This document shows positions 1 through 45,590 of a DNA stretch of 45,590 nucleotides, piece by piece (positions within the stretch are counted from its first letter, which is position 1; each line of letters starts with the position of its first letter). Location: the NCBI GenBank assembly GCA_944363555.1, contig CALVUL010000034.1, positions 1-45,590 of the forward strand. The letters are read 5' to 3'. Origin of the DNA: an uncultured Clostridia bacterium. Lineage in GTDB: Bacteria > Bacillota > Clostridia > Christensenellales > Borkfalkiaceae. Below the pieces are notes generated by a model. It made no database searches and was not told where the DNA came from. It worked only from the letters and a program-made list of their open reading frames with translations. The position numbers and the translations under genes are program-made.

Positions 1-77
1 ACAGGGCCGTTGTTCACCGCATTCATGGGCTTGATACGCCCTTTCCGCTGCGAAAAATCCGCCTTTACAGTGATCAT
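1..77 (-). CDS. 5' end of a probable glycoside hydrolase (GH39 beta-xylosidase-like), truncated by window edge
   Basis: Only the first 25 codons are in the window, beginning with an ATG at 77-75 on the minus strand and preceded by a purine-rich AAAGGCGGG. The visible peptide contains KADFS and IKPMNAVNNGP, which I associate with the N-terminus of clostridial GH39-type beta-xylosidases; this is recall, not a search. It lies 67 nt downstream of the Gfo/Idh/MocA gene on the same strand, so it is probably the last visible gene of the sugar cluster. A glycosidase would fit a cluster that releases and then converts a sugar. The gene is certain to continue left of the window; the family call is tentative. 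Confidence 0.45.
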   Translation of the reverse strand, partial: MITVKADFSQRKGRIKPMNAVNNGP

Positions 78-144
78 TTTACCCGCCTTTCGCCGTCCGC
101 GGCGCACTACGGCTGCCTGCACGGCAACGCTTATCTTCCGCTTC

Positions 145-1224
145 TCAGTCGAAATAGAAGGGCTTGCCGGTCCTGTCGGATTCGTAAATGCCTTCGAGGA
201 TGCGGGTAACCACCGCCGCCTGATCCGCCGTTACATACAGTTTTCCTTCGCCGGAAACCGCCCGCAGGAAGGTGGCGAGTTCCAGATCTTCGGGATTGTC
301 GCCCGCGCCTTCGTAAAAGAGGATCGCCCCGCCGTTGAGATCGGGTTCGATCATCACCTGCTTGCCGTTCATGACGGTGTTGAGGCGCAGCCCGTGCAGC
401 ATATCCGCCCCCGCTTTTTCGCCGCAGACCGTGGTGATCGCCTCCGTGGGATCGGCGATGTTGAGCGCCCAGCTGGATTTCAGATAGATGACCGCACCGT
501 TCTTCATCACGACGAAGCCGAACGCGCTGTCTTCCGCGGTGAATTTATCCACGTCCCAGTCGCCGCCGGCGTTGCCGGTGTTGCGCTGTTTGTTGAGTTT
601 GTGGAAAGTCCTGCCGACGCAGTAGGCGGGTTCGTAGTTGTTCATGGTGAACAGCGTCAGATCGAGGGCGTGCGTGCCGATATCGATGAGCGGACCGCCC
701 CCCTGTTTTTCCTTGTCTATGAACACACCCCACGTGGGCACGCCGCGGCGGCGCACCGCCAATGCCTCCGCATAATAGATCTCGCCGAAGAAATCGTCGT
801 CGGCAAGCTGTTTCAGATACAGCGCGTCCTTCCGATAGCGGTTCTGATACCCGATGGAAAGTTGTTTGCCCGACCTGTCGCGGGCGGCGAGCATCTCTTT
901 CGCCTCCGCGTAATTCATCGCCATGGGCTTTTCGCACAGCACGTGAAAGCCGGCGTCCAGCGCAGCCACGGTGATGGGGCAGTGCATGTTGTTGGGGGTG
1001 AGCACCAGAACGATGTCAAGCCCGCCCGCCTTGAACATTTCCTTGTAATCGGTGTAGGTTTTGGCGTCCTTCGTGCCGAATTCCTTGGCGGTGTTCACCG
1101 CGCGTTCTTCGATGATGTCGCAAAACGCAACCACTTCCGTATGGGGGTTTCTCTTATGCGCGGGCAGATGTTTGCCCCACGCGATGCCGCCGCAGCCGAC
1201 GACGCCGACTCTGTAGGTTTTCAT
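145..1224 (-). CDS. Gfo/Idh/MocA family NAD(P)-dependent oxidoreductase
   Basis: 359 aa, the usual length for this family of cytosolic sugar or inositol dehydrogenases. The N-terminal Rossmann fold opens with VGVVGCGGIAWGKH (residues 6-19), the dinucleotide-binding glycine motif, and the family hallmark CEKPMAMN follows near residue 97; the lysine in EKP is catalytic in the family. The C-terminal half carries the GGPLIDIGTHALDL segment that contributes the substrate-side histidine. An AGGAG ribosome site lies ahead of the ATG. It follows two sugar isomerase/epimerase-like genes on the same strand with a 29-nt gap, so it is likely co-transcribed with them and oxidises the same sugar or polyol. 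The actual substrate cannot be told from sequence. Confidence 0.93.
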   Translation of the reverse strand: MKTYRVGVVGCGGIAWGKHLPAHKRNPHTEVVAFCDIIEERAVNTAKEFGTKDAKTYTDYKEMFKAGGLDIVLVLTPNNMHCPITVAALDAGFHVLCEKPMAMNYAEAKEMLAARDRSGKQLSIGYQNRYRKDALYLKQLADDDFFGEIYYAEALAVRRRGVPTWGVFIDKEKQGGGPLIDIGTHALDLTLFTMNNYEPAYCVGRTFHKLNKQRNTGNAGGDWDVDKFTAEDSAFGFVVMKNGAVIYLKSSWALNIADPTEAITTVCGEKAGADMLHGLRLNTVMNGKQVMIEPDLNGGAILFYEGAGDNPEDLELATFLRAVSGEGKLYVTADQAAVVTRILEGIYESDRTGKPFYFD

Positions 1225-1253
1225 GTTTTTTTCTCCTCTTTTTTATATGATTT

Positions 1254-1970
1254 TTATAAATTTTTCATGTTTTTCAGACTGCGGGAAAGGTATTCCGCCG
1301 TGTCGCCGACGATGTTTTCCGCCTCCAGCACAGCCCACGGCAAAGCCTTTTTCTTCATCACCGCGAAAACGCCCTGCATATCGACCACGCCCTCGCCGAT
1401 GACCGCTTCGCCCTTATCGCCGTCGGCGACTTCCTTCACGTGCACCATGGTCAGTTTATCGCCGAGGCCTTTCAGATACGCGGCGGCGTCCTTGCCAGCC
1501 ACCGTCAGCCAGCACACGTCCGGCTCGGCTTTCAGATAGGGCGCGGCGTCGAAGAGTTGGCGCATCCTGTCTTTACCGTCCTCGAATTCGTGGGCATGGT
1601 TGTGATAGCCTACCGTTACGCCGCGGGGCGCGAGCAGCGCGTGCGCTTTATCGAAATCCGCCAGCATTTCCCTGAACTTTTCTTCATCGTCAAACGCATC
1701 TTTCGGCGCCCACGCCACGAACACGTTTTTGATCCCCAGCGCGTCGATGTAGGGAAGGTTTTGCTCCACTTCCTTCACGCCGCAGTGCATGGAGACGGGC
1801 ACGAGCGCGTATTTTTCCGTCAGTTTGCGCATCTCTTCGGGCGTATACCCGTAAAAGCCGGCAAATTCCACGCCGTCGTAACCGGCGGCGGCAACGATTT
1901 TAAGCGCCGCCTCGCCGCCCTCCTTTTCCGCCGTTTTCCTGAGCGAATACAGTTGAACCGCAAATTTCAT
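1254..1970 (-). CDS. Sugar phosphate isomerase/epimerase (TIM-barrel, xylose-isomerase-like)
   Basis: 238 aa, a compact AP-endonuclease-2 type TIM barrel. Visible family features are the start MKFAVQLYSLR, GYDGVEFAGFYG (strand 2), GYHNHAHEFE around residue 121 and VLEAENIVGD near the C-terminus, which provide the acidic and histidine metal ligands used by this superfamily of sugar isomerases and epimerases. The ribosome site AGGAG is 5 nt from ATG. It sits between a second, larger member of the same superfamily (ending 1992) and the Gfo/Idh/MocA dehydrogenase, a common trio in sugar or inositol catabolism. The specific sugar is unknown. Confidence 0.9.
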   Translation of the reverse strand: MKFAVQLYSLRKTAEKEGGEAALKIVAAAGYDGVEFAGFYGYTPEEMRKLTEKYALVPVSMHCGVKEVEQNLPYIDALGIKNVFVAWAPKDAFDDEEKFREMLADFDKAHALLAPRGVTVGYHNHAHEFEDGKDRMRQLFDAAPYLKAEPDVCWLTVAGKDAAAYLKGLGDKLTMVHVKEVADGDKGEAVIGEGVVDMQGVFAVMKKKALPWAVLEAENIVGDTAEYLSRSLKNMKNL

Positions 1971-1991
1971 ATCTTCTCCTTTTCATGGCGT

Positions 1992-2963
1992 TTACGCCCA
2001 GAACATATCTTCGTTGTTCGTCCGCAACACGCATTCCTTCATGAAAGCGACGGCTTTTTCCAGCCCTTCTTTGGGGGACATCAGCCCGTCCTCATGCTCG
2101 ATGGAAATGCTGTCGTCATATCCGGCGACTTTCAGCGCCGCGAGAATCTTTTTCCAATGCGCCGCGTCGTGCCCGTAGCCGACGGTGCAGAAATACCACG
2201 AACGTTTAGCGACGTCGGCAAACGAGCCGGTGTCGAGCACGCCGTTTTTCCGCACGTTGTATTCGTTGAACTGCGTGTCCTTCGCGTGGAAATAATAGAT
2301 CGCCTTCTTTTCGCCGAGCACGCGGATGACTTCGAGAATATCCATCCCCTGCCAGAAGAGATGGGAAGGATCGACGTTCGCGCCGATAAGATCCCCCACG
2401 GCCTCGCGCAGGCGCAGGCACGTGCCGGCATTGTAAACGCAAAAGCCGGGGTGCAGTTCCAAGGCGATCTTCTTCACGCCGTGTTCCGCCGCGAAGGCGA
2501 CTGCCTTTTTCCAATAGGGAACGAGCACGTCGTTCCACTGGTATTCCGCCACGCTCTGGTATTCCGGCGGCCAGCAGCAGGTTACCCACGAAGGCTGTTT
2601 CGCCGCGGGGTCGGAACCCGGGCAGCCGGAAAAGGTAACCAGCCTGTCCACGCCGATCTGCCCCGCCAGCACGCAGGCGGCTTCGAAATCCGCCTGAAAG
2701 CGGGCGGCGACCGCCTTATCGGGATGCACGCAGTTGCCGTGCACCGCCAGCGCGGAAATGCCCATGCCGTGTTTTTTGAAGGTATCGAGCAGTTTCTGCC
2801 GCATCGCCGCGTCCTTGCTCAGAACGAGCGCGTCCGCATGCGCTTTGCCGGGGTATCCGCCGACGCCCAGTTCGAACTGATCCACGCCCAGCGAGGAAAG
2901 ATAGCCGAGGCTCTCGTCCAGACTCATTCCTCCGAGAATGGAACTCACTACGCTGATTTTCAT
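1992..2963 (-). CDS. Sugar phosphate isomerase/epimerase, longer paralogue
   Basis: 323 aa TIM-barrel protein of the AP-endonuclease-2 superfamily. Motifs include KIALELHPGFCVYN (strand with Glu and His), GANVDPSHLFWQGMD, FHAKDTQ and DSISIEHEDGLMSP, giving the Glu/Asp/His/Glu metal set expected of a sugar isomerase. AAGGAG stands 8 nt before the ATG. It is the first gene of the minus-strand cluster and is divergent from the AraC regulator beginning at 3084, which therefore is its likely regulator. This longer type is common beside Gfo/Idh/MocA enzymes; substrate not determined. Confidence 0.9.
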   Translation of the reverse strand: MKISVVSSILGGMSLDESLGYLSSLGVDQFELGVGGYPGKAHADALVLSKDAAMRQKLLDTFKKHGMGISALAVHGNCVHPDKAVAARFQADFEAACVLAGQIGVDRLVTFSGCPGSDPAAKQPSWVTCCWPPEYQSVAEYQWNDVLVPYWKKAVAFAAEHGVKKIALELHPGFCVYNAGTCLRLREAVGDLIGANVDPSHLFWQGMDILEVIRVLGEKKAIYYFHAKDTQFNEYNVRKNGVLDTGSFADVAKRSWYFCTVGYGHDAAHWKKILAALKVAGYDDSISIEHEDGLMSPKEGLEKAVAFMKECVLRTNNEDMFWA

Positions 2964-2993
2964 TTTCCGTCTCCTTTACAAGCGCGGATTCGG

Positions 2994-3022
2994 TTGACAT
3001 CCCCGCGCTTTACTGATATAAT
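2994..3022 (+). promoter_or_regulatory. Consensus sigma-A promoter of the AraC gene
   Basis: TTGACA (2994-2999) and TATAAT (3017-3022) are both perfect and separated by exactly 17 bp. The expected transcript start is near 3029, about 55 nt ahead of the AraC ATG. On the opposite strand the same bases read TGG-TATTAT (3026-3018), an extended -10 that could serve the divergent isomerase gene, so the two promoters may overlap head to head. Confidence 0.8.
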
Positions 3023-3080
3023 ACCACTGAATATTGACGGTTTCTACCCGAAATTGAATAAATTTATACCACTTATTGAC
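3021..3080 (+). promoter_or_regulatory. Pair of direct repeats, candidate AraC-type operator
   Basis: ATACCACT-GAA-TATTGAC (3021-3038) recurs as ATACCACT-TATTGAC (3066-3080), 45 bp later in the same orientation. The first copy overlaps the -10 box and the transcript start; the second ends 3 nt before the regulator's ATG. AraC-family proteins typically bind direct repeats because each monomer carries two helix-turn-helix units. Function is inferred from position. Confidence 0.45.
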
Positions 3081-3083
3081 ATC

Positions 3084-3884
3084 ATGAAGAAAACTGCGTT
3101 TTACGAATATAAACACGACAGGGAAAACGATTTCATTTTGATGAAAAACGACGGGGCGGACGGCTGCTCCACGCCGCCGCACTTTCACCGCTGCATCGAA
3201 ATCATTTACGTTACGGGCGGGAAAATGCGCTGCGAAGTGGACGGCGAGGCGTTCGAAGCGGAACAGGACGACATCGTCTTTGCCCGCCGCTGCGCCGTGC
3301 ACGAACTGTACCCCGCGCCCAGTTATACCGATTACGTGCTCATCGTGAAAGCCGCTTATGCGGGCGATTTTTCCGCCGCGCTGGATAAAGAAACGCTGCC
3401 GCCCCTCCTCGGCGACAGGGAATTCAACCGCCGCGTGCTCCGCGACTGCTTTGAAAAGATGGATCGGGCGGATCTTTCTTCCTACCTCGTGGCGAAGGGC
3501 TATGTGGATATTCTGATGGGGATGCTGCTTTCCCATTACGAAAAAAGGCCCGTCGTCGCCGCGCCGAACCTTTCCACGGTGGTTTCCGCGCTCAATTATA
3601 TCGACGATCATTTCTCCGAGCCCATCACCCTCGATTCCCTCGCGCAGAAATTCGGCTACAACAAGTATTATTTTTCGCGGCTGTTCAACGCCTACATCGG
3701 GGAAAACCTGAACAACTACATCAATATGGTGCGGGTGCAGAAACTCGTCGCCGCCGCGGAGAAAAAAGACAAGATCAACTTTTCCGACCTCGCCTTCGAT
3801 TTCGGGTTCGATTCGATGACCACCTTTTACCGCCACTTCAACCGCGTTTACGAAAAGACGCCGAAAGCCGTCATCCGCAGCTGA
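3084..3884 (+). CDS. AraC family transcriptional regulator with N-terminal cupin
   Basis: 266 aa when started at the ATG at 3084, the first ATG after the promoter; the open frame extends far upstream only because it is antisense to the isomerase genes. The N-terminal ~90 residues form a cupin sensor (PPHFHRCIEIIYV, DIVFARRCAVHELYP), and residues ~165-266 hold the double helix-turn-helix with the AraC signature (SLAQKFGYNKYYFSRLFNAYIG; DLAFDFGFDSMTTFYRHFNR). No Shine-Dalgarno is visible before the ATG. It is divergent from the sugar cluster, so it probably activates that cluster in response to its sugar. A strong hairpin terminator follows. Confidence 0.93.
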   Translation: MKKTAFYEYKHDRENDFILMKNDGADGCSTPPHFHRCIEIIYVTGGKMRCEVDGEAFEAEQDDIVFARRCAVHELYPAPSYTDYVLIVKAAYAGDFSAALDKETLPPLLGDREFNRRVLRDCFEKMDRADLSSYLVAKGYVDILMGMLLSHYEKRPVVAAPNLSTVVSALNYIDDHFSEPITLDSLAQKFGYNKYYFSRLFNAYIGENLNNYINMVRVQKLVAAAEKKDKINFSDLAFDFGFDSMTTFYRHFNRVYEKTPKAVIRS

Positions 3885-3908
3885 GCGGCGGCACATCCCG
3901 TAAAAGAT

Positions 3909-3946
3909 AAAAGGCGTTCCGCCCGAATTCGGGCGGAACACCTTTT
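3909..3946. terminator. Bidirectional hairpin terminator between the AraC gene and gltS-like gene
   Basis: AAAAGG-C-GTTCCGCCC-GAATTC-GGGCGGAAC-A-CCTTTT forms a long stem with A-rich and T-rich flanks, so it can end transcripts arriving from either side. Confidence 0.85.
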
Positions 3947-3957
3947 GCTCTTTCATC

Positions 3958-3982
3958 TCTCCGCCCGCGGCGCGGGCGGAGA
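3958..3982 (-). terminator. Second hairpin just downstream of the gltS-like stop
   Basis: An 11-bp stem (TCTCCGCCCGC / GCGGGCGGAGA) with a GGC loop lies 11 nt beyond the gltS-like stop codon. It lacks a clear U-run on the minus strand and probably works with the neighbouring 3909-3946 hairpin. Confidence 0.55.
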
Positions 3983-3992
3983 AAGTTTCCGT

Positions 3993-5495
3993 TTATTTTT
4001 CGCCGTCTTCCCCTTCGGGGGCGTCGCAAGCCCCTTCCTCCGCCGCGGGCTCGTTTCCCTCGCCCGCTTCCGCGTAACGGCCCGCGAAACGCTTTTTAAA
4101 GATGCTGCGCCTGAACAGTAAAATATTCAAGGCGATGAACGCCACAAACACGATGGCGCAGGTGATCAGCGATTCCAGATTGCCCGCGGGCGCGTAACTT
4201 GCCAGAAACATCAGCGGGAAGCCGAACGCCATCGCCGGCAGGTTCTGATACACGAGGTTTTCGCTGGCGGGCGTGCGGTAAGAGCCGTCGATCTCCCTGA
4301 GCAGGATCATGCCCGTGCTCGCCGTGCCGGTGAGCATGCCGAACCACGTGAGGAACTGTTCGTGCCGGTAAGTCGGGAACAGCCGTTTGCTGACGAAATT
4401 GACGTAGATGAAGGTAACCGCCGTACCCACCGCCGCGAGAATGAGCAGCACGCCCCAGTATTCCGCGAGCAGCGGCAACTGGATGGCGGCGACGCCCGCA
4501 ACGATCATGATGTCGAACGCCATGCCGGAGATGCGGTCCATCATGAAGTTGTTGACGATCTTCATTTTGACCACTTTCTTTTTATACAGTCCGTTCAGCA
4601 TCGCCTTGACGGGAAGGGTGAGCAGCACGCCGATGAAGAAATTGAACCCGAAAATCGTATCCGCCATATCGGGCAGAAGGGCGGAAATGCCGTACATGAT
4701 CCCGAAAGACAGGGCGTACACCGCCAGCACGATGGCGATCTGCACGGTGAATTTATCGACGGAGGACACGTTGGGCAGTTCGTTTTCATCCTCGTAGTCG
4801 GCAATGGTATTGCGCCGTTCCTTCGCCTCGAGATCGATCTTGATAAGCCCTTTTCTGCGCATTACGTTGATGTAGATGACCCCGCCGATACAGGCGACCA
4901 GAAAGCCCAGCGCCGCCACGGTGAGCCCGAAGTTCGCGCCGCCAGCGAACTCGTAACTCTGTTCGTAAATGTTGCCGTAGTTGAACGCCTGCCCCGTGCC
5001 CTGACCGAAACCGAACGCGAGGATCAGCCCCGCCGCGGAGATCATGCCTTCCGTATGGAACACGCACACGGCGAGCAGGGTTATAATCAGCCCCACGAAC
5101 GCCTGAATGAGATAACCGTTGACCGTGAACACGCCTGAATCGAAGATCTCCCCCGCCCGCCGCGCGGTAAACTTTTTATTGGAACTGCGCATGCCCGTGG
5201 CGATAAAGCCGATGCCGAGGCAGTGATAGGTGATCAGTTCCAGAACCTGCATGCCGGAATATCCGCTTTCCCCGTTGCCGCCGAACACCGACAGATCGAA
5301 AAGATACGTCCCCGCCGCATAATAGACGACGGTGGAAACGATCAGCAGGATGATGCCGCCCAGAACCGAGGCGGGCATCAGCGTCTTTTTCAGGAAGGGC
5401 AGAAAGTGCTTCAGCGTGGACGCCAGCAGCATGCTCACCCCGATGGATGCGATGACCATGATGAAGGTCCACACGTTCAGATCGGTAAAACTCAT
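3993..5495 (-). CDS. Sodium/glutamate symporter family (GltS/ESS) membrane protein
   Basis: 500 aa integral membrane protein with about a dozen hydrophobic segments. Two inverted-topology halves each carry a glycine-rich re-entrant motif, GFGQGTGQAFNYG near residue 163 and GMLTGTASTGMILLRE near residue 385, matching the ESS family of Na+-coupled glutamate carriers. The hydrophilic C-terminal tail is unusually acidic and ends in EGEDGEK. AAAGGAG overlaps the end of the acyltransferase gene 7 nt upstream, so the two genes are co-transcribed. Family assignment is good; glutamate as substrate is only the family default. Confidence 0.8.
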   Translation of the reverse strand: MSFTDLNVWTFIMVIASIGVSMLLASTLKHFLPFLKKTLMPASVLGGIILLIVSTVVYYAAGTYLFDLSVFGGNGESGYSGMQVLELITYHCLGIGFIATGMRSSNKKFTARRAGEIFDSGVFTVNGYLIQAFVGLIITLLAVCVFHTEGMISAAGLILAFGFGQGTGQAFNYGNIYEQSYEFAGGANFGLTVAALGFLVACIGGVIYINVMRRKGLIKIDLEAKERRNTIADYEDENELPNVSSVDKFTVQIAIVLAVYALSFGIMYGISALLPDMADTIFGFNFFIGVLLTLPVKAMLNGLYKKKVVKMKIVNNFMMDRISGMAFDIMIVAGVAAIQLPLLAEYWGVLLILAAVGTAVTFIYVNFVSKRLFPTYRHEQFLTWFGMLTGTASTGMILLREIDGSYRTPASENLVYQNLPAMAFGFPLMFLASYAPAGNLESLITCAIVFVAFIALNILLFRRSIFKKRFAGRYAEAGEGNEPAAEEGACDAPEGEDGEK

Positions 5496-5502
5496 TTGTT
5501 TT

Positions 5503-6687
5503 TTATTCTCCTTTTTGCTCGTTTTTATCGCTTTGCAGGGCTCTCAATCCCTCGAAAACGTGCACGTATTTGATGGCGCAGAACCGCTTATCGCCCTTGA
5601 TCTGCAAAATGCGGCCCTCATAATAGAAATTAAACTTCTTTTTGCCCACCATGGTGAGGGCGACGATGTCCTTCAACGGATAAACGTGTTCCTTTTCCCC
5701 CGCGATCACGAGTTTTTCCCCGTCGATGCACACCCTGTCTCCGTCGAGTTTCTTCTTCCGTTTGAACTTGATGCTCTCGCGGAACAAAACGCCGCCGTCG
5801 CAGACCTTTTCCCCCGCGAGAACGCGGCGGACGATCTCCTTTTTCTCCCATTCGAACCATTCCGAGATCTTCCGATACCCCCCGATCGGCGGGGCGATCT
5901 TCATATCCTCCGTGTATTCCGCCTCCGCGCCGCACTGCGCGCAGCGAAAGCGCGTTTTATGCGAAACGAAGGAAGAAACGCCCCCGCATACGGGGCAGAG
6001 ATAGAGCGCGCGCTCGATGTATTCCGCGCGGCGGCGGCTTTTGTAGCGTTCGCCGGAGAGCGTATCGTTCACGTCGAGTTCCGTTTTGATGAGCCCGAAC
6101 AGTTCTTCCGCGCTCATCGCGGCGTATTCTTCCGGCTGCACCACCCGCCTGACAAACCCCGTGTATTTCGTGCCGCGGCGGATCTTCCCGCCCCAGCGCG
6201 GATCGGTGCCGTAACCGCCGCAGAGATTGTAAAGCACGAGCGGCACTTTGGAAACCTTCACGAGTTTGGCGATGGCGTCCGTCATCTCCCACTGCCCGCC
6301 GCCGATCGTGCGGTTGCCCTCGGGAAAAATGCCCACCGCGCCCCCTTCTTTCAGCACGCGGAGAACGTCCTTCACCGCCTTGAGGTCGGTGAGCGACTTG
6401 CTCTTGGGAATGGGGGCGACGAGGTACTCGATGAGCGGCGAGATCTTCAGATTGAAAATATCGTCGGACGCGAAAAAATAGATCGGGAAACGAAAGGATT
6501 TCGATACCCAGAACGGGTCCATGGACGCCTGATGGTTGGATAAGATCAGGTACGGCCCTTCGGGAAGATCGGATTTGACCGGTTTATAGCGGTATTTTAT
6601 GCGCATGATCGGCGCGAGCGCGAATCTTAAAAAGGCGAACACGCGCGCGTGGCGCTTTTTGACCCACAGATTTTTCTTCTTTTTCAA
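5503..6687 (-). CDS. 1-acyl-glycerol-3-phosphate acyltransferase (PlsC-like) with C-terminal zinc ribbon
   Basis: 394 aa if started at TTG 6687, which has GGAGG 4 nt upstream. The longer ATG at 6723 is rejected because it falls inside a 13-bp hairpin and has no ribosome site. The acyltransferase block shows NHQASMD (His52, Asp57) and FPEGNRT (121-127), the catalytic HX4D and the glycerol-phosphate binding motif. Beyond residue 215 is a Cys4 zinc ribbon (CPVC at 231-234, CAQC at 249-252) and a further ~130 residues with no family I recognise; ordinary PlsC proteins end near 250 aa. It probably acts at the inner membrane face in phosphatidate synthesis, but the extension suggests a specialised role. 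Co-transcribed with the gltS-like gene. Confidence 0.85.
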   Translation of the reverse strand: MKKKKNLWVKKRHARVFAFLRFALAPIMRIKYRYKPVKSDLPEGPYLILSNHQASMDPFWVSKSFRFPIYFFASDDIFNLKISPLIEYLVAPIPKSKSLTDLKAVKDVLRVLKEGGAVGIFPEGNRTIGGGQWEMTDAIAKLVKVSKVPLVLYNLCGGYGTDPRWGGKIRRGTKYTGFVRRVVQPEEYAAMSAEELFGLIKTELDVNDTLSGERYKSRRRAEYIERALYLCPVCGGVSSFVSHKTRFRCAQCGAEAEYTEDMKIAPPIGGYRKISEWFEWEKKEIVRRVLAGEKVCDGGVLFRESIKFKRKKKLDGDRVCIDGEKLVIAGEKEHVYPLKDIVALTMVGKKKFNFYYEGRILQIKGDKRFCAIKYVHVFEGLRALQSDKNEQKGE

Positions 6688-6711
6688 GCGGCCTCCGCCG
6701 TTAAAAGTTGC

Positions 6712-6742
6712 GGCGCAGAGCAACTAAACGTTGCTCTGCGCC
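6712..6742 (-). terminator. Perfect 13-bp hairpin in the plsC leader
   Basis: GGCGCAGAGCAAC (6712-6724) pairs fully with GTTGCTCTGCGCC (6730-6742) around a 5-nt loop. On the minus strand it is followed by GCAACTTTTAACGG, a short U-run. It could end folA read-through, or because it lies between the plsC promoter (6781-6809) and the TTG start, act as a leader structure. Confidence 0.6.
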
Positions 6743-6780
6743 CCCCGTTTAACGTATGTGAAACGAAATTTTCCTGCACT

Positions 6781-6809
6781 ATCTTAACAAAATCTCGGGC
6801 GATTGTCAA
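6781..6809 (-). promoter_or_regulatory. Promoter of the plsC-gltS operon
   Basis: Minus-strand TTGACA (6809-6804), 17-bp spacer, TAAGAT (6786-6781) with an extended TG-T before the -10. Expected start near 6774, giving an ~87-nt leader that includes the 6712-6742 hairpin. Confidence 0.7.
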
Positions 6810-6854
6810 TCGATAGCGCTCCGTAAACCGAAAAAAACGGCAAAAAAGCGCGGG

Positions 6855-7358
6855 TTACGGCTTTTTCGCCTTCTTGTTGACGTATGTCGTAAAACGGAAA
6901 CGATAGCCGTTGCTTTCCCTTTCCTCCCCCTCCCGCGCGAGAAAGAAACCCTCCCGCATATCGAGGTTCGGAAAAAAGACGTCCGCCCCGCCGTCCGCAA
7001 AGATCTTGGTAACGTAAACTTCCTCGCAGCGATCGACGAGTTCTTCGTACACCCGCGCGCCGCCGATGACGAACACATCCCCTTCGGCGCCTTTCAGCGC
7101 CTCATCGAGCGCGGCGATCGACGGCACGACGACGCACCCCTCCCGCGGGGCGTTATCGGAAGAAAGCACGATGTTCACGCGGTTTTTCAACGGCTTGCCG
7201 CTTGGGAAACTTTCCAGCGTCTTTCTGCCCATCACCACGGTTTTTCCCCACGTGATCTCGCGGAAAAACGCCATGTCCTCCGGCACGGAAAAGAGGAGTT
7301 TCCCCCCCTTGCCGATGCCCCATTTCTCGTCTACGGCGACGACGGCTTTCCACCTCAT
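6855..7358 (-). CDS. folA: Dihydrofolate reductase
   Basis: 167 aa, a typical length. It reduces dihydrofolate to tetrahydrofolate with NADPH in the cytosol. Visible motifs: AVDEKWGIGKGGKLLFSVPEDMAFF, with the substrate acid at Asp28; GKTVVMGRKTLESF, the NADPH-binding region; and DVFVIGGARVYEEL, the GG cofactor motif. The ATG overlaps the thyA stop by 4 bp (7355-7358), so the two are translationally coupled. This is the classic pairing because thymidylate synthase generates the dihydrofolate that this enzyme recycles. Confidence 0.96.
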   Translation of the reverse strand: MRWKAVVAVDEKWGIGKGGKLLFSVPEDMAFFREITWGKTVVMGRKTLESFPSGKPLKNRVNIVLSSDNAPREGCVVVPSIAALDEALKGAEGDVFVIGGARVYEELVDRCEEVYVTKIFADGGADVFFPNLDMREGFFLAREGEERESNGYRFRFTTYVNKKAKKP

Positions 7359-8185
7359 ATCGCCACCTCGATTTTCTCTTCGAGCGTATTGTAGCGATAG
7401 CCTTCCAGCGCGAAATCGTCCGCCGTGAACGCGTAAAAATCCTTAATATCGGGGTTCATGACGAATTTCGGCGCGGGGAAGGTCGGCTTTTCGAGCATCT
7501 TTTTCACGATGGGGATATGGCGGTCGTATAAATGCGCGTCGGCGATGACGTGCACCAGTTCCCCCGCTTTCAGCCCCGATACCTGCGCCAGCATGTGGAG
7601 CAGCACGGCGTACTGCGCCACGTTCCAGTTGTTTGCCGTCAGAACGTCGTTGCTGCGCTGGTTCAGTATGGCGTTCAGGGTATCCCCCGTAACGTTGAAG
7701 GTCATCGAATAGGCGCAGGGATAGAGGTTCATTTCGTGCAGATCCTCGAAATTGTAGATGTTCGTCATGATGCGGCGGGAGGACGGGTTGTGCTTCAGAT
7801 CGTAAAGCACGCGGTCCACCTGATCGAACTCCCCTTCCTTATAGACGCTCTTTTTTGCCAGCTGGTAGCCGTACGCCTTGCCGATCGATCCGTTTTCGTC
7901 CGCCCAACTGTCCCAGATGTGGGAATGCAGATCGCGGATGTTGTTGGATTTTTTCTGCCAGATCCACAAAATTTCGTCGATACAGCTTTTGAACGCCGTG
8001 CGCCGGTAGGTCAGAACGGGGAATTCCTTTTGCAGATCGTAACGGTTTACGATGCCGAACTTTTTCACCGTGTGCGCCGGCGTGCCGTCCGCCCAGCGGG
8101 GGCGGACGGGCAGATCCTTGTCGGAAAAGCCGCGTTCGATGATCTCCGTACAGGTTTCCTTGAAAATGTTATCCGCTAAACTCAT
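7355..8185 (-). CDS. thyA: Thymidylate synthase
   Basis: 276 aa. It methylates dUMP to dTMP using methylene-tetrahydrofolate. The catalytic cysteine is Cys157 in LYPCAYSMTF; the phosphate-binding Arg is in QRSND (Arg178), the uracil-binding Asn in WNVAQY and the ribose-binding His/Tyr in DAHLYDRH. The family usually has His after the catalytic Cys (PCH), here Ala158, and the downstream Gln is Met, so this is a divergent clostridial-type subgroup. GGAGG precedes the ATG. It follows an SDR gene by 15 nt and overlaps folA by 4 bp, forming SDR-thyA-folA. Confidence 0.95.
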   Translation of the reverse strand: MSLADNIFKETCTEIIERGFSDKDLPVRPRWADGTPAHTVKKFGIVNRYDLQKEFPVLTYRRTAFKSCIDEILWIWQKKSNNIRDLHSHIWDSWADENGSIGKAYGYQLAKKSVYKEGEFDQVDRVLYDLKHNPSSRRIMTNIYNFEDLHEMNLYPCAYSMTFNVTGDTLNAILNQRSNDVLTANNWNVAQYAVLLHMLAQVSGLKAGELVHVIADAHLYDRHIPIVKKMLEKPTFPAPKFVMNPDIKDFYAFTADDFALEGYRYNTLEEKIEVAI

Positions 8186-8200
8186 CGTCTCCTCCCCGCG

Positions 8201-8986
8201 TCAGAACGCGTCCTTCGTCTGTTTTTTCCACCGCCGCGCGATAAAGCGCATACTGATTGCGCGCGGCACGATCTTCATCACGACGTATAAAAACCGGTTG
8301 AAAAACCCCGGGATGCATATCGCCTTGTTCTTTTTTACCGCTTTCAGGCTCTTTGCCGCCACGTAATCGGGGGATTTTGCCGAAAGCCTGCCCCAAAGCC
8401 CCTGATTTTCGATGTCCTTTACGATGTCGGGGCGGGTGGGCACGCCGCCGGGCAATACCGCGGTAACCTTCACCCTGCCTTTGAGTTCCAGCCGCAGGGC
8501 GGTGAAAAAGGAGGTGAGCGCGCCTTTCGTGGCGCTGTAAAGCGCGAAATACGGCATGGGCGTTACCCCCGACATGCTGGAAATCACGACGATCTCCTTC
8601 ATCGGCGCGCCGCGTTTCAGTAAGGCGTGGGTAAGCGAAATCGTCGCTTCCACGTTCACGCGGATCTGAAAGATCGCCTTTTCTTCGGTATAATCCTCGA
8701 AGGCTTTTTGAATATCGACCCCCGCAACGTGGATCGCCCGCTCGAAAACGGCGCCCGCGCCGTCCGCGGCGGCGAGCAGGTTCTTCCTGTCCTCCCCGTC
8801 GGTCAGTTGGCAGGCGACCGCCAGAATGCGGATCGAAGGCGCGATCCGGAACAGTTCTTCTCTGAGCGCGTCGAGTTTTTCCTGCGACCGCCCCGTCAGG
8901 AACAGATCCCAGCCGTTTGCGGCGCACTTTCGCGCGAACGCCTTGCCGATGCCCCCCGTCGCGCCGGAAATAAACGTGTATGCCAT
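8201..8986 (-). CDS. Short-chain dehydrogenase/reductase (SDR)
   Basis: 261 aa starting at the ATG at 8986; the frame runs further upstream but the Rossmann fold begins at once (YTFISGATGGIGKAFARK, the TGxxxGIG motif). Other SDR motifs are the Ser of the catalytic triad in VVISSMSG (near residue 138) and YSATKGAL with catalytic Tyr and Lys (YxxxK). The C-terminus is basic and hydrophobic (FLYVVMKIVPRAISMRF), as in SDRs that bind membranes. There is no ribosome site; the -10 box ends 6 nt before the ATG, so the mRNA should be leaderless. First gene of the SDR-thyA-folA operon. Substrate unknown. Confidence 0.9.
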   Translation of the reverse strand: MAYTFISGATGGIGKAFARKCAANGWDLFLTGRSQEKLDALREELFRIAPSIRILAVACQLTDGEDRKNLLAAADGAGAVFERAIHVAGVDIQKAFEDYTEEKAIFQIRVNVEATISLTHALLKRGAPMKEIVVISSMSGVTPMPYFALYSATKGALTSFFTALRLELKGRVKVTAVLPGGVPTRPDIVKDIENQGLWGRLSAKSPDYVAAKSLKAVKKNKAICIPGFFNRFLYVVMKIVPRAISMRFIARRWKKQTKDAF

Positions 8987-8992
8987 GGTTTT

Positions 8993-9021
8993 ATTATAGC
9001 AAATTATCCCGAAAATGTCGA
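8993..9021 (-). promoter_or_regulatory. Promoter of the SDR-thyA-folA operon (leaderless)
   Basis: Minus-strand TCGACA (9021-9016), 17 bp, TATAAT (8998-8993). Counting 7 nt from the -10 box places the transcript start on the A of the SDR ATG at 8986, so no 5' leader is expected. Confidence 0.75.
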
Positions 9022-9143
9022 CGGATTTTTCAAAGCAACTTGAAAAAGGCATGATCAATGCGCGGCGCAGAGGATAAAATGAACACGATAAAATGTTTGC
9101 GGGCGTTACGGCGAACGGAAAAATCGAGACATTACCCCCTTTG

Positions 9144-9170
9144 CGCCCGCGAAAACGCGGGCGTTTTTTT
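9144..9170 (+). terminator. Orphan plus-strand terminator upstream of the XRE membrane gene
   Basis: CGCCCGCG-AAAA-CGCGGGCG followed by seven T. There is no plus-strand gene immediately upstream (the SDR gene is on the other strand), and the XRE promoter lies downstream, so the transcript it ends is not explained. Confidence 0.8.
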
Positions 9171-9208
9171 ACGCAAATTTTCTTTGCAACGGAAAAACGC
9201 CGGCGATG

Positions 9209-9237
9209 TTGACTTCCGCAAAGAAGACTGATATAAT
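9209..9237 (+). promoter_or_regulatory. Promoter of the XRE membrane regulator
   Basis: TTGACT (9209-9214), 17 bp, TATAAT (9232-9237), expected start near 9244; AAGGAGG at 9248-9254 precedes the ATG at 9262, leaving a short leader. Confidence 0.85.
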
Positions 9238-9261
9238 GATAAAAAGCAAGGAGGCACGGCA

Positions 9262-10914
9262 ATGCGACAACATTCCGTCGGCGCGAAGATCGCGGAACTC
9301 AGGGAAAAACGGCATCTGACGCAGGCGCAGCTTGCCGAAGAACTGCATTTTACCCACCAGACCATCTCCAACTGGGAGCGCGGCGTATCCATGCCCGACC
9401 TCGAAACGGCGGCGAAACTCGCGGAATTTTTCGGCGTTTCCGCAGACGAACTTTTATTCGGCAAGGTCAAAACCGCCCCCGCCCCGACGCCCGCGCCGCC
9501 GAAACTTTACCGCCGCACGGAAAGCGAACCCGTTCCCGCGGCAAACGCGCTGAAAATCCTTTTGCGCGTGTTCGCGGGGTTCGCCGCCGCGGAGATCGTT
9601 CTTTCTTTTTTATCCCTCGTTTTCCCCTCGTTTGCACTGTTCGTCGGGCTGATCCCCGTATTCGTCGTCTCCGCGGGGCTGGCAGGGGTGTATTTCGCCG
9701 CGCTTATCTTATTCTTCTTTGCGAAGGAGTATTCCCGAAACCGCAAGGCGAAACCGTGCTTTTTCATCGGCATTGCGGTATATGTCGCCGTGCTGATCGC
9801 CGCCGCGCTGCACGCTCTTTTGCAGCCGGATTCCGCCGCCGACGGGGACGCGGCGAAATTTTCCGTATTCTACGGCTTTATCGCGCTCGCGGGGCTGGCG
9901 GCGGTTTATTTTTCCGCGCCGTACTTCTTTCAAGAAAACGAGTGCGAATACGCCGCACGCAAAAAATACTTTTACGCCGCCGCGGGCGTACTCGTCTGCA
10001 CGGCGCTTTCCGCGTTTTTTTCCTCCGTCGAAGAAGCGGCGGCGATCATCGATTGGGTCGCCCTCGCCCTTTCGGCTTACGGGATGTTCCTTTTAAACAG
10101 CTGTACGGAAAACAGGACCCGCCTCGTCTGCCGTACGAGCACGCGGCCGCCGCAAGCCGCATGGTTCAAAGACCTGCCCGACGGCGGAACGGAAACTTTG
10201 CCCGTCGTCAACGCGGAAGCGCTCTCCGTCGCCGCGGCGGAACGCGCGCAGGCGGCGCGCGCCCTCGGCGCGAAGGAAACCGCCCCCGCCCCGACCTATA
10301 CAAAGACGGTGATCGCCGAAGAGGAACGCATCCCGCAAAAGGTCCTTTGGATCGCGTTCGGCGCATACGTGTTTTTCGTGTACGTTTTTCCCCTTATCGT
10401 CGGGCCGTTCCGTTCGGACGCGGCTGTGGTCCTTTTGGCGATCGCGATCTGCCTGCCCCATCTCGCACTGTCGGTTTTGTTCGTCCTTTCGAAAGAAAGC
10501 GCGTTTTATCCGCTGTCCTTCGCGCTTGTCGGCGCAGCCGTTTTCGGCGCGGCGGCGTCCTTTCTTTGCTTTTGCGCGCAGATCTTTTTCCCCCGCGAAC
10601 CGACGGAACTGTTTCCCTACGCCCTGCTCGCCGTGCCCATACTCCTGAACTTCCTTACCGTTTTCGGCGCGGCGTTATGCTTTCGCGGCGGCGCGGAATC
10701 GAAAAAAACCAACCTCGCGCTTTCTCTGCTTTTCGCGGCGCTGTCCGCCGGCATACTCGTCTTGTTCCTCGTTTTCGCCTTCGATCCGAATTCCGACCCC
10801 GCCGTGCTTCTTCTCGATTTCTGGGCGAACGGCGCCGTTTTCGCCCTTCTGATCGCCGTAAAAAAACAAAAGACGAAACGCTTTGAAACGACGATCGTGC
10901 GAAAACGCGTATGA
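9262..10914 (+). CDS. XRE-type helix-turn-helix protein with a large polytopic membrane domain
   Basis: 550 aa. Residues ~8-62 form a Cro/CI helix-turn-helix (IAELREKRHLTQAQLAEEL, TISNWERGVSMP, LAEFFGVSADELLFG). After a Pro/Ala-rich linker, residues ~90-290 contain several hydrophobic spans, residues ~290-355 are a soluble segment, and ~360-540 contain further spans, about ten in all, ending in a basic tail. This would tether a DNA-binding head to the membrane. HTH proteins with one or a few membrane spans are common in Clostridia, but such a large membrane part is less usual. Neighbouring genes give no clue to its signal. It has its own promoter and a strong terminator, so it is monocistronic. 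Confidence 0.85.
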   Translation: MRQHSVGAKIAELREKRHLTQAQLAEELHFTHQTISNWERGVSMPDLETAAKLAEFFGVSADELLFGKVKTAPAPTPAPPKLYRRTESEPVPAANALKILLRVFAGFAAAEIVLSFLSLVFPSFALFVGLIPVFVVSAGLAGVYFAALILFFFAKEYSRNRKAKPCFFIGIAVYVAVLIAAALHALLQPDSAADGDAAKFSVFYGFIALAGLAAVYFSAPYFFQENECEYAARKKYFYAAAGVLVCTALSAFFSSVEEAAAIIDWVALALSAYGMFLLNSCTENRTRLVCRTSTRPPQAAWFKDLPDGGTETLPVVNAEALSVAAAERAQAARALGAKETAPAPTYTKTVIAEEERIPQKVLWIAFGAYVFFVYVFPLIVGPFRSDAAVVLLAIAICLPHLALSVLFVLSKESAFYPLSFALVGAAVFGAAASFLCFCAQIFFPREPTELFPYALLAVPILLNFLTVFGAALCFRGGAESKKTNLALSLLFAALSAGILVLFLVFAFDPNSDPAVLLLDFWANGAVFALLIAVKKQKTKRFETTIVRKRV

Positions 10915-10942
10915 ACCTTCTGCCGCCTTCCGGCAAAACGGA

Positions 10943-10977
10943 AGCGGGGCGCCCGTTTGAAGGGCGCCCCGCTTTTT
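10943..10977. terminator. Strong terminator after the XRE membrane gene (faces nfnB)
   Basis: AGCGGGGCGCCC / GGGCGCCCCGCT, a 12-bp stem with a GTTTGAA loop and TTTTT on the plus strand. It lies between two convergent genes and may serve both. Confidence 0.88.
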
Positions 10978-10987
10978 ATCTTTCCTT

Positions 10988-12376
10988 TTATTTCGCGTTT
11001 TTCAGTTGTTCGTCGATGGCGTTCGCGGCGGTTTTGCCCGCACCCATCGCCAGAATGACCGTCGCCGCGCCGGTAACGGCGTCGCCGCCGGCGTAAACGC
11101 CCTTGCGGGAAGTCAGCCCGTTTTCATCCACGATGATGCCCCCCCACTTTTCCGTTTCCAACCCCGCCGTCGTAGACTTGATAAGGGGATTGGGCGACGT
11201 GCCGATCGCCATGATCACGCAGTCCGCCTCCAAAACGAAGTTGCTGCCCTCTTTTTCCACGGGGCGGCGGCGGCCCGATTCGTCGGGTTCGCCGAGGGTC
11301 ATCTCCACGCACTCGACGCCCTTCACGAAATCCTGTTCGTCGGCGAGGATCTTCACGGGGTTGCTGAGCAGCCTGAACACCACGCCCTCTTCCTTGGCGT
11401 GCTCCACCTCCTCCGCGCGGGCGGGCAGTTCGGCTTCCGAACGGCGGTAAACGATATATACGTTTTCCGCGCCCAGCCGCTTGGCGCAGCGCGCCGCGTC
11501 CATCGCCACGTTGCCGCCGCCGACCACCGCCACGCTCTTCGCGCGCATGACGGGCGTGTCGCTGTCTTCGCGGTAAGCTTTCATCAGGTTCACGCGGGTC
11601 AAAAACTCGTTTGCGGAATACACGCCCTTGGCGTTTTCCCCCTCGATGTTCATAAACCGCGGCAAACCCGCGCCGCTGCCGATGAACACCGCCTCGTAGC
11701 CCATATCGAAAAGTTCGTCGACGGAAAGCACCTTGCCGATGACCATATCGGTTTCCACCTCGACGCCGAGCGCCTTCAACCCCTCGATCTCTTTTTCCAC
11801 GATGATTTTGGGCAGACGGAATTCGGGGCTGCCGTACACCAGCACGCCGCCGGCGGTATGCAGCGCCTCGAGCACCGTAACGGCGTAGCCCTTCTTCGCC
11901 AGATCGCCGGCGCAGGTCAGCCCGCTCGGTCCCGAACCGACGACGGCGACTTTATGCCCGTTGGGAACGGGGCGGACGGGGGCGGTTTTGCAATGCGCGT
12001 TGTGGTAATCCGCCACGAACCGTTCCAGCCGCCCGATGGCGACGGGTTCACCCTTGATGCCGCGCACGCACTTCGCCTCGCACTGCGTTTCCTGCGGGCA
12101 TACCCTGCCGCAAACGGCGGGCAGAGAACTCGACTGACCGATAATTTGATACGCGCCCTCGAAATCCCGCGCGGCGACCCTTTCGATAAACGCGGGGATG
12201 TCGATCTGCACGGGGCAGCCGCCCACGCAGGGTTTATGTTTGCAATGCAAACAGCGCTGCGCCTCGTCCACCGCCTGTTCTTCGGTATAACCGAGGGCGA
12301 CTTCCGAAAAATTCTTGTTTCTCTCTTCCGCGCTCTGCACGGGCATTTCGTTCTTTTTCAGCGACATGTTTGGCAT
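10988..12376 (-). CDS. nfnB: NADPH-binding large subunit of NADH-dependent ferredoxin:NADP+ oxidoreductase (glutamate synthase small-subunit-like)
   Basis: 462 aa flavoprotein. The N-terminal region has the two Cys clusters for [4Fe-4S] centres (CLHCKHKPCVGGCP; CGRVCPQETQCEAKC). The FAD fold begins at KVAVVGSGPSGLTCAGDLA, an NADPH fold at SVAVVGGGNVAMDAARCA, and GVYAGGDAVTGAATV is the second FAD motif. The protein is homologous to GltD, but the gene directly before it is the NfnA-type subunit with a 1-nt gap, so it belongs to the electron-bifurcating Nfn transhydrogenase that couples NADH, ferredoxin and NADP+. AGGAGG inside the nfnA 3' end serves its start. A sulphide dehydrogenase (SudA) reading is the alternative for this pair. 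Confidence 0.9.
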   Translation of the reverse strand: MPNMSLKKNEMPVQSAEERNKNFSEVALGYTEEQAVDEAQRCLHCKHKPCVGGCPVQIDIPAFIERVAARDFEGAYQIIGQSSSLPAVCGRVCPQETQCEAKCVRGIKGEPVAIGRLERFVADYHNAHCKTAPVRPVPNGHKVAVVGSGPSGLTCAGDLAKKGYAVTVLEALHTAGGVLVYGSPEFRLPKIIVEKEIEGLKALGVEVETDMVIGKVLSVDELFDMGYEAVFIGSGAGLPRFMNIEGENAKGVYSANEFLTRVNLMKAYREDSDTPVMRAKSVAVVGGGNVAMDAARCAKRLGAENVYIVYRRSEAELPARAEEVEHAKEEGVVFRLLSNPVKILADEQDFVKGVECVEMTLGEPDESGRRRPVEKEGSNFVLEADCVIMAIGTSPNPLIKSTTAGLETEKWGGIIVDENGLTSRKGVYAGGDAVTGAATVILAMGAGKTAANAIDEQLKNAK

Positions 12377-12377
12377 G

Positions 12378-13220
12378 TTATTTTACCTCCTGTTTGAAGA
12401 GATTGCAGGTCTTTTCGTGCGCGCGGCGTTCGAAATCGCGGTACATCGCGGCGCGTTTCATCGCCTCGTCGAAATCCACTTCGTGCCCGTCGAAATCCGG
12501 CCCGTCCACGCAGGCGAACTTCGTTTTGCCGCCCACCGTCAGGCGGCAGCCGCCGCACATCCCCGTGCCGTCGATCATGATCGGGTTCATGGAAACCACC
12601 GTTTTGATCCCGTATTCCTTCGTCAGTTTGCAGACGAATTTCATCATGACGAGCGGGCCGATGGCGATGACCTCGTCGTATTTTTCCCCGCTTTCGACGA
12701 GTTTTTTCAGCGCGTCGGTAACCAGCCCCTTTTCGCCGTAACTGCCGTCGTCGGTAACGACGACGTATTTATCGCTCGCCGCGCGGAACTCCTTTTCCAA
12801 AATGACGAGATCCTTATTGCGGAACCCGACGACGGAATGCACCTGTGCGCCGAGTTCGTGCAGTTTTTTGGCGACGGGATAAGCGATGGCGCACCCCACG
12901 CCCCCGCCGATGACCGCGACTTTTTTCAAGCCGTCCAGATGCGACGGCGTGCCCAGCGGACCAACGAAATCGCGTATATATTCCCCTTCTTTCAAACGGT
13001 TGAGTTTTTCCGTCGTCGCGCCGACGATCTGGAAAATAATGCTGATTGTGCCCTTCTCGCGGTCGTAATCGGCGACCGTCAAGGGGATGCGCTCCCCGTT
13101 TTCGTCCACCCGCAGGATGACGAACTGCCCGGGCTGCGCCTTTTTGGCGATAAAGGGGGCTGCAACCTCCATCAGCGTAACCGTGGGGTTGAGTTCCTCT
13201 TTTCTGACAATTTTGTACAT
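12378..13220 (-). CDS. nfnA: Ferredoxin-NADP+ reductase-like NADH-binding subunit of Nfn
   Basis: 280 aa from the ATG at 13220, which has GGGAG upstream; the open frame goes 14 codons further but without a ribosome site. It has an FAD domain (PGQFVILRVDENGERIPLTVAD, residues ~30-50), an NAD-binding domain (KVAVIGGGVGCAIAYPVAKKL) and a C-terminal [2Fe-2S] motif DGTGMCGGCRLTV...FACVDGPDFDGH. This is the layout of NfnA, SudB and PyrK-like proteins. Its partner follows with one nucleotide between stop and start. Together they balance NADH, NADPH and ferredoxin in fermentative anaerobes. Confidence 0.9.
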   Translation of the reverse strand: MYKIVRKEELNPTVTLMEVAAPFIAKKAQPGQFVILRVDENGERIPLTVADYDREKGTISIIFQIVGATTEKLNRLKEGEYIRDFVGPLGTPSHLDGLKKVAVIGGGVGCAIAYPVAKKLHELGAQVHSVVGFRNKDLVILEKEFRAASDKYVVVTDDGSYGEKGLVTDALKKLVESGEKYDEVIAIGPLVMMKFVCKLTKEYGIKTVVSMNPIMIDGTGMCGGCRLTVGGKTKFACVDGPDFDGHEVDFDEAMKRAAMYRDFERRAHEKTCNLFKQEVK

Positions 13221-13250
13221 GGTGTTTCTCCCTTTCCTTGCGTTGTTTCT

Positions 13251-13279
13251 ATTGTATAACAATTTTGCCCGTTTGGCAA
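13251..13279 (-). promoter_or_regulatory. Promoter of nfnAB
   Basis: Minus-strand TTGCCA (13279-13274), 17 bp, TACAAT (13256-13251); start expected near 13244, followed by GGGAG and the nfnA ATG at 13220. Confidence 0.7.
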
Positions 13280-13300
13280 TCTTTTTTACGCCGCGGGCGG

Positions 13301-13330
13301 CAAAACGCCGCGGAAAAACTTTCCGCGGCG
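13301..13330 (-). terminator. Terminator of the natAB-ybaK operon
   Basis: CGCCGCGGAAA / TTTCCGCGGCG (13306-13330), loop of 3 nt, with TTTT on the minus strand, 22 nt beyond the ybaK-like stop. Confidence 0.8.
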
Positions 13331-13352
13331 GAAATCGGCTGCAACCGCGCGA

Positions 13353-13817
13353 TCAGACGAGGCGGCAGACATCCGTCCACGCGCCGCCGGTGAACCGTTC
13401 CAGTTCTTCCGGCGTCATTTCCGCGGCGCTGTTGGCGCTGCCGCAGGCGGGGAAAACGGTATCGAATCGCTTCAGCCCCGTATCGAGGAAGATCTTCACC
13501 CCCTCGTTCACGCCGAAGGGACACACGCCGCCTACGGGGTAGCCGACGATCCTTTCCACGTCCGCCGCGGGGATCATGCGCGCCTTTTCGCCGAACGCCG
13601 CTTTGAATTTCGCGTTGTCGATCTTCGTATCCCCCGCCGCCACGACGACGATCGGCCCCTCTTTCAGCAAAAAGGACATCGTTTTGGCGATGCGCGAAGG
13701 CGTTGTGGAAAGCGCCGCCGCGGCGAGTTCCACCGTGGCGCTGGAAACGGGAAATTCCCTTACGCGCCCTTCCGCCCCGAAAGCGGATAAAAACTTTTTC
13801 ACTCTGTCCGAAGACAT
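13353..13817 (-). CDS. YbaK/EbsC-family aminoacyl-tRNA deacylase-like protein
   Basis: 154 aa, the length of single-domain YbaK/ProX proteins, which hydrolyse wrongly charged tRNA in trans. Visible family features are IAKTMSFLLKEGPIVVVAAGDTKID, with the conserved Lys, and GGVCPFGVNEGVKIFLDTGLKRFDTVFPACGSANSA, the binding-pocket loop. It starts 7 nt after natB stops; its AGGAGG site is formed by the last two sense codons of natB, so it is translationally coupled to the exporter. The link to an ABC exporter has no obvious logic. Which tRNA it edits cannot be seen. Confidence 0.88.
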   Translation of the reverse strand: MSSDRVKKFLSAFGAEGRVREFPVSSATVELAAAALSTTPSRIAKTMSFLLKEGPIVVVAAGDTKIDNAKFKAAFGEKARMIPAADVERIVGYPVGGVCPFGVNEGVKIFLDTGLKRFDTVFPACGSANSAAEMTPEELERFTGGAWTDVCRLV

Positions 13818-13824
13818 GCCCCTT

Positions 13825-14985
13825 TTACCTCCTGAACATGATTTTTTCGCTTTTGAACATGCGGGTGAGCAGCCACACCAAAAGCCCCGTATAGACGAAA
13901 TTTGCGATCATCGCAACCGCCAGATTGAGCGCGACGGCGGAAAAAGAGAACACCGCGTTGATGGACTGCACGCTGTTATACAGCGGGATCAGATAAAGCC
14001 ATACGCTTGCCGGCGCGCCGTCGCCGAACATGCAGGTTACGCTCAAAAGCACGTTGACGATCATCAGCGGCGTAACGTAAGCCGTAGCCTCCTTCACGCT
14101 CTTGGCGAACGCGGAGACGACCGAGATGAGCGCCACCGTTAAAAGCACGGTGGAAACCACCACGCCGAGCAGGGCGAAATAATCGCCCGCGGAATAAATT
14201 CCCGCGCTGACGTCCGCCCCGCCCATCATCTTGGGCAGACTTAAAATGATACCGATAAAGGAAGACAGCCCCGAAAGCACGGCGATGATGCTGAGCGCGA
14301 AGATCTTGCCCACGGCCACGCCCGCGCGGGAAACGGGGGTAACGAGCAGCGTGGCGAAGGTGCCGCGCTCCTTTTCCCCCGCAATCGATTCCGGCGCCAC
14401 GGACATCGCCCCCGAAAAGATGAACACCATCATCAGCATGGGCATGAGCATGGAAAAGATCATGCTCGTCATATCCCGTTCGGTGGCGAGGTTGTATTCC
14501 ACGCCGGAAAGAGGGCTGTTGATATCGTATTTGTTTTCGCCGATAAATTCGTATTCGCTTAAAAGCGAACTGACCAGCGTATACGCGGAGGAGGAATTGC
14601 TTTCCGTCGCGTTGTAATAAATTTCCACGTTGGGCGCGGGCAGGCTTTCCGCGGGTTTTTCGTTGGAAAAATTTTCGGGGAACACGATGAAAAGATCCTT
14701 TTCCCCGTTCTTCACTGCCGCTTTGGCGGCTTCGGCGTCCTCCGCCGCGACGCTCTCGGTTTCGACGACCCCGTCAAAGAGCGGCGCGACGGCGTCCGGC
14801 ATATCCTGCACGTACGCCGTGGGGGCGCGCTCCTCCCCGCCGATAAGCCCCTGCATGCCGTCCCCCATGAAAGAATACACGAGGTAGATCAGAAGCCCGG
14901 GCAGAATGAGGGTGCCTATGATCATGCGCTTGTCTTTAAAAAAGCGCAGCAGTTCCTTTTTGAATACGGGCAGCCAGCCTTTCAT
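13825..14985 (-). CDS. ABC-2 type permease, NatB-like
   Basis: 386 aa. One N-terminal membrane span (IIGTLILPGLLIYLVYSFM, ~22-40), a large extracytoplasmic loop (residues ~45-190) and a cluster of five hydrophobic segments in the C-terminal half (FSMLMPMLMMVFIFSGAMSV onward), which is the ABC-2 layout. IAGEKERGTFATLLVTP is the family hallmark near the coupling helix. Length and architecture match NatB of Bacillus, the permease of a sodium exporter. The start overlaps the ATPase stop by 4 bp (ATGA). Substrate inferred from family only. Confidence 0.87.
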   Translation of the reverse strand: MKGWLPVFKKELLRFFKDKRMIIGTLILPGLLIYLVYSFMGDGMQGLIGGEERAPTAYVQDMPDAVAPLFDGVVETESVAAEDAEAAKAAVKNGEKDLFIVFPENFSNEKPAESLPAPNVEIYYNATESNSSSAYTLVSSLLSEYEFIGENKYDINSPLSGVEYNLATERDMTSMIFSMLMPMLMMVFIFSGAMSVAPESIAGEKERGTFATLLVTPVSRAGVAVGKIFALSIIAVLSGLSSFIGIILSLPKMMGGADVSAGIYSAGDYFALLGVVVSTVLLTVALISVVSAFAKSVKEATAYVTPLMIVNVLLSVTCMFGDGAPASVWLYLIPLYNSVQSINAVFSFSAVALNLAVAMIANFVYTGLLVWLLTRMFKSEKIMFRR

Positions 14986-15767
14986 GCCGTTTCCCCCTTC
15001 GCCCTGCGGCTTTCGGAATACATTTCGAAAAATCTGTCTTCCATGCTCATTGCCCCGCGCACTTCGTCAAGCGCGCCGTCGGCGTACAGTTTCCCGTCGA
15101 TGATCACCCCCACGCGGTCGCAGATCTTTTCCACCAGCGAAAAGATGTGGGTGGAAACGATCACGCATTTGCCGAGGGATTTTTGTTCCAGCAGAAAATC
15201 CGTTACCGTTTTGGCGGTGATGACGTCCAGCCCGTTGGTCGGCTCGTCGAAAATGATGACGGCGGGATCGTGCACGATGGCGATGACGATGGAAACCTTC
15301 TGTTTCATACCCGTGGAAAGATCGGCGATCTTCACTTCCGCAAACCTGTCGATGCCGAATTTGGCGAAAAGGTCTTTTTTGCGCGCGTCGCGCACGCTTT
15401 CTTCGATGCCGTGCAGTTCGCTGAAATAATCGAACATGTAATTGGGGGTGAAAAACTCTTCGAGTTTCAGTTCGCTCGTTAAAAAGCCGATCTCGCGGCG
15501 CACTTTATCCGGCTCTTTCACGACGCTCGCGCCGCCGACGAAGGCGTCCCCTTCGTCGGGGCGGATCAGCGTGGACAAAATGCGCAGACACGTCGTTTTG
15601 CCCGCCCCGTTGGGGCCGAGCAGCCCGTACACCTCCCCTGCGTAAGCCTTGAAGGAAAGATCGTCGAGCGCCACTTTCACGCGGCTGTCGGTTCTTTCGA
15701 TCTTCCGCTGTTTTGCGGACAAAGTAAAGGTCTTTTTCAGCCCCTGTACGTTTAATACTTCCTGCAT
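14982..15767 (-). CDS. ABC transporter ATP-binding protein, NatA-like
   Basis: 261 aa from ATG 15767, which has AAGGAG 5 nt upstream; 18 extra in-frame codons upstream lack a ribosome site. Walker A GPNGAGKTT, Q-loop in GFLTSELKLEE, signature LSTGMKQKVSI, Walker B VIIFDEPTNGLD and the switch His in STHIFSLVE are all present. It is followed, with a 4-bp overlap, by a NatB-like permease, so the pair forms an exporter at the cytoplasmic membrane. Two minus-strand promoters precede it, one overlapped by a perfect 22-bp palindrome. A small divergent XRE gene is the likely regulator. Confidence 0.92.
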   Translation of the reverse strand: MQEVLNVQGLKKTFTLSAKQRKIERTDSRVKVALDDLSFKAYAGEVYGLLGPNGAGKTTCLRILSTLIRPDEGDAFVGGASVVKEPDKVRREIGFLTSELKLEEFFTPNYMFDYFSELHGIEESVRDARKKDLFAKFGIDRFAEVKIADLSTGMKQKVSIVIAIVHDPAVIIFDEPTNGLDVITAKTVTDFLLEQKSLGKCVIVSTHIFSLVEKICDRVGVIIDGKLYADGALDEVRGAMSMEDRFFEMYSESRRAKGETA

Positions 15768-15791
15768 ACACACTCCTTTTTTCGCTTTATT

Positions 15792-15821
15792 AGCATACCA
15801 TTTGCGCGGAGAAATTGTCAA
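15792..15821 (-). promoter_or_regulatory. Proximal natA promoter
   Basis: Minus-strand TTGACA (15821-15816), 18 bp, TATGCT (15797-15792), start near 15785, just ahead of AAGGAG. Confidence 0.6.
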
Positions 15822-15860
15822 GCGCGCGCATCATGTTTTTCCTTCCGCGCGCAATGTTAT

Positions 15861-15896
15861 GTGTACATTATATAATGTACACGTCTATTTTGTCAA
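15861..15896 (-). promoter_or_regulatory. Distal natA promoter overlapped by a perfect 22-bp palindrome
   Basis: Minus-strand TTGACA (15896-15891), 18 bp, TATAAT (15872-15867). The palindrome at 15861-15882 (half-site GTGTACATTAT, repeated as its exact reverse complement) covers the -10 box and the start. A related half-site, ATCATGTACA, lies at 15918-15927 in front of the divergent XRE gene. This is the expected form of a dimeric repressor operator. Confidence 0.7.
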
Positions 15897-15950
15897 ACAA
15901 AAAGCGCAATATAATATATCATGTACAGATAAGATATTTACAGGTGAGAT

Positions 15951-16154
15951 ATGAAATTGCGCATTCCGGAAATTCTGAAGGAAAAGAACAAAAGCAAATA
16001 CTGGCTGTATATTCAACTCGGGCTGAGTTATCAGAACTTCAACCGGCTGGTTTCGGGACAGACGAAATCCATTAAATTCGAAAATTTACAGGCGCTTTGC
16101 GACATCCTCGGCTGTACGCCCAACGATCTGTTTGAAGAATACTGCAAAAAATAA
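15951..16154 (+). CDS. Small XRE/Cro-type helix-turn-helix regulator
   Basis: 67 aa, a single Cro/CI helix-turn-helix domain and nothing else (MKLRIPEILKEKNKSKYWL, LSYQNFNRLVSGQ as recognition region, LCDILGCTPNDLFEEY). This resembles the YozG-like HTH family often found beside membrane proteins in Firmicutes. AGGTGA precedes the ATG. It is divergent from the NatAB-like exporter with 183 nt between the starts, and that space holds the 22-bp palindrome and a further half-site. It most likely represses both itself and natAB; the ligand is unknown. Confidence 0.85.
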   Translation: MKLRIPEILKEKNKSKYWLYIQLGLSYQNFNRLVSGQTKSIKFENLQALCDILGCTPNDLFEEYCKK

Positions 16155-16162
16155 AACCGGCG

Positions 16163-16837
16163 TTACGGTGCGATATACGCTTCCAAGCGGAAAATGGGCT
16201 TGCCGTAAAGGACGAATTTTTCCTCGTATTCCGTGGCGATGTTTTCCGCAAAACCGCTTTTATGCAGATCGAGGGATACGTTTTTCACGGCAAAACCGTT
16301 TGCGGTGAAACTTTCCAAAGAATACTCGAAAAGGCGGGCGGCGTCGGTCTTGAACCAGATCTCCCCTTCGGGTCCGAGCAGTTCGCGGTAAAGCGCTAAA
16401 AAGCGCGGGCTCGTGAGCCGGCGGTTGGCGTAGGTGTTCTTCGGGTAGGGACAGGGAAAATTCAGATAGATGCGATCGAGGGAATGCGCCGGCAGAAAAC
16501 AATCGGCGTTTTCCGCGCTGAGATTGAGAAAAACGACGTTTTTCAACCCCGCGGCTTTCGCCTTTTCCGCCGCGCCCACGATGACGTTGGAAAGTTTTTC
16601 CACGGCGATGAAATTCTTTTCGGGGAAGCGCGCCGCCGTTTTTGCAATGAATTTGCCCCGCCCGCAGCCGATTTCCGCCTCCACGGGGTTTTCGTTGCCG
16701 AACAGGCGGGAAAGATCGAAAAGCGAGGTCTTTTCTTCTTTGCTCAGTTTATAAAATTCGCGGCTTTCCAGCACGTGCAAAATATCGCCCGCGGCGGACA
16801 GCCGTTCATCCAGATGTTTCTTCCTGCGCATTCTCAT
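16163..16837 (-). CDS. trmB: tRNA (guanine-N7-)-methyltransferase
   Basis: 224 aa. It methylates guanine 46 in the tRNA variable loop using S-adenosylmethionine. The SAM motif is VEAEIGCGRGKFIAKTA, the next acidic motif is FIAVEKLSN, and the family-specific catalytic segment is IYLNFPCPYPKNTYANRRL with TSPRFL. In canonical TrmB the segment reads NFPDPWPK; here Asp is replaced by Cys. No ribosome site precedes either of the two starts (ATG 16837 or ATG 16831); the -10 box ends 9 nt before the first, so the mRNA is leaderless or nearly so. It is convergent on the small XRE gene, with 8 nt between their ends. Confidence 0.92.
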   Translation of the reverse strand: MRMRRKKHLDERLSAAGDILHVLESREFYKLSKEEKTSLFDLSRLFGNENPVEAEIGCGRGKFIAKTAARFPEKNFIAVEKLSNVIVGAAEKAKAAGLKNVVFLNLSAENADCFLPAHSLDRIYLNFPCPYPKNTYANRRLTSPRFLALYRELLGPEGEIWFKTDAARLFEYSLESFTANGFAVKNVSLDLHKSGFAENIATEYEEKFVLYGKPIFRLEAYIAP

Positions 16838-16846
16838 AGCGGAAAT

Positions 16847-16875
16847 ATTTTAGCACAACGCGGCGGATTTTTCAA
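16847..16875 (-). promoter_or_regulatory. trmB promoter (nearly leaderless)
   Basis: Minus-strand TTGAAA (16875-16870), 17 bp, TAAAAT (16852-16847). Expected start near 16840, only about 2-3 nt before the first ATG. Confidence 0.7.
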
Positions 16876-16926
16876 GCGGGAAACGGGGATGAAACGGGGA
16901 ATTTTCGCGCGCACGGCGAAAATGCG

Positions 16927-16955
16927 TTGAAATTTTTTCCGGATTGTGGTAAACT
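16927..16955 (+). promoter_or_regulatory. Promoter of the SLOG-family gene
   Basis: TTGAAA (16927-16932), 17 bp, TAAACT (16950-16955). Transcript start near 16962; AAGGAG at 16984-16989 then ATG at 16997. Confidence 0.65.
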
Positions 16956-16996
16956 TACACTGAAAAGGCACATACTATACAAAAAGGAGTGTTTCT

Positions 16997-17566
16997 ATGA
17001 GAAAACTGGTATCGGTCATCGGCGACGCGGTCATCGAAAAGGACGGCGATAAATTCCGCGCCGCTTTCAACATGGGCAAAGCGCTGGTGGACAGCGGCTA
17101 CCGCGTACAATCGGGCGGCATGGGCGGCGTGATGGAAGCGGCGTTCATGGGCGCGCGTTCTTCAAAAAAATACCGCGAAGGCGACACGGTGGCGCTCGTC
17201 CCCTCCTTCGACGTCAACGAGGCGAATCAATACGCCGACATCGTGATCCCCACGGGGCTCGACATGATGAGAAACGCCCTCGTGGCGAACGCTTCCGCCG
17301 TGGTGGCGGTGGGCGGCGGCGCGGGCACGCTTTCGGAAATGGCGCTGGCTTGGTCTTTAAAACGGCTGATCCTCGCTTTTAGGAACGTGGACGGCTGGAG
17401 CGGCAAACTTGCCGATACGCGCCTCGATCATCGCATCCGCTATCCCTTCGAGGACAAAGTGTTCGGCGTGGAAACCGCCGAACAGGCGATAAAAATAATC
17501 AACGAAAAGATCGATCTTTATAAGGATTACCATAAGGGCATCAAAATGCTCGATCTAAACGGCTGA
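16997..17566 (+). CDS. SLOG-domain (TIGR00725-type, LOG-like) protein
   Basis: 189 aa Rossmann-like protein of the SLOG superfamily. GGMGGVMEAAFMGAR (residues ~36-50) and VGGGAGTLSEMALAW (~109-123) are the paired glycine motifs; the second corresponds to the PGGxGTxxE nucleotide-binding motif of cytokinin-riboside phosphoribohydrolases, here with Gly-Gly-Ala in place of Gly-Gly-x. It may bind a nucleotide or nucleoside monophosphate. It is monocistronic, between its own promoter and a shared bidirectional terminator. Exact activity not determined; earlier annotation of such proteins as lysine decarboxylases is wrong for the family. Confidence 0.85.
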   Translation: MRKLVSVIGDAVIEKDGDKFRAAFNMGKALVDSGYRVQSGGMGGVMEAAFMGARSSKKYREGDTVALVPSFDVNEANQYADIVIPTGLDMMRNALVANASAVVAVGGGAGTLSEMALAWSLKRLILAFRNVDGWSGKLADTRLDHRIRYPFEDKVFGVETAEQAIKIINEKIDLYKDYHKGIKMLDLNG

Positions 17567-17570
17567 CATA

Positions 17571-17617
17571 AAAACAGCGCGGGCGGCAAAAATTGCCGCC
17601 CGCGCTGTTTTTTTACC
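17571..17617. terminator. Bidirectional terminator between the SLOG gene and aroQ
   Basis: A 19-bp stem (17571-17589 with 17593-17611), core CAGCGCGGGCGGCAA, loop AAA, flanked by A5 and T7, so it ends the plus-strand SLOG transcript and the minus-strand aromatic operon. Confidence 0.93.
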
Positions 17618-18041
17618 TGTTTTCCGCCAAAAAATCCATCGCCTCGGCATAACCAGCAAAGCCCTTGCCGCAGATCGTCTTTTTCGCAACGAGGGAAATA
17701 TACGAAACGCGGCGGAATTCCTCCCGCGCGTAAATATCCGTCAGATGCACTTCCGCGGCGGGGATGCTCACCGCCTTCAACGCGTCCAAGATCGCCACGG
17801 AAGTATGCGTATACGCCCCCGCGTTGATGACGATGCCGTCGTATTTCCGATAGGCTTTCTGAATGGCGGTAACGATCGCGCCTTCGCCGTTCGACTGAAA
17901 GCACTTTACCTTGTATCCCTTTTTCTTCGCATGCGCGCGGATATAGCGGACGAGCGCGGCGTAATCCTCGCTGCCGTAAAGGTTCTTTTCCCGAATGCCG
18001 AGCATGTTGAGATTGACGCCGTTGATCACGAGAATTTTCAT
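17613..18041 (-). CDS. aroQ: 3-dehydroquinate dehydratase, type II
   Basis: 142 aa, typical of the dodecameric type II enzyme that removes water from 3-dehydroquinate. Motifs: ILVINGVNLNMLGIRE with the catalytic loop and Tyr in NLYGS, FQSNGEGAIV, INAGAYTHTSVAI (the catalytic His region is EVHLTD with His102-like). It is the last gene of the aromatic operon; its ATG overlaps the aroE-aroK stop (ATGA, 18038-18041) and the bidirectional terminator follows directly. Confidence 0.96.
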   Translation of the reverse strand: MKILVINGVNLNMLGIREKNLYGSEDYAALVRYIRAHAKKKGYKVKCFQSNGEGAIVTAIQKAYRKYDGIVINAGAYTHTSVAILDALKAVSIPAAEVHLTDIYAREEFRRVSYISLVAKKTICGKGFAGYAEAMDFLAENR

Positions 18042-19270
18042 ACTTCCTCCTTAGAAAACGCGTTTAAGACGGCGTTTACCGCGCTTTGCGGATCTTTATC
18101 GTTTTCGATGACGAAATCCGCCGCGCCCTCGTACAGCGCGCGCCGCTCTTCGTAAAGTTTTTCCACCGTTTCGCGGTCTTTGGAAAGCGGCCTGCCTTTG
18201 AGCGCGAGCAGGCTTGTCGGGCGGCGGAGATAAAAAATCACGCCGTTGCGTTTCAGCGCGGAAACGTTTCTTCCGTCCTTTACCGCGCCGCCGCCGGTGG
18301 AAACGACCGCGCCGCTCTTCTTCGCCAGATCTTCGACGGCCGCGCGTTCCGCCGCGCGGAAGGCTTCTTCCCCGCCGCGCGCGAAGATCTCCTCGATTTC
18401 CCTGCCCGCCGCCTTTACGATCTCCTCGTCGCTGTCGAAAAACGGGCGGCCGAGCGCGGCGGCGACCGCTTTGCCGACGGCGCTCTTTCCCGCCCCGGGC
18501 ATCCCGATCAAGACGATGTTTTCGCATTCCCTTTGCAACTTCGCCGCAACGCGGAGGACGGCTTCTTCGCCTATCCTGCCGCCGCCGAAGAGTTCCCGCG
18601 CCCGCGCCGCCTGCGCCACGAGCATATAAAGCCCGCCCGCCGCCGGCACGCCAAGAGACTGCGCCTGCAAAACGAAATTCGTGCGCAGGGGATGATAGAC
18701 GACGTCCAGCGCGCCCGAAAGATCGGGAAACCGCGATAAATCGACGATCGTTTCCCCGTCGTTCGGGTACATCCCCGCGGGCGTGGTGTTGACGACGATC
18801 TCCGTTTCCGTTCTGTCGTAAACGTTGTTGTAATTGCATCCGCCGGAGCGCGAAACCTTGTAAACGCTCTTCGCGCCCGCGTCCAGACACACCGTTTCCG
18901 CCGTGCGGCTCGTGCCGCCCGTGCCCAGAATACAAACGTTTTTGCCCTTGAAATCCACGCCCGCTTTCGCCGCGAGGGCGGAAAAACCGTAATAATCGGT
19001 ATTGTCTCCGTAAAGGACGCCGCCGCGGTTCACCACGGTGTTGATCGCGCCGATCCTCCGCGCCAGCGGGGAAACCTCGTCCACGAGCGACATCGCGGTT
19101 CTTTTATAGGGAATGGTTACGTTGATCCCGCGGAATTCCCGCTTTGCAAAAAAGGTTTTCAACGCTTCGGGCGCGATCTCTTTCAGGGCGTAATCCCCGC
19201 CGCCGAAGGCTTTGTGAATGGCTGCGGAATAACTATGCCCCAACTTTTCGCCGATCAGATATTCTTTCAT
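18038..19270 (-). CDS. aroE-aroK: Fused shikimate dehydrogenase - shikimate kinase
   Basis: 410 aa from the ATG at 19270, which overlaps the pheA stop by one base (TGATG); a TTG one codon earlier is possible. Residues 1-~245 are shikimate dehydrogenase: GHSYSAAIH (shikimate-binding Ser), NVTIPYK (catalytic Lys56), NTDYYG (Asp92), LGTGGTSR (NADP-binding, 115-122). Residues ~250-410 are shikimate kinase: GMPGAGKS P-loop (256-263), DSD (279-281), TGGG (325-328), GRPLS lid (359-363). The fusion performs two consecutive steps, dehydroshikimate to shikimate to shikimate-3-phosphate. Both active sites look intact. Separate genes are the norm, though fusions in this pathway recur in many lineages. 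Confidence 0.95.
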   Translation of the reverse strand: MKEYLIGEKLGHSYSAAIHKAFGGGDYALKEIAPEALKTFFAKREFRGINVTIPYKRTAMSLVDEVSPLARRIGAINTVVNRGGVLYGDNTDYYGFSALAAKAGVDFKGKNVCILGTGGTSRTAETVCLDAGAKSVYKVSRSGGCNYNNVYDRTETEIVVNTTPAGMYPNDGETIVDLSRFPDLSGALDVVYHPLRTNFVLQAQSLGVPAAGGLYMLVAQAARARELFGGGRIGEEAVLRVAAKLQRECENIVLIGMPGAGKSAVGKAVAAALGRPFFDSDEEIVKAAGREIEEIFARGGEEAFRAAERAAVEDLAKKSGAVVSTGGGAVKDGRNVSALKRNGVIFYLRRPTSLLALKGRPLSKDRETVEKLYEERRALYEGAADFVIENDKDPQSAVNAVLNAFSKEEV

Positions 19271-20409
19271 CAAAGTTCCGAATACGCGCCGAGGAACACG
19301 AACCGCTCCAGAGAAGAGGAAAGTTCGCTCATCAGTTTGAGCACGCCTTCCTTATGGATCTCCGCCTCGATATCGAAATAGAACATGAACTCGAAATCGC
19401 TGCCGACGATGGGGCGGGATTCCAACTTGGACAAGTTCAGCCCCAGAGCGTTGAATTTGCTCATCACGCTGTACAGCGCGCCGGGGCGGTGAGGCAGGGT
19501 GAGCATCAGACTGATCTTGTTCGCGCCGGCGTAGATCTCCGGTTCCTTGGAAATGCAGATAAAGCGCGTATAGTTGTTTTCGCTGTTCTGCACCTTGCGG
19601 GAAAGCACTTTCAGATTGTAAAGTTCCGCGCAGTTGGCGGAAGAGATTGCAGCCACGTCCCTTCTGTCGCTCTCGGCTACGATCTTCGCCGCCGCGGCGG
19701 TGTTTTCGCACACGTTGATCTTCACGTCGGGATGCGCCTTCAAATAGCCGCTGCACTGTCCCAGCGCCTGTTCGTGGGAATAAATTTCCCTGATCGCGCC
19801 CTCCTGCACCCCTTCCTTTGCCAGCAGCACGTGCGATATGTGCAGTTTCACCGTGCGCACGATATAGAAATTGTGATTGAGCATCAGATCGTAAACGCCG
19901 TTGACCGACCCGTTGGAGGAATTTTCGATGGGCAGAACGCCGTATTTGCAAAGCCCCTTTTCCACGGCGGAAAACACCCCGTCCCAATGGCGGAAATAGA
20001 GGATGTTCGGCAGTTTGAACAACTTTTCCGCAGCGAGGGAGGAATACGCCCCCTCCACCCCCTGACACGCCACCGTGGCGCGTTCGGGGAAATCGGCTTT
20101 CTCCCCCGCGAGGGCGGCGCGCAGGGCGTCTTCCAGCGCGGAGGAAGAGGTGAGCGCGCTCTGATAGGAGCGGCTCAGTTCGAACATCGTGGAAAAGAGC
20201 ACGCGGGAATACGATTCGTATTTTTCCGGCACGCGGTCGGCGACTTTGTTGAGCACTTCCCGCTCCCGCGCGGGGCTGTACACGGGGATGTTGTTTTTCT
20301 TTTTGACGGCGGTAACTTCCTCGACCGCGTCCATCCGTTCGGCGAAGAGATCGGCGATCTTTTCGTCGATGCCGTCGATCTTTTCGCGTACTGTTTTCAA
20401 TTCTTCCAT
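19270..20409 (-). CDS. pheA: Bifunctional chorismate mutase / prephenate dehydratase
   Basis: 379 aa. Residues 1-~90 form an AroQ-type chorismate mutase (VREKIDGIDEKIADLFAERM, VKKKNNIPVYSPAREREVL). Residues ~110-285 are the prephenate dehydratase (ACQGVEGAYSSLAAEKLF, VLPIENSSNGSV, and YTRFICIS with the catalytic TRF). Residues ~298-375 are an ACT domain (LPHRPGALYSVMSKF, LSKLESRPIVGSDFEFMFYFD), the usual phenylalanine sensor with its ESRP motif. So the enzyme makes phenylpyruvate and should be feedback inhibited by Phe. GAGAGG precedes the ATG, 21 nt after aroC. Confidence 0.96.
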   Translation of the reverse strand: MEELKTVREKIDGIDEKIADLFAERMDAVEEVTAVKKKNNIPVYSPAREREVLNKVADRVPEKYESYSRVLFSTMFELSRSYQSALTSSSALEDALRAALAGEKADFPERATVACQGVEGAYSSLAAEKLFKLPNILYFRHWDGVFSAVEKGLCKYGVLPIENSSNGSVNGVYDLMLNHNFYIVRTVKLHISHVLLAKEGVQEGAIREIYSHEQALGQCSGYLKAHPDVKINVCENTAAAAKIVAESDRRDVAAISSANCAELYNLKVLSRKVQNSENNYTRFICISKEPEIYAGANKISLMLTLPHRPGALYSVMSKFNALGLNLSKLESRPIVGSDFEFMFYFDIEAEIHKEGVLKLMSELSSSLERFVFLGAYSEL

Positions 20410-20430
20410 TTTTTTACCTCTCGTTTGTTT

Positions 20431-21522
20431 TTATTTGGCGTTCAGCGCGTCCTTCTTCGCGCCGAGCAGCAGATCGAGCGCCGTCAGGCAAGCCACGGCC
20501 TCCACCACGGGCACGGCGCGCACGACGATGCACGGATCGTGCCTGCCGCGAATGAGCAGGCTGCAATTTTCCTCTTTTTCCAGATCGACGGTGTCCTGCG
20601 GGCGGAAGATCGACGCCGTCGGTTTGAACGCCGCGCGGAACACCACGGGCATGCCGTTCGCAATACCGCCGTTCACGCCCCCCGCGTTGTTGGTCTTGGT
20701 TTTTACCGCGCCGTTGTCCCAATAAAAGGCGTCGTTGTTTTCCGAACCGCGCAGCGCCGCCCCCGCGAACCCGCTGCCGAACTCCACCCCCTTGACGGCG
20801 GGGATGCCGAACAGGTTCGCCGCAAAGCGGTTTTCCACCCCGTCGAACATCGGTTCGCCCAGCCCCGCGGGGAGATCGATCACGGCGCATTCCACCACGC
20901 CGCCCACGCTGTCGCATTCGCTTTTCGCGGATAAAATTTCCGCCTTCATCCTTTCCGCCGCTTCGGCGGAAAGGGCGGGAAAATCCGTCGGATAAACGAA
21001 ATCTTCTCTCCGCACCCGTACGGGATCGAAGGCGGCGTCCTTCACTTTGCCGATCTGCAGGGCGTGCGCGCCGACAAAAACGCCGAAATTTTCCAGAATC
21101 TGCTTGGCAACGCCGCCCGCCGCGCAGAGCGCCGCCGTCAGCCTGCCGGAAAAATGCCCGCCGCCGCGGTAATCCCGCCAGCCGTATTTCGCATAAGACG
21201 TATAATCGGCGTGGGACGGGCGGGGGCGCTTATCGATCTCCGCATAATCGGAAGAGCGCACGTCCCCGTTTTTAATGAACAGCGCGAGGGGCGCGCCGCA
21301 GGTCTTCCCTTCAAACAGCCCGCTGACGATCTCGATCCTGTCTTCTTCCCTGCGGGCGGTGGAAAGGCCGTCCTTCGCCCGCCGCCTGTCGGCGAACGCC
21401 TGCAATTGAGCCGTATCGACGGCGTAGCCGGCGGGCAGCCCGTCGACCACCGCGCCGATCGCCGCGGAATGCGACTGCCCGAAAACGCTCACTTTCAGAT
21501 TTTTACCGAAATCAGAGGACAT
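20431..21522 (-). CDS. aroC: Chorismate synthase
   Basis: 363 aa from ATG 21522, which has GGGAGGG upstream; the frame extends 11 codons more, but SSDFGKNLKVSVFGQSHS is the true family N-terminus. It converts EPSP to chorismate with reduced FMN. Signatures: GQSHSAAIGAVVDGLPAG, RPRPSHADYTSYAKYGWRDYRGGGHFSGRLTA and FGIPAVKGVEFGSGF. The start overlaps the aroA stop by 11 bp. In the family consensus GGGRSSARET; here GGGHFSGRLT, a variant I associate with clostridial enzymes. Confidence 0.96.
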   Translation of the reverse strand: MSSDFGKNLKVSVFGQSHSAAIGAVVDGLPAGYAVDTAQLQAFADRRRAKDGLSTARREEDRIEIVSGLFEGKTCGAPLALFIKNGDVRSSDYAEIDKRPRPSHADYTSYAKYGWRDYRGGGHFSGRLTAALCAAGGVAKQILENFGVFVGAHALQIGKVKDAAFDPVRVRREDFVYPTDFPALSAEAAERMKAEILSAKSECDSVGGVVECAVIDLPAGLGEPMFDGVENRFAANLFGIPAVKGVEFGSGFAGAALRGSENNDAFYWDNGAVKTKTNNAGGVNGGIANGMPVVFRAAFKPTASIFRPQDTVDLEKEENCSLLIRGRHDPCIVVRAVPVVEAVACLTALDLLLGAKKDALNAK

Positions 21523-22711
21523 CGAACTTCCCTCCCAGTCTTTTGAATTCTTCAAAGAACGCGGGGTAGGATTTTTCCACCGCCTCCGCGCCGAGAATCT
21601 CCACCGCGCCCGCCGCTTTCGTGGCGGCGATCGCCATGCTCATCACGATCCTGTGGTCGTTGAACCCGTCGACCCTGCCGCCCGTCAGCCCGCCCGTGCC
21701 GTCGATGATCAGCCCGTCGTCCGTTTCCCGCACCCTGCCGCCGAGGGCGTTCAGATTCGCCGCCACGGCGTGCAGCCGGTCGCATTCTTTCAGCCTGAGC
21801 CGCGCGGCGTTTTTGATGACCGTGCGCCCCGTGGCGTACGCCGCCGCCACGCTGACGGCGGGCACCAGATCGGGAATGTTCCCCGCGTCGATCTCCGCGC
21901 CGCTGCTCCTGATCGACAGGAGCACGTCTTTGATAGCCGCGTCGCCTTGGGCGGAATTTTTATCCACCCCCCGCACCCGCACGAGGTTGCCGATGACGCT
22001 CGCCGTAATGAAAAACGCCGCGTTGGACCAGTCGCCTTCCACGGCGGCGTATGCGGGGGGCGCGTACGTCTGCCCGCCGCGCACGAAATACCCGCTTTCC
22101 CGCTTTTCGACTTCGACGCCGCTCTTTTTTAGGGCGCCGAGGGTCATTTCCACGTACGCCCCGCTTTCCAGCGGCGTCGTCAAAACGATCTCGCTGTCCC
22201 CTTGAAGCAGCGGCAGGGCGAAAAGCAGCCCCGTTATGTACTGTGAACTGACGTCCCCCCTGATGCGGAACGCGCCGCTTTGCAGTTTTCCGGAAATCGT
22301 CAGGGGCAGTTTGTCCGCGTCCGCCTTGACGCCCTTCAAAACGGAAAGCAGTTCGCCCACGGGGCGTTGGGGCAGCCTGCCCGACCCGATAAACGTCGCC
22401 TCGATGCCGAGCGCCGCCGCCACCGGCAGAAAAAAGCGCAGCGTGCTGCCGCTCTCCCCGCAGTCGAACACGGCTTTTTCCGCGCCCGCCGCGGGGGTGA
22501 TCTCGTATCCGCCCTCCGTTTTCCGCACGCCCCCGCCCGCCGCTTCGATGCAGCGCAGCGTCGCCTCGATGTCTTTCGAAAGGGCAGACAGCCCGACGAC
22601 GCTCTTTTCCTTTGCCAGCGCGGCGCACAGCAGCGCGCGGTGCGCCGCCGATTTGGAAGGCGGCGCGACGACGTCCCCGTCCAGCGTGCAGGGATAGATC
22701 TTTACGTTCAT
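21512..22711 (-). CDS. aroA: EPSP synthase (3-phosphoshikimate 1-carboxyvinyltransferase)
   Basis: 399 aa, a little shorter than the common ~430 aa. It joins PEP to shikimate-3-phosphate. Motifs: PPSKSAAHRALLCAALA (catalytic Lys and Ser), FDCGESGSTLRFFLPVAAALG (PEP-binding loop), GRLPQRP, DVSSQYITGLLFALPLL, and ECDRLHAVAANLNALG. The usual GNAGT loop reads CGESGSTLRF, a class II-like form with Ser following, which can be less sensitive to inhibitors acting at the PEP site, but this cannot be judged by sequence alone. It overlaps aroB by 4 bp (ATGA). Confidence 0.95.
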   Translation of the reverse strand: MNVKIYPCTLDGDVVAPPSKSAAHRALLCAALAKEKSVVGLSALSKDIEATLRCIEAAGGGVRKTEGGYEITPAAGAEKAVFDCGESGSTLRFFLPVAAALGIEATFIGSGRLPQRPVGELLSVLKGVKADADKLPLTISGKLQSGAFRIRGDVSSQYITGLLFALPLLQGDSEIVLTTPLESGAYVEMTLGALKKSGVEVEKRESGYFVRGGQTYAPPAYAAVEGDWSNAAFFITASVIGNLVRVRGVDKNSAQGDAAIKDVLLSIRSSGAEIDAGNIPDLVPAVSVAAAYATGRTVIKNAARLRLKECDRLHAVAANLNALGGRVRETDDGLIIDGTGGLTGGRVDGFNDHRIVMSMAIAATKAAGAVEILGAEAVEKSYPAFFEEFKRLGGKFDVL

Positions 22712-23757
22712 AACTCGGATAAAACCTCCTTTACCGTTTCCATCGGCGTCGGGCAGATTTCCGCTCTGCCGATCCTTTTCGGCAGGATCAAATTGATTTT
22801 ATCCCCCGCGCGCTTTTTATCGTGCGCCATAGCGGGGAACAGTTCCGCCCCCGTAAACGGGCATTCCGCCGGCAGGCGGTAGCGCGCCAGCGCGTTTTTC
22901 AGCCGCACGGTTATATCTTTTTCTTCCGAAAAACCGATTTTTTCGGCATACCGGCAGGCAAAAAGCATGCCCGCCGCCACCCCTTCGCCGTGGCTTACGG
23001 TAAAACCGCTCAGTTTTTCGATCGCGTGCCCGAAGGTGTGCCCGAAATTGAGGAGCATGCGCTCGCCCGTGTCGAACTCGTCCTTTTTCACGACCGCGGC
23101 CTTGGCGCGCACGCTCGTTTCCACGACGGTTTCCGTATCGGCGCGCCCTTCTTCCAGCGCGGCGAAAAACGCCGCGTTGCCGATGACGCCGTATTTGATC
23201 GCCTCCGCCATACCCTCGGAAAACAGTTTTTCCGGCAGCGCGGAAAGGACGGCTGTATCGCACAGCACCAGCGCGGGCTGGTGAAACGCCCCCGCGAGGT
23301 TTTTGCCCGCCGGCAGATCCACCCCCGTTTTGCCGCCGACGGAGGAATCGACCGCCGCGAGCAGCGTGGTGGGGATCTGCACGAATTTCACGCCGCGAAG
23401 GTAGATTGCCGCGGCAAACCCGCACACGTCCCCCACGACGCCGCCGCCGAGGGCGACGAGCACGTCCGAACGGGTGATCTCCGCGGCGCACAGCGTCGAC
23501 AAAATCTTTTCGATTGTGGCGAGATTTTTATGCTCCTCCCCGTGCTCGAAAGCGAGGGTATACGGTTGAAACCCCGCGGCGAGGAGGGAGGCGCGCACCG
23601 CGCCGCCGTAGAGCGGCAGCACGACGTCGTCCGAAACGATGAACGCTTTCCTTGCCGCGACGCCCGCCGCCCGCATATACGCCCCCGCGTCTTTTAAGAT
23701 GTTTTCGCCGGCGACGACCTCGTAAGGCGCCGCCGTTTCAATCGGGATTCTTTTCAT
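22708..23757 (-). CDS. aroB: 3-dehydroquinate synthase
   Basis: 349 aa. NAD- and metal-dependent cyclisation of DAHP to 3-dehydroquinate. Visible: VALGGGVVGDVCGFAAAIYLRG, QIPTTLLAAVDSSVGGKTGVDLPAGKNLAGAFHQP (signature with metal-site Glu/His region) and LNFGHTFGHAIEKLSGFTVSHGEGVAAGM (metal-binding His residues). AGGA precedes the ATG, which lies 20 bp inside the end of tyrA. Confidence 0.97.
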   Translation of the reverse strand: MKRIPIETAAPYEVVAGENILKDAGAYMRAAGVAARKAFIVSDDVVLPLYGGAVRASLLAAGFQPYTLAFEHGEEHKNLATIEKILSTLCAAEITRSDVLVALGGGVVGDVCGFAAAIYLRGVKFVQIPTTLLAAVDSSVGGKTGVDLPAGKNLAGAFHQPALVLCDTAVLSALPEKLFSEGMAEAIKYGVIGNAAFFAALEEGRADTETVVETSVRAKAAVVKKDEFDTGERMLLNFGHTFGHAIEKLSGFTVSHGEGVAAGMLFACRYAEKIGFSEEKDITVRLKNALARYRLPAECPFTGAELFPAMAHDKKRAGDKINLILPKRIGRAEICPTPMETVKEVLSEL

Positions 23758-24586
23758 ATTTCCTGTCGGCGAGGGCTTTCCGCTCCCGCCCCTCTTTCAG
23801 AAGCTGTTTCATCGTTTCGGCGTCGTTTTCGTAAAGGGCGCACTTGTATTCGCCCAGCCGCTCGATGAGCCCGTCGATCTCCGTCAAAAGATTTTCCTTG
23901 TTGTCGAAAAAAAGTTCCGTCCACATCTCCTCGTTGAGTTTGGCGACCCGCGTCATATCGCGGAAACTGCCGGCGGAAAAGCCTTTGTGGCTGAGCGCCG
24001 ACGGGCTCTTTACGTACGCGCTCGACAAAACGTGCGCCAGCTGGGAGGTCAAGGCGATCATCTTGTCGTGCTCTTCGGGCGTGGAATACTGAATGCGCGT
24101 AAAACCGATGGAAACGAACAGTTCCTTCACCGTTTCGAGGGCCGCCGCGGTAACCGTTTTATCGGGGACCACGATCATGGACGCGTTTTTGAAAAGCGCC
24201 TCCCGCGCGTGATCGAAACCGGAAAACTCCACCCCCGCCATGGGATGCCCGCCGATGAAGGTAAACCCCTTTTCCCGCGCGAGGGGGAAGAGCGCGTCGC
24301 ACACCACGCGTTTCACCCCCGCCGTATCGATGACGATGCACTTTTTCGGGATCTTATCCGCATGCGTTTCGACGTATTCGACGACCGCCGCCGGATAGAG
24401 GGCGACGATCAGCATGTCGAGGGAGGAAAGATCCTCCATCCTGCCGTCGACCGCGCCGACGAGCAGGGCTTTTTTCAGGCTCTCTTCGTTGACGTCCGCA
24501 CCGTAAACGGCGTGGGGCGTATTCTTTTTAACGGCTTTGGCGATCGAGCCCCCGATCAGCCCCAAGCCGACGATGCCGATATTCAT
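23738..24586 (-). CDS. tyrA: Prephenate dehydrogenase
   Basis: 282 aa from ATG 24586, with AAGGGGG 5 nt upstream; the long open frame upstream is antisense overlap. It oxidatively decarboxylates prephenate to 4-hydroxyphenylpyruvate, the tyrosine branch. NIGIVGLGLIGGSIAKA is the NAD-binding motif, FIGGHPMAGVEFSGFDHAR contains the catalytic His, and LTSQLAHVLSSAYV is the helical dimerisation domain. No ACT domain is present, so tyrosine control is more likely at the attenuator than in this protein. It overlaps aroB by 20 bp. Confidence 0.95.
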   Translation of the reverse strand: MNIGIVGLGLIGGSIAKAVKKNTPHAVYGADVNEESLKKALLVGAVDGRMEDLSSLDMLIVALYPAAVVEYVETHADKIPKKCIVIDTAGVKRVVCDALFPLAREKGFTFIGGHPMAGVEFSGFDHAREALFKNASMIVVPDKTVTAAALETVKELFVSIGFTRIQYSTPEEHDKMIALTSQLAHVLSSAYVKSPSALSHKGFSAGSFRDMTRVAKLNEEMWTELFFDNKENLLTEIDGLIERLGEYKCALYENDAETMKQLLKEGRERKALADRKYEKNPD

Positions 24587-24597
24587 CGTTTCCCCCT

Positions 24598-25602
24598 TTA
24601 CTTCGCCGCGTAGGGAAGTATGGCGTTGACGTTCGCCGCAAGTTCCTTGAAGGCTTCCGGCGTGATCGACTGCTGCCCGTCGCACAGCGCGTGCTGCGGA
24701 TCGTTGTGCACTTCGATGATCAGCCCGTCCGCGCCGGCTGCCGCCGCCGCGAGAGACATGGGTTTGACGTATTTCGCGTACCCCGTGGCGTGGCTGGGAT
24801 CGATGACGACGGGAAGATGGGTCATCTGTTTGAGCACGGGGATCGCGCACAGATCGAGGGTGTTTCTCGTGCTCGTTTCAAACGTTCTGATGCCGCGCTC
24901 GCACAAGATGACATCCGTATTGCCGCCCGCCATGATGTATTCCGCGCTCATCACCAGTTCCTGCAGCGTGCTGCTCATGCCGCGTTTCAACAAAATCGGC
25001 TTTTTGATCTTGCCGAGTTCCTTTAAGAGTTCGAAGTTCTGCATGTTGCGCGCGCCCACCTGCAGAACGTCCACCTCCTCGAAGAGGGGAAGTTGGGAAA
25101 TATCCATGATCTCCGTTACAATCGGCAGCCCCGTTTCCCTTTTCGCTTCGAGAAGCAGGCGGATGCCTTCCCCCCTGAGCCCTTGGAAGGCGTAGGGGGA
25201 GGTCCTCGGTTTGAAGGCGCCGCCCCGCAGCAGTTTCGCTCCCGCCGCCTTCACGGCTTTGGCGATGCCGATGATCTGCTCTTCGCTCTCCACCGAACAG
25301 GGCCCCGCGATGAACTGGAAATTGCCGCCGCCGATCTTCGCGCCGGAAACGTTTACCACCGTATCCTGCGGGTGGAATTTGCGGTTGGCGTTTTTGAAAG
25401 GTTCCTGTATGCGCTTTACGTCCTCCACCACGTCGAGGGAGCGGATCAGATCGATGTCGATCTTGCTCGTATCGCCGATGAGCCCCAGCACCGTGGTGTT
25501 TTCGCCTTTGCTGACGTTCACCTTCACGCCCTTGTCGGTAAGCCAGTCGATGAGGTTGTCGAGCTGCGCCTTGTCGTAATCCTTTTTGGGAATGATGATC
25601 AT
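24598..25602 (-). CDS. aroF: 3-deoxy-7-phosphoheptulonate (DAHP) synthase, type I-beta with N-terminal regulatory domain
   Basis: 334 aa. First step: condenses PEP and erythrose-4-phosphate. Residues 1-~70 form a ferredoxin-like/ACT-like regulatory domain; the catalytic barrel has IAGPCSVES, LRGGAFKPRTSPYAFQGLRGEG, ILLKRGMSSTLQE, VILCERGIRTFE and VVIDPSHATG, the metal and substrate sites. The I-beta subgroup of Firmicutes carries such an N-terminal extension for feedback control. AAGGAG is 8 nt before the ATG. It is the first structural gene after the leader peptide and attenuator (25624-25776). Confidence 0.96.
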   Translation of the reverse strand: MIIIPKKDYDKAQLDNLIDWLTDKGVKVNVSKGENTTVLGLIGDTSKIDIDLIRSLDVVEDVKRIQEPFKNANRKFHPQDTVVNVSGAKIGGGNFQFIAGPCSVESEEQIIGIAKAVKAAGAKLLRGGAFKPRTSPYAFQGLRGEGIRLLLEAKRETGLPIVTEIMDISQLPLFEEVDVLQVGARNMQNFELLKELGKIKKPILLKRGMSSTLQELVMSAEYIMAGGNTDVILCERGIRTFETSTRNTLDLCAIPVLKQMTHLPVVIDPSHATGYAKYVKPMSLAAAAAGADGLIIEVHNDPQHALCDGQQSITPEAFKELAANVNAILPYAAK

Positions 25603-25623
25603 AAATTTTACTCCTTATGCAAC

Positions 25624-25651
25624 AAAAAACGCGCCGCATTGCTGCGGCGCG
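25624..25651 (-). terminator. Attenuator terminator of the aromatic operon
   Basis: On the minus strand CGCGCCGCA - GCAA - TGCGGCGCG forms a 9-bp stem with a GNRA tetraloop and is followed by six T. It lies 21 nt upstream of the DAHP synthase ATG and 59 nt past the leader peptide stop, so the whole operon depends on passing it. Confidence 0.92.
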
Positions 25652-25701
25652 CACGTTTTTTCGCTTTCCTTTGAAATTGTTCCGAAAAAAAACCACAGCA
25701 A
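25639..25701 (-). promoter_or_regulatory. Antiterminator fold of the aromatic operon leader
   Basis: Minus-strand TTGCTGTGG (25701-25693), starting 9 nt after the leader stop, can pair with CCGCAGCAA (25647-25639), which is the end of the terminator's 5' arm plus its loop; one of the nine pairs is U-G. Inside it, TTTTTTTTCG can pair with CGAAAAAA. The two folds are mutually exclusive, as required for attenuation. Confidence 0.75.
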
Positions 25702-25710
25702 AAAATTCAC

Positions 25711-25776
25711 TTACTTTTGATAAAAGTACGCGTAAAAGTAAAAGTTAAAATAGTTTTTGCCGTTGAATTTCCGCAT
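25711..25776 (-). CDS. Leader peptide rich in Phe and Tyr (attenuation peptide)
   Basis: A 21-codon frame ATG (25776) to TAA (25711), with AAAGAGG 6 nt upstream. Ten of 21 residues are aromatic: five Phe and five Tyr, the core reading NYFNFYFYAYFY. It begins about 17 nt after the predicted transcript start. Its translation should report charged tRNA-Phe and tRNA-Tyr: stalling on the aromatic codons leaves the antiterminator arm free, whereas reaching the stop codon places the ribosome over that arm (9-18 nt downstream) and lets the terminator form. The same logic is known for pheL and trpL. The mechanism is inferred; the sequence elements are all visible. Confidence 0.9.
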   Translation of the reverse strand: MRKFNGKNYFNFYFYAYFYQK

Positions 25777-25799
25777 AGTCTGCCTCTTTTACGTTATCC

Positions 25800-25828
25800 A
25801 TAATAAAACATCTGCCGCGATTTGTCAA
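25800..25828 (-). promoter_or_regulatory. Promoter of the aromatic operon
   Basis: Minus-strand TTGACA (25828-25823), 17 bp, TATTAT (25805-25800), start near 25793. The -35 box overlaps the recF stop codon, so the promoter is embedded at the end of recF. Confidence 0.88.
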
Positions 25829-26928
25829 TCGCTTGAAGGATCTTTTTTCAATTTTCCCGCGGCGACGGTCATTTTTTTGAAGGGCGCGCCCCCGAATACC
25901 CGTTTATCCGCGCTCGTGCAGGTGATGACGGTCTGCATCCGCTCCGCCCGCCCGATGAGCCGCCGCTGGCGCACTTTGTCGAGTTCGCTTAAAACGTCGT
26001 CCAAAACGAGCACGGGATATTCCCCCGCCCGCGCGCGGAAGATCTCCGTTTCCGCGAGTTTGAGCGACAGCGCCACCGTGCGCTGCTGCCCCTGCGAGCC
26101 GTAAATCCGCACGTCTTCGCCGTCCAAAAGCAGTTTCATGTCGTCGCGGTGCGGGCCCACCGTGGTGAATCCCAGCCGTATATCCTTTTCGTATGCGGTT
26201 TTCAGATCTTCCTTCACCGCGTAAGCGATCTCCTCCTCCCCGCCGTAATAACCGCTTTCCGAGGCGATTTTCAGCGTTTCCTTCCCGCCCGAAAGGCAGG
26301 CGTGCGCCTCCTCCGCCAAAGGGCCCAAGGTTTTTAAAAACTCGTTGCGCATCAGAATGATCTTCGCCGCGTAGCGGGCAAATTCCGCGTCCCAGACGGG
26401 AAGGGTATCCAGCACGATCGCGCGGTCTTTTTCCTTTAAAAGGTTGTTCCTTTGCTGCAAAATCTTGTTGTAGCGATTGAGGGCGTGCAGATAGGTCCTG
26501 CTCATCTGCGAAAGGGAGATGTTCATGAACCGCCGCCTGTCCTCCGGCGATTCCTTGACGAGTTTTAATTCGTTCGGATTGAAAAACACGCTGTTCACGT
26601 TGCCGAGCAGTTCCCCGATGCGCAAAATCGGCGTGCCGTTGATCTTCACGTTTTTTTTATCGGCGCAGATCTCCATTTCGATGGAAATTTCCCCGTAGCG
26701 GCTCTCCGCGCGGCAGGAAAGCGCGGCGCCCTCCCGCCCCCGCATCACCAGCTGATGATCTTTCGTGGCGCGCGGAGAATACCCCGTGCACAGCAGAAAC
26801 ACCGCCTCCGCCGCGTTGGTCTTTCCCTGCGCGTTGGCGCCCGCGAGCACGTTGAGCCCGTCGACGAACTCGAACGTTTCTTCCGCATAATTTCTGAAAT
26901 TTTTTAACCTTAAAGACCTGATCAGCAT
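25825..26928 (-). CDS. recF: DNA replication and repair protein RecF
   Basis: 367 aa SMC-like ATPase that loads RecA at gaps. Walker A is GANAQGKTNAAEAV (residues ~31-44), the central region contains LSQMSRTYLHALNRYNKILQQRNNLL, the signature-like region is YGSQGQQRTVALSLKLAE, and Walker B is PVLVLDDVLSELD. The ATG at 26928 has no ribosome site (ACGATATTT precedes it). It is divergent from dnaA with 190 nt between the starts, whereas in most bacteria the order is dnaA-dnaN-recF on one strand. Its 3' end carries the aromatic operon's -35 box. Confidence 0.95.
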   Translation of the reverse strand: MLIRSLRLKNFRNYAEETFEFVDGLNVLAGANAQGKTNAAEAVFLLCTGYSPRATKDHQLVMRGREGAALSCRAESRYGEISIEMEICADKKNVKINGTPILRIGELLGNVNSVFFNPNELKLVKESPEDRRRFMNISLSQMSRTYLHALNRYNKILQQRNNLLKEKDRAIVLDTLPVWDAEFARYAAKIILMRNEFLKTLGPLAEEAHACLSGGKETLKIASESGYYGGEEEIAYAVKEDLKTAYEKDIRLGFTTVGPHRDDMKLLLDGEDVRIYGSQGQQRTVALSLKLAETEIFRARAGEYPVLVLDDVLSELDKVRQRRLIGRAERMQTVITCTSADKRVFGGAPFKKMTVAAGKLKKDPSSD

Positions 26929-26956
26929 AAATATCGTTTAAAATTTTCCGCGGCTG

Positions 26957-26985
26957 TTGACTTTGCCGCTTTTTTTTGGTATATT
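26957..26985 (+). promoter_or_regulatory. dnaA promoter
   Basis: TTGACT (26957-26962), 17 bp, TATATT (26980-26985). Expected start near 26992, giving a ~127-nt leader with GC-rich inverted repeats such as GGGCG-GAA-CGCCC. I see no cluster of DnaA boxes (TTATCCACA) in the 26929-27118 gap, so it is not an evident origin. Confidence 0.65.
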
Positions 26986-27118
26986 GATATAGCCACCTCG
27001 GCGGCGGGCGGAACGCCCGACAAGGACGCCCGCGCCCGCAAAAAGCGGAACGCGCGGCAAAGCACTACGGATATTATACCGTTTTTTCGCGGCAAAAGCA
27101 ACATAAGAGGTATAAAAA

Positions 27119-28444
27119 ATGGAAAGTTACGAGATTTTATGGAACGGCGCGCTGGAAGAGTTGGAAACCAAGGTGAGCGCCATTTCCTACTCCACCTATA
27201 TCACGCGGCTCACCCCCGTCGATTTCAAAGGAAACAAGATCGTGCTCTGCGTGCCCAACGAACTGTTTGCAAAACAGATCGCCAACTCCCTTTCCGATAA
27301 GATCCGCGCCGCCCTCATCAATTCGAAATCGGGCATCACCGACTTCGAACTGTACGTCGGCAAAGGAAAAGAAGATTACATGCAGTACCTGCGCAACAAT
27401 TCCGATACGCTGCAGGGCGGGCCCGTCAACCCCGCGTTCACCTTCGATTCCTTCGTCGTGGGGCCGTCCAACGAATACATTTACGCCGCCGGCAAAGCGG
27501 TGGCGGAAAACCCCGGGGAGGCGTATAACCCCCTCTTCATCTACGGCGGCACGGGGCTCGGCAAAACGCACATTTTAATGGCGATCGCCAACCACATCAA
27601 ACTGCATTCGCCTTCTTTAAACGTGTTATACGCCACCTGCGAACAGTTCACCAACCAACTTATCGAAAGCATTTCCCGCGGGTCGAACAAGGGCTCGGAA
27701 TTCCGCAGCCGCTACCGCAATGTGGACGTGCTTTTGATCGACGACGTGCAGTTCCTCGCCAAAAAGGAAAGCACGCAGATGGAATTTTTCCACACCTTCA
27801 ACGAACTGGTGCTGCAAAACAAGCAGATCGTGCTCACTTCCGACCGCCCGCCGAAGGAAATCGAACTTTTGGAGGACCGGTTGAAAACCCGTTTCGAAGG
27901 CGGGCTTTTGGCGGACGTACAGCCCCCCGATCTGGAAACGCGCATCGCCATTCTGAAAAAGAAGGCGGAAGAGAAAAAATGCGTTGTGGACATCAAGGTG
28001 CTCGCCTACCTCGCGGAAACCGGCGGGGAGGACATCCGCACCCTCATCGGCAAACTGACGAAGGTCATCTTCTTTTCCAAACTGCAGGAAAGGGCGATCA
28101 CCGTGGATATGGCGGCGGAAGCGCTGAAAGAATCCATCGGCGGCGAACAGGAGGAGATCAAGGCGGACGACATCATCAAGTGCGTGTGCGAATTCTTCAA
28201 GATCTCCAAAAACGATCTGCTCGGCAAAAAGCGCAACAAGGAATTCGTAGAGCCGCGGCACATCTGCATGTACCTTATCAACGAACTGATGAGCCTGCCT
28301 TTGATGACCATCGGGCAGATCATCGGCGGCAGGGATTACACCACCGTCATCCACGCCCGCGACAAGATCGAAGAACTCATCAAGACCAACCACAAGACCG
28401 CCGTACAGATCAACGACCTGAAAAATCTGATCTTAAAGAAATAA
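27119..28444 (+). CDS. dnaA: Chromosomal replication initiator protein DnaA
   Basis: 441 aa. Domain I (residues 1-~80), a short linker, the AAA+ domain III with Walker A GGTGLGKTHIL and Walker B VLLIDDVQFLAKKEST, sensor region LTSDRPPKEI, and DNA-binding domain IV with EPRHICMYLINELMSLPLMTIGQIIGGRDYTTVIHA, which includes the box-recognition signature. AGAGG precedes the ATG. mnmG follows one nucleotide after the stop. dnaN is not in the window on this side. Confidence 0.97.
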   Translation: MESYEILWNGALEELETKVSAISYSTYITRLTPVDFKGNKIVLCVPNELFAKQIANSLSDKIRAALINSKSGITDFELYVGKGKEDYMQYLRNNSDTLQGGPVNPAFTFDSFVVGPSNEYIYAAGKAVAENPGEAYNPLFIYGGTGLGKTHILMAIANHIKLHSPSLNVLYATCEQFTNQLIESISRGSNKGSEFRSRYRNVDVLLIDDVQFLAKKESTQMEFFHTFNELVLQNKQIVLTSDRPPKEIELLEDRLKTRFEGGLLADVQPPDLETRIAILKKKAEEKKCVVDIKVLAYLAETGGEDIRTLIGKLTKVIFFSKLQERAITVDMAAEALKESIGGEQEEIKADDIIKCVCEFFKISKNDLLGKKRNKEFVEPRHICMYLINELMSLPLMTIGQIIGGRDYTTVIHARDKIEELIKTNHKTAVQINDLKNLILKK

Positions 28445-28445
28445 T

Positions 28446-30302
28446 ATGGAACTCTTTTCCGAAGGACAATACGACGCCGTCGTGATCGGCGCGGGGCACG
28501 CCGGCTGCGAGGCGGCGCTCGCCCTCGCGCGCACGGGGCAAAAAACGGCGATGCTGACGCTCAATCTCGACAGCATCGCCTTTATGGCGTGCAACCCTTC
28601 CATCGGCGGCACGGCGAAAGGGCACCTCGTGCGGGAGATCGACGCGCTGGGCGGCGAAATGGGCATAAACGCCGACAAGGCGCTTTTGCAGATCCGCATG
28701 CTCAACCGCGGCAAGGGCGCGGCGGTGCAGTCCCTGCGCGGTCAGGAAGATAAAAACCTGTACCACCGCCTGATGAAACAGACGCTGGAAAACACGCCGA
28801 ATCTGCGCATACTGCAAGGCGAGGCGGCGGAAATTTTAACGCAAAACGGCAAAGTCTGCGGCGTAAAGACCACCTACGGCGGCGTACTGCACGCGAAAGC
28901 CGTCGTCGTCGCCACGGGGGTATACCTGAACGGCAGCGTCATCGCCGGCGAATGGAAACAGCCGAGCGGTCCTTCCGGTTTCGCCCCCGCCACGCGCCTG
29001 ACGGAAAACCTCGTCGACCTCGGATTTTCCGTCCGCCGTTTCAAAACGGGCACGCCCGCCCGCATCGACGGCAGAACCGTCGATTATTCCGCGCTGGAGA
29101 TCCAAAACGGCGAAACGGATCTTTATCCCTTTTCCTATCTGAGCAAGCGCGTGCCGCAAAAGCAGAAACCGTGCTACCTTACCTACACCAACGAAAGAAC
29201 GCACGAAATCATCCGCACCAATCTGCACCGCGCCCCCCTTTACGCGGGGATGATCAAAGGCGTCGGGCCGCGTTACTGCCCGTCCATCGAGGACAAAGTG
29301 GTGCGTTTTGCCGACAAAGAACGGCATCAGTTGTTTTTGGAACCGGAGGGCGGCGACACCGGCGAGGTGTACGTGCAGGGCATGTCCACCTCCCTGCCCC
29401 ACGAGGTGCAACGGGAAATGTACCGCACGATCAAGGGCTTGGAACACTGCGAGATCATGCGCTATGCCTACGCGATCGAATACGACGCCGTCGATTCCCT
29501 TTCCCTGCTCCCCACGCTGGAATACAAAAACGTGAAAAACCTCTTCACCGCGGGGCAGATCAACGGCACGAGCGGTTACGAAGAGGCGGCGGCGCAGGGG
29601 CTGATCGCGGGGATCAACGCTTCCCTCGCTTTACGGGGCAAAGAACAGATCGTGTTGCGGCGGGACGAAGCGTATATCGGCGTATTGATCGACGATCTGG
29701 TTACCAAAGGCACCAACGAGCCGTATCGGATGATGACTTCCCGCGCCGAACACCGCATCGTGCTGCGGCAGGACAACGCCGATTTCCGCCTGACGGAACT
29801 CGGCAGAAAGTGCGGCTTGGCAGACGATAAACGCTGGAAAGCGTATATCAAGCGCAAAAAAATGTACGCAAAAGCCACGGAGGAAATGCAGACGAAAAAA
29901 TCGCCGAAAGAGGCGAACGCCCTCGTCGCCGCGCACGGCGGAACGGATTTGAACGGCGCGATCAGTTACGCGGACATGGTGCGGAGAAACATCCCGCTTT
30001 CCGAAATCAAGCAAACTTTCGGCGGCTTTGAAAACATAAGCGACGAGATCTTGGAAACGGCGGAAACCGACGCGAAGTACGAAGGATACCTTGCCCGCGC
30101 GCTGGAACAGATCGAACGGGCGAAAAAACTGGAAGAAAAGGCGCTGCCCGAAGACATCGACTATATGAGCATCGCGGGGCTCAGGATCGAGGCGCGGCAG
30201 AAACTCGCCAAGATCCGCCCGCTGAATTTAGGGCAGGCGGGAAGGATTTCCGGCGTGAACCCCGCCGACATCGCCGTTTTGATGGTTTATTTAAAAAAAT
30301 AA
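28446..30302 (+). CDS. mnmG: tRNA uridine 5-carboxymethylaminomethyl modification enzyme MnmG (GidA)
   Basis: 618 aa FAD protein that, with MnmE, modifies the wobble uridine of several tRNAs. The FAD motif is VVIGAGHAGCEAALALARTG at the N-terminus; also seen are CNPSIGGTAKGHLVREIDALGG, the family signature PRYCPSIEDKVVRF, and GQINGTSGYEEAAAQGLIAGINA. The C-terminal helical domain (DIDYMSIAGLRIEARQKLAKIRPLNLGQAGRISGVNPADI) is complete. It starts 1 nt after the dnaA stop with no good ribosome site, suggesting translational coupling to dnaA. Confidence 0.97.
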   Translation: MELFSEGQYDAVVIGAGHAGCEAALALARTGQKTAMLTLNLDSIAFMACNPSIGGTAKGHLVREIDALGGEMGINADKALLQIRMLNRGKGAAVQSLRGQEDKNLYHRLMKQTLENTPNLRILQGEAAEILTQNGKVCGVKTTYGGVLHAKAVVVATGVYLNGSVIAGEWKQPSGPSGFAPATRLTENLVDLGFSVRRFKTGTPARIDGRTVDYSALEIQNGETDLYPFSYLSKRVPQKQKPCYLTYTNERTHEIIRTNLHRAPLYAGMIKGVGPRYCPSIEDKVVRFADKERHQLFLEPEGGDTGEVYVQGMSTSLPHEVQREMYRTIKGLEHCEIMRYAYAIEYDAVDSLSLLPTLEYKNVKNLFTAGQINGTSGYEEAAAQGLIAGINASLALRGKEQIVLRRDEAYIGVLIDDLVTKGTNEPYRMMTSRAEHRIVLRQDNADFRLTELGRKCGLADDKRWKAYIKRKKMYAKATEEMQTKKSPKEANALVAAHGGTDLNGAISYADMVRRNIPLSEIKQTFGGFENISDEILETAETDAKYEGYLARALEQIERAKKLEEKALPEDIDYMSIAGLRIEARQKLAKIRPLNLGQAGRISGVNPADIAVLMVYLKK

Positions 30303-30337
30303 ATCAAACGCGCCGAACAACAATCTGTACGATAAAC

Positions 30338-30380
30338 AATGCGCCCCCGAAAGTCCGCCGGACTTTCGGGGGCGCATTTT
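30338..30380 (+). terminator. Terminator of dnaA-mnmG
   Basis: A 19-bp stem (30338-30356 with 30360-30378, core TGCGCCCCCGAAAGTCC) with a GCC loop and a T-run. Confidence 0.92.
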
Positions 30381-30476
30381 CCGTACGCGCGCACGAAACG
30401 GGCGAAATACGGATACGGGCGCATAACGGCCGCGGGCCGGCGTTTCGCCGAATCCGCAACTTTCGCCGAAAACGCG

Positions 30477-31559
30477 TTACGCGGTCGCCTCCTCCTTCGG
30501 CGTTTCGTAATGGGCGTAGCCGTCCTCGTAAAGGTTCTTATATTCGTTCTCCCGCAGATCCGTGCTGCCGTTGGAAACGATATACACGCCGTTATCCACG
30601 TTGTCGAAGGTGTTCGCGGAAACGACGACGCCCTTATCCCCTTTCGCATAGATCAGCAGCCCCCACGAGGCGTGCTTCCACTCGTCCTCCTTGGAATACA
30701 CGAGATTTTTGAAAGTATTTTCCGCGATCTCCGCCCTGTCGCATTCCACCTGCATGCCGTTCTGACAGTTCCGCGGCTGTTCGCCCGCCCCCTGCACGGT
30801 GTTCCCGACGAACAGCAGTTCCGATACGCCGCCCCGCACCACGGCGCCCGTCTTGTTGAACCCCGTGATTTCCGAATACCTGACGGTAAGCGTTTTTTCT
30901 TCCTCTTCCGCCGCGGCGAAAAGCCCCCGCCCGTTCTGGATCCCCGACGGGCGTTCGGGATAGGCGATCTCCTTGATCTTCACGTAGTTCAGCGTCAGGG
31001 AAGAATCGATCGCCGCCACCCCGCAGTAGGCGTTTTCCCCCGTCAGGAAGGAAACGTTCGCCTTATCGGGATCGCCCGTGAACGATACGTTCTCGATAAG
31101 GGCGTCCGCGCCGACGATCAGCCCTATCGCGGTATAGTTCTGCTGTTCACCCGCCGGTTTTTCGACGTTTTTCATAGACGCATAGTTTTCCGGACCGGCA
31201 ACGACCACCGTTCCCTCCCCGATGACGGATACGTTCTTATCCTCGATCACGAGCTGTTCCCGATACGTGCCCGCCTTGACGAGGATGAAATCCCCATCCT
31301 CCGCCGCCTTCACCGCCGCGGAAATGCTTTCCCCCGCGTTCACGGTAACGTCCGCGCTGAAAGCGAGCGCGGCGATCTTTTCCGTCCTCGTCCGTCCGCA
31401 GGTAAGGCAGGAAAACGTTTTCTCGCCCGTATGGGTGTAGGTCGCCTCGCGGGTAACTTCGCCCGCGTTCCATTCGTGTTCGTGCTCCTTTTCCTCTTTG
31501 CAGCCGGCGATGCCGAATGCGATAAAGAGGGCGCACGCCGCCGCCAGAATCTTTTTCAT
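30477..31559 (-). CDS. Lipoprotein with right-handed beta-helix domain
   Basis: 360 aa from ATG 31559, preceded by GGAGG; 13 more upstream codons have no ribosome site. The signal peptide MKKILAAACALFIAFGIAGC ends in a lipobox with Cys20, so it is anchored outside the cell. Residues ~25-65 show an EHEHEW...TYTHTGEKTFSCLTCGRTRTEKI module with paired Cys, a small domain common in clostridial surface proteins. Residues ~75-350 are a pectate-lyase-like parallel beta-helix of repeated short strands (VNAGESISAAVKAAEDGDFILVKAGTY; NCQNGMQVECDRAEIAENTF; GVVVSANTFDNVDNGVYIV), a fold of polysaccharide-binding or lyase proteins. No catalytic residues are obvious. Its function is unknown. Confidence 0.82.
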   Translation of the reverse strand: MKKILAAACALFIAFGIAGCKEEKEHEHEWNAGEVTREATYTHTGEKTFSCLTCGRTRTEKIAALAFSADVTVNAGESISAAVKAAEDGDFILVKAGTYREQLVIEDKNVSVIGEGTVVVAGPENYASMKNVEKPAGEQQNYTAIGLIVGADALIENVSFTGDPDKANVSFLTGENAYCGVAAIDSSLTLNYVKIKEIAYPERPSGIQNGRGLFAAAEEEEKTLTVRYSEITGFNKTGAVVRGGVSELLFVGNTVQGAGEQPRNCQNGMQVECDRAEIAENTFKNLVYSKEDEWKHASWGLLIYAKGDKGVVVSANTFDNVDNGVYIVSNGSTDLRENEYKNLYEDGYAHYETPKEEATA

Positions 31560-31672
31560 GGTTTCTTTCCTCCGTCTTTCTACCGCAATAATATCCATCC
31601 GGAGGAAAAATTATACCGCCCTTTCGTTCCCGACGCCGCAACCCGCGTTTTCCGCGCGGAAAACGCCGTGCG

Positions 31673-33040
31673 TCAGATGTTTTTCGTGCTCTTCGGAAAC
31701 AGAAACGCCGCAAGAACGCCCGACGCCATCAGCCCGCCCCAGACGACGATGAGCCGCATCCAGCCGATGGTTGCAATGGCGTCGGAAAACAGCACGCTGC
31801 CGATCGCCGCGAACAAATACGAGCAGAAATCCAAAAATCCCACGACAAACGCGACCCGCCCCGCACCGACGTAACTGCGGCAGTAATACGTCCAGATCAT
31901 CGTCCCCGCCCAGCTGTATCCGCTTTGCGCCACCAGCAGAACGACGAGGTTTGCCCACGCGTTCCGAATGGGAATGAGCAGCAGAAAACACACCGCGGAA
32001 AGCGCGAAGGAAAAGCGGACCACACGTATCGCGCGGTTTTTCATCAGGTGGTAAAGGAAGATCGCAACGAGCTGATTGAACGCCGCCGCCAACGACATCA
32101 CCGAAAAGATAATCGAAGCCGTTTCGGGCGAAAATTCGAGGTACTGCGAAATATATGTGGGGATCCAGAAGGTGATGGAATTTTTCGCAATGCCCTGTAT
32201 CGCGGTAACGAGGATGAACACGACCCCGCCGGTTCTCAGCCAATACCCCGCAAAGGCTTTCAGCGGCATCGCCTGCGGTTTTTCCGCCGCGGCGCGCCTT
32301 TTTTCCTCTCTTCCCTCACATACTTTGTCGAACACGGCGTTAAAAACGAAAGAAGCCGCCGCCAGAAAGGCGAGCAGCGAGGCGAAAACGATCGTGGCGG
32401 TTTTCCAGTTCCCCAGCGCGCCGAACACGCCGGCGACGGTGGAACCGATGATCGAGGCGAAATCGAGCAGGAACATGCAGATTTCCGCCTGCCTGCCCTC
32501 AAGATGATCGGATACGCTCCTCACGAGCGGCGCGTAGAGAAAGGAAAGCCCGAACCCGCACGCGCCCCAGACGACGGTTTTTAAAACGACGCTGTCGATC
32601 AAAGCGAACAGAAAACAGGACGCCGCGGCGACGAGCAGCCCGCCGAGCAGCATGTATTTGAGTTTGACTTTATCGCCGATAAAACCCACGAACAATTGCC
32701 CCGCGCCGTACAGGAAAAAATAAACGGAAGTCATCGTGCCGATCGCCACGCTCGAATAACCTTCCTCGATCATCGCGGGGGTATTGACGCTGAGCAGGCT
32801 TTTTGTGGCGTAACACGCCAGATACACCAGAAAACACATCGTGGCGATACCGAGAAAGATCCCCGTGTTTTTCTGCCGTTTCTTCGGCAAAGGGAGGGGA
32901 GCGGCTTCCCCTTCCGCCGGCGTTCCGGCAGGCGCAATTTCCGCGGCGGCAGCCTCTTTCGACGCGCTCTGCGTTTCCGCCGTTTCCCCCGCAGGCGCGC
33001 CCTGCGCCCCGTTCCGCATTTTTTCTTCCGACATTTTCAT
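31673..33040 (-). CDS. MFS transporter, organophosphate:phosphate antiporter-like (GlpT/UhpT type)
   Basis: 455 aa from ATG 33040, with GGAG 6 nt upstream; the longer frame would start in the structured leader. The first ~60 residues are a low-complexity Ala/Glu/Pro segment (EEKMRNGAQGAPAGETAE) with no match I know, then twelve hydrophobic spans. VYFFLYGAGQLFVGFIGDKVKLKYMLLGG is the MFS motif A region in the OPA form, and FWIPTYISQYLEFSPE is a later loop typical of this family. OPA carriers exchange sugar phosphates or glycerol-3-phosphate for phosphate. Substrate not determined. Confidence 0.82.
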   Translation of the reverse strand: MKMSEEKMRNGAQGAPAGETAETQSASKEAAAAEIAPAGTPAEGEAAPLPLPKKRQKNTGIFLGIATMCFLVYLACYATKSLLSVNTPAMIEEGYSSVAIGTMTSVYFFLYGAGQLFVGFIGDKVKLKYMLLGGLLVAAASCFLFALIDSVVLKTVVWGACGFGLSFLYAPLVRSVSDHLEGRQAEICMFLLDFASIIGSTVAGVFGALGNWKTATIVFASLLAFLAAASFVFNAVFDKVCEGREEKRRAAAEKPQAMPLKAFAGYWLRTGGVVFILVTAIQGIAKNSITFWIPTYISQYLEFSPETASIIFSVMSLAAAFNQLVAIFLYHLMKNRAIRVVRFSFALSAVCFLLLIPIRNAWANLVVLLVAQSGYSWAGTMIWTYYCRSYVGAGRVAFVVGFLDFCSYLFAAIGSVLFSDAIATIGWMRLIVVWGGLMASGVLAAFLFPKSTKNI

Positions 33041-33202
33041 CCCCTTCTCCCCGCGCGCCGGAAAGGGCTGCGGGGAACGACGGAAAAACGGCGCTCCCCC
33101 GCCGCCCGTCGGGCGGCGAAAACGCAACCCCGCGGCAGTCGCGCGGGGTCGTTCGGCGGCGTTTTTCCGTTACTGAAAACGACTTTTTAAAATATTAGGT
33201 AT
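33041..33202 (-). other. Structured 5' leader of the MFS transporter gene
   Basis: About 155 nt between the predicted transcript start and the ATG. On the minus strand it contains ACCCCGCG-CGACTGC-CGCGGGGT and CGCCGCCC-GAC-GGGCGGCG hairpins and other GC-rich inverted repeats. I see no known riboswitch signature. Confidence 0.4.
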
Positions 33203-33231
33203 ATTCTAACACAAACCCGACGGCAAAGCAA
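33203..33231 (-). promoter_or_regulatory. Promoter of the MFS transporter gene
   Basis: Minus-strand TTGCTT (33231-33226), 17 bp, TAGAAT (33208-33203) with an extended TG-T directly upstream. Confidence 0.6.
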
Positions 33232-33281
33232 GCAAAATTTTTATTTTATTTCTGCATTTTCCGGCGGATCGGGCCCGAACG

Positions 33282-33318
33282 AAAAAGCGGGGCGCCCCGC
33301 ATTCCGCAAGCGCCCCGC
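33282..33318 (-). terminator. Terminator of the tilS-hpt-519aa operon
   Basis: On the minus strand GCGGGGCG ... CGCCCCGC followed by TTTTT, 50 nt beyond the stop codon at 33368; the GCGGGGCGCCCCGC part is also a perfect palindrome. Confidence 0.75.
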
Positions 33319-33367
33319 GTAAAAGACGTTTCTTTTTTTCCGCCGCGTTCGGGCGAAAGGAAAACCG

Positions 33368-34927
33368 CTATTTTTTCCGCGCGATCCTGATCGCGCCGGC
33401 GCTGCCGCAAAGCGCGATCTTCTCCCCGTCAAACTCCATGTTTTCCAGCGAAAGCGCGTAGGAAAAGCCGCGGTGCGTAAAGGCGATCTCCTTTCCGCGC
33501 CCCGCCGTTTCGGCGTCCGCATTCTTTTCGTTGCGGCGAAAATGCAGCCGCAGATCTTTCCCGTTTTTCTCCGCGAAAATACCGAGCCCGTCCTCTTCGG
33601 CGCGCACCTCGATCTTCCCGAACGCCTCCGTGAAAAAGGCAAAGCGCGCCGCACTGCCTTCTTCAAAATACGCCGTATCGGCAACGCGGACGGGTCTTTC
33701 CTCCGCGTCCTCGAAAAATATTCCCGCGAGCACGCCACCGCCCGACCAGCGGTTGCCGTCCGTTACGGGCAGGTTGATGTATTCCGCGTAGTTTTCCCCG
33801 CACACGCCGCGAAGATACGGCTCTTCGTAATCCTCGTCGAAAAGGTAAAAATCGCGGATGCGCAGGGTGTTTTTATCGCAAAGCAGATCGACGCGGTAAT
33901 TTTTGCAGTTGTACCAGAAAGACCTCCTTTCGCCTTTCCAAGCGCCCTCGCACGCGATGGCGCACGGCGGCGTGAACGGGAAGGTCTTTACAAACCATTC
34001 GCCCGTCTCTTCAAGGGTAAGCGCTTCCAGCTTCCCTTCCTTCTGCAACGCGGCGATCTTGGCGAACTGGTAATTCAGCCCCGCCTTCATCGCCTCCCAG
34101 CCGAAACTGTTTTCCTGCCCCGCCTGCGCATAGGCGTAGGTCAAACAGTTCCCGCCGAACATCGTCGCAAAATACCAATCCACCCACGCGGGGTTGCCGC
34201 CACCGCCTTCCGCGCCCGCGTACACGGGTTCCAGCGTTACGACGCCCTGCACTTTCGCCGCGCCTTCTTCTATTTTCATCCCGAAATCGTACTGATCCAC
34301 GGGATCGATGCCCAGCATGCGGAACACCGGCGCGGGGATCTGCTTGCCCTCTGTCTGCGCCGGCATGAGCGCGTTGTTCACGGAAGGATAATACCCGCCG
34401 TTATAATACCCGCCCCACAGGGTGTAGCCGTCCGTGCCGTACTGTTCTTTACAGTTACAGAAAACTTTCACGCCGTATTTTTTCTGCATATAGGCAACGG
34501 AAGGCGCGTCCAGCACCCAACTCCCCGCGGAGGCGGGGTATTTGCCGAAGGTTTCTTTGAACAGCGCCATATACGCGTCGATCAGTTTTTCCCGCTCTTC
34601 GGGGCGGTACCCCGCGAGCATGCTCACCCCTGCGTGCCAATCCCACGAATAGCCTTCTCTCCCCCGCCACAGGACCCCCGCGGCGGCGCAGAGCGACTGC
34701 ACGCATTCAAACCACGCGCCCGTTTCGAAGCGGTCGCCTTCCGAAAGCATAAGATCGCGAAAAACGGGATTTTCCAGCGCGTCGTACTGCAACAGAAACG
34801 TGCCCTTCAGTCCGAGTTTTTTTAAAAGCGCGATCTGTTCCTTCACCGGCGTTACAAGGTCCATTTCCATGCGCGGTTCCGCGCCGCGTATGAAGTTGAC
34901 GACGTTTACGATGTTTCGCTTTTCCAT
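33368..34927 (-). CDS. Carbohydrate-active-like protein with a NodB-type barrel, function unknown
   Basis: 519 aa, no signal peptide or membrane span. The first ~270 residues resemble a polysaccharide-deacetylase (NodB-like) barrel: LKKLGLKGTFLLQYDAL, DRFETGAWFECVQ, KYPASAGSWVLDAPSVAYMQKKYG. A beta-rich C-terminal half follows (SFWYNCKNYRVDLLCDKN, AYFEEGSAARFAFF). I do not recognise a characterised family, and the metal triad of true deacetylases is not clear. It starts 10 nt after hpt stops, with AAGGCGG, so it is co-transcribed with tilS and hpt, an odd partner for tRNA and purine genes. It may act on a carbohydrate in the cytosol. Confidence 0.6.
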   Translation of the reverse strand: MEKRNIVNVVNFIRGAEPRMEMDLVTPVKEQIALLKKLGLKGTFLLQYDALENPVFRDLMLSEGDRFETGAWFECVQSLCAAAGVLWRGREGYSWDWHAGVSMLAGYRPEEREKLIDAYMALFKETFGKYPASAGSWVLDAPSVAYMQKKYGVKVFCNCKEQYGTDGYTLWGGYYNGGYYPSVNNALMPAQTEGKQIPAPVFRMLGIDPVDQYDFGMKIEEGAAKVQGVVTLEPVYAGAEGGGGNPAWVDWYFATMFGGNCLTYAYAQAGQENSFGWEAMKAGLNYQFAKIAALQKEGKLEALTLEETGEWFVKTFPFTPPCAIACEGAWKGERRSFWYNCKNYRVDLLCDKNTLRIRDFYLFDEDYEEPYLRGVCGENYAEYINLPVTDGNRWSGGGVLAGIFFEDAEERPVRVADTAYFEEGSAARFAFFTEAFGKIEVRAEEDGLGIFAEKNGKDLRLHFRRNEKNADAETAGRGKEIAFTHRGFSYALSLENMEFDGEKIALCGSAGAIRIARKK

Positions 34928-34937
34928 AAAAACCGCC

Positions 34938-35474
34938 TTATTTTTCGTAAATTTCCCGTTTCAGCACGCCGATTTCCGGCAGATTCCTGTATTTCTGCGC
35001 GTAATCGAGCCCGTAGCCGACGACGAATTCGTTGGCGATGTCGAACGCCTTGTAATCGGCGACGACGTCCGCCTCGCGCCGTTCGAACTTATCGAGCAGG
35101 GCGCACACCTTGATCGACGCGGGATGGCGCTGGCTGAGCATCCGCTTGAGATAGAACAGCGTGTGCCCCGTATCGATGATGTCCTCCACGATGACCACGT
35201 GCTTGCCCTCGATGCTGCGGTCCAAATCCTTCACGAGTTTCACCTCCCCGCTCGACGTGCCCGACCCGTAACTGGAAATCGCCATAAAGTCGATCTCCAA
35301 AGGAATCTTCATCGCGCGGATGATGTCGGCGAAAAACAGCACGCTGCCCTTCAAGATGCACAGCATGAGCGGCTGTTTGCCCGCGTAATCCCGATCGAGT
35401 TCCGCGGCGATCTCCTTCACCTTTTCTTCGATCTCCTCTCTGCTTACAAGCACTTTTTCCAAATCCTGATGCAT
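34938..35474 (-). CDS. hpt: Hypoxanthine(-guanine) phosphoribosyltransferase
   Basis: 178 aa, typical. Purine salvage: converts hypoxanthine or guanine with PRPP to IMP or GMP. The PRPP loop is VVIVEDIIDTGHTL; other signatures are LCILKGSVLFFADIIRAM and FDIANEFVVGYGLDYAQKYRNLPEIGVL. The ATG follows the tilS stop without a gap (TAAATG), and its GGAG site lies within tilS. The tilS-hpt pair is conserved across Firmicutes, usually followed by ftsH, which is replaced here by a carbohydrate-like protein. Confidence 0.96.
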   Translation of the reverse strand: MHQDLEKVLVSREEIEEKVKEIAAELDRDYAGKQPLMLCILKGSVLFFADIIRAMKIPLEIDFMAISSYGSGTSSGEVKLVKDLDRSIEGKHVVIVEDIIDTGHTLFYLKRMLSQRHPASIKVCALLDKFERREADVVADYKAFDIANEFVVGYGLDYAQKYRNLPEIGVLKREIYEK

Positions 35475-36791
35475 TTACCTTCTCCTTTGCGTTTCATAGG
35501 TTATTTTCACCGCCCTTTCGGTGCGTTCGTCCAGTTTTGCGTCCCGCGAAATTTCCGTCCCCGCAAACAAGATCTCCTTCCCCCGCGCGATGAGCAGCAT
35601 CTCGTCCCTGAGCCGGCGGGGGATCTTTTCGTCGATATAATAATCTTTCAGTTTCTTGCTCCCGCCGCCGAATTTGCGGAACACGTCCCCCTCCCTCCGC
35701 GTGCGGATCAGCGTTCCCGAAAGTTTGTCGGCGTCGGCGTAAAACGCCCCTTCCCCGCCGCAGCGGGCGCGGGCGATATCGACGGCGCAGGGTTCTACGG
35801 TCAGCGTACCCGCCCCGCAGCGGTAGACCCCCGCGGCGAAAGGCACTTCGAAAAAAGGTTTTTCCCGCGCGGGAAACAGAACGATGTCGCCGTATTCCCG
35901 TTCGGCAGCGACGCCGTCCGGCAAATCGACCCGCGCCCCCGTCCCCCCGTCCGCGAGGGCGGCGACGCTTTCGACGTGCGCGAACGCGTATTCCGAACGA
36001 ATGCCGAGCCGTTTCATCGCCGACAGCGCGGCGCGGCGCAGCAGCACGCGGGGCGCCGAAGCGGGAATGCGGTACGCGCCCCCCTCTTCTTTTGTCAAGG
36101 GCGAAGCCAGATCGTCGAGAAACGCGTCCTCTTCCCGCGCGATCTCGCAAAAACGTAGCAGCGCGCGCTCCCCTTCGGGAAATATTTCTTTGAGCCGCGG
36201 CAGTACTTCCGCACGGATAAAATTGCGGGTGATCTTGCGATCTTCGTTGGTCTCGTCCTCCACGTACGGCAGATTATGCAGCCGGATATAATCCGTGATT
36301 TCCGCCTTTGGCGTCGTCAGAAAGGGGCGGATGATCCCGTCCCGCGACGGAGGAATGCCCGCCGCCCCTTTTAAGGAAGACCCCCTCAGCAAATGAAAAA
36401 GGACCGTTTCGGCATTGTCGCCGAGGTGGTGCGCCGTGGCAATCTTATCCGCCTTTTTTTCGGCGAGAAGTCTGCAAAAAACATCGTAACGTTCTTCGCG
36501 GGCGGCATGTTCCAAGGAAATTTTTTCCCGCGCCGCACGGGCGGGGGCGTCTGCGGAAAAAGCGAAAAGCGGCACGCCCCATTTTTCGCAAAGTTCCTTC
36601 ACGAAAGCGGAATCCCTGCGGGAACGATCGCCGCGGATCCCGTGCTCCACGTTGACGGCGAAAACCGAAAACCCGTCTTTTTCCGATTTATGCAAAAGGA
36701 AATGCAGCAGCGCGACGGAATCGCTTCCGCCGCTGACGGCGACGGCGATCTTATCCCCCCGCCCGATGAAACGGGCATAGTAATCGTTCAT
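35475..36791 (-). CDS. tilS: tRNA(Ile)-lysidine synthase
   Basis: 438 aa. It makes lysidine at the wobble position of the CAU-anticodon isoleucine tRNA, an essential step for reading AUA. N-terminal PP-loop AVSGGSDSVALLHFLL (residues ~17-32), IRGDRSRRDSAFVKELC, ATAHHLGDNAETVLFHLLRGSSLKG, and NFIRAEVLPRLKEIFP are TilS hallmarks; the C-terminal domain contains RREGDVFRKFGGGSKKLKDYYIDEKIPRRLRDEMLLI. There is no ribosome site: the -10 box ends 6 nt before the ATG, so the mRNA should be leaderless. Heads the tilS-hpt-519aa operon. Confidence 0.95.
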   Translation of the reverse strand: MNDYYARFIGRGDKIAVAVSGGSDSVALLHFLLHKSEKDGFSVFAVNVEHGIRGDRSRRDSAFVKELCEKWGVPLFAFSADAPARAAREKISLEHAAREERYDVFCRLLAEKKADKIATAHHLGDNAETVLFHLLRGSSLKGAAGIPPSRDGIIRPFLTTPKAEITDYIRLHNLPYVEDETNEDRKITRNFIRAEVLPRLKEIFPEGERALLRFCEIAREEDAFLDDLASPLTKEEGGAYRIPASAPRVLLRRAALSAMKRLGIRSEYAFAHVESVAALADGGTGARVDLPDGVAAEREYGDIVLFPAREKPFFEVPFAAGVYRCGAGTLTVEPCAVDIARARCGGEGAFYADADKLSGTLIRTRREGDVFRKFGGGSKKLKDYYIDEKIPRRLRDEMLLIARGKEILFAGTEISRDAKLDERTERAVKITYETQRRR

Positions 36792-36797
36792 AAATCT

Positions 36798-36826
36798 ATT
36801 GTAACAAAAACGGGCGAAAAATACAA
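36798..36826 (-). promoter_or_regulatory. tilS operon promoter (leaderless)
   Basis: Minus-strand TTGTAT (36826-36821), 17 bp, TACAAT (36803-36798) with an extended TG-T. Seven nt past the -10 is the A of the tilS ATG (36791). Confidence 0.75.
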
Positions 36827-36882
36827 GAAGAAACGGGAAAATGCAAAATTTTTATTTATTTTGCGAAAAGACGGAATTTTAT

Positions 36883-36911
36883 TTGACAAATCGCACAGAA
36901 TTGATTATTAT
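36883..36911 (+). promoter_or_regulatory. Promoter of the initiator tRNA gene
   Basis: TTGACA (36883-36888), 17 bp, TATTAT (36906-36911). Expected start near 36918; the mature tRNA begins at 36965, leaving a short 5' trailer to be processed. Confidence 0.85.
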
Positions 36912-36964
36912 AGTAGAGCATCTTGAAGACGAGAAGCGATTTCCGCTTTCGAGATTGCATTTAT

Positions 36965-37042
<78 letters not shown>

Positions 37043-37046
37043 TTTT

Positions 37047-38225
37047 TCAAAAAAACAGCCGAAAAACGGCTGTTTTTTTGTGTCTTTGACCACTTTGCAT
37101 TCTTTTAATGAGGGCAGGTATCAACTCGTAATTATCCGCATTGATAAACCGACGGATTTCAGGGTCGTAGTACCGCGTTTGCAGGTAGTAAAAGCCTGTT
37201 TCGTTATCGTAATAATACCCGCGGTAGCGGAACGGATTGATATCCGCCATAGCCCCGCTTTTGTATACGATATTTCCCCACGCGTCGTAATCGTACGTTG
37301 CTGCCGTATTCCCGTTGCCGTTTTTGATTTTGATGATGTCTCCCAACGGGTTCTTTTCATAAAAATAGTAGTTATTATTATACACCATCCCCGCTACGCC
37401 GTCAATGCTGTAAAAATAATATATCATCGCCTGCGACCCGCGCTTTTCCGCGAGCAACTGCCCGCCCGTGTAATAATACTGCGTGCGCGTTCCGTTTACC
37501 ACTTTTTCGTATCGGCTTCCCGCATCGTCGTAACTGTACGTAAATTCGTTCCCTTTTTGCGTTCCCGAAGACAGCAGCCTTCCGCGTTTCCAGTTTAACG
37601 TACTGTTCTTATACTTCGTGGGATTCCCCATCGCATCGTATGAAAAACCGTATACTTTATTTCCGTTGACGTTCCGGTAACTGCTCAGCTGCCCCCACTT
37701 GTTATATGTATATTCTTCGTTCACGACCGTTCGGCTTCCCGTTCCGGACCTGACTTGCAGAATATCGTTATTCGCATTATACGAATACGACAAAATTCCC
37801 GTATCGATTTCGCTTGCAAGACGACCGGAAGATGTATACATAAATGTCCTTTCACTGTAACTGTTGACGATTTTCCTAATATATCCGTCGCTATTATACT
37901 CGACATACGGCGCAGAATTCGTTTTCTGCGTTAAATATCCGGTTGCGGAATTATAACCCGAAACTTCTCCCGTCATATATTCGTAATCATATTCGGAAAT
38001 CGTTTCATCCCCCTTTTTTATCGTCACGGCGGAAATCCTGCCCAATGCGTCGTAAGTTATGTTTGTATTGACTCCATAGGACAGCATGTCCGTAACCTGA
38101 TTTTCCGCATCGTATGTATACGCCGCGGCATAACTGCCGTTTTCACCGAAATCGTTGAAAGTCTGCAAATTGACTTTGCGCACAATCCGTTTTCTACGGT
38201 TACCGGCCGCTGTTTTACCGCCGGT
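37047..38225 (-). pseudogene. RHS/YD-repeat protein fragment, truncated at both ends
   Basis: An open frame of about 392 codons after the in-frame stop at 38228-38226; the first ordinary start is GTG at 38183. It contains many YD repeats (YTYDAENQVTDM, ITYDALGRIS, YSYDDAGSRYEKV, YDAWGNIVY) and ends with the RHS core NPFRYRGYYYDNETGFYYLQTRYYDPEIRRFINADNYE. Normally hundreds to thousands of residues precede this and a variable toxin domain follows. Here there is no signal peptide, and the last 11 codons are simply the antisense of the tRNA terminator, so the 3' end was lost at the tRNA locus. The segment is clearly more AT-rich than its surroundings, suggesting acquisition by transfer. Likely inactive. 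Confidence 0.85.
37051..37079 (+). terminator. Terminator of the initiator tRNA gene
   Basis: ACAGCCG-AAAAA-CGGCTGT flanked by A5 and T7, 8 nt past the CCA. It is also read antisense as the last 11 codons of the RHS fragment. Confidence 0.9.
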
Positions 38226-38294
38226 TTATATGGGCTTTTTATGCCCGCGCCGTTGCTTTGAACAGTATCATTCGCCGACGATGAATTGTCAAAC

Positions 38295-38466
38295 TAAGAG
38301 CAACACTTTGAGAGATTTTGTTCGAACAAATCTTGCGGAGTTGCGTTCTTCTATGGTAAAACGGCGGCAGTTCATACAAATCTCTTCCGGTATAAATTTG
38401 GTTTCGCAACTCTATTTTGCCACAGATTTGTATGAACTCTTTTTTTTCTCTCATCGGTTGCTCTTA
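38295..38466. repeat. 172-bp element with 10-bp terminal inverted repeats and interleaved internal inverted repeats
   Basis: TAAGAGCAAC (38295-38304) and GTTGCTCTTA (38457-38466) bound the element. Inside are a near-palindrome AGATTTTGTTCGAACAAATCT region (38313-38333), GAGTTGCG (38338-38345) pairing with CGCAACTC (38405-38412), and AGTTCATACAAATCT (38369-38383) pairing with AGATTTGTATGAACT (38424-38438), followed by eight T. The last two pairs interleave, as in a pseudoknot. It lies between the RHS fragment and the MBL gene. MITE-like element or structured RNA gene; a 71-codon antisense frame across it looks incidental. Confidence 0.65.
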
Positions 38467-38488
38467 ATAGTATAATTTACCGGCAAGT

Positions 38489-38516
38489 AAAAGCAGCCGC
38501 CCGTAGGGGCGGCTGC
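38489..38516 (-). terminator. Terminator of the MBL-fold gene
   Basis: GCAGCCGCCC / GGGCGGCTGC, 10-bp stem with a 4-nt loop, followed on the minus strand by TTTTACTT. Confidence 0.85.
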
Positions 38517-38532
38517 CGCAGATGTTTTTTAC

Positions 38533-39375
38533 TTATATTTCCGTTTCCCAGCCGTCGTACGCCACCGCCACGCCGAGGGGCGCGAAGTGTTTTTCCAACT
38601 CTTCATGGGTCAGCGCGCCGTTGTGAGAAAAATGCGTAACCGCGAAAACGGTATCCTTTTTCACCAGCCCGTCCTTGCGCAGGCGGGTTACGAGTTCCTC
38701 GCACTCCGCCGCCCCCATGTGCGTGCCTTCCTTGCCGAAGGAGAGTTTCCCGTTGGTGCAGTCGAGGGCGACGAAATCGGGCTTTATGCCGATCTTTTCC
38801 AGAAAAGCGAAGTTCTCTTCGTAAAAATAGCCCGTATCGTTGCACTGCATGAAGGCTTTCTCTCCTTGCCTGATGAGGAAGAAAAGCGCTTTTTCCTGAA
38901 AGGCGTGCCTCGCCTTGAATGCGTAGATCTCGTAATCGCCCGAGCGCGCGCTGCCGAACTGCGGCATCACGTGCCAGCGGATGGCGTTATACACCTCGTC
39001 GCCGAATTTTTCAAACCCGCTCGAAAGAAGAAAACTTTCCTTCACCTTTTCGTCGCAGAAAACATCGAGAAACGGCGACTGCATATCGTGCGCGTAACAC
39101 GAGCCGCGCATGCTCAGTTCCATCGGATAGAAATGATCCATGTGCGAATGCGTTACGAGCAGGGTATGCACTTTGGAAAGATCCAGCCCGTAGGCGAGTT
39201 TATGCAGATATGTATCGGGCGGCAGATCGATCAGCAAATCGTCGTTGACGAGGATCTGCGAACGGGTGCGGACGTTCTTGCCGCCCAGCGCCGCCGCCTT
39301 TTTGCAGTTTTCGCAATTGCAGAACACCGCGGGCCAGCCTTCCGCGGCGGCGGTGCCCAAAAACCTGACTTTCAT
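38533..39375 (-). CDS. MBL-fold metallo-hydrolase (PhnP-like)
   Basis: 280 aa from ATG 39375, with GGAGG 7 nt upstream; the 13 upstream codons begin inside the -10 box. The metallo-beta-lactamase metal motif is HSHMDH (76-81), further ligands appear in FKARHAFQ and in the Asp of LDCTNG, and a late VTHFSHNG contributes His. FCNCENC (18-24) resembles the extra Cys zinc site of PhnP phosphodiesterases. It likely cleaves a small cyclic phosphodiester or similar. Monocistronic with its own promoter and terminator. Confidence 0.87.
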   Translation of the reverse strand: MKVRFLGTAAAEGWPAVFCNCENCKKAAALGGKNVRTRSQILVNDDLLIDLPPDTYLHKLAYGLDLSKVHTLLVTHSHMDHFYPMELSMRGSCYAHDMQSPFLDVFCDEKVKESFLLSSGFEKFGDEVYNAIRWHVMPQFGSARSGDYEIYAFKARHAFQEKALFFLIRQGEKAFMQCNDTGYFYEENFAFLEKIGIKPDFVALDCTNGKLSFGKEGTHMGAAECEELVTRLRKDGLVKKDTVFAVTHFSHNGALTHEELEKHFAPLGVAVAYDGWETEI

Positions 39376-39412
39376 CGAAATCCCTCCTTCCTTTTCGTTT
39401 TCGATCGGCTCC

Positions 39413-39441
39413 ATTTTATCATTTCAAGCCGCCGAAGACAA
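39413..39441 (-). promoter_or_regulatory. Promoter of the MBL-fold gene
   Basis: Minus-strand TTGTCT (39441-39436), 17 bp, TAAAAT (39418-39413). Confidence 0.7.
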
Positions 39442-39524
39442 TGGAAAATTTTATTTTTTCACTGTAATTTTTTATTCTCCCCGCCATCGGCGCAAAGCGG
39501 CGGGCGGAAAGGGAAAAACGGCGC

Positions 39525-41144
39525 TTATCTGCCCTGCTCTTGACGTACGATCACGCCTTCCGGCGCTTTGATACGCGTTTCCACGCTGCCGTTTGCGCGG
39601 CGCGCGTGGCGCACTTCGATGTTGCCGCGCGGCGTGGGGAACGTGCCCGCGGCATATTTCAGATCGCCGAGGTCGGCGCGCACGGACACGTCCGCGCACC
39701 CCGCCTTGTCGACGCCGATCCCCAGCACGGTCTCCGTAAGGAAGGGGATCACCCCCGCCGACCAGCCGTGGCACAGGCTGTGGCGGAAACCGACGTAACA
39801 TTCCTTGCCGTAATCGCCGTGCACGTCCTTTTTCCCGACAACGGGCATCTCGTCGATGCGGAAAGCGTTTTCCGCGCGGGCGACGTCGAAATCCTCCCAA
39901 AACGTCGTCGCGCCGAGGTCGAGCATCGCCCCGTAATAATTCTTCATCGCCGACAGCGCGCGCGCCGCGCCGCCGAACTTCGCCGTCGCCGTAAGGACGG
40001 GATAGGACATAAAGGTGGTCATGCCCCGTTCCCCGCCTTGCAGGACGACGTTTTGATCGACATCCGCCCCCGCCCACGCGCCGAGGGCGGCGACCTGTTT
40101 CAGCAACCGCACGGGGCAGGGATTTTTTTCCAACCGGCGGAGAATTTCCGCGCAGTTTTTTTCGCTTTCGCCCAACGCGGCGAGCAGTTCCCCCGCCTTT
40201 TTCACCGCGATGCGCGTGAGAAAGTTCATCCCGTGTCTGACTTCCCGCGGCTTTTCCGGCGGATCGCCTTCGGCATAGGCGGACGGCCAGTCGATAAAAT
40301 CGTTCGGATACGCCGTAACGCCGTCTTCCCCGACGCAGGCGGAAATTTGGTCGATGATCCCGCGGATATAGGGAAGCTGTTCTTTCACGTACGCGAGATC
40401 CCCGCCGAAACGGTATTCGCCGTGCAGGATGATCAGCCACCACAGCGAATAGGAAGGCATATTCGAGATCCATTCCGGCAAAGGGTTTTCCTCCCGCGCG
40501 AAGGAAAGGCTGTTTTTCGTTTCCGGCACATCCCCGAACAGACAGTGCGCGGCGCGGAATTCCGGATAGAGATCGCCGATCCACACCAGACGGTCGCGTT
40601 TGACGCCGTCCCAGAAATAGCCGTTATGCAGGCATAAGCGCAGGGTGTGCGCCGCCGTATGCCAGACGGCGTTGACGCGCTCGTCGTCGCACTCGAACGA
40701 ACCGATTTCCGCCCGCTCGTCCGTATCGCAGGCGGCGACGACGCTTTTCAAACGGATATGCGCCCCCTCTTTTGTATCGATCCTCAAAAAGCGGAAGCCC
40801 GTCTGCCCGAACGTCATATCGGAATAGCCGCGCAAATCCACTTTGAAATCGCGGTTGGAATGATCGTTGCCCGCGTTCTTTTCCCCGATCTCCGCACACG
40901 CTTCCGAAACCGATTCGCCGAACCGCAGGCGCACGGTCTTTTTCTCCCCCTCCTCGAACGTGAGGATGCGCGCCCCGCCGGAAAGTTCCTTTCCGTAATC
41001 GAGAACGATACACGCCCTGCCGTTGATTTCCGCAAGGTTTTTCTCTTTCAGCCCGATCTGCAGCGTCTGTTTTGTCAAAAGAGCGGAAAGGTTTTTGACG
41101 TCCCCTTCGCTGTAAACCGCCCTGACAGGATAAATGTATCTCAA
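39525..41144 (-). CDS. GH78-like alpha-L-rhamnosidase (six-hairpin barrel)
   Basis: 539 aa, starting at a TTG (41144) with a strong AAGGAGG 5 nt upstream. The N-terminal ~130 residues are a beta-sandwich (YGKELSGGARILTFEEGEKKTVRLRFGES). The alpha/alpha barrel carries DGVKRDRLVWIGDLYPE, the family motif with the acidic catalytic residue, DFIDWPSAY and SLCHGWSAGVIPFL. No signal peptide, so it is intracellular. It is shorter than most GH78 enzymes (~900 aa), lacking N-terminal extra domains. Last gene of an operon with an S41 protease and a CdaR-like regulator. Rhamnose specificity is the family default. Confidence 0.85.
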   Translation of the reverse strand: MRYIYPVRAVYSEGDVKNLSALLTKQTLQIGLKEKNLAEINGRACIVLDYGKELSGGARILTFEEGEKKTVRLRFGESVSEACAEIGEKNAGNDHSNRDFKVDLRGYSDMTFGQTGFRFLRIDTKEGAHIRLKSVVAACDTDERAEIGSFECDDERVNAVWHTAAHTLRLCLHNGYFWDGVKRDRLVWIGDLYPEFRAAHCLFGDVPETKNSLSFAREENPLPEWISNMPSYSLWWLIILHGEYRFGGDLAYVKEQLPYIRGIIDQISACVGEDGVTAYPNDFIDWPSAYAEGDPPEKPREVRHGMNFLTRIAVKKAGELLAALGESEKNCAEILRRLEKNPCPVRLLKQVAALGAWAGADVDQNVVLQGGERGMTTFMSYPVLTATAKFGGAARALSAMKNYYGAMLDLGATTFWEDFDVARAENAFRIDEMPVVGKKDVHGDYGKECYVGFRHSLCHGWSAGVIPFLTETVLGIGVDKAGCADVSVRADLGDLKYAAGTFPTPRGNIEVRHARRANGSVETRIKAPEGVIVRQEQGR

Positions 41145-41183
41145 AATTTCCTCCTTCCCGCGGCGCGCGCCGCGTTGATTTGA

Positions 41184-42476
41184 TTATCGTAAAATTTCGA
41201 TCGCGCGAAGGAGCGCCGGATCCTCGCCGTCTTTCGGATCGATCTCGTTTTCCGCCGCGGTGAAGATGCCCCTGCCGTGAATGCAGGTAACGCCGTCCGG
41301 CAGGTAAACGTACGCCGTGGTCAGTTTCAGCGCGCCGCCGAAAAGGGGGTGGGTATAGGTCGTCTGCATGATCCCCTTGCCGTAAGTATGCGCCGCGCCG
41401 TCCGCCCCCCTGACGATGACGAGGCTCTCTTTGCCGATCGCGCCGTAATGGAGCATCGCCCCGATCAGGCATTCGGCGGCGGACGCCGTCCCCCCGTCCG
41501 CGAGGACGACGATCTCTTCCAGCCGCGCGTCGTAAAGATTCCCCGACGCGTAAAATTCCGTTTCCTTTCCCTTTTTCGGTTTCGCCACCGCCGCGAGCGC
41601 CTTTTCCTCCCCGACGGGGAGAAATCTGCCCGCAACTTCCGCGAATACGTCCATATACCCGCCGCCGTTTCCGCGAAGATCGAAAATCAGGCGGCTTTTC
41701 CCCCTTTGGAACATAAACGCCATCGCCTCGGCAAGCTGATCCGCCGCGGGATACATAAAGGAGGAAAAGGAGATATACGCCGTATCCCCGCCGAGCGCTT
41801 CCATTCGCGCTTCCTCCGCGGGCGCCCCCGCGGGATCGTTTAATCCCTCCCCGCGGAAAAGATACCCCGTGCCGCAATCGGCGTAGCGCACGTAACTTTC
41901 CCTGAAACTTTCCCTCCGCAGTTCGTAGCGCGCCGTTTCGCCGCCGTACGACACGTAAAGGGCGAAACGTTCGTTTGCCGGCACGCGGGAAAGCGCGTCT
42001 TTCAGCGCGGCGTACGTATCGGTTTCCAGCCGCGCGCCGCCGTATTCCAACGCCGCGACCCTGCCGCCCGCTTCGATGCCGGCGCGCTCCGCGGGGGAAT
42101 TGCCGATGACGGAAACGATCAGCGTATCCTCCGCCCCGACGGCGAAGGTCAGCCCCGCGCCGAACTGGTTGCCGCGGCTGGTGGCGACGACGTCCGCATA
42201 CTCCGTTTCGGAATAAAAGGCGGAATACCGATCGAGCGGCAGCCCCGCGAGCAGCGCTTTCACCATCTCCTCCGCGGTGTATTCCTTATAGCCGCCCGTC
42301 GCCTCGTCGTAAACGGTGTAACCGTCCTCGATGCGCCTTGCCGCCCATAAAAGATATTTTTCCTCCCTGCTCATCGTCAGATAAAAGGTGAAATACCCCG
42401 CGAAAAAGAGGATCGCGGCAAGGGCTATCCCCGACAGGGATAATAAGATCTTTTTCGGCGTTACGTTTCTTTTCAT
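41184..42476 (-). CDS. S41 family peptidase (CtpA-like) with PDZ domain
   Basis: 430 aa. One N-terminal membrane anchor (ILLSLSGIALAAILFFAGYFTFYL, residues ~10-33) with the body outside the cell. A PDZ domain spans ~105-185 (FAVGAEDTLIVSVIGNSPAERAGIEAGGRV). The peptidase domain shows LIFDLRGNGGGYMDVF, the catalytic Ser in DGGTASAAECLIGAM and the catalytic Lys in TYGKGIMQT, as in carboxy-terminal processing proteases. GGAG precedes the ATG. It sits between a CdaR-like regulator and a GH78-like gene; its target is unknown. Confidence 0.92.
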   Translation of the reverse strand: MKRNVTPKKILLSLSGIALAAILFFAGYFTFYLTMSREEKYLLWAARRIEDGYTVYDEATGGYKEYTAEEMVKALLAGLPLDRYSAFYSETEYADVVATSRGNQFGAGLTFAVGAEDTLIVSVIGNSPAERAGIEAGGRVAALEYGGARLETDTYAALKDALSRVPANERFALYVSYGGETARYELRRESFRESYVRYADCGTGYLFRGEGLNDPAGAPAEEARMEALGGDTAYISFSSFMYPAADQLAEAMAFMFQRGKSRLIFDLRGNGGGYMDVFAEVAGRFLPVGEEKALAAVAKPKKGKETEFYASGNLYDARLEEIVVLADGGTASAAECLIGAMLHYGAIGKESLVIVRGADGAAHTYGKGIMQTTYTHPLFGGALKLTTAYVYLPDGVTCIHGRGIFTAAENEIDPKDGEDPALLRAIEILR

Positions 42477-42493
42477 GTATGCTCCGCCGCCGC

Positions 42494-43546
42494 TCAGCCC
42501 CTGAGTTTGATGAGATAGGTGATCAAACGGAAGGTCATCGCGTCGGAAAACCTGCGGATGTTCAGTCCCGTAGAGCGCTCGATCTTATCCAACCTGTACA
42601 TCAGCGTGTTGCGGTGCAGGTACAATTTTCTCGAAGTTTCGCTCATCGTAAGGGAGTTTTCCAAAAACTCTTCGGCGGTGTTGAGCATTTCCGGATCGGA
42701 AAACACGCTTTTCGCGTCGCTGTCCAGCAGAATTTCGAGATATTCGTTCAGTTTGAACTTGGGAATGTCTTCCAGCATCTTTACGAGAATGAACTCTTTG
42801 AAGGTATGTACTTCCCCTTTGGAATTCATCGCGGTGCTCATCCGCAGCGTCGTCATCGCCTGCTGATAGGAAACGTTTGCCTCCGCAAGCGAAGGCACCC
42901 TGCCCCCCACGGCGACGCTCGCGCGCACCCCCGTTTCTTCCAGCACGGACTGCTGCAAAAACCCCGCGTATTCCGCGGCGGACTGGTACTCGTTGTCGCT
43001 CGCCTCGTCGATGAATTTGACGAACACCGCGATCCCTTCCTCCATTTCCAGAGCGGCGTCCGCCGCGTTGGTGGCGAAATTTTTCAGCACGTTGATGACG
43101 TCCTTGTTCTTGTTTTCCTTGTTGGCGACCACCATCACGTAAGTTTCGAGCTGCGGCACGGCGTATTTGCGCATATACTTTTGGATCTGCGGGCGGTTGC
43201 ACTCGCCGAGCAGGATCATTTTGAGGTATTCCCCCTGCGAAAGCTGCAATTCGCGGTTGGAGGAATGCTCGATGAGGTTGAGGATCAGAAACGCGTAATT
43301 CTTTTCCGTTTCTCCCACCCCGTTGATCATCCCGATCAGACGGGCGTTTTTATATTTCAGCCGGAAAAACGTGCGGTTGTTCGCCGCGTCGGCAAAGACG
43401 TTTTCGAACTGCGGATCGGAAGGCGCCGGCGGCTGCAGTTCTCCGCACGTGCTGATGACGTATTTCATGCTTTCGGCGTAGACGGTGATGTCTATGCCGG
43501 TTTTTTCCTTGATGGAATTGAGCAGTATGTTGAGTTCGGAATCCAT
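42494..43546 (-). CDS. CdaR/PucR-type transcriptional regulator
   Basis: 350 aa. The C-terminal helix-turn-helix (LENSLTMSETSRKLYLHRNTLMYRLDKIERSTGLNIRRF, residues ~292-330) is the PucR C-terminal HTH_30 signature. The middle (GVRASVAVGGRVPSLAEANVSYQQAMTTLRM) is the GGDEF-like CdaR fold and the N-terminus is a divergent sensor. AAGGGAG precedes the ATG. It heads an operon with the S41 protease and the GH78-like enzyme, and may control that operon in response to a sugar. Confidence 0.88.
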   Translation of the reverse strand: MDSELNILLNSIKEKTGIDITVYAESMKYVISTCGELQPPAPSDPQFENVFADAANNRTFFRLKYKNARLIGMINGVGETEKNYAFLILNLIEHSSNRELQLSQGEYLKMILLGECNRPQIQKYMRKYAVPQLETYVMVVANKENKNKDVINVLKNFATNAADAALEMEEGIAVFVKFIDEASDNEYQSAAEYAGFLQQSVLEETGVRASVAVGGRVPSLAEANVSYQQAMTTLRMSTAMNSKGEVHTFKEFILVKMLEDIPKFKLNEYLEILLDSDAKSVFSDPEMLNTAEEFLENSLTMSETSRKLYLHRNTLMYRLDKIERSTGLNIRRFSDAMTFRLITYLIKLRG

Positions 43547-43578
43547 TTCGTTCTCCCTTTCGGCGGCATTCTATCTTT

Positions 43579-43607
43579 ATTTTACCCCATTTTGCCGGAT
43601 TTGACAA
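43579..43607 (-). promoter_or_regulatory. Promoter of the cdaR-like/S41/GH78 operon
   Basis: Minus-strand TTGTCA (43607-43602), 17 bp, TAAAAT (43584-43579), about 33-40 nt from the regulator's ATG. Confidence 0.75.
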
Positions 43608-43676
43608 CCTTTTTTCTTTTTTCGGGGAAACTTTCGCCTTTCTCGGTCAAAAAACGCGCCGCCGCCCCGCCTCCGC

Positions 43677-44522
43677 TTAAACGAAGAGCAGTAAAAAATA
43701 CCCCAGCGCCGCGCTGAAACAAAAGAGCAGCGCCAGAACGAGCAGGTTTTTCTTCCACGCCGCGCGGTTTTTGAAGATGAGCGCCAGCCCGATGCCGGCG
43801 TTCGCCGAAAGCCCCGCCGCCAGCGCGGCGAAATTGAGCGCGCCCAGCGTAAAACTCTGCGCCAGCACCACCGACGCCGAGCAGTTGGGAATCAGCCCGA
43901 TCAGCGCGGCGGCAAGGGGCTGCAGCGCCGCGTTGGCGTTCAAAAACGCCGAAAGCTGCTCCTCCCCGATGAGACGGATGAGCGTGCCGAATGCGAAATT
44001 CACGACGAACACGAAAAGCAGGATCTTCGCGGCGTGCAGCAGCGGATGCAATAAAAAACGCCGCACCCTGCCTTCCTGATGTTCGCCGCATTCCACGCAC
44101 GCCCCCGTGCCTTCCGCGTAGACGAGGCTCTCTTTTCTGCGGAAAAGAAAATTGACGAGATACCCCACCCCCGTGCCGTACGCCGCTTTGACGGCGACGA
44201 GCAGCAGCGTCTGCCATACCGGCGCGCCCCCCGCCAGCAGCACGATCAGCCCCTCGTCGGAGGCGGAAAGGAAGATGGCGAGCAGCGTGCCCGTGGTGAT
44301 GAGGCGGTTATCGTATAATTTGGCGTACATCGCGGAAAAGCCGCACTCGGGCACGATGCCCGCGAGCGCGCCCACGGCGGGCGCGAACTTTCCCGAAAGC
44401 AGTTTCTGTATTTTCGCCGCATAGCCGCCGCTTTCGACGATCTCCAAAACGATATAGATTAAAAAGAGGAAGGGAAAAATTTTTAAACTGTCCGAAACGG
44501 CGTCCTGCAATACGTCCCACAT
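43677..44522 (-). CDS. ArsP_2-like putative 10-TM metal/metalloid exporter
   Basis: 281 aa, about ten hydrophobic spans arranged as two repeats, each with a Pro-Cys motif: GIVPECGFSAMYAKLYDN (~residue 55) and GLIPNCSASVVLAQSF (~residue 208). This matches the putative heavy-metal exporter family near ArsP/SO_0444. The central cytosolic loop has an extra CVECGEHQEG. AAGGAGG precedes the ATG. It has its own promoter, repeated almost exactly upstream of the next gene. Its substrate is unknown. Confidence 0.82.
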   Translation of the reverse strand: MWDVLQDAVSDSLKIFPFLFLIYIVLEIVESGGYAAKIQKLLSGKFAPAVGALAGIVPECGFSAMYAKLYDNRLITTGTLLAIFLSASDEGLIVLLAGGAPVWQTLLLVAVKAAYGTGVGYLVNFLFRRKESLVYAEGTGACVECGEHQEGRVRRFLLHPLLHAAKILLFVFVVNFAFGTLIRLIGEEQLSAFLNANAALQPLAAALIGLIPNCSASVVLAQSFTLGALNFAALAAGLSANAGIGLALIFKNRAAWKKNLLVLALLFCFSAALGYFLLLFV

Positions 44523-44586
44523 ACAATTTTCCCTCCTTCCCGTATTTTCCCGCGTTCCGTCTGTTTCCCGCGCGAATTGTTTTTAA

Positions 44587-44667
44587 ACTATACCCCCGAC
44601 GGGCGTTTTTGTCAACATTTTTTTTGTTTTTTGCGGCAATCGGCAAAATTCCCCGCGATCTGCAAGC
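44587..44667 (-). repeat. Direct repeat copy 1 containing a promoter of the ArsP_2-like gene
   Basis: The promoter is TTGACA (44615-44610), 17 bp, TATAGT (44592-44587). Upstream of it lies a 41-bp block (44627-44667) reading on plus ttttttgcggcaatcggc then aaaattcccc(g)cgatctgcaagc. Copy 2 is at 45417-45488. Confidence 0.85.
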
Positions 44668-44682
44668 GTCCGGCGAATCCAC

Positions 44683-45360
44683 TCAAAAACCGTCGTCGTG
44701 CGGAGGTCTTCTCTTTTTTACGGACGAAACTTTCAGATCAAAGTCCATGTCTATATCTCCGCCGCTCTCAGACAGCATAAAAACGGCGATCAATACGGCA
44801 ACGGCAAACACGCTGTACGTTGCGAGCGTGATTCTGCGCACGAGGTCTTGTATATTTTCAGAATCGGAGCACAACGCGTAAATAAACGCCATTTCGATCA
44901 GCATATAATAGCCGAACGTGGAAACGTAAGTCGTTTTCGTAAAGATTACGATCAGCACGTAAGCGATAAAGGAAAGGATATAAAATATCCAGAAAAACAA
45001 ATTGAAATGCCTTTCAAAGAAAGGAATGCGGGAAAGCGCGTAAAAAATCCAGAGATACGCGATGCAGGCAACCGAAACCAAAGCGATCACATAAAAGGCG
45101 TTGTCGAACCCCCTGAAAATATACCAGGCGCAAATACAAAATCCGAGGGCAACCGCGCTCACGCAAAAACATACGATGTTTTTTATCATCTCTGCTTTTG
45201 CAAAAAACGCGCCGATACCGCTGAGAACCAACAGCCCCGCCCCTATGGCCAAAGGAATCCACGCGGAAGAAAAAGCCATCCTCCGCAAACCGTATGCGAC
45301 CGCGGACGCCGTGAGTAAAAACAACAAGGACAATCCCGATACGATCATTGTCTTTTTCAT
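44683..45360 (-). CDS. Membrane protein of unknown function, direct-repeat-flanked
   Basis: 225 aa, six to seven hydrophobic spans: VSGLSLLFLLTASAVAYGL, SSAWIPLAIGAGLLVLSGIG, IVCFCVSAVALGFCICAWYIF, AFYVIALVSVACIAYLWIFY, NLFFWIFYILSFIAYVLIVIF, YSVFAVAVLIAVFML. The tail is charged (SSVKKRRPPHDDGF). No family recognised. AAGGGG precedes the ATG. The gene lies between two near-identical ~75-bp repeats, each with a promoter, and is slightly less GC-rich than its neighbours, suggesting a cassette inserted or duplicated at that promoter. Confidence 0.75.
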   Translation of the reverse strand: MKKTMIVSGLSLLFLLTASAVAYGLRRMAFSSAWIPLAIGAGLLVLSGIGAFFAKAEMIKNIVCFCVSAVALGFCICAWYIFRGFDNAFYVIALVSVACIAYLWIFYALSRIPFFERHFNLFFWIFYILSFIAYVLIVIFTKTTYVSTFGYYMLIEMAFIYALCSDSENIQDLVRRITLATYSVFAVAVLIAVFMLSESGGDIDMDFDLKVSSVKKRRPPHDDGF

Positions 45361-45416
45361 GATATTTTCCCCTTTTTTCTGCCGTAACGAAAAAACGGAT
45401 GTTTTTCGTTTCTTAA

Positions 45417-45488
45417 ACTATATCCGCGCAGCTCGGATTTGTCAATGTTTTTTGCGGCAATCGGCAAAATTCCCCTCGATCTGCAAGC
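45417..45488 (-). repeat. Direct repeat copy 2 containing the promoter of the 225-aa membrane gene
   Basis: Promoter TTGACA (45445-45440), 17 bp, TATAGT (45422-45417), followed upstream by the same ~40-bp block as copy 1 with one substitution (cccctcgat for ccccgcgat). The interval between -35 and block is shorter than in copy 1. Confidence 0.85.
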
Positions 45489-45516
45489 AAAAAAGCGGGC
45501 GAACGCCCGCTTTTTT
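45489..45516. terminator. Terminator downstream of the right-edge gene
   Basis: AAAAAAGCGGGCG-AA-CGCCCGCTTTTTT, symmetrical and able to act in both directions; ends the minus-strand partial gene at 45527. Confidence 0.9.
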
Positions 45517-45526
45517 GCGTTTTTTG

Positions 45527-45590
45527 TTATACTTTATCTTCCCAGTCGATTCCGCCGTGACCGTCGCTTACGGTAACGAGCGTCTTATCC
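45527..45590 (-). CDS. 3' end of an unidentified gene, truncated by window edge
   Basis: Only the last 20 codons before the TAA at 45529-45527 are visible; the peptide ends VTVSDGHGGIDWEDKV. Frame chosen because it is open to the window edge and is followed by a strong terminator. No function can be assigned. Confidence 0.55.
   Translation of the reverse strand, partial: DKTLVTVSDGHGGIDWEDKV

Follow-up and report, generated by a model that had tools for sequence, protein, structure and literature searches.

Known attenuators and T-boxes at amino acid operons

In textbook accounts, leader-peptide attenuation belongs to Proteobacteria and T-box regulation to Firmicutes. In the pheL system of enterobacteria (Phe_leader, RF01859), a Phe-rich leader peptide and alternative antiterminator and terminator structures control a gene of the Phe pathway. 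The leader analyzed here lies in a stretch of 45,590 nucleotides of an uncultured Clostridia bacterium, hereafter the window (contig C34 of assembly G000, which is 94.8% complete), and shares with pheL a Phe-containing leader peptide, an alternative antiterminator and terminator, and probable control of the Phe pathway. However, pheL senses Phe and controls pheA alone, while the window leader contains Phe and Tyr codons in equal number and precedes a whole shikimate, Phe and Tyr operon, and the two differ in lineage and sequence. Against Phe_leader the window scores 23.9 bits (E 0.083), the cut-off of the family being 55; an Rfam search at low threshold returned sub-cut-off matches only (e.g., this one and Thr_leader, 18.2 bits), and no Rfam family matched the leader in the window or in 20 related loci.

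Firmicutes usually rely on T-boxes (PMC5794164, PMC2965389). Those of aromatic operons act on the same pathway and also sense tRNA charging, but they bind uncharged tRNA directly, without translation of a leader, and none was found at the window operon. Leader peptides of Firmicutes were considered noteworthy by Naville and Gautheret (PMC2965389), whose case is the His leader of bacilli hisS/hisZ, and a Leu-rich attenuator belongs to the ilv-leu operon of S. aureus (PMC5794164); both are Firmicutes leader peptides too, but the amino acids and genes concerned are different, and the organisms are Bacilli, not Clostridia. Fig. 6b of Stav et al. 2019 (PMC6429828), whose genomes include Clostridium novyi, presents a pair of candidate regulatory uORFs containing Phe and Tyr at genes of shikimate metabolism; their likeness to the window leader lies in these residues and in the pathway. 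The uORFC-13-1 motif (PMC8632094), located upstream of aroF in Acholeplasma, contains Phe codon(s) and a terminator; its 24 examples come from Acholeplasma and environmental sequences only, and its U run codes for at least one Phe, whereas the window leader has a 10-codon Phe/Tyr run. The device is known in kind and has been glimpsed at the aromatic pathway before; the literature searched, which included few subscription journals, described neither the full three-way pairing nor the coupling of a whole operon to both Phe and Tyr, nor such breadth in Clostridia.

Leader region and operon organization

The leader and its promoter sit between recF (25825-26928) and aroF on the minus strand (Table 1). 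Ten of the 21 codons of the leader ORF are aromatic (five Phe and five Tyr), and no Trp codon is present. The promoter, the ribosome binding site, this reading frame and the GCAA-loop terminator followed by six U (a T run reaching 25624) were found base for base as described in the initial annotation. The same holds for its 9-nt arm complementary to the 5' arm and loop of the terminator, TTGCTGTGG (25701-25693), which forms eight Watson-Crick pairs and one G-U pair with CCGCAGCAA (25647-25639), and for the distance of 9 nt between the stop codon (25713-25711) and that arm. The leader ORF is not due to chance: when the leader region was dinucleotide-shuffled 5000 times, no shuffle yielded a short ORF preceded by a Shine-Dalgarno (SD) sequence with eight aromatic codons in 10, the leader ORF alone among the SD-preceded short ORFs of the window has at least five Phe/Tyr/Trp in 10 codons, and a pattern made for its codon run had an in-frame match nowhere else in the genome.

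Table 1. Leader elements and genes of the aromatic operon, in window coordinates.
Feature	Position	Strand	Remarks
Sigma-70-type promoter, near-consensus, TTGACA-17-TATTAT	25800..25828	-	11/12 consensus matches; overlaps recF end
Promoter hexamers	-35 TTGACA, 25828-25823; -10 TATTAT, 25805-25800	-	17-nt spacer
Leader ORF ribosome binding site, AGAGG	25783..25787	-
Leader peptide ORF, MRKFNGKNYFNFYFYAYFYQK*	25711..25776	-	ATG at 25776; stop codon 25713-25711
Segment 1, ACGGCAAAAA	25754..25763	-	codons 5-8; partner of segment 2 (predicted protector 1:2 helix)
Segment 2, TTTTTGCTGTGG	25693..25704	-	antiterminator 5' strand 25701-25693; segment 1 partner 25704-25695
Segment 3, CCGCAGCAA	25639..25647	-	5' arm of the terminator with its loop; pairs with segment 2
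Segment 4, TGCGGCGCG	25630..25638	-	terminator 3' arm
Intrinsic terminator hairpin and T run	25624..25652	-	GC-rich perfect 10-bp stem 25652-25629, GCAA loop
aroF, DAHP synthase	24598..25602	-	first structural gene; TIGR01361, NF006421
tyrA, prephenate dehydrogenase	23738..24586	-	Pfam, NCBIfam
aroB, 3-dehydroquinate synthase	22708..23757	-	Pfam, NCBIfam
aroA, EPSP synthase	21512..22711	-	Pfam, NCBIfam
aroC, chorismate synthase	20431..21522	-	Pfam, NCBIfam; start inferred
pheA, chorismate mutase-prephenate dehydratase	19270..20409	-	Pfam, NCBIfam
aroE-aroK fusion, shikimate dehydrogenase and shikimate kinase	18038..19270	-	Pfam, NCBIfam
aroQ, type II 3-dehydroquinate dehydratase	17613..18041	-	Pfam, NCBIfam

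The eight genes had been taken for a complete aromatic amino acid operon, which is correct for Phe and Tyr and incorrect for Trp: the operon contains no trp genes, neither trpE nor trpA was found in the 94.8%-complete assembly, and trpA was found in none of the five members of the genus. Chorismate appears to supply Phe and Tyr, and not Trp synthesized de novo; since the genome is without trpE and trpA, Phe and Tyr are the main amino acid products of the pathway. The Phe and Tyr codons of the leader and its lack of Trp codons match this output of the operon and the absence of trpE and trpA. The missing trp genes are consistent with the lack of Trp codons and do not explain it, because the leaders of relatives carrying trpA, e.g., G091 and G110, are also devoid of Trp codons. 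A leader variant with Trp codons (WYW; MKNSNCTANKIWYWYYFAMNDSKV...) occurs in a Clostridia MAG (locus L064, upstream of 1853); its Trp codons were considered as a sign of Trp sensing, which was rejected, the downstream stretch comprising aroF, tyrA, aroA and aroC and no trp gene. Separately, AroE and AroK of the window form one fused protein (Pfam Shikimate_dh_N at residues 6-80 and SKI at 259-404).

Alternative pairings of the leader RNA

Folding of the leader predicted that codons 5-8, ACGGCAAAAA (25763-25754), pair with UUUUUGCUGU (25704-25695), which includes most of the antiterminator arm. This segment 1, overlooked in the initial annotation, would complete the classical set of 1:2, 2:3 and 3:4 pairings. 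The same arrangement is found in many relatives in other letters, a peptide mark such as FAAEY (GCAGCNGAA) directly before the aromatic run being complementary to an TTTTGCTGC arm after it. In a cross-partner test, where the own partner of each of 76 non-redundant leaders was ranked among the partners of all leaders, the own arm fell into the best 5% for 36% of the leaders in the case of 2:3 (p ~2e-16) and the own partner for 42% in the case of 1:2 (p ~7e-22), the p-values being nominal since the leaders are related, while shared motifs render the test conservative. The ranks of the window leader itself were moderate, 12% for 2:3 and 7% for 1:2. Against nucleotide shuffles, 44 of 82 leaders were in about the best 5% for 2:3; for 1:2 the count was 40 of 83, versus 9 for the reversed-partner control. 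The cross-partner results support both of the predicted alternative pairings.

Other measures were less telling. Single-sequence folding energies did not discriminate (z = -1.5 and z = +0.26), and in many leaders from other genera of the same family a clear 1:2 helix was not seen. Alignment of the leaders, proposed earlier as a check on aromatic codons and compensatory changes, revealed conservation of the former; within the genus the key arms are nearly invariant across the five members and display no covariation.

In a partition-function model with segment 3 not yet transcribed, the 1:2 helix comprised about 9.5 bp without a ribosome and 0.0 bp with a ribosome positioned at Phe4, Tyr9 or Phe10, and stall sites beyond Phe10 re-exposed segment 1. 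Most of 19 other leaders modelled gave the same 1:2 pattern; the helix was weak in the congener G004 (1.2 bp without a ribosome). In the equilibrium model with all segments transcribed, 2:3 is stronger than 1:2 once segment 3 has emerged, and the terminator prevails at every ribosome position; consequently, the switch must be kinetic. A kinetic decision is likewise accepted for trp attenuation.

Proposed mechanism

The most plausible reading, to which we assign a probability of roughly 0.9, is that the region is a ribosome-mediated (leader-peptide) transcription attenuator, through which the charging of tRNA-Phe and tRNA-Tyr would set transcription of the eight-gene aromatic operon. The sequence itself shows the elements, the conservation of these elements and the potential for alternative pairing: an ORF with its own ribosome binding site between the promoter and the first gene, enrichment in codons of the end products, a terminator (3:4), a mutually exclusive 2:3 pairing and a predicted 1:2 protector, weak in G004, whose 5' strand a ribosome waiting on the control codons would mask. 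The starvation response, the stall sites and the kinetics are what we infer for the switch. RNA polymerase would initiate at about 25793, with a ribosome translating the leader behind it. Under a shortage of Phe or Tyr, the ribosome would wait at Phe4, Tyr9 or Phe10 and mask segment 1, so that segment 2, being free, could pair with segment 3 ahead of the synthesis of segment 4, and the polymerase would continue into aroF. With an ample supply of both amino acids, the ribosome would pass through and leave segment 1 exposed to re-pair with segment 2; segment 3 would then pair with segment 4, and transcription would end near 25624. The first Tyr codon and the second Phe codon are adjacent and directly follow segment 1; due to this position, a shortage of either amino acid would stall the ribosome at the critical place.

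One part of the earlier scheme has to be revised, namely that a ribosome finishing the peptide would cover the 9-nt arm. A +15 footprint from the stop codon takes in about one base, or at most a few bases, at the start of the arm (25716 - 15 = 25701), and in our model termination would be better explained by re-pairing of the 1:2 protector than by a terminating ribosome on the arm.

Occurrence of the leader in related genomes

Leader, arm and terminator alike are kept in all five species of the genus examined; the leader of G003 has no start codon, since the contig starts inside it. In the congeners, TTGACA and a -10-like hexamer are conserved at the end of recF (L083-L085), and GAGG is the equivalent of AGAGG in L083 and L084. 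The hairpin with its T run is common to all five congeners and occurs in most relatives beyond the genus. This bears on the possibility of translational attenuation, where a stalled ribosome would free the aroF ribosome binding site from sequestration by the hairpin. Although no more than about 13 nt separate the end of the hairpin from the AAGGAG of aroF, a GC-rich perfect stem with a T run, retained so widely, is that of an intrinsic terminator, and the arms of the hairpin have no complementarity to AAGGAG; we consider such a mechanism very improbable.

Named genomes and relatives of the window's genome supplied the DAHP synthase loci, and a short ORF with at least six Phe/Tyr/Trp in 10 codons not more than 600 nt upstream of aroF was counted as a leader. 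Such an ORF precedes aroF at 60 of 79 named loci from other genomes, at 31 of 42 loci from the same family and at 29 of 48 from the same order, compared with about 0.6% of shuffled 300-nt regions; as the loci were chosen by similarity to the aroF of the window and a few genomes are present in both the named and the relative sets, these counts are not unbiased frequencies for Clostridia. Angelakisella massiliensis, Yanshouia hominis and Anaerotignum neopropionicum are among the cultured relatives with a leader of this sort. A strict test, which required an SD sequence and six aromatic codons in 10, recognized 61 of 109 loci, versus 0.15% of shuffles and 0 of 109 antisense regions. In most loci tyrA follows aroF.

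The location of recF just upstream could suggest that the hairpin is a recF or constitutive terminator, which there would insulate recF, and that the short ORF encodes a small protein with a function of its own, apart from attenuation. However, there is a promoter between recF and the leader, and recF is found upstream in the window's genus only, yet elsewhere leaders precede aroF in many contexts; hence, conservation of the leader is not a by-product of synteny. Moreover, the peptides of the relatives have in common their aromatic content and the position of the run (starting at codon 9 or 10 in 36 of 76 leaders) and not their sequence, which fits codon sensing and not protein function. There is very little to recommend this explanation.

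Least credible is control of the operon by a riboswitch that binds a ligand or tRNA, be it a T-box or another, the aromatic ORF being incidental: the genome does contain five T-boxes, one of them before pheS, and some relatives use a T-box at aroF, but neither a T-box nor any other RNA regulator was detected by Rfam at cut-off in the window or the 20 related loci, the transcript of about 190 nt before aroF consists mostly of the leader ORF and the terminator, and the aromatic ORF is met repeatedly with independent sequences. The best reading is, as originally proposed, attenuation of the whole operon by Phe and Tyr. Both conditions named in the initial annotation as refuting it turned out in its favour, the homologous leaders having kept the aromatic-rich ORF and the potential for antiterminator pairing, and the window being free of T-boxes.

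The assumption that such attenuation is unusual in Firmicutes did not hold here. In the sampled Clostridia, an aroF of this kind is usually preceded by a leader peptide, and T-boxes are in the minority. On balance, we favour the broader view that these leaders make up a widespread, old class of Phe/Tyr attenuators, the default for aroF-led operons across much of Clostridia, with like leaders before close aroF relatives in MAGs of Spirochaetes, Planctomycetes and Lentisphaerae, an 'AAEY'-like segment 1 peptide mark before the aromatic run in many of them, and a T-box swapped in for some lineages.

Two further groups of loci were observed. Aromatic-rich leaders stand before close relatives of aroF in MAGs labelled Planctomycetes, Victivallales, Treponemataceae and Lentisphaerae (L022, L031, L052, L062, L010), which reflects either horizontal transfer together with the operon or mis-binned contigs. 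At L012, L019, L094, L102 and L109, a leader of the SYFYFYFN type is situated about 400-600 nt before aroF, and another element may lie between them.

T-boxes in the genome and its relatives

T-box RF00230 had no match in the window; the five T-boxes of the genome are on other contigs and precede a TrpB-like gene, ilvN, pheS, ileS and thrS. The one before pheS is located on contig C56 (L114). The genome apparently senses Phe via a T-box at pheS and via the leader peptide at aroF. The T-box on contig C104 (L112) precedes the gene of a TrpB-like PLP enzyme, though the assembly lacks trpE and trpA; this enzyme may serve indole salvage. Among the relatives, G141 has a T-box of 108.8 bits (L168, 242-496) immediately upstream of aroF, in the usual place of the leader, one sensing system being swapped there for another. 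The genome G114, which is without the leader, has a T-box about 1.4 kb upstream of aroF on the same strand.

Taken together, in the Clostridia considered here the leader peptide is the common solution for the aromatic amino acids, of a kind barely recorded in the group, and the analysis provides an annotation for a leader absent from Rfam. The T-box of pheS and the leader of aroF form a natural pair for comparing RNA sensors of one tRNA, and G141 represents a clear case of one type of sensor replacing the other at one gene.
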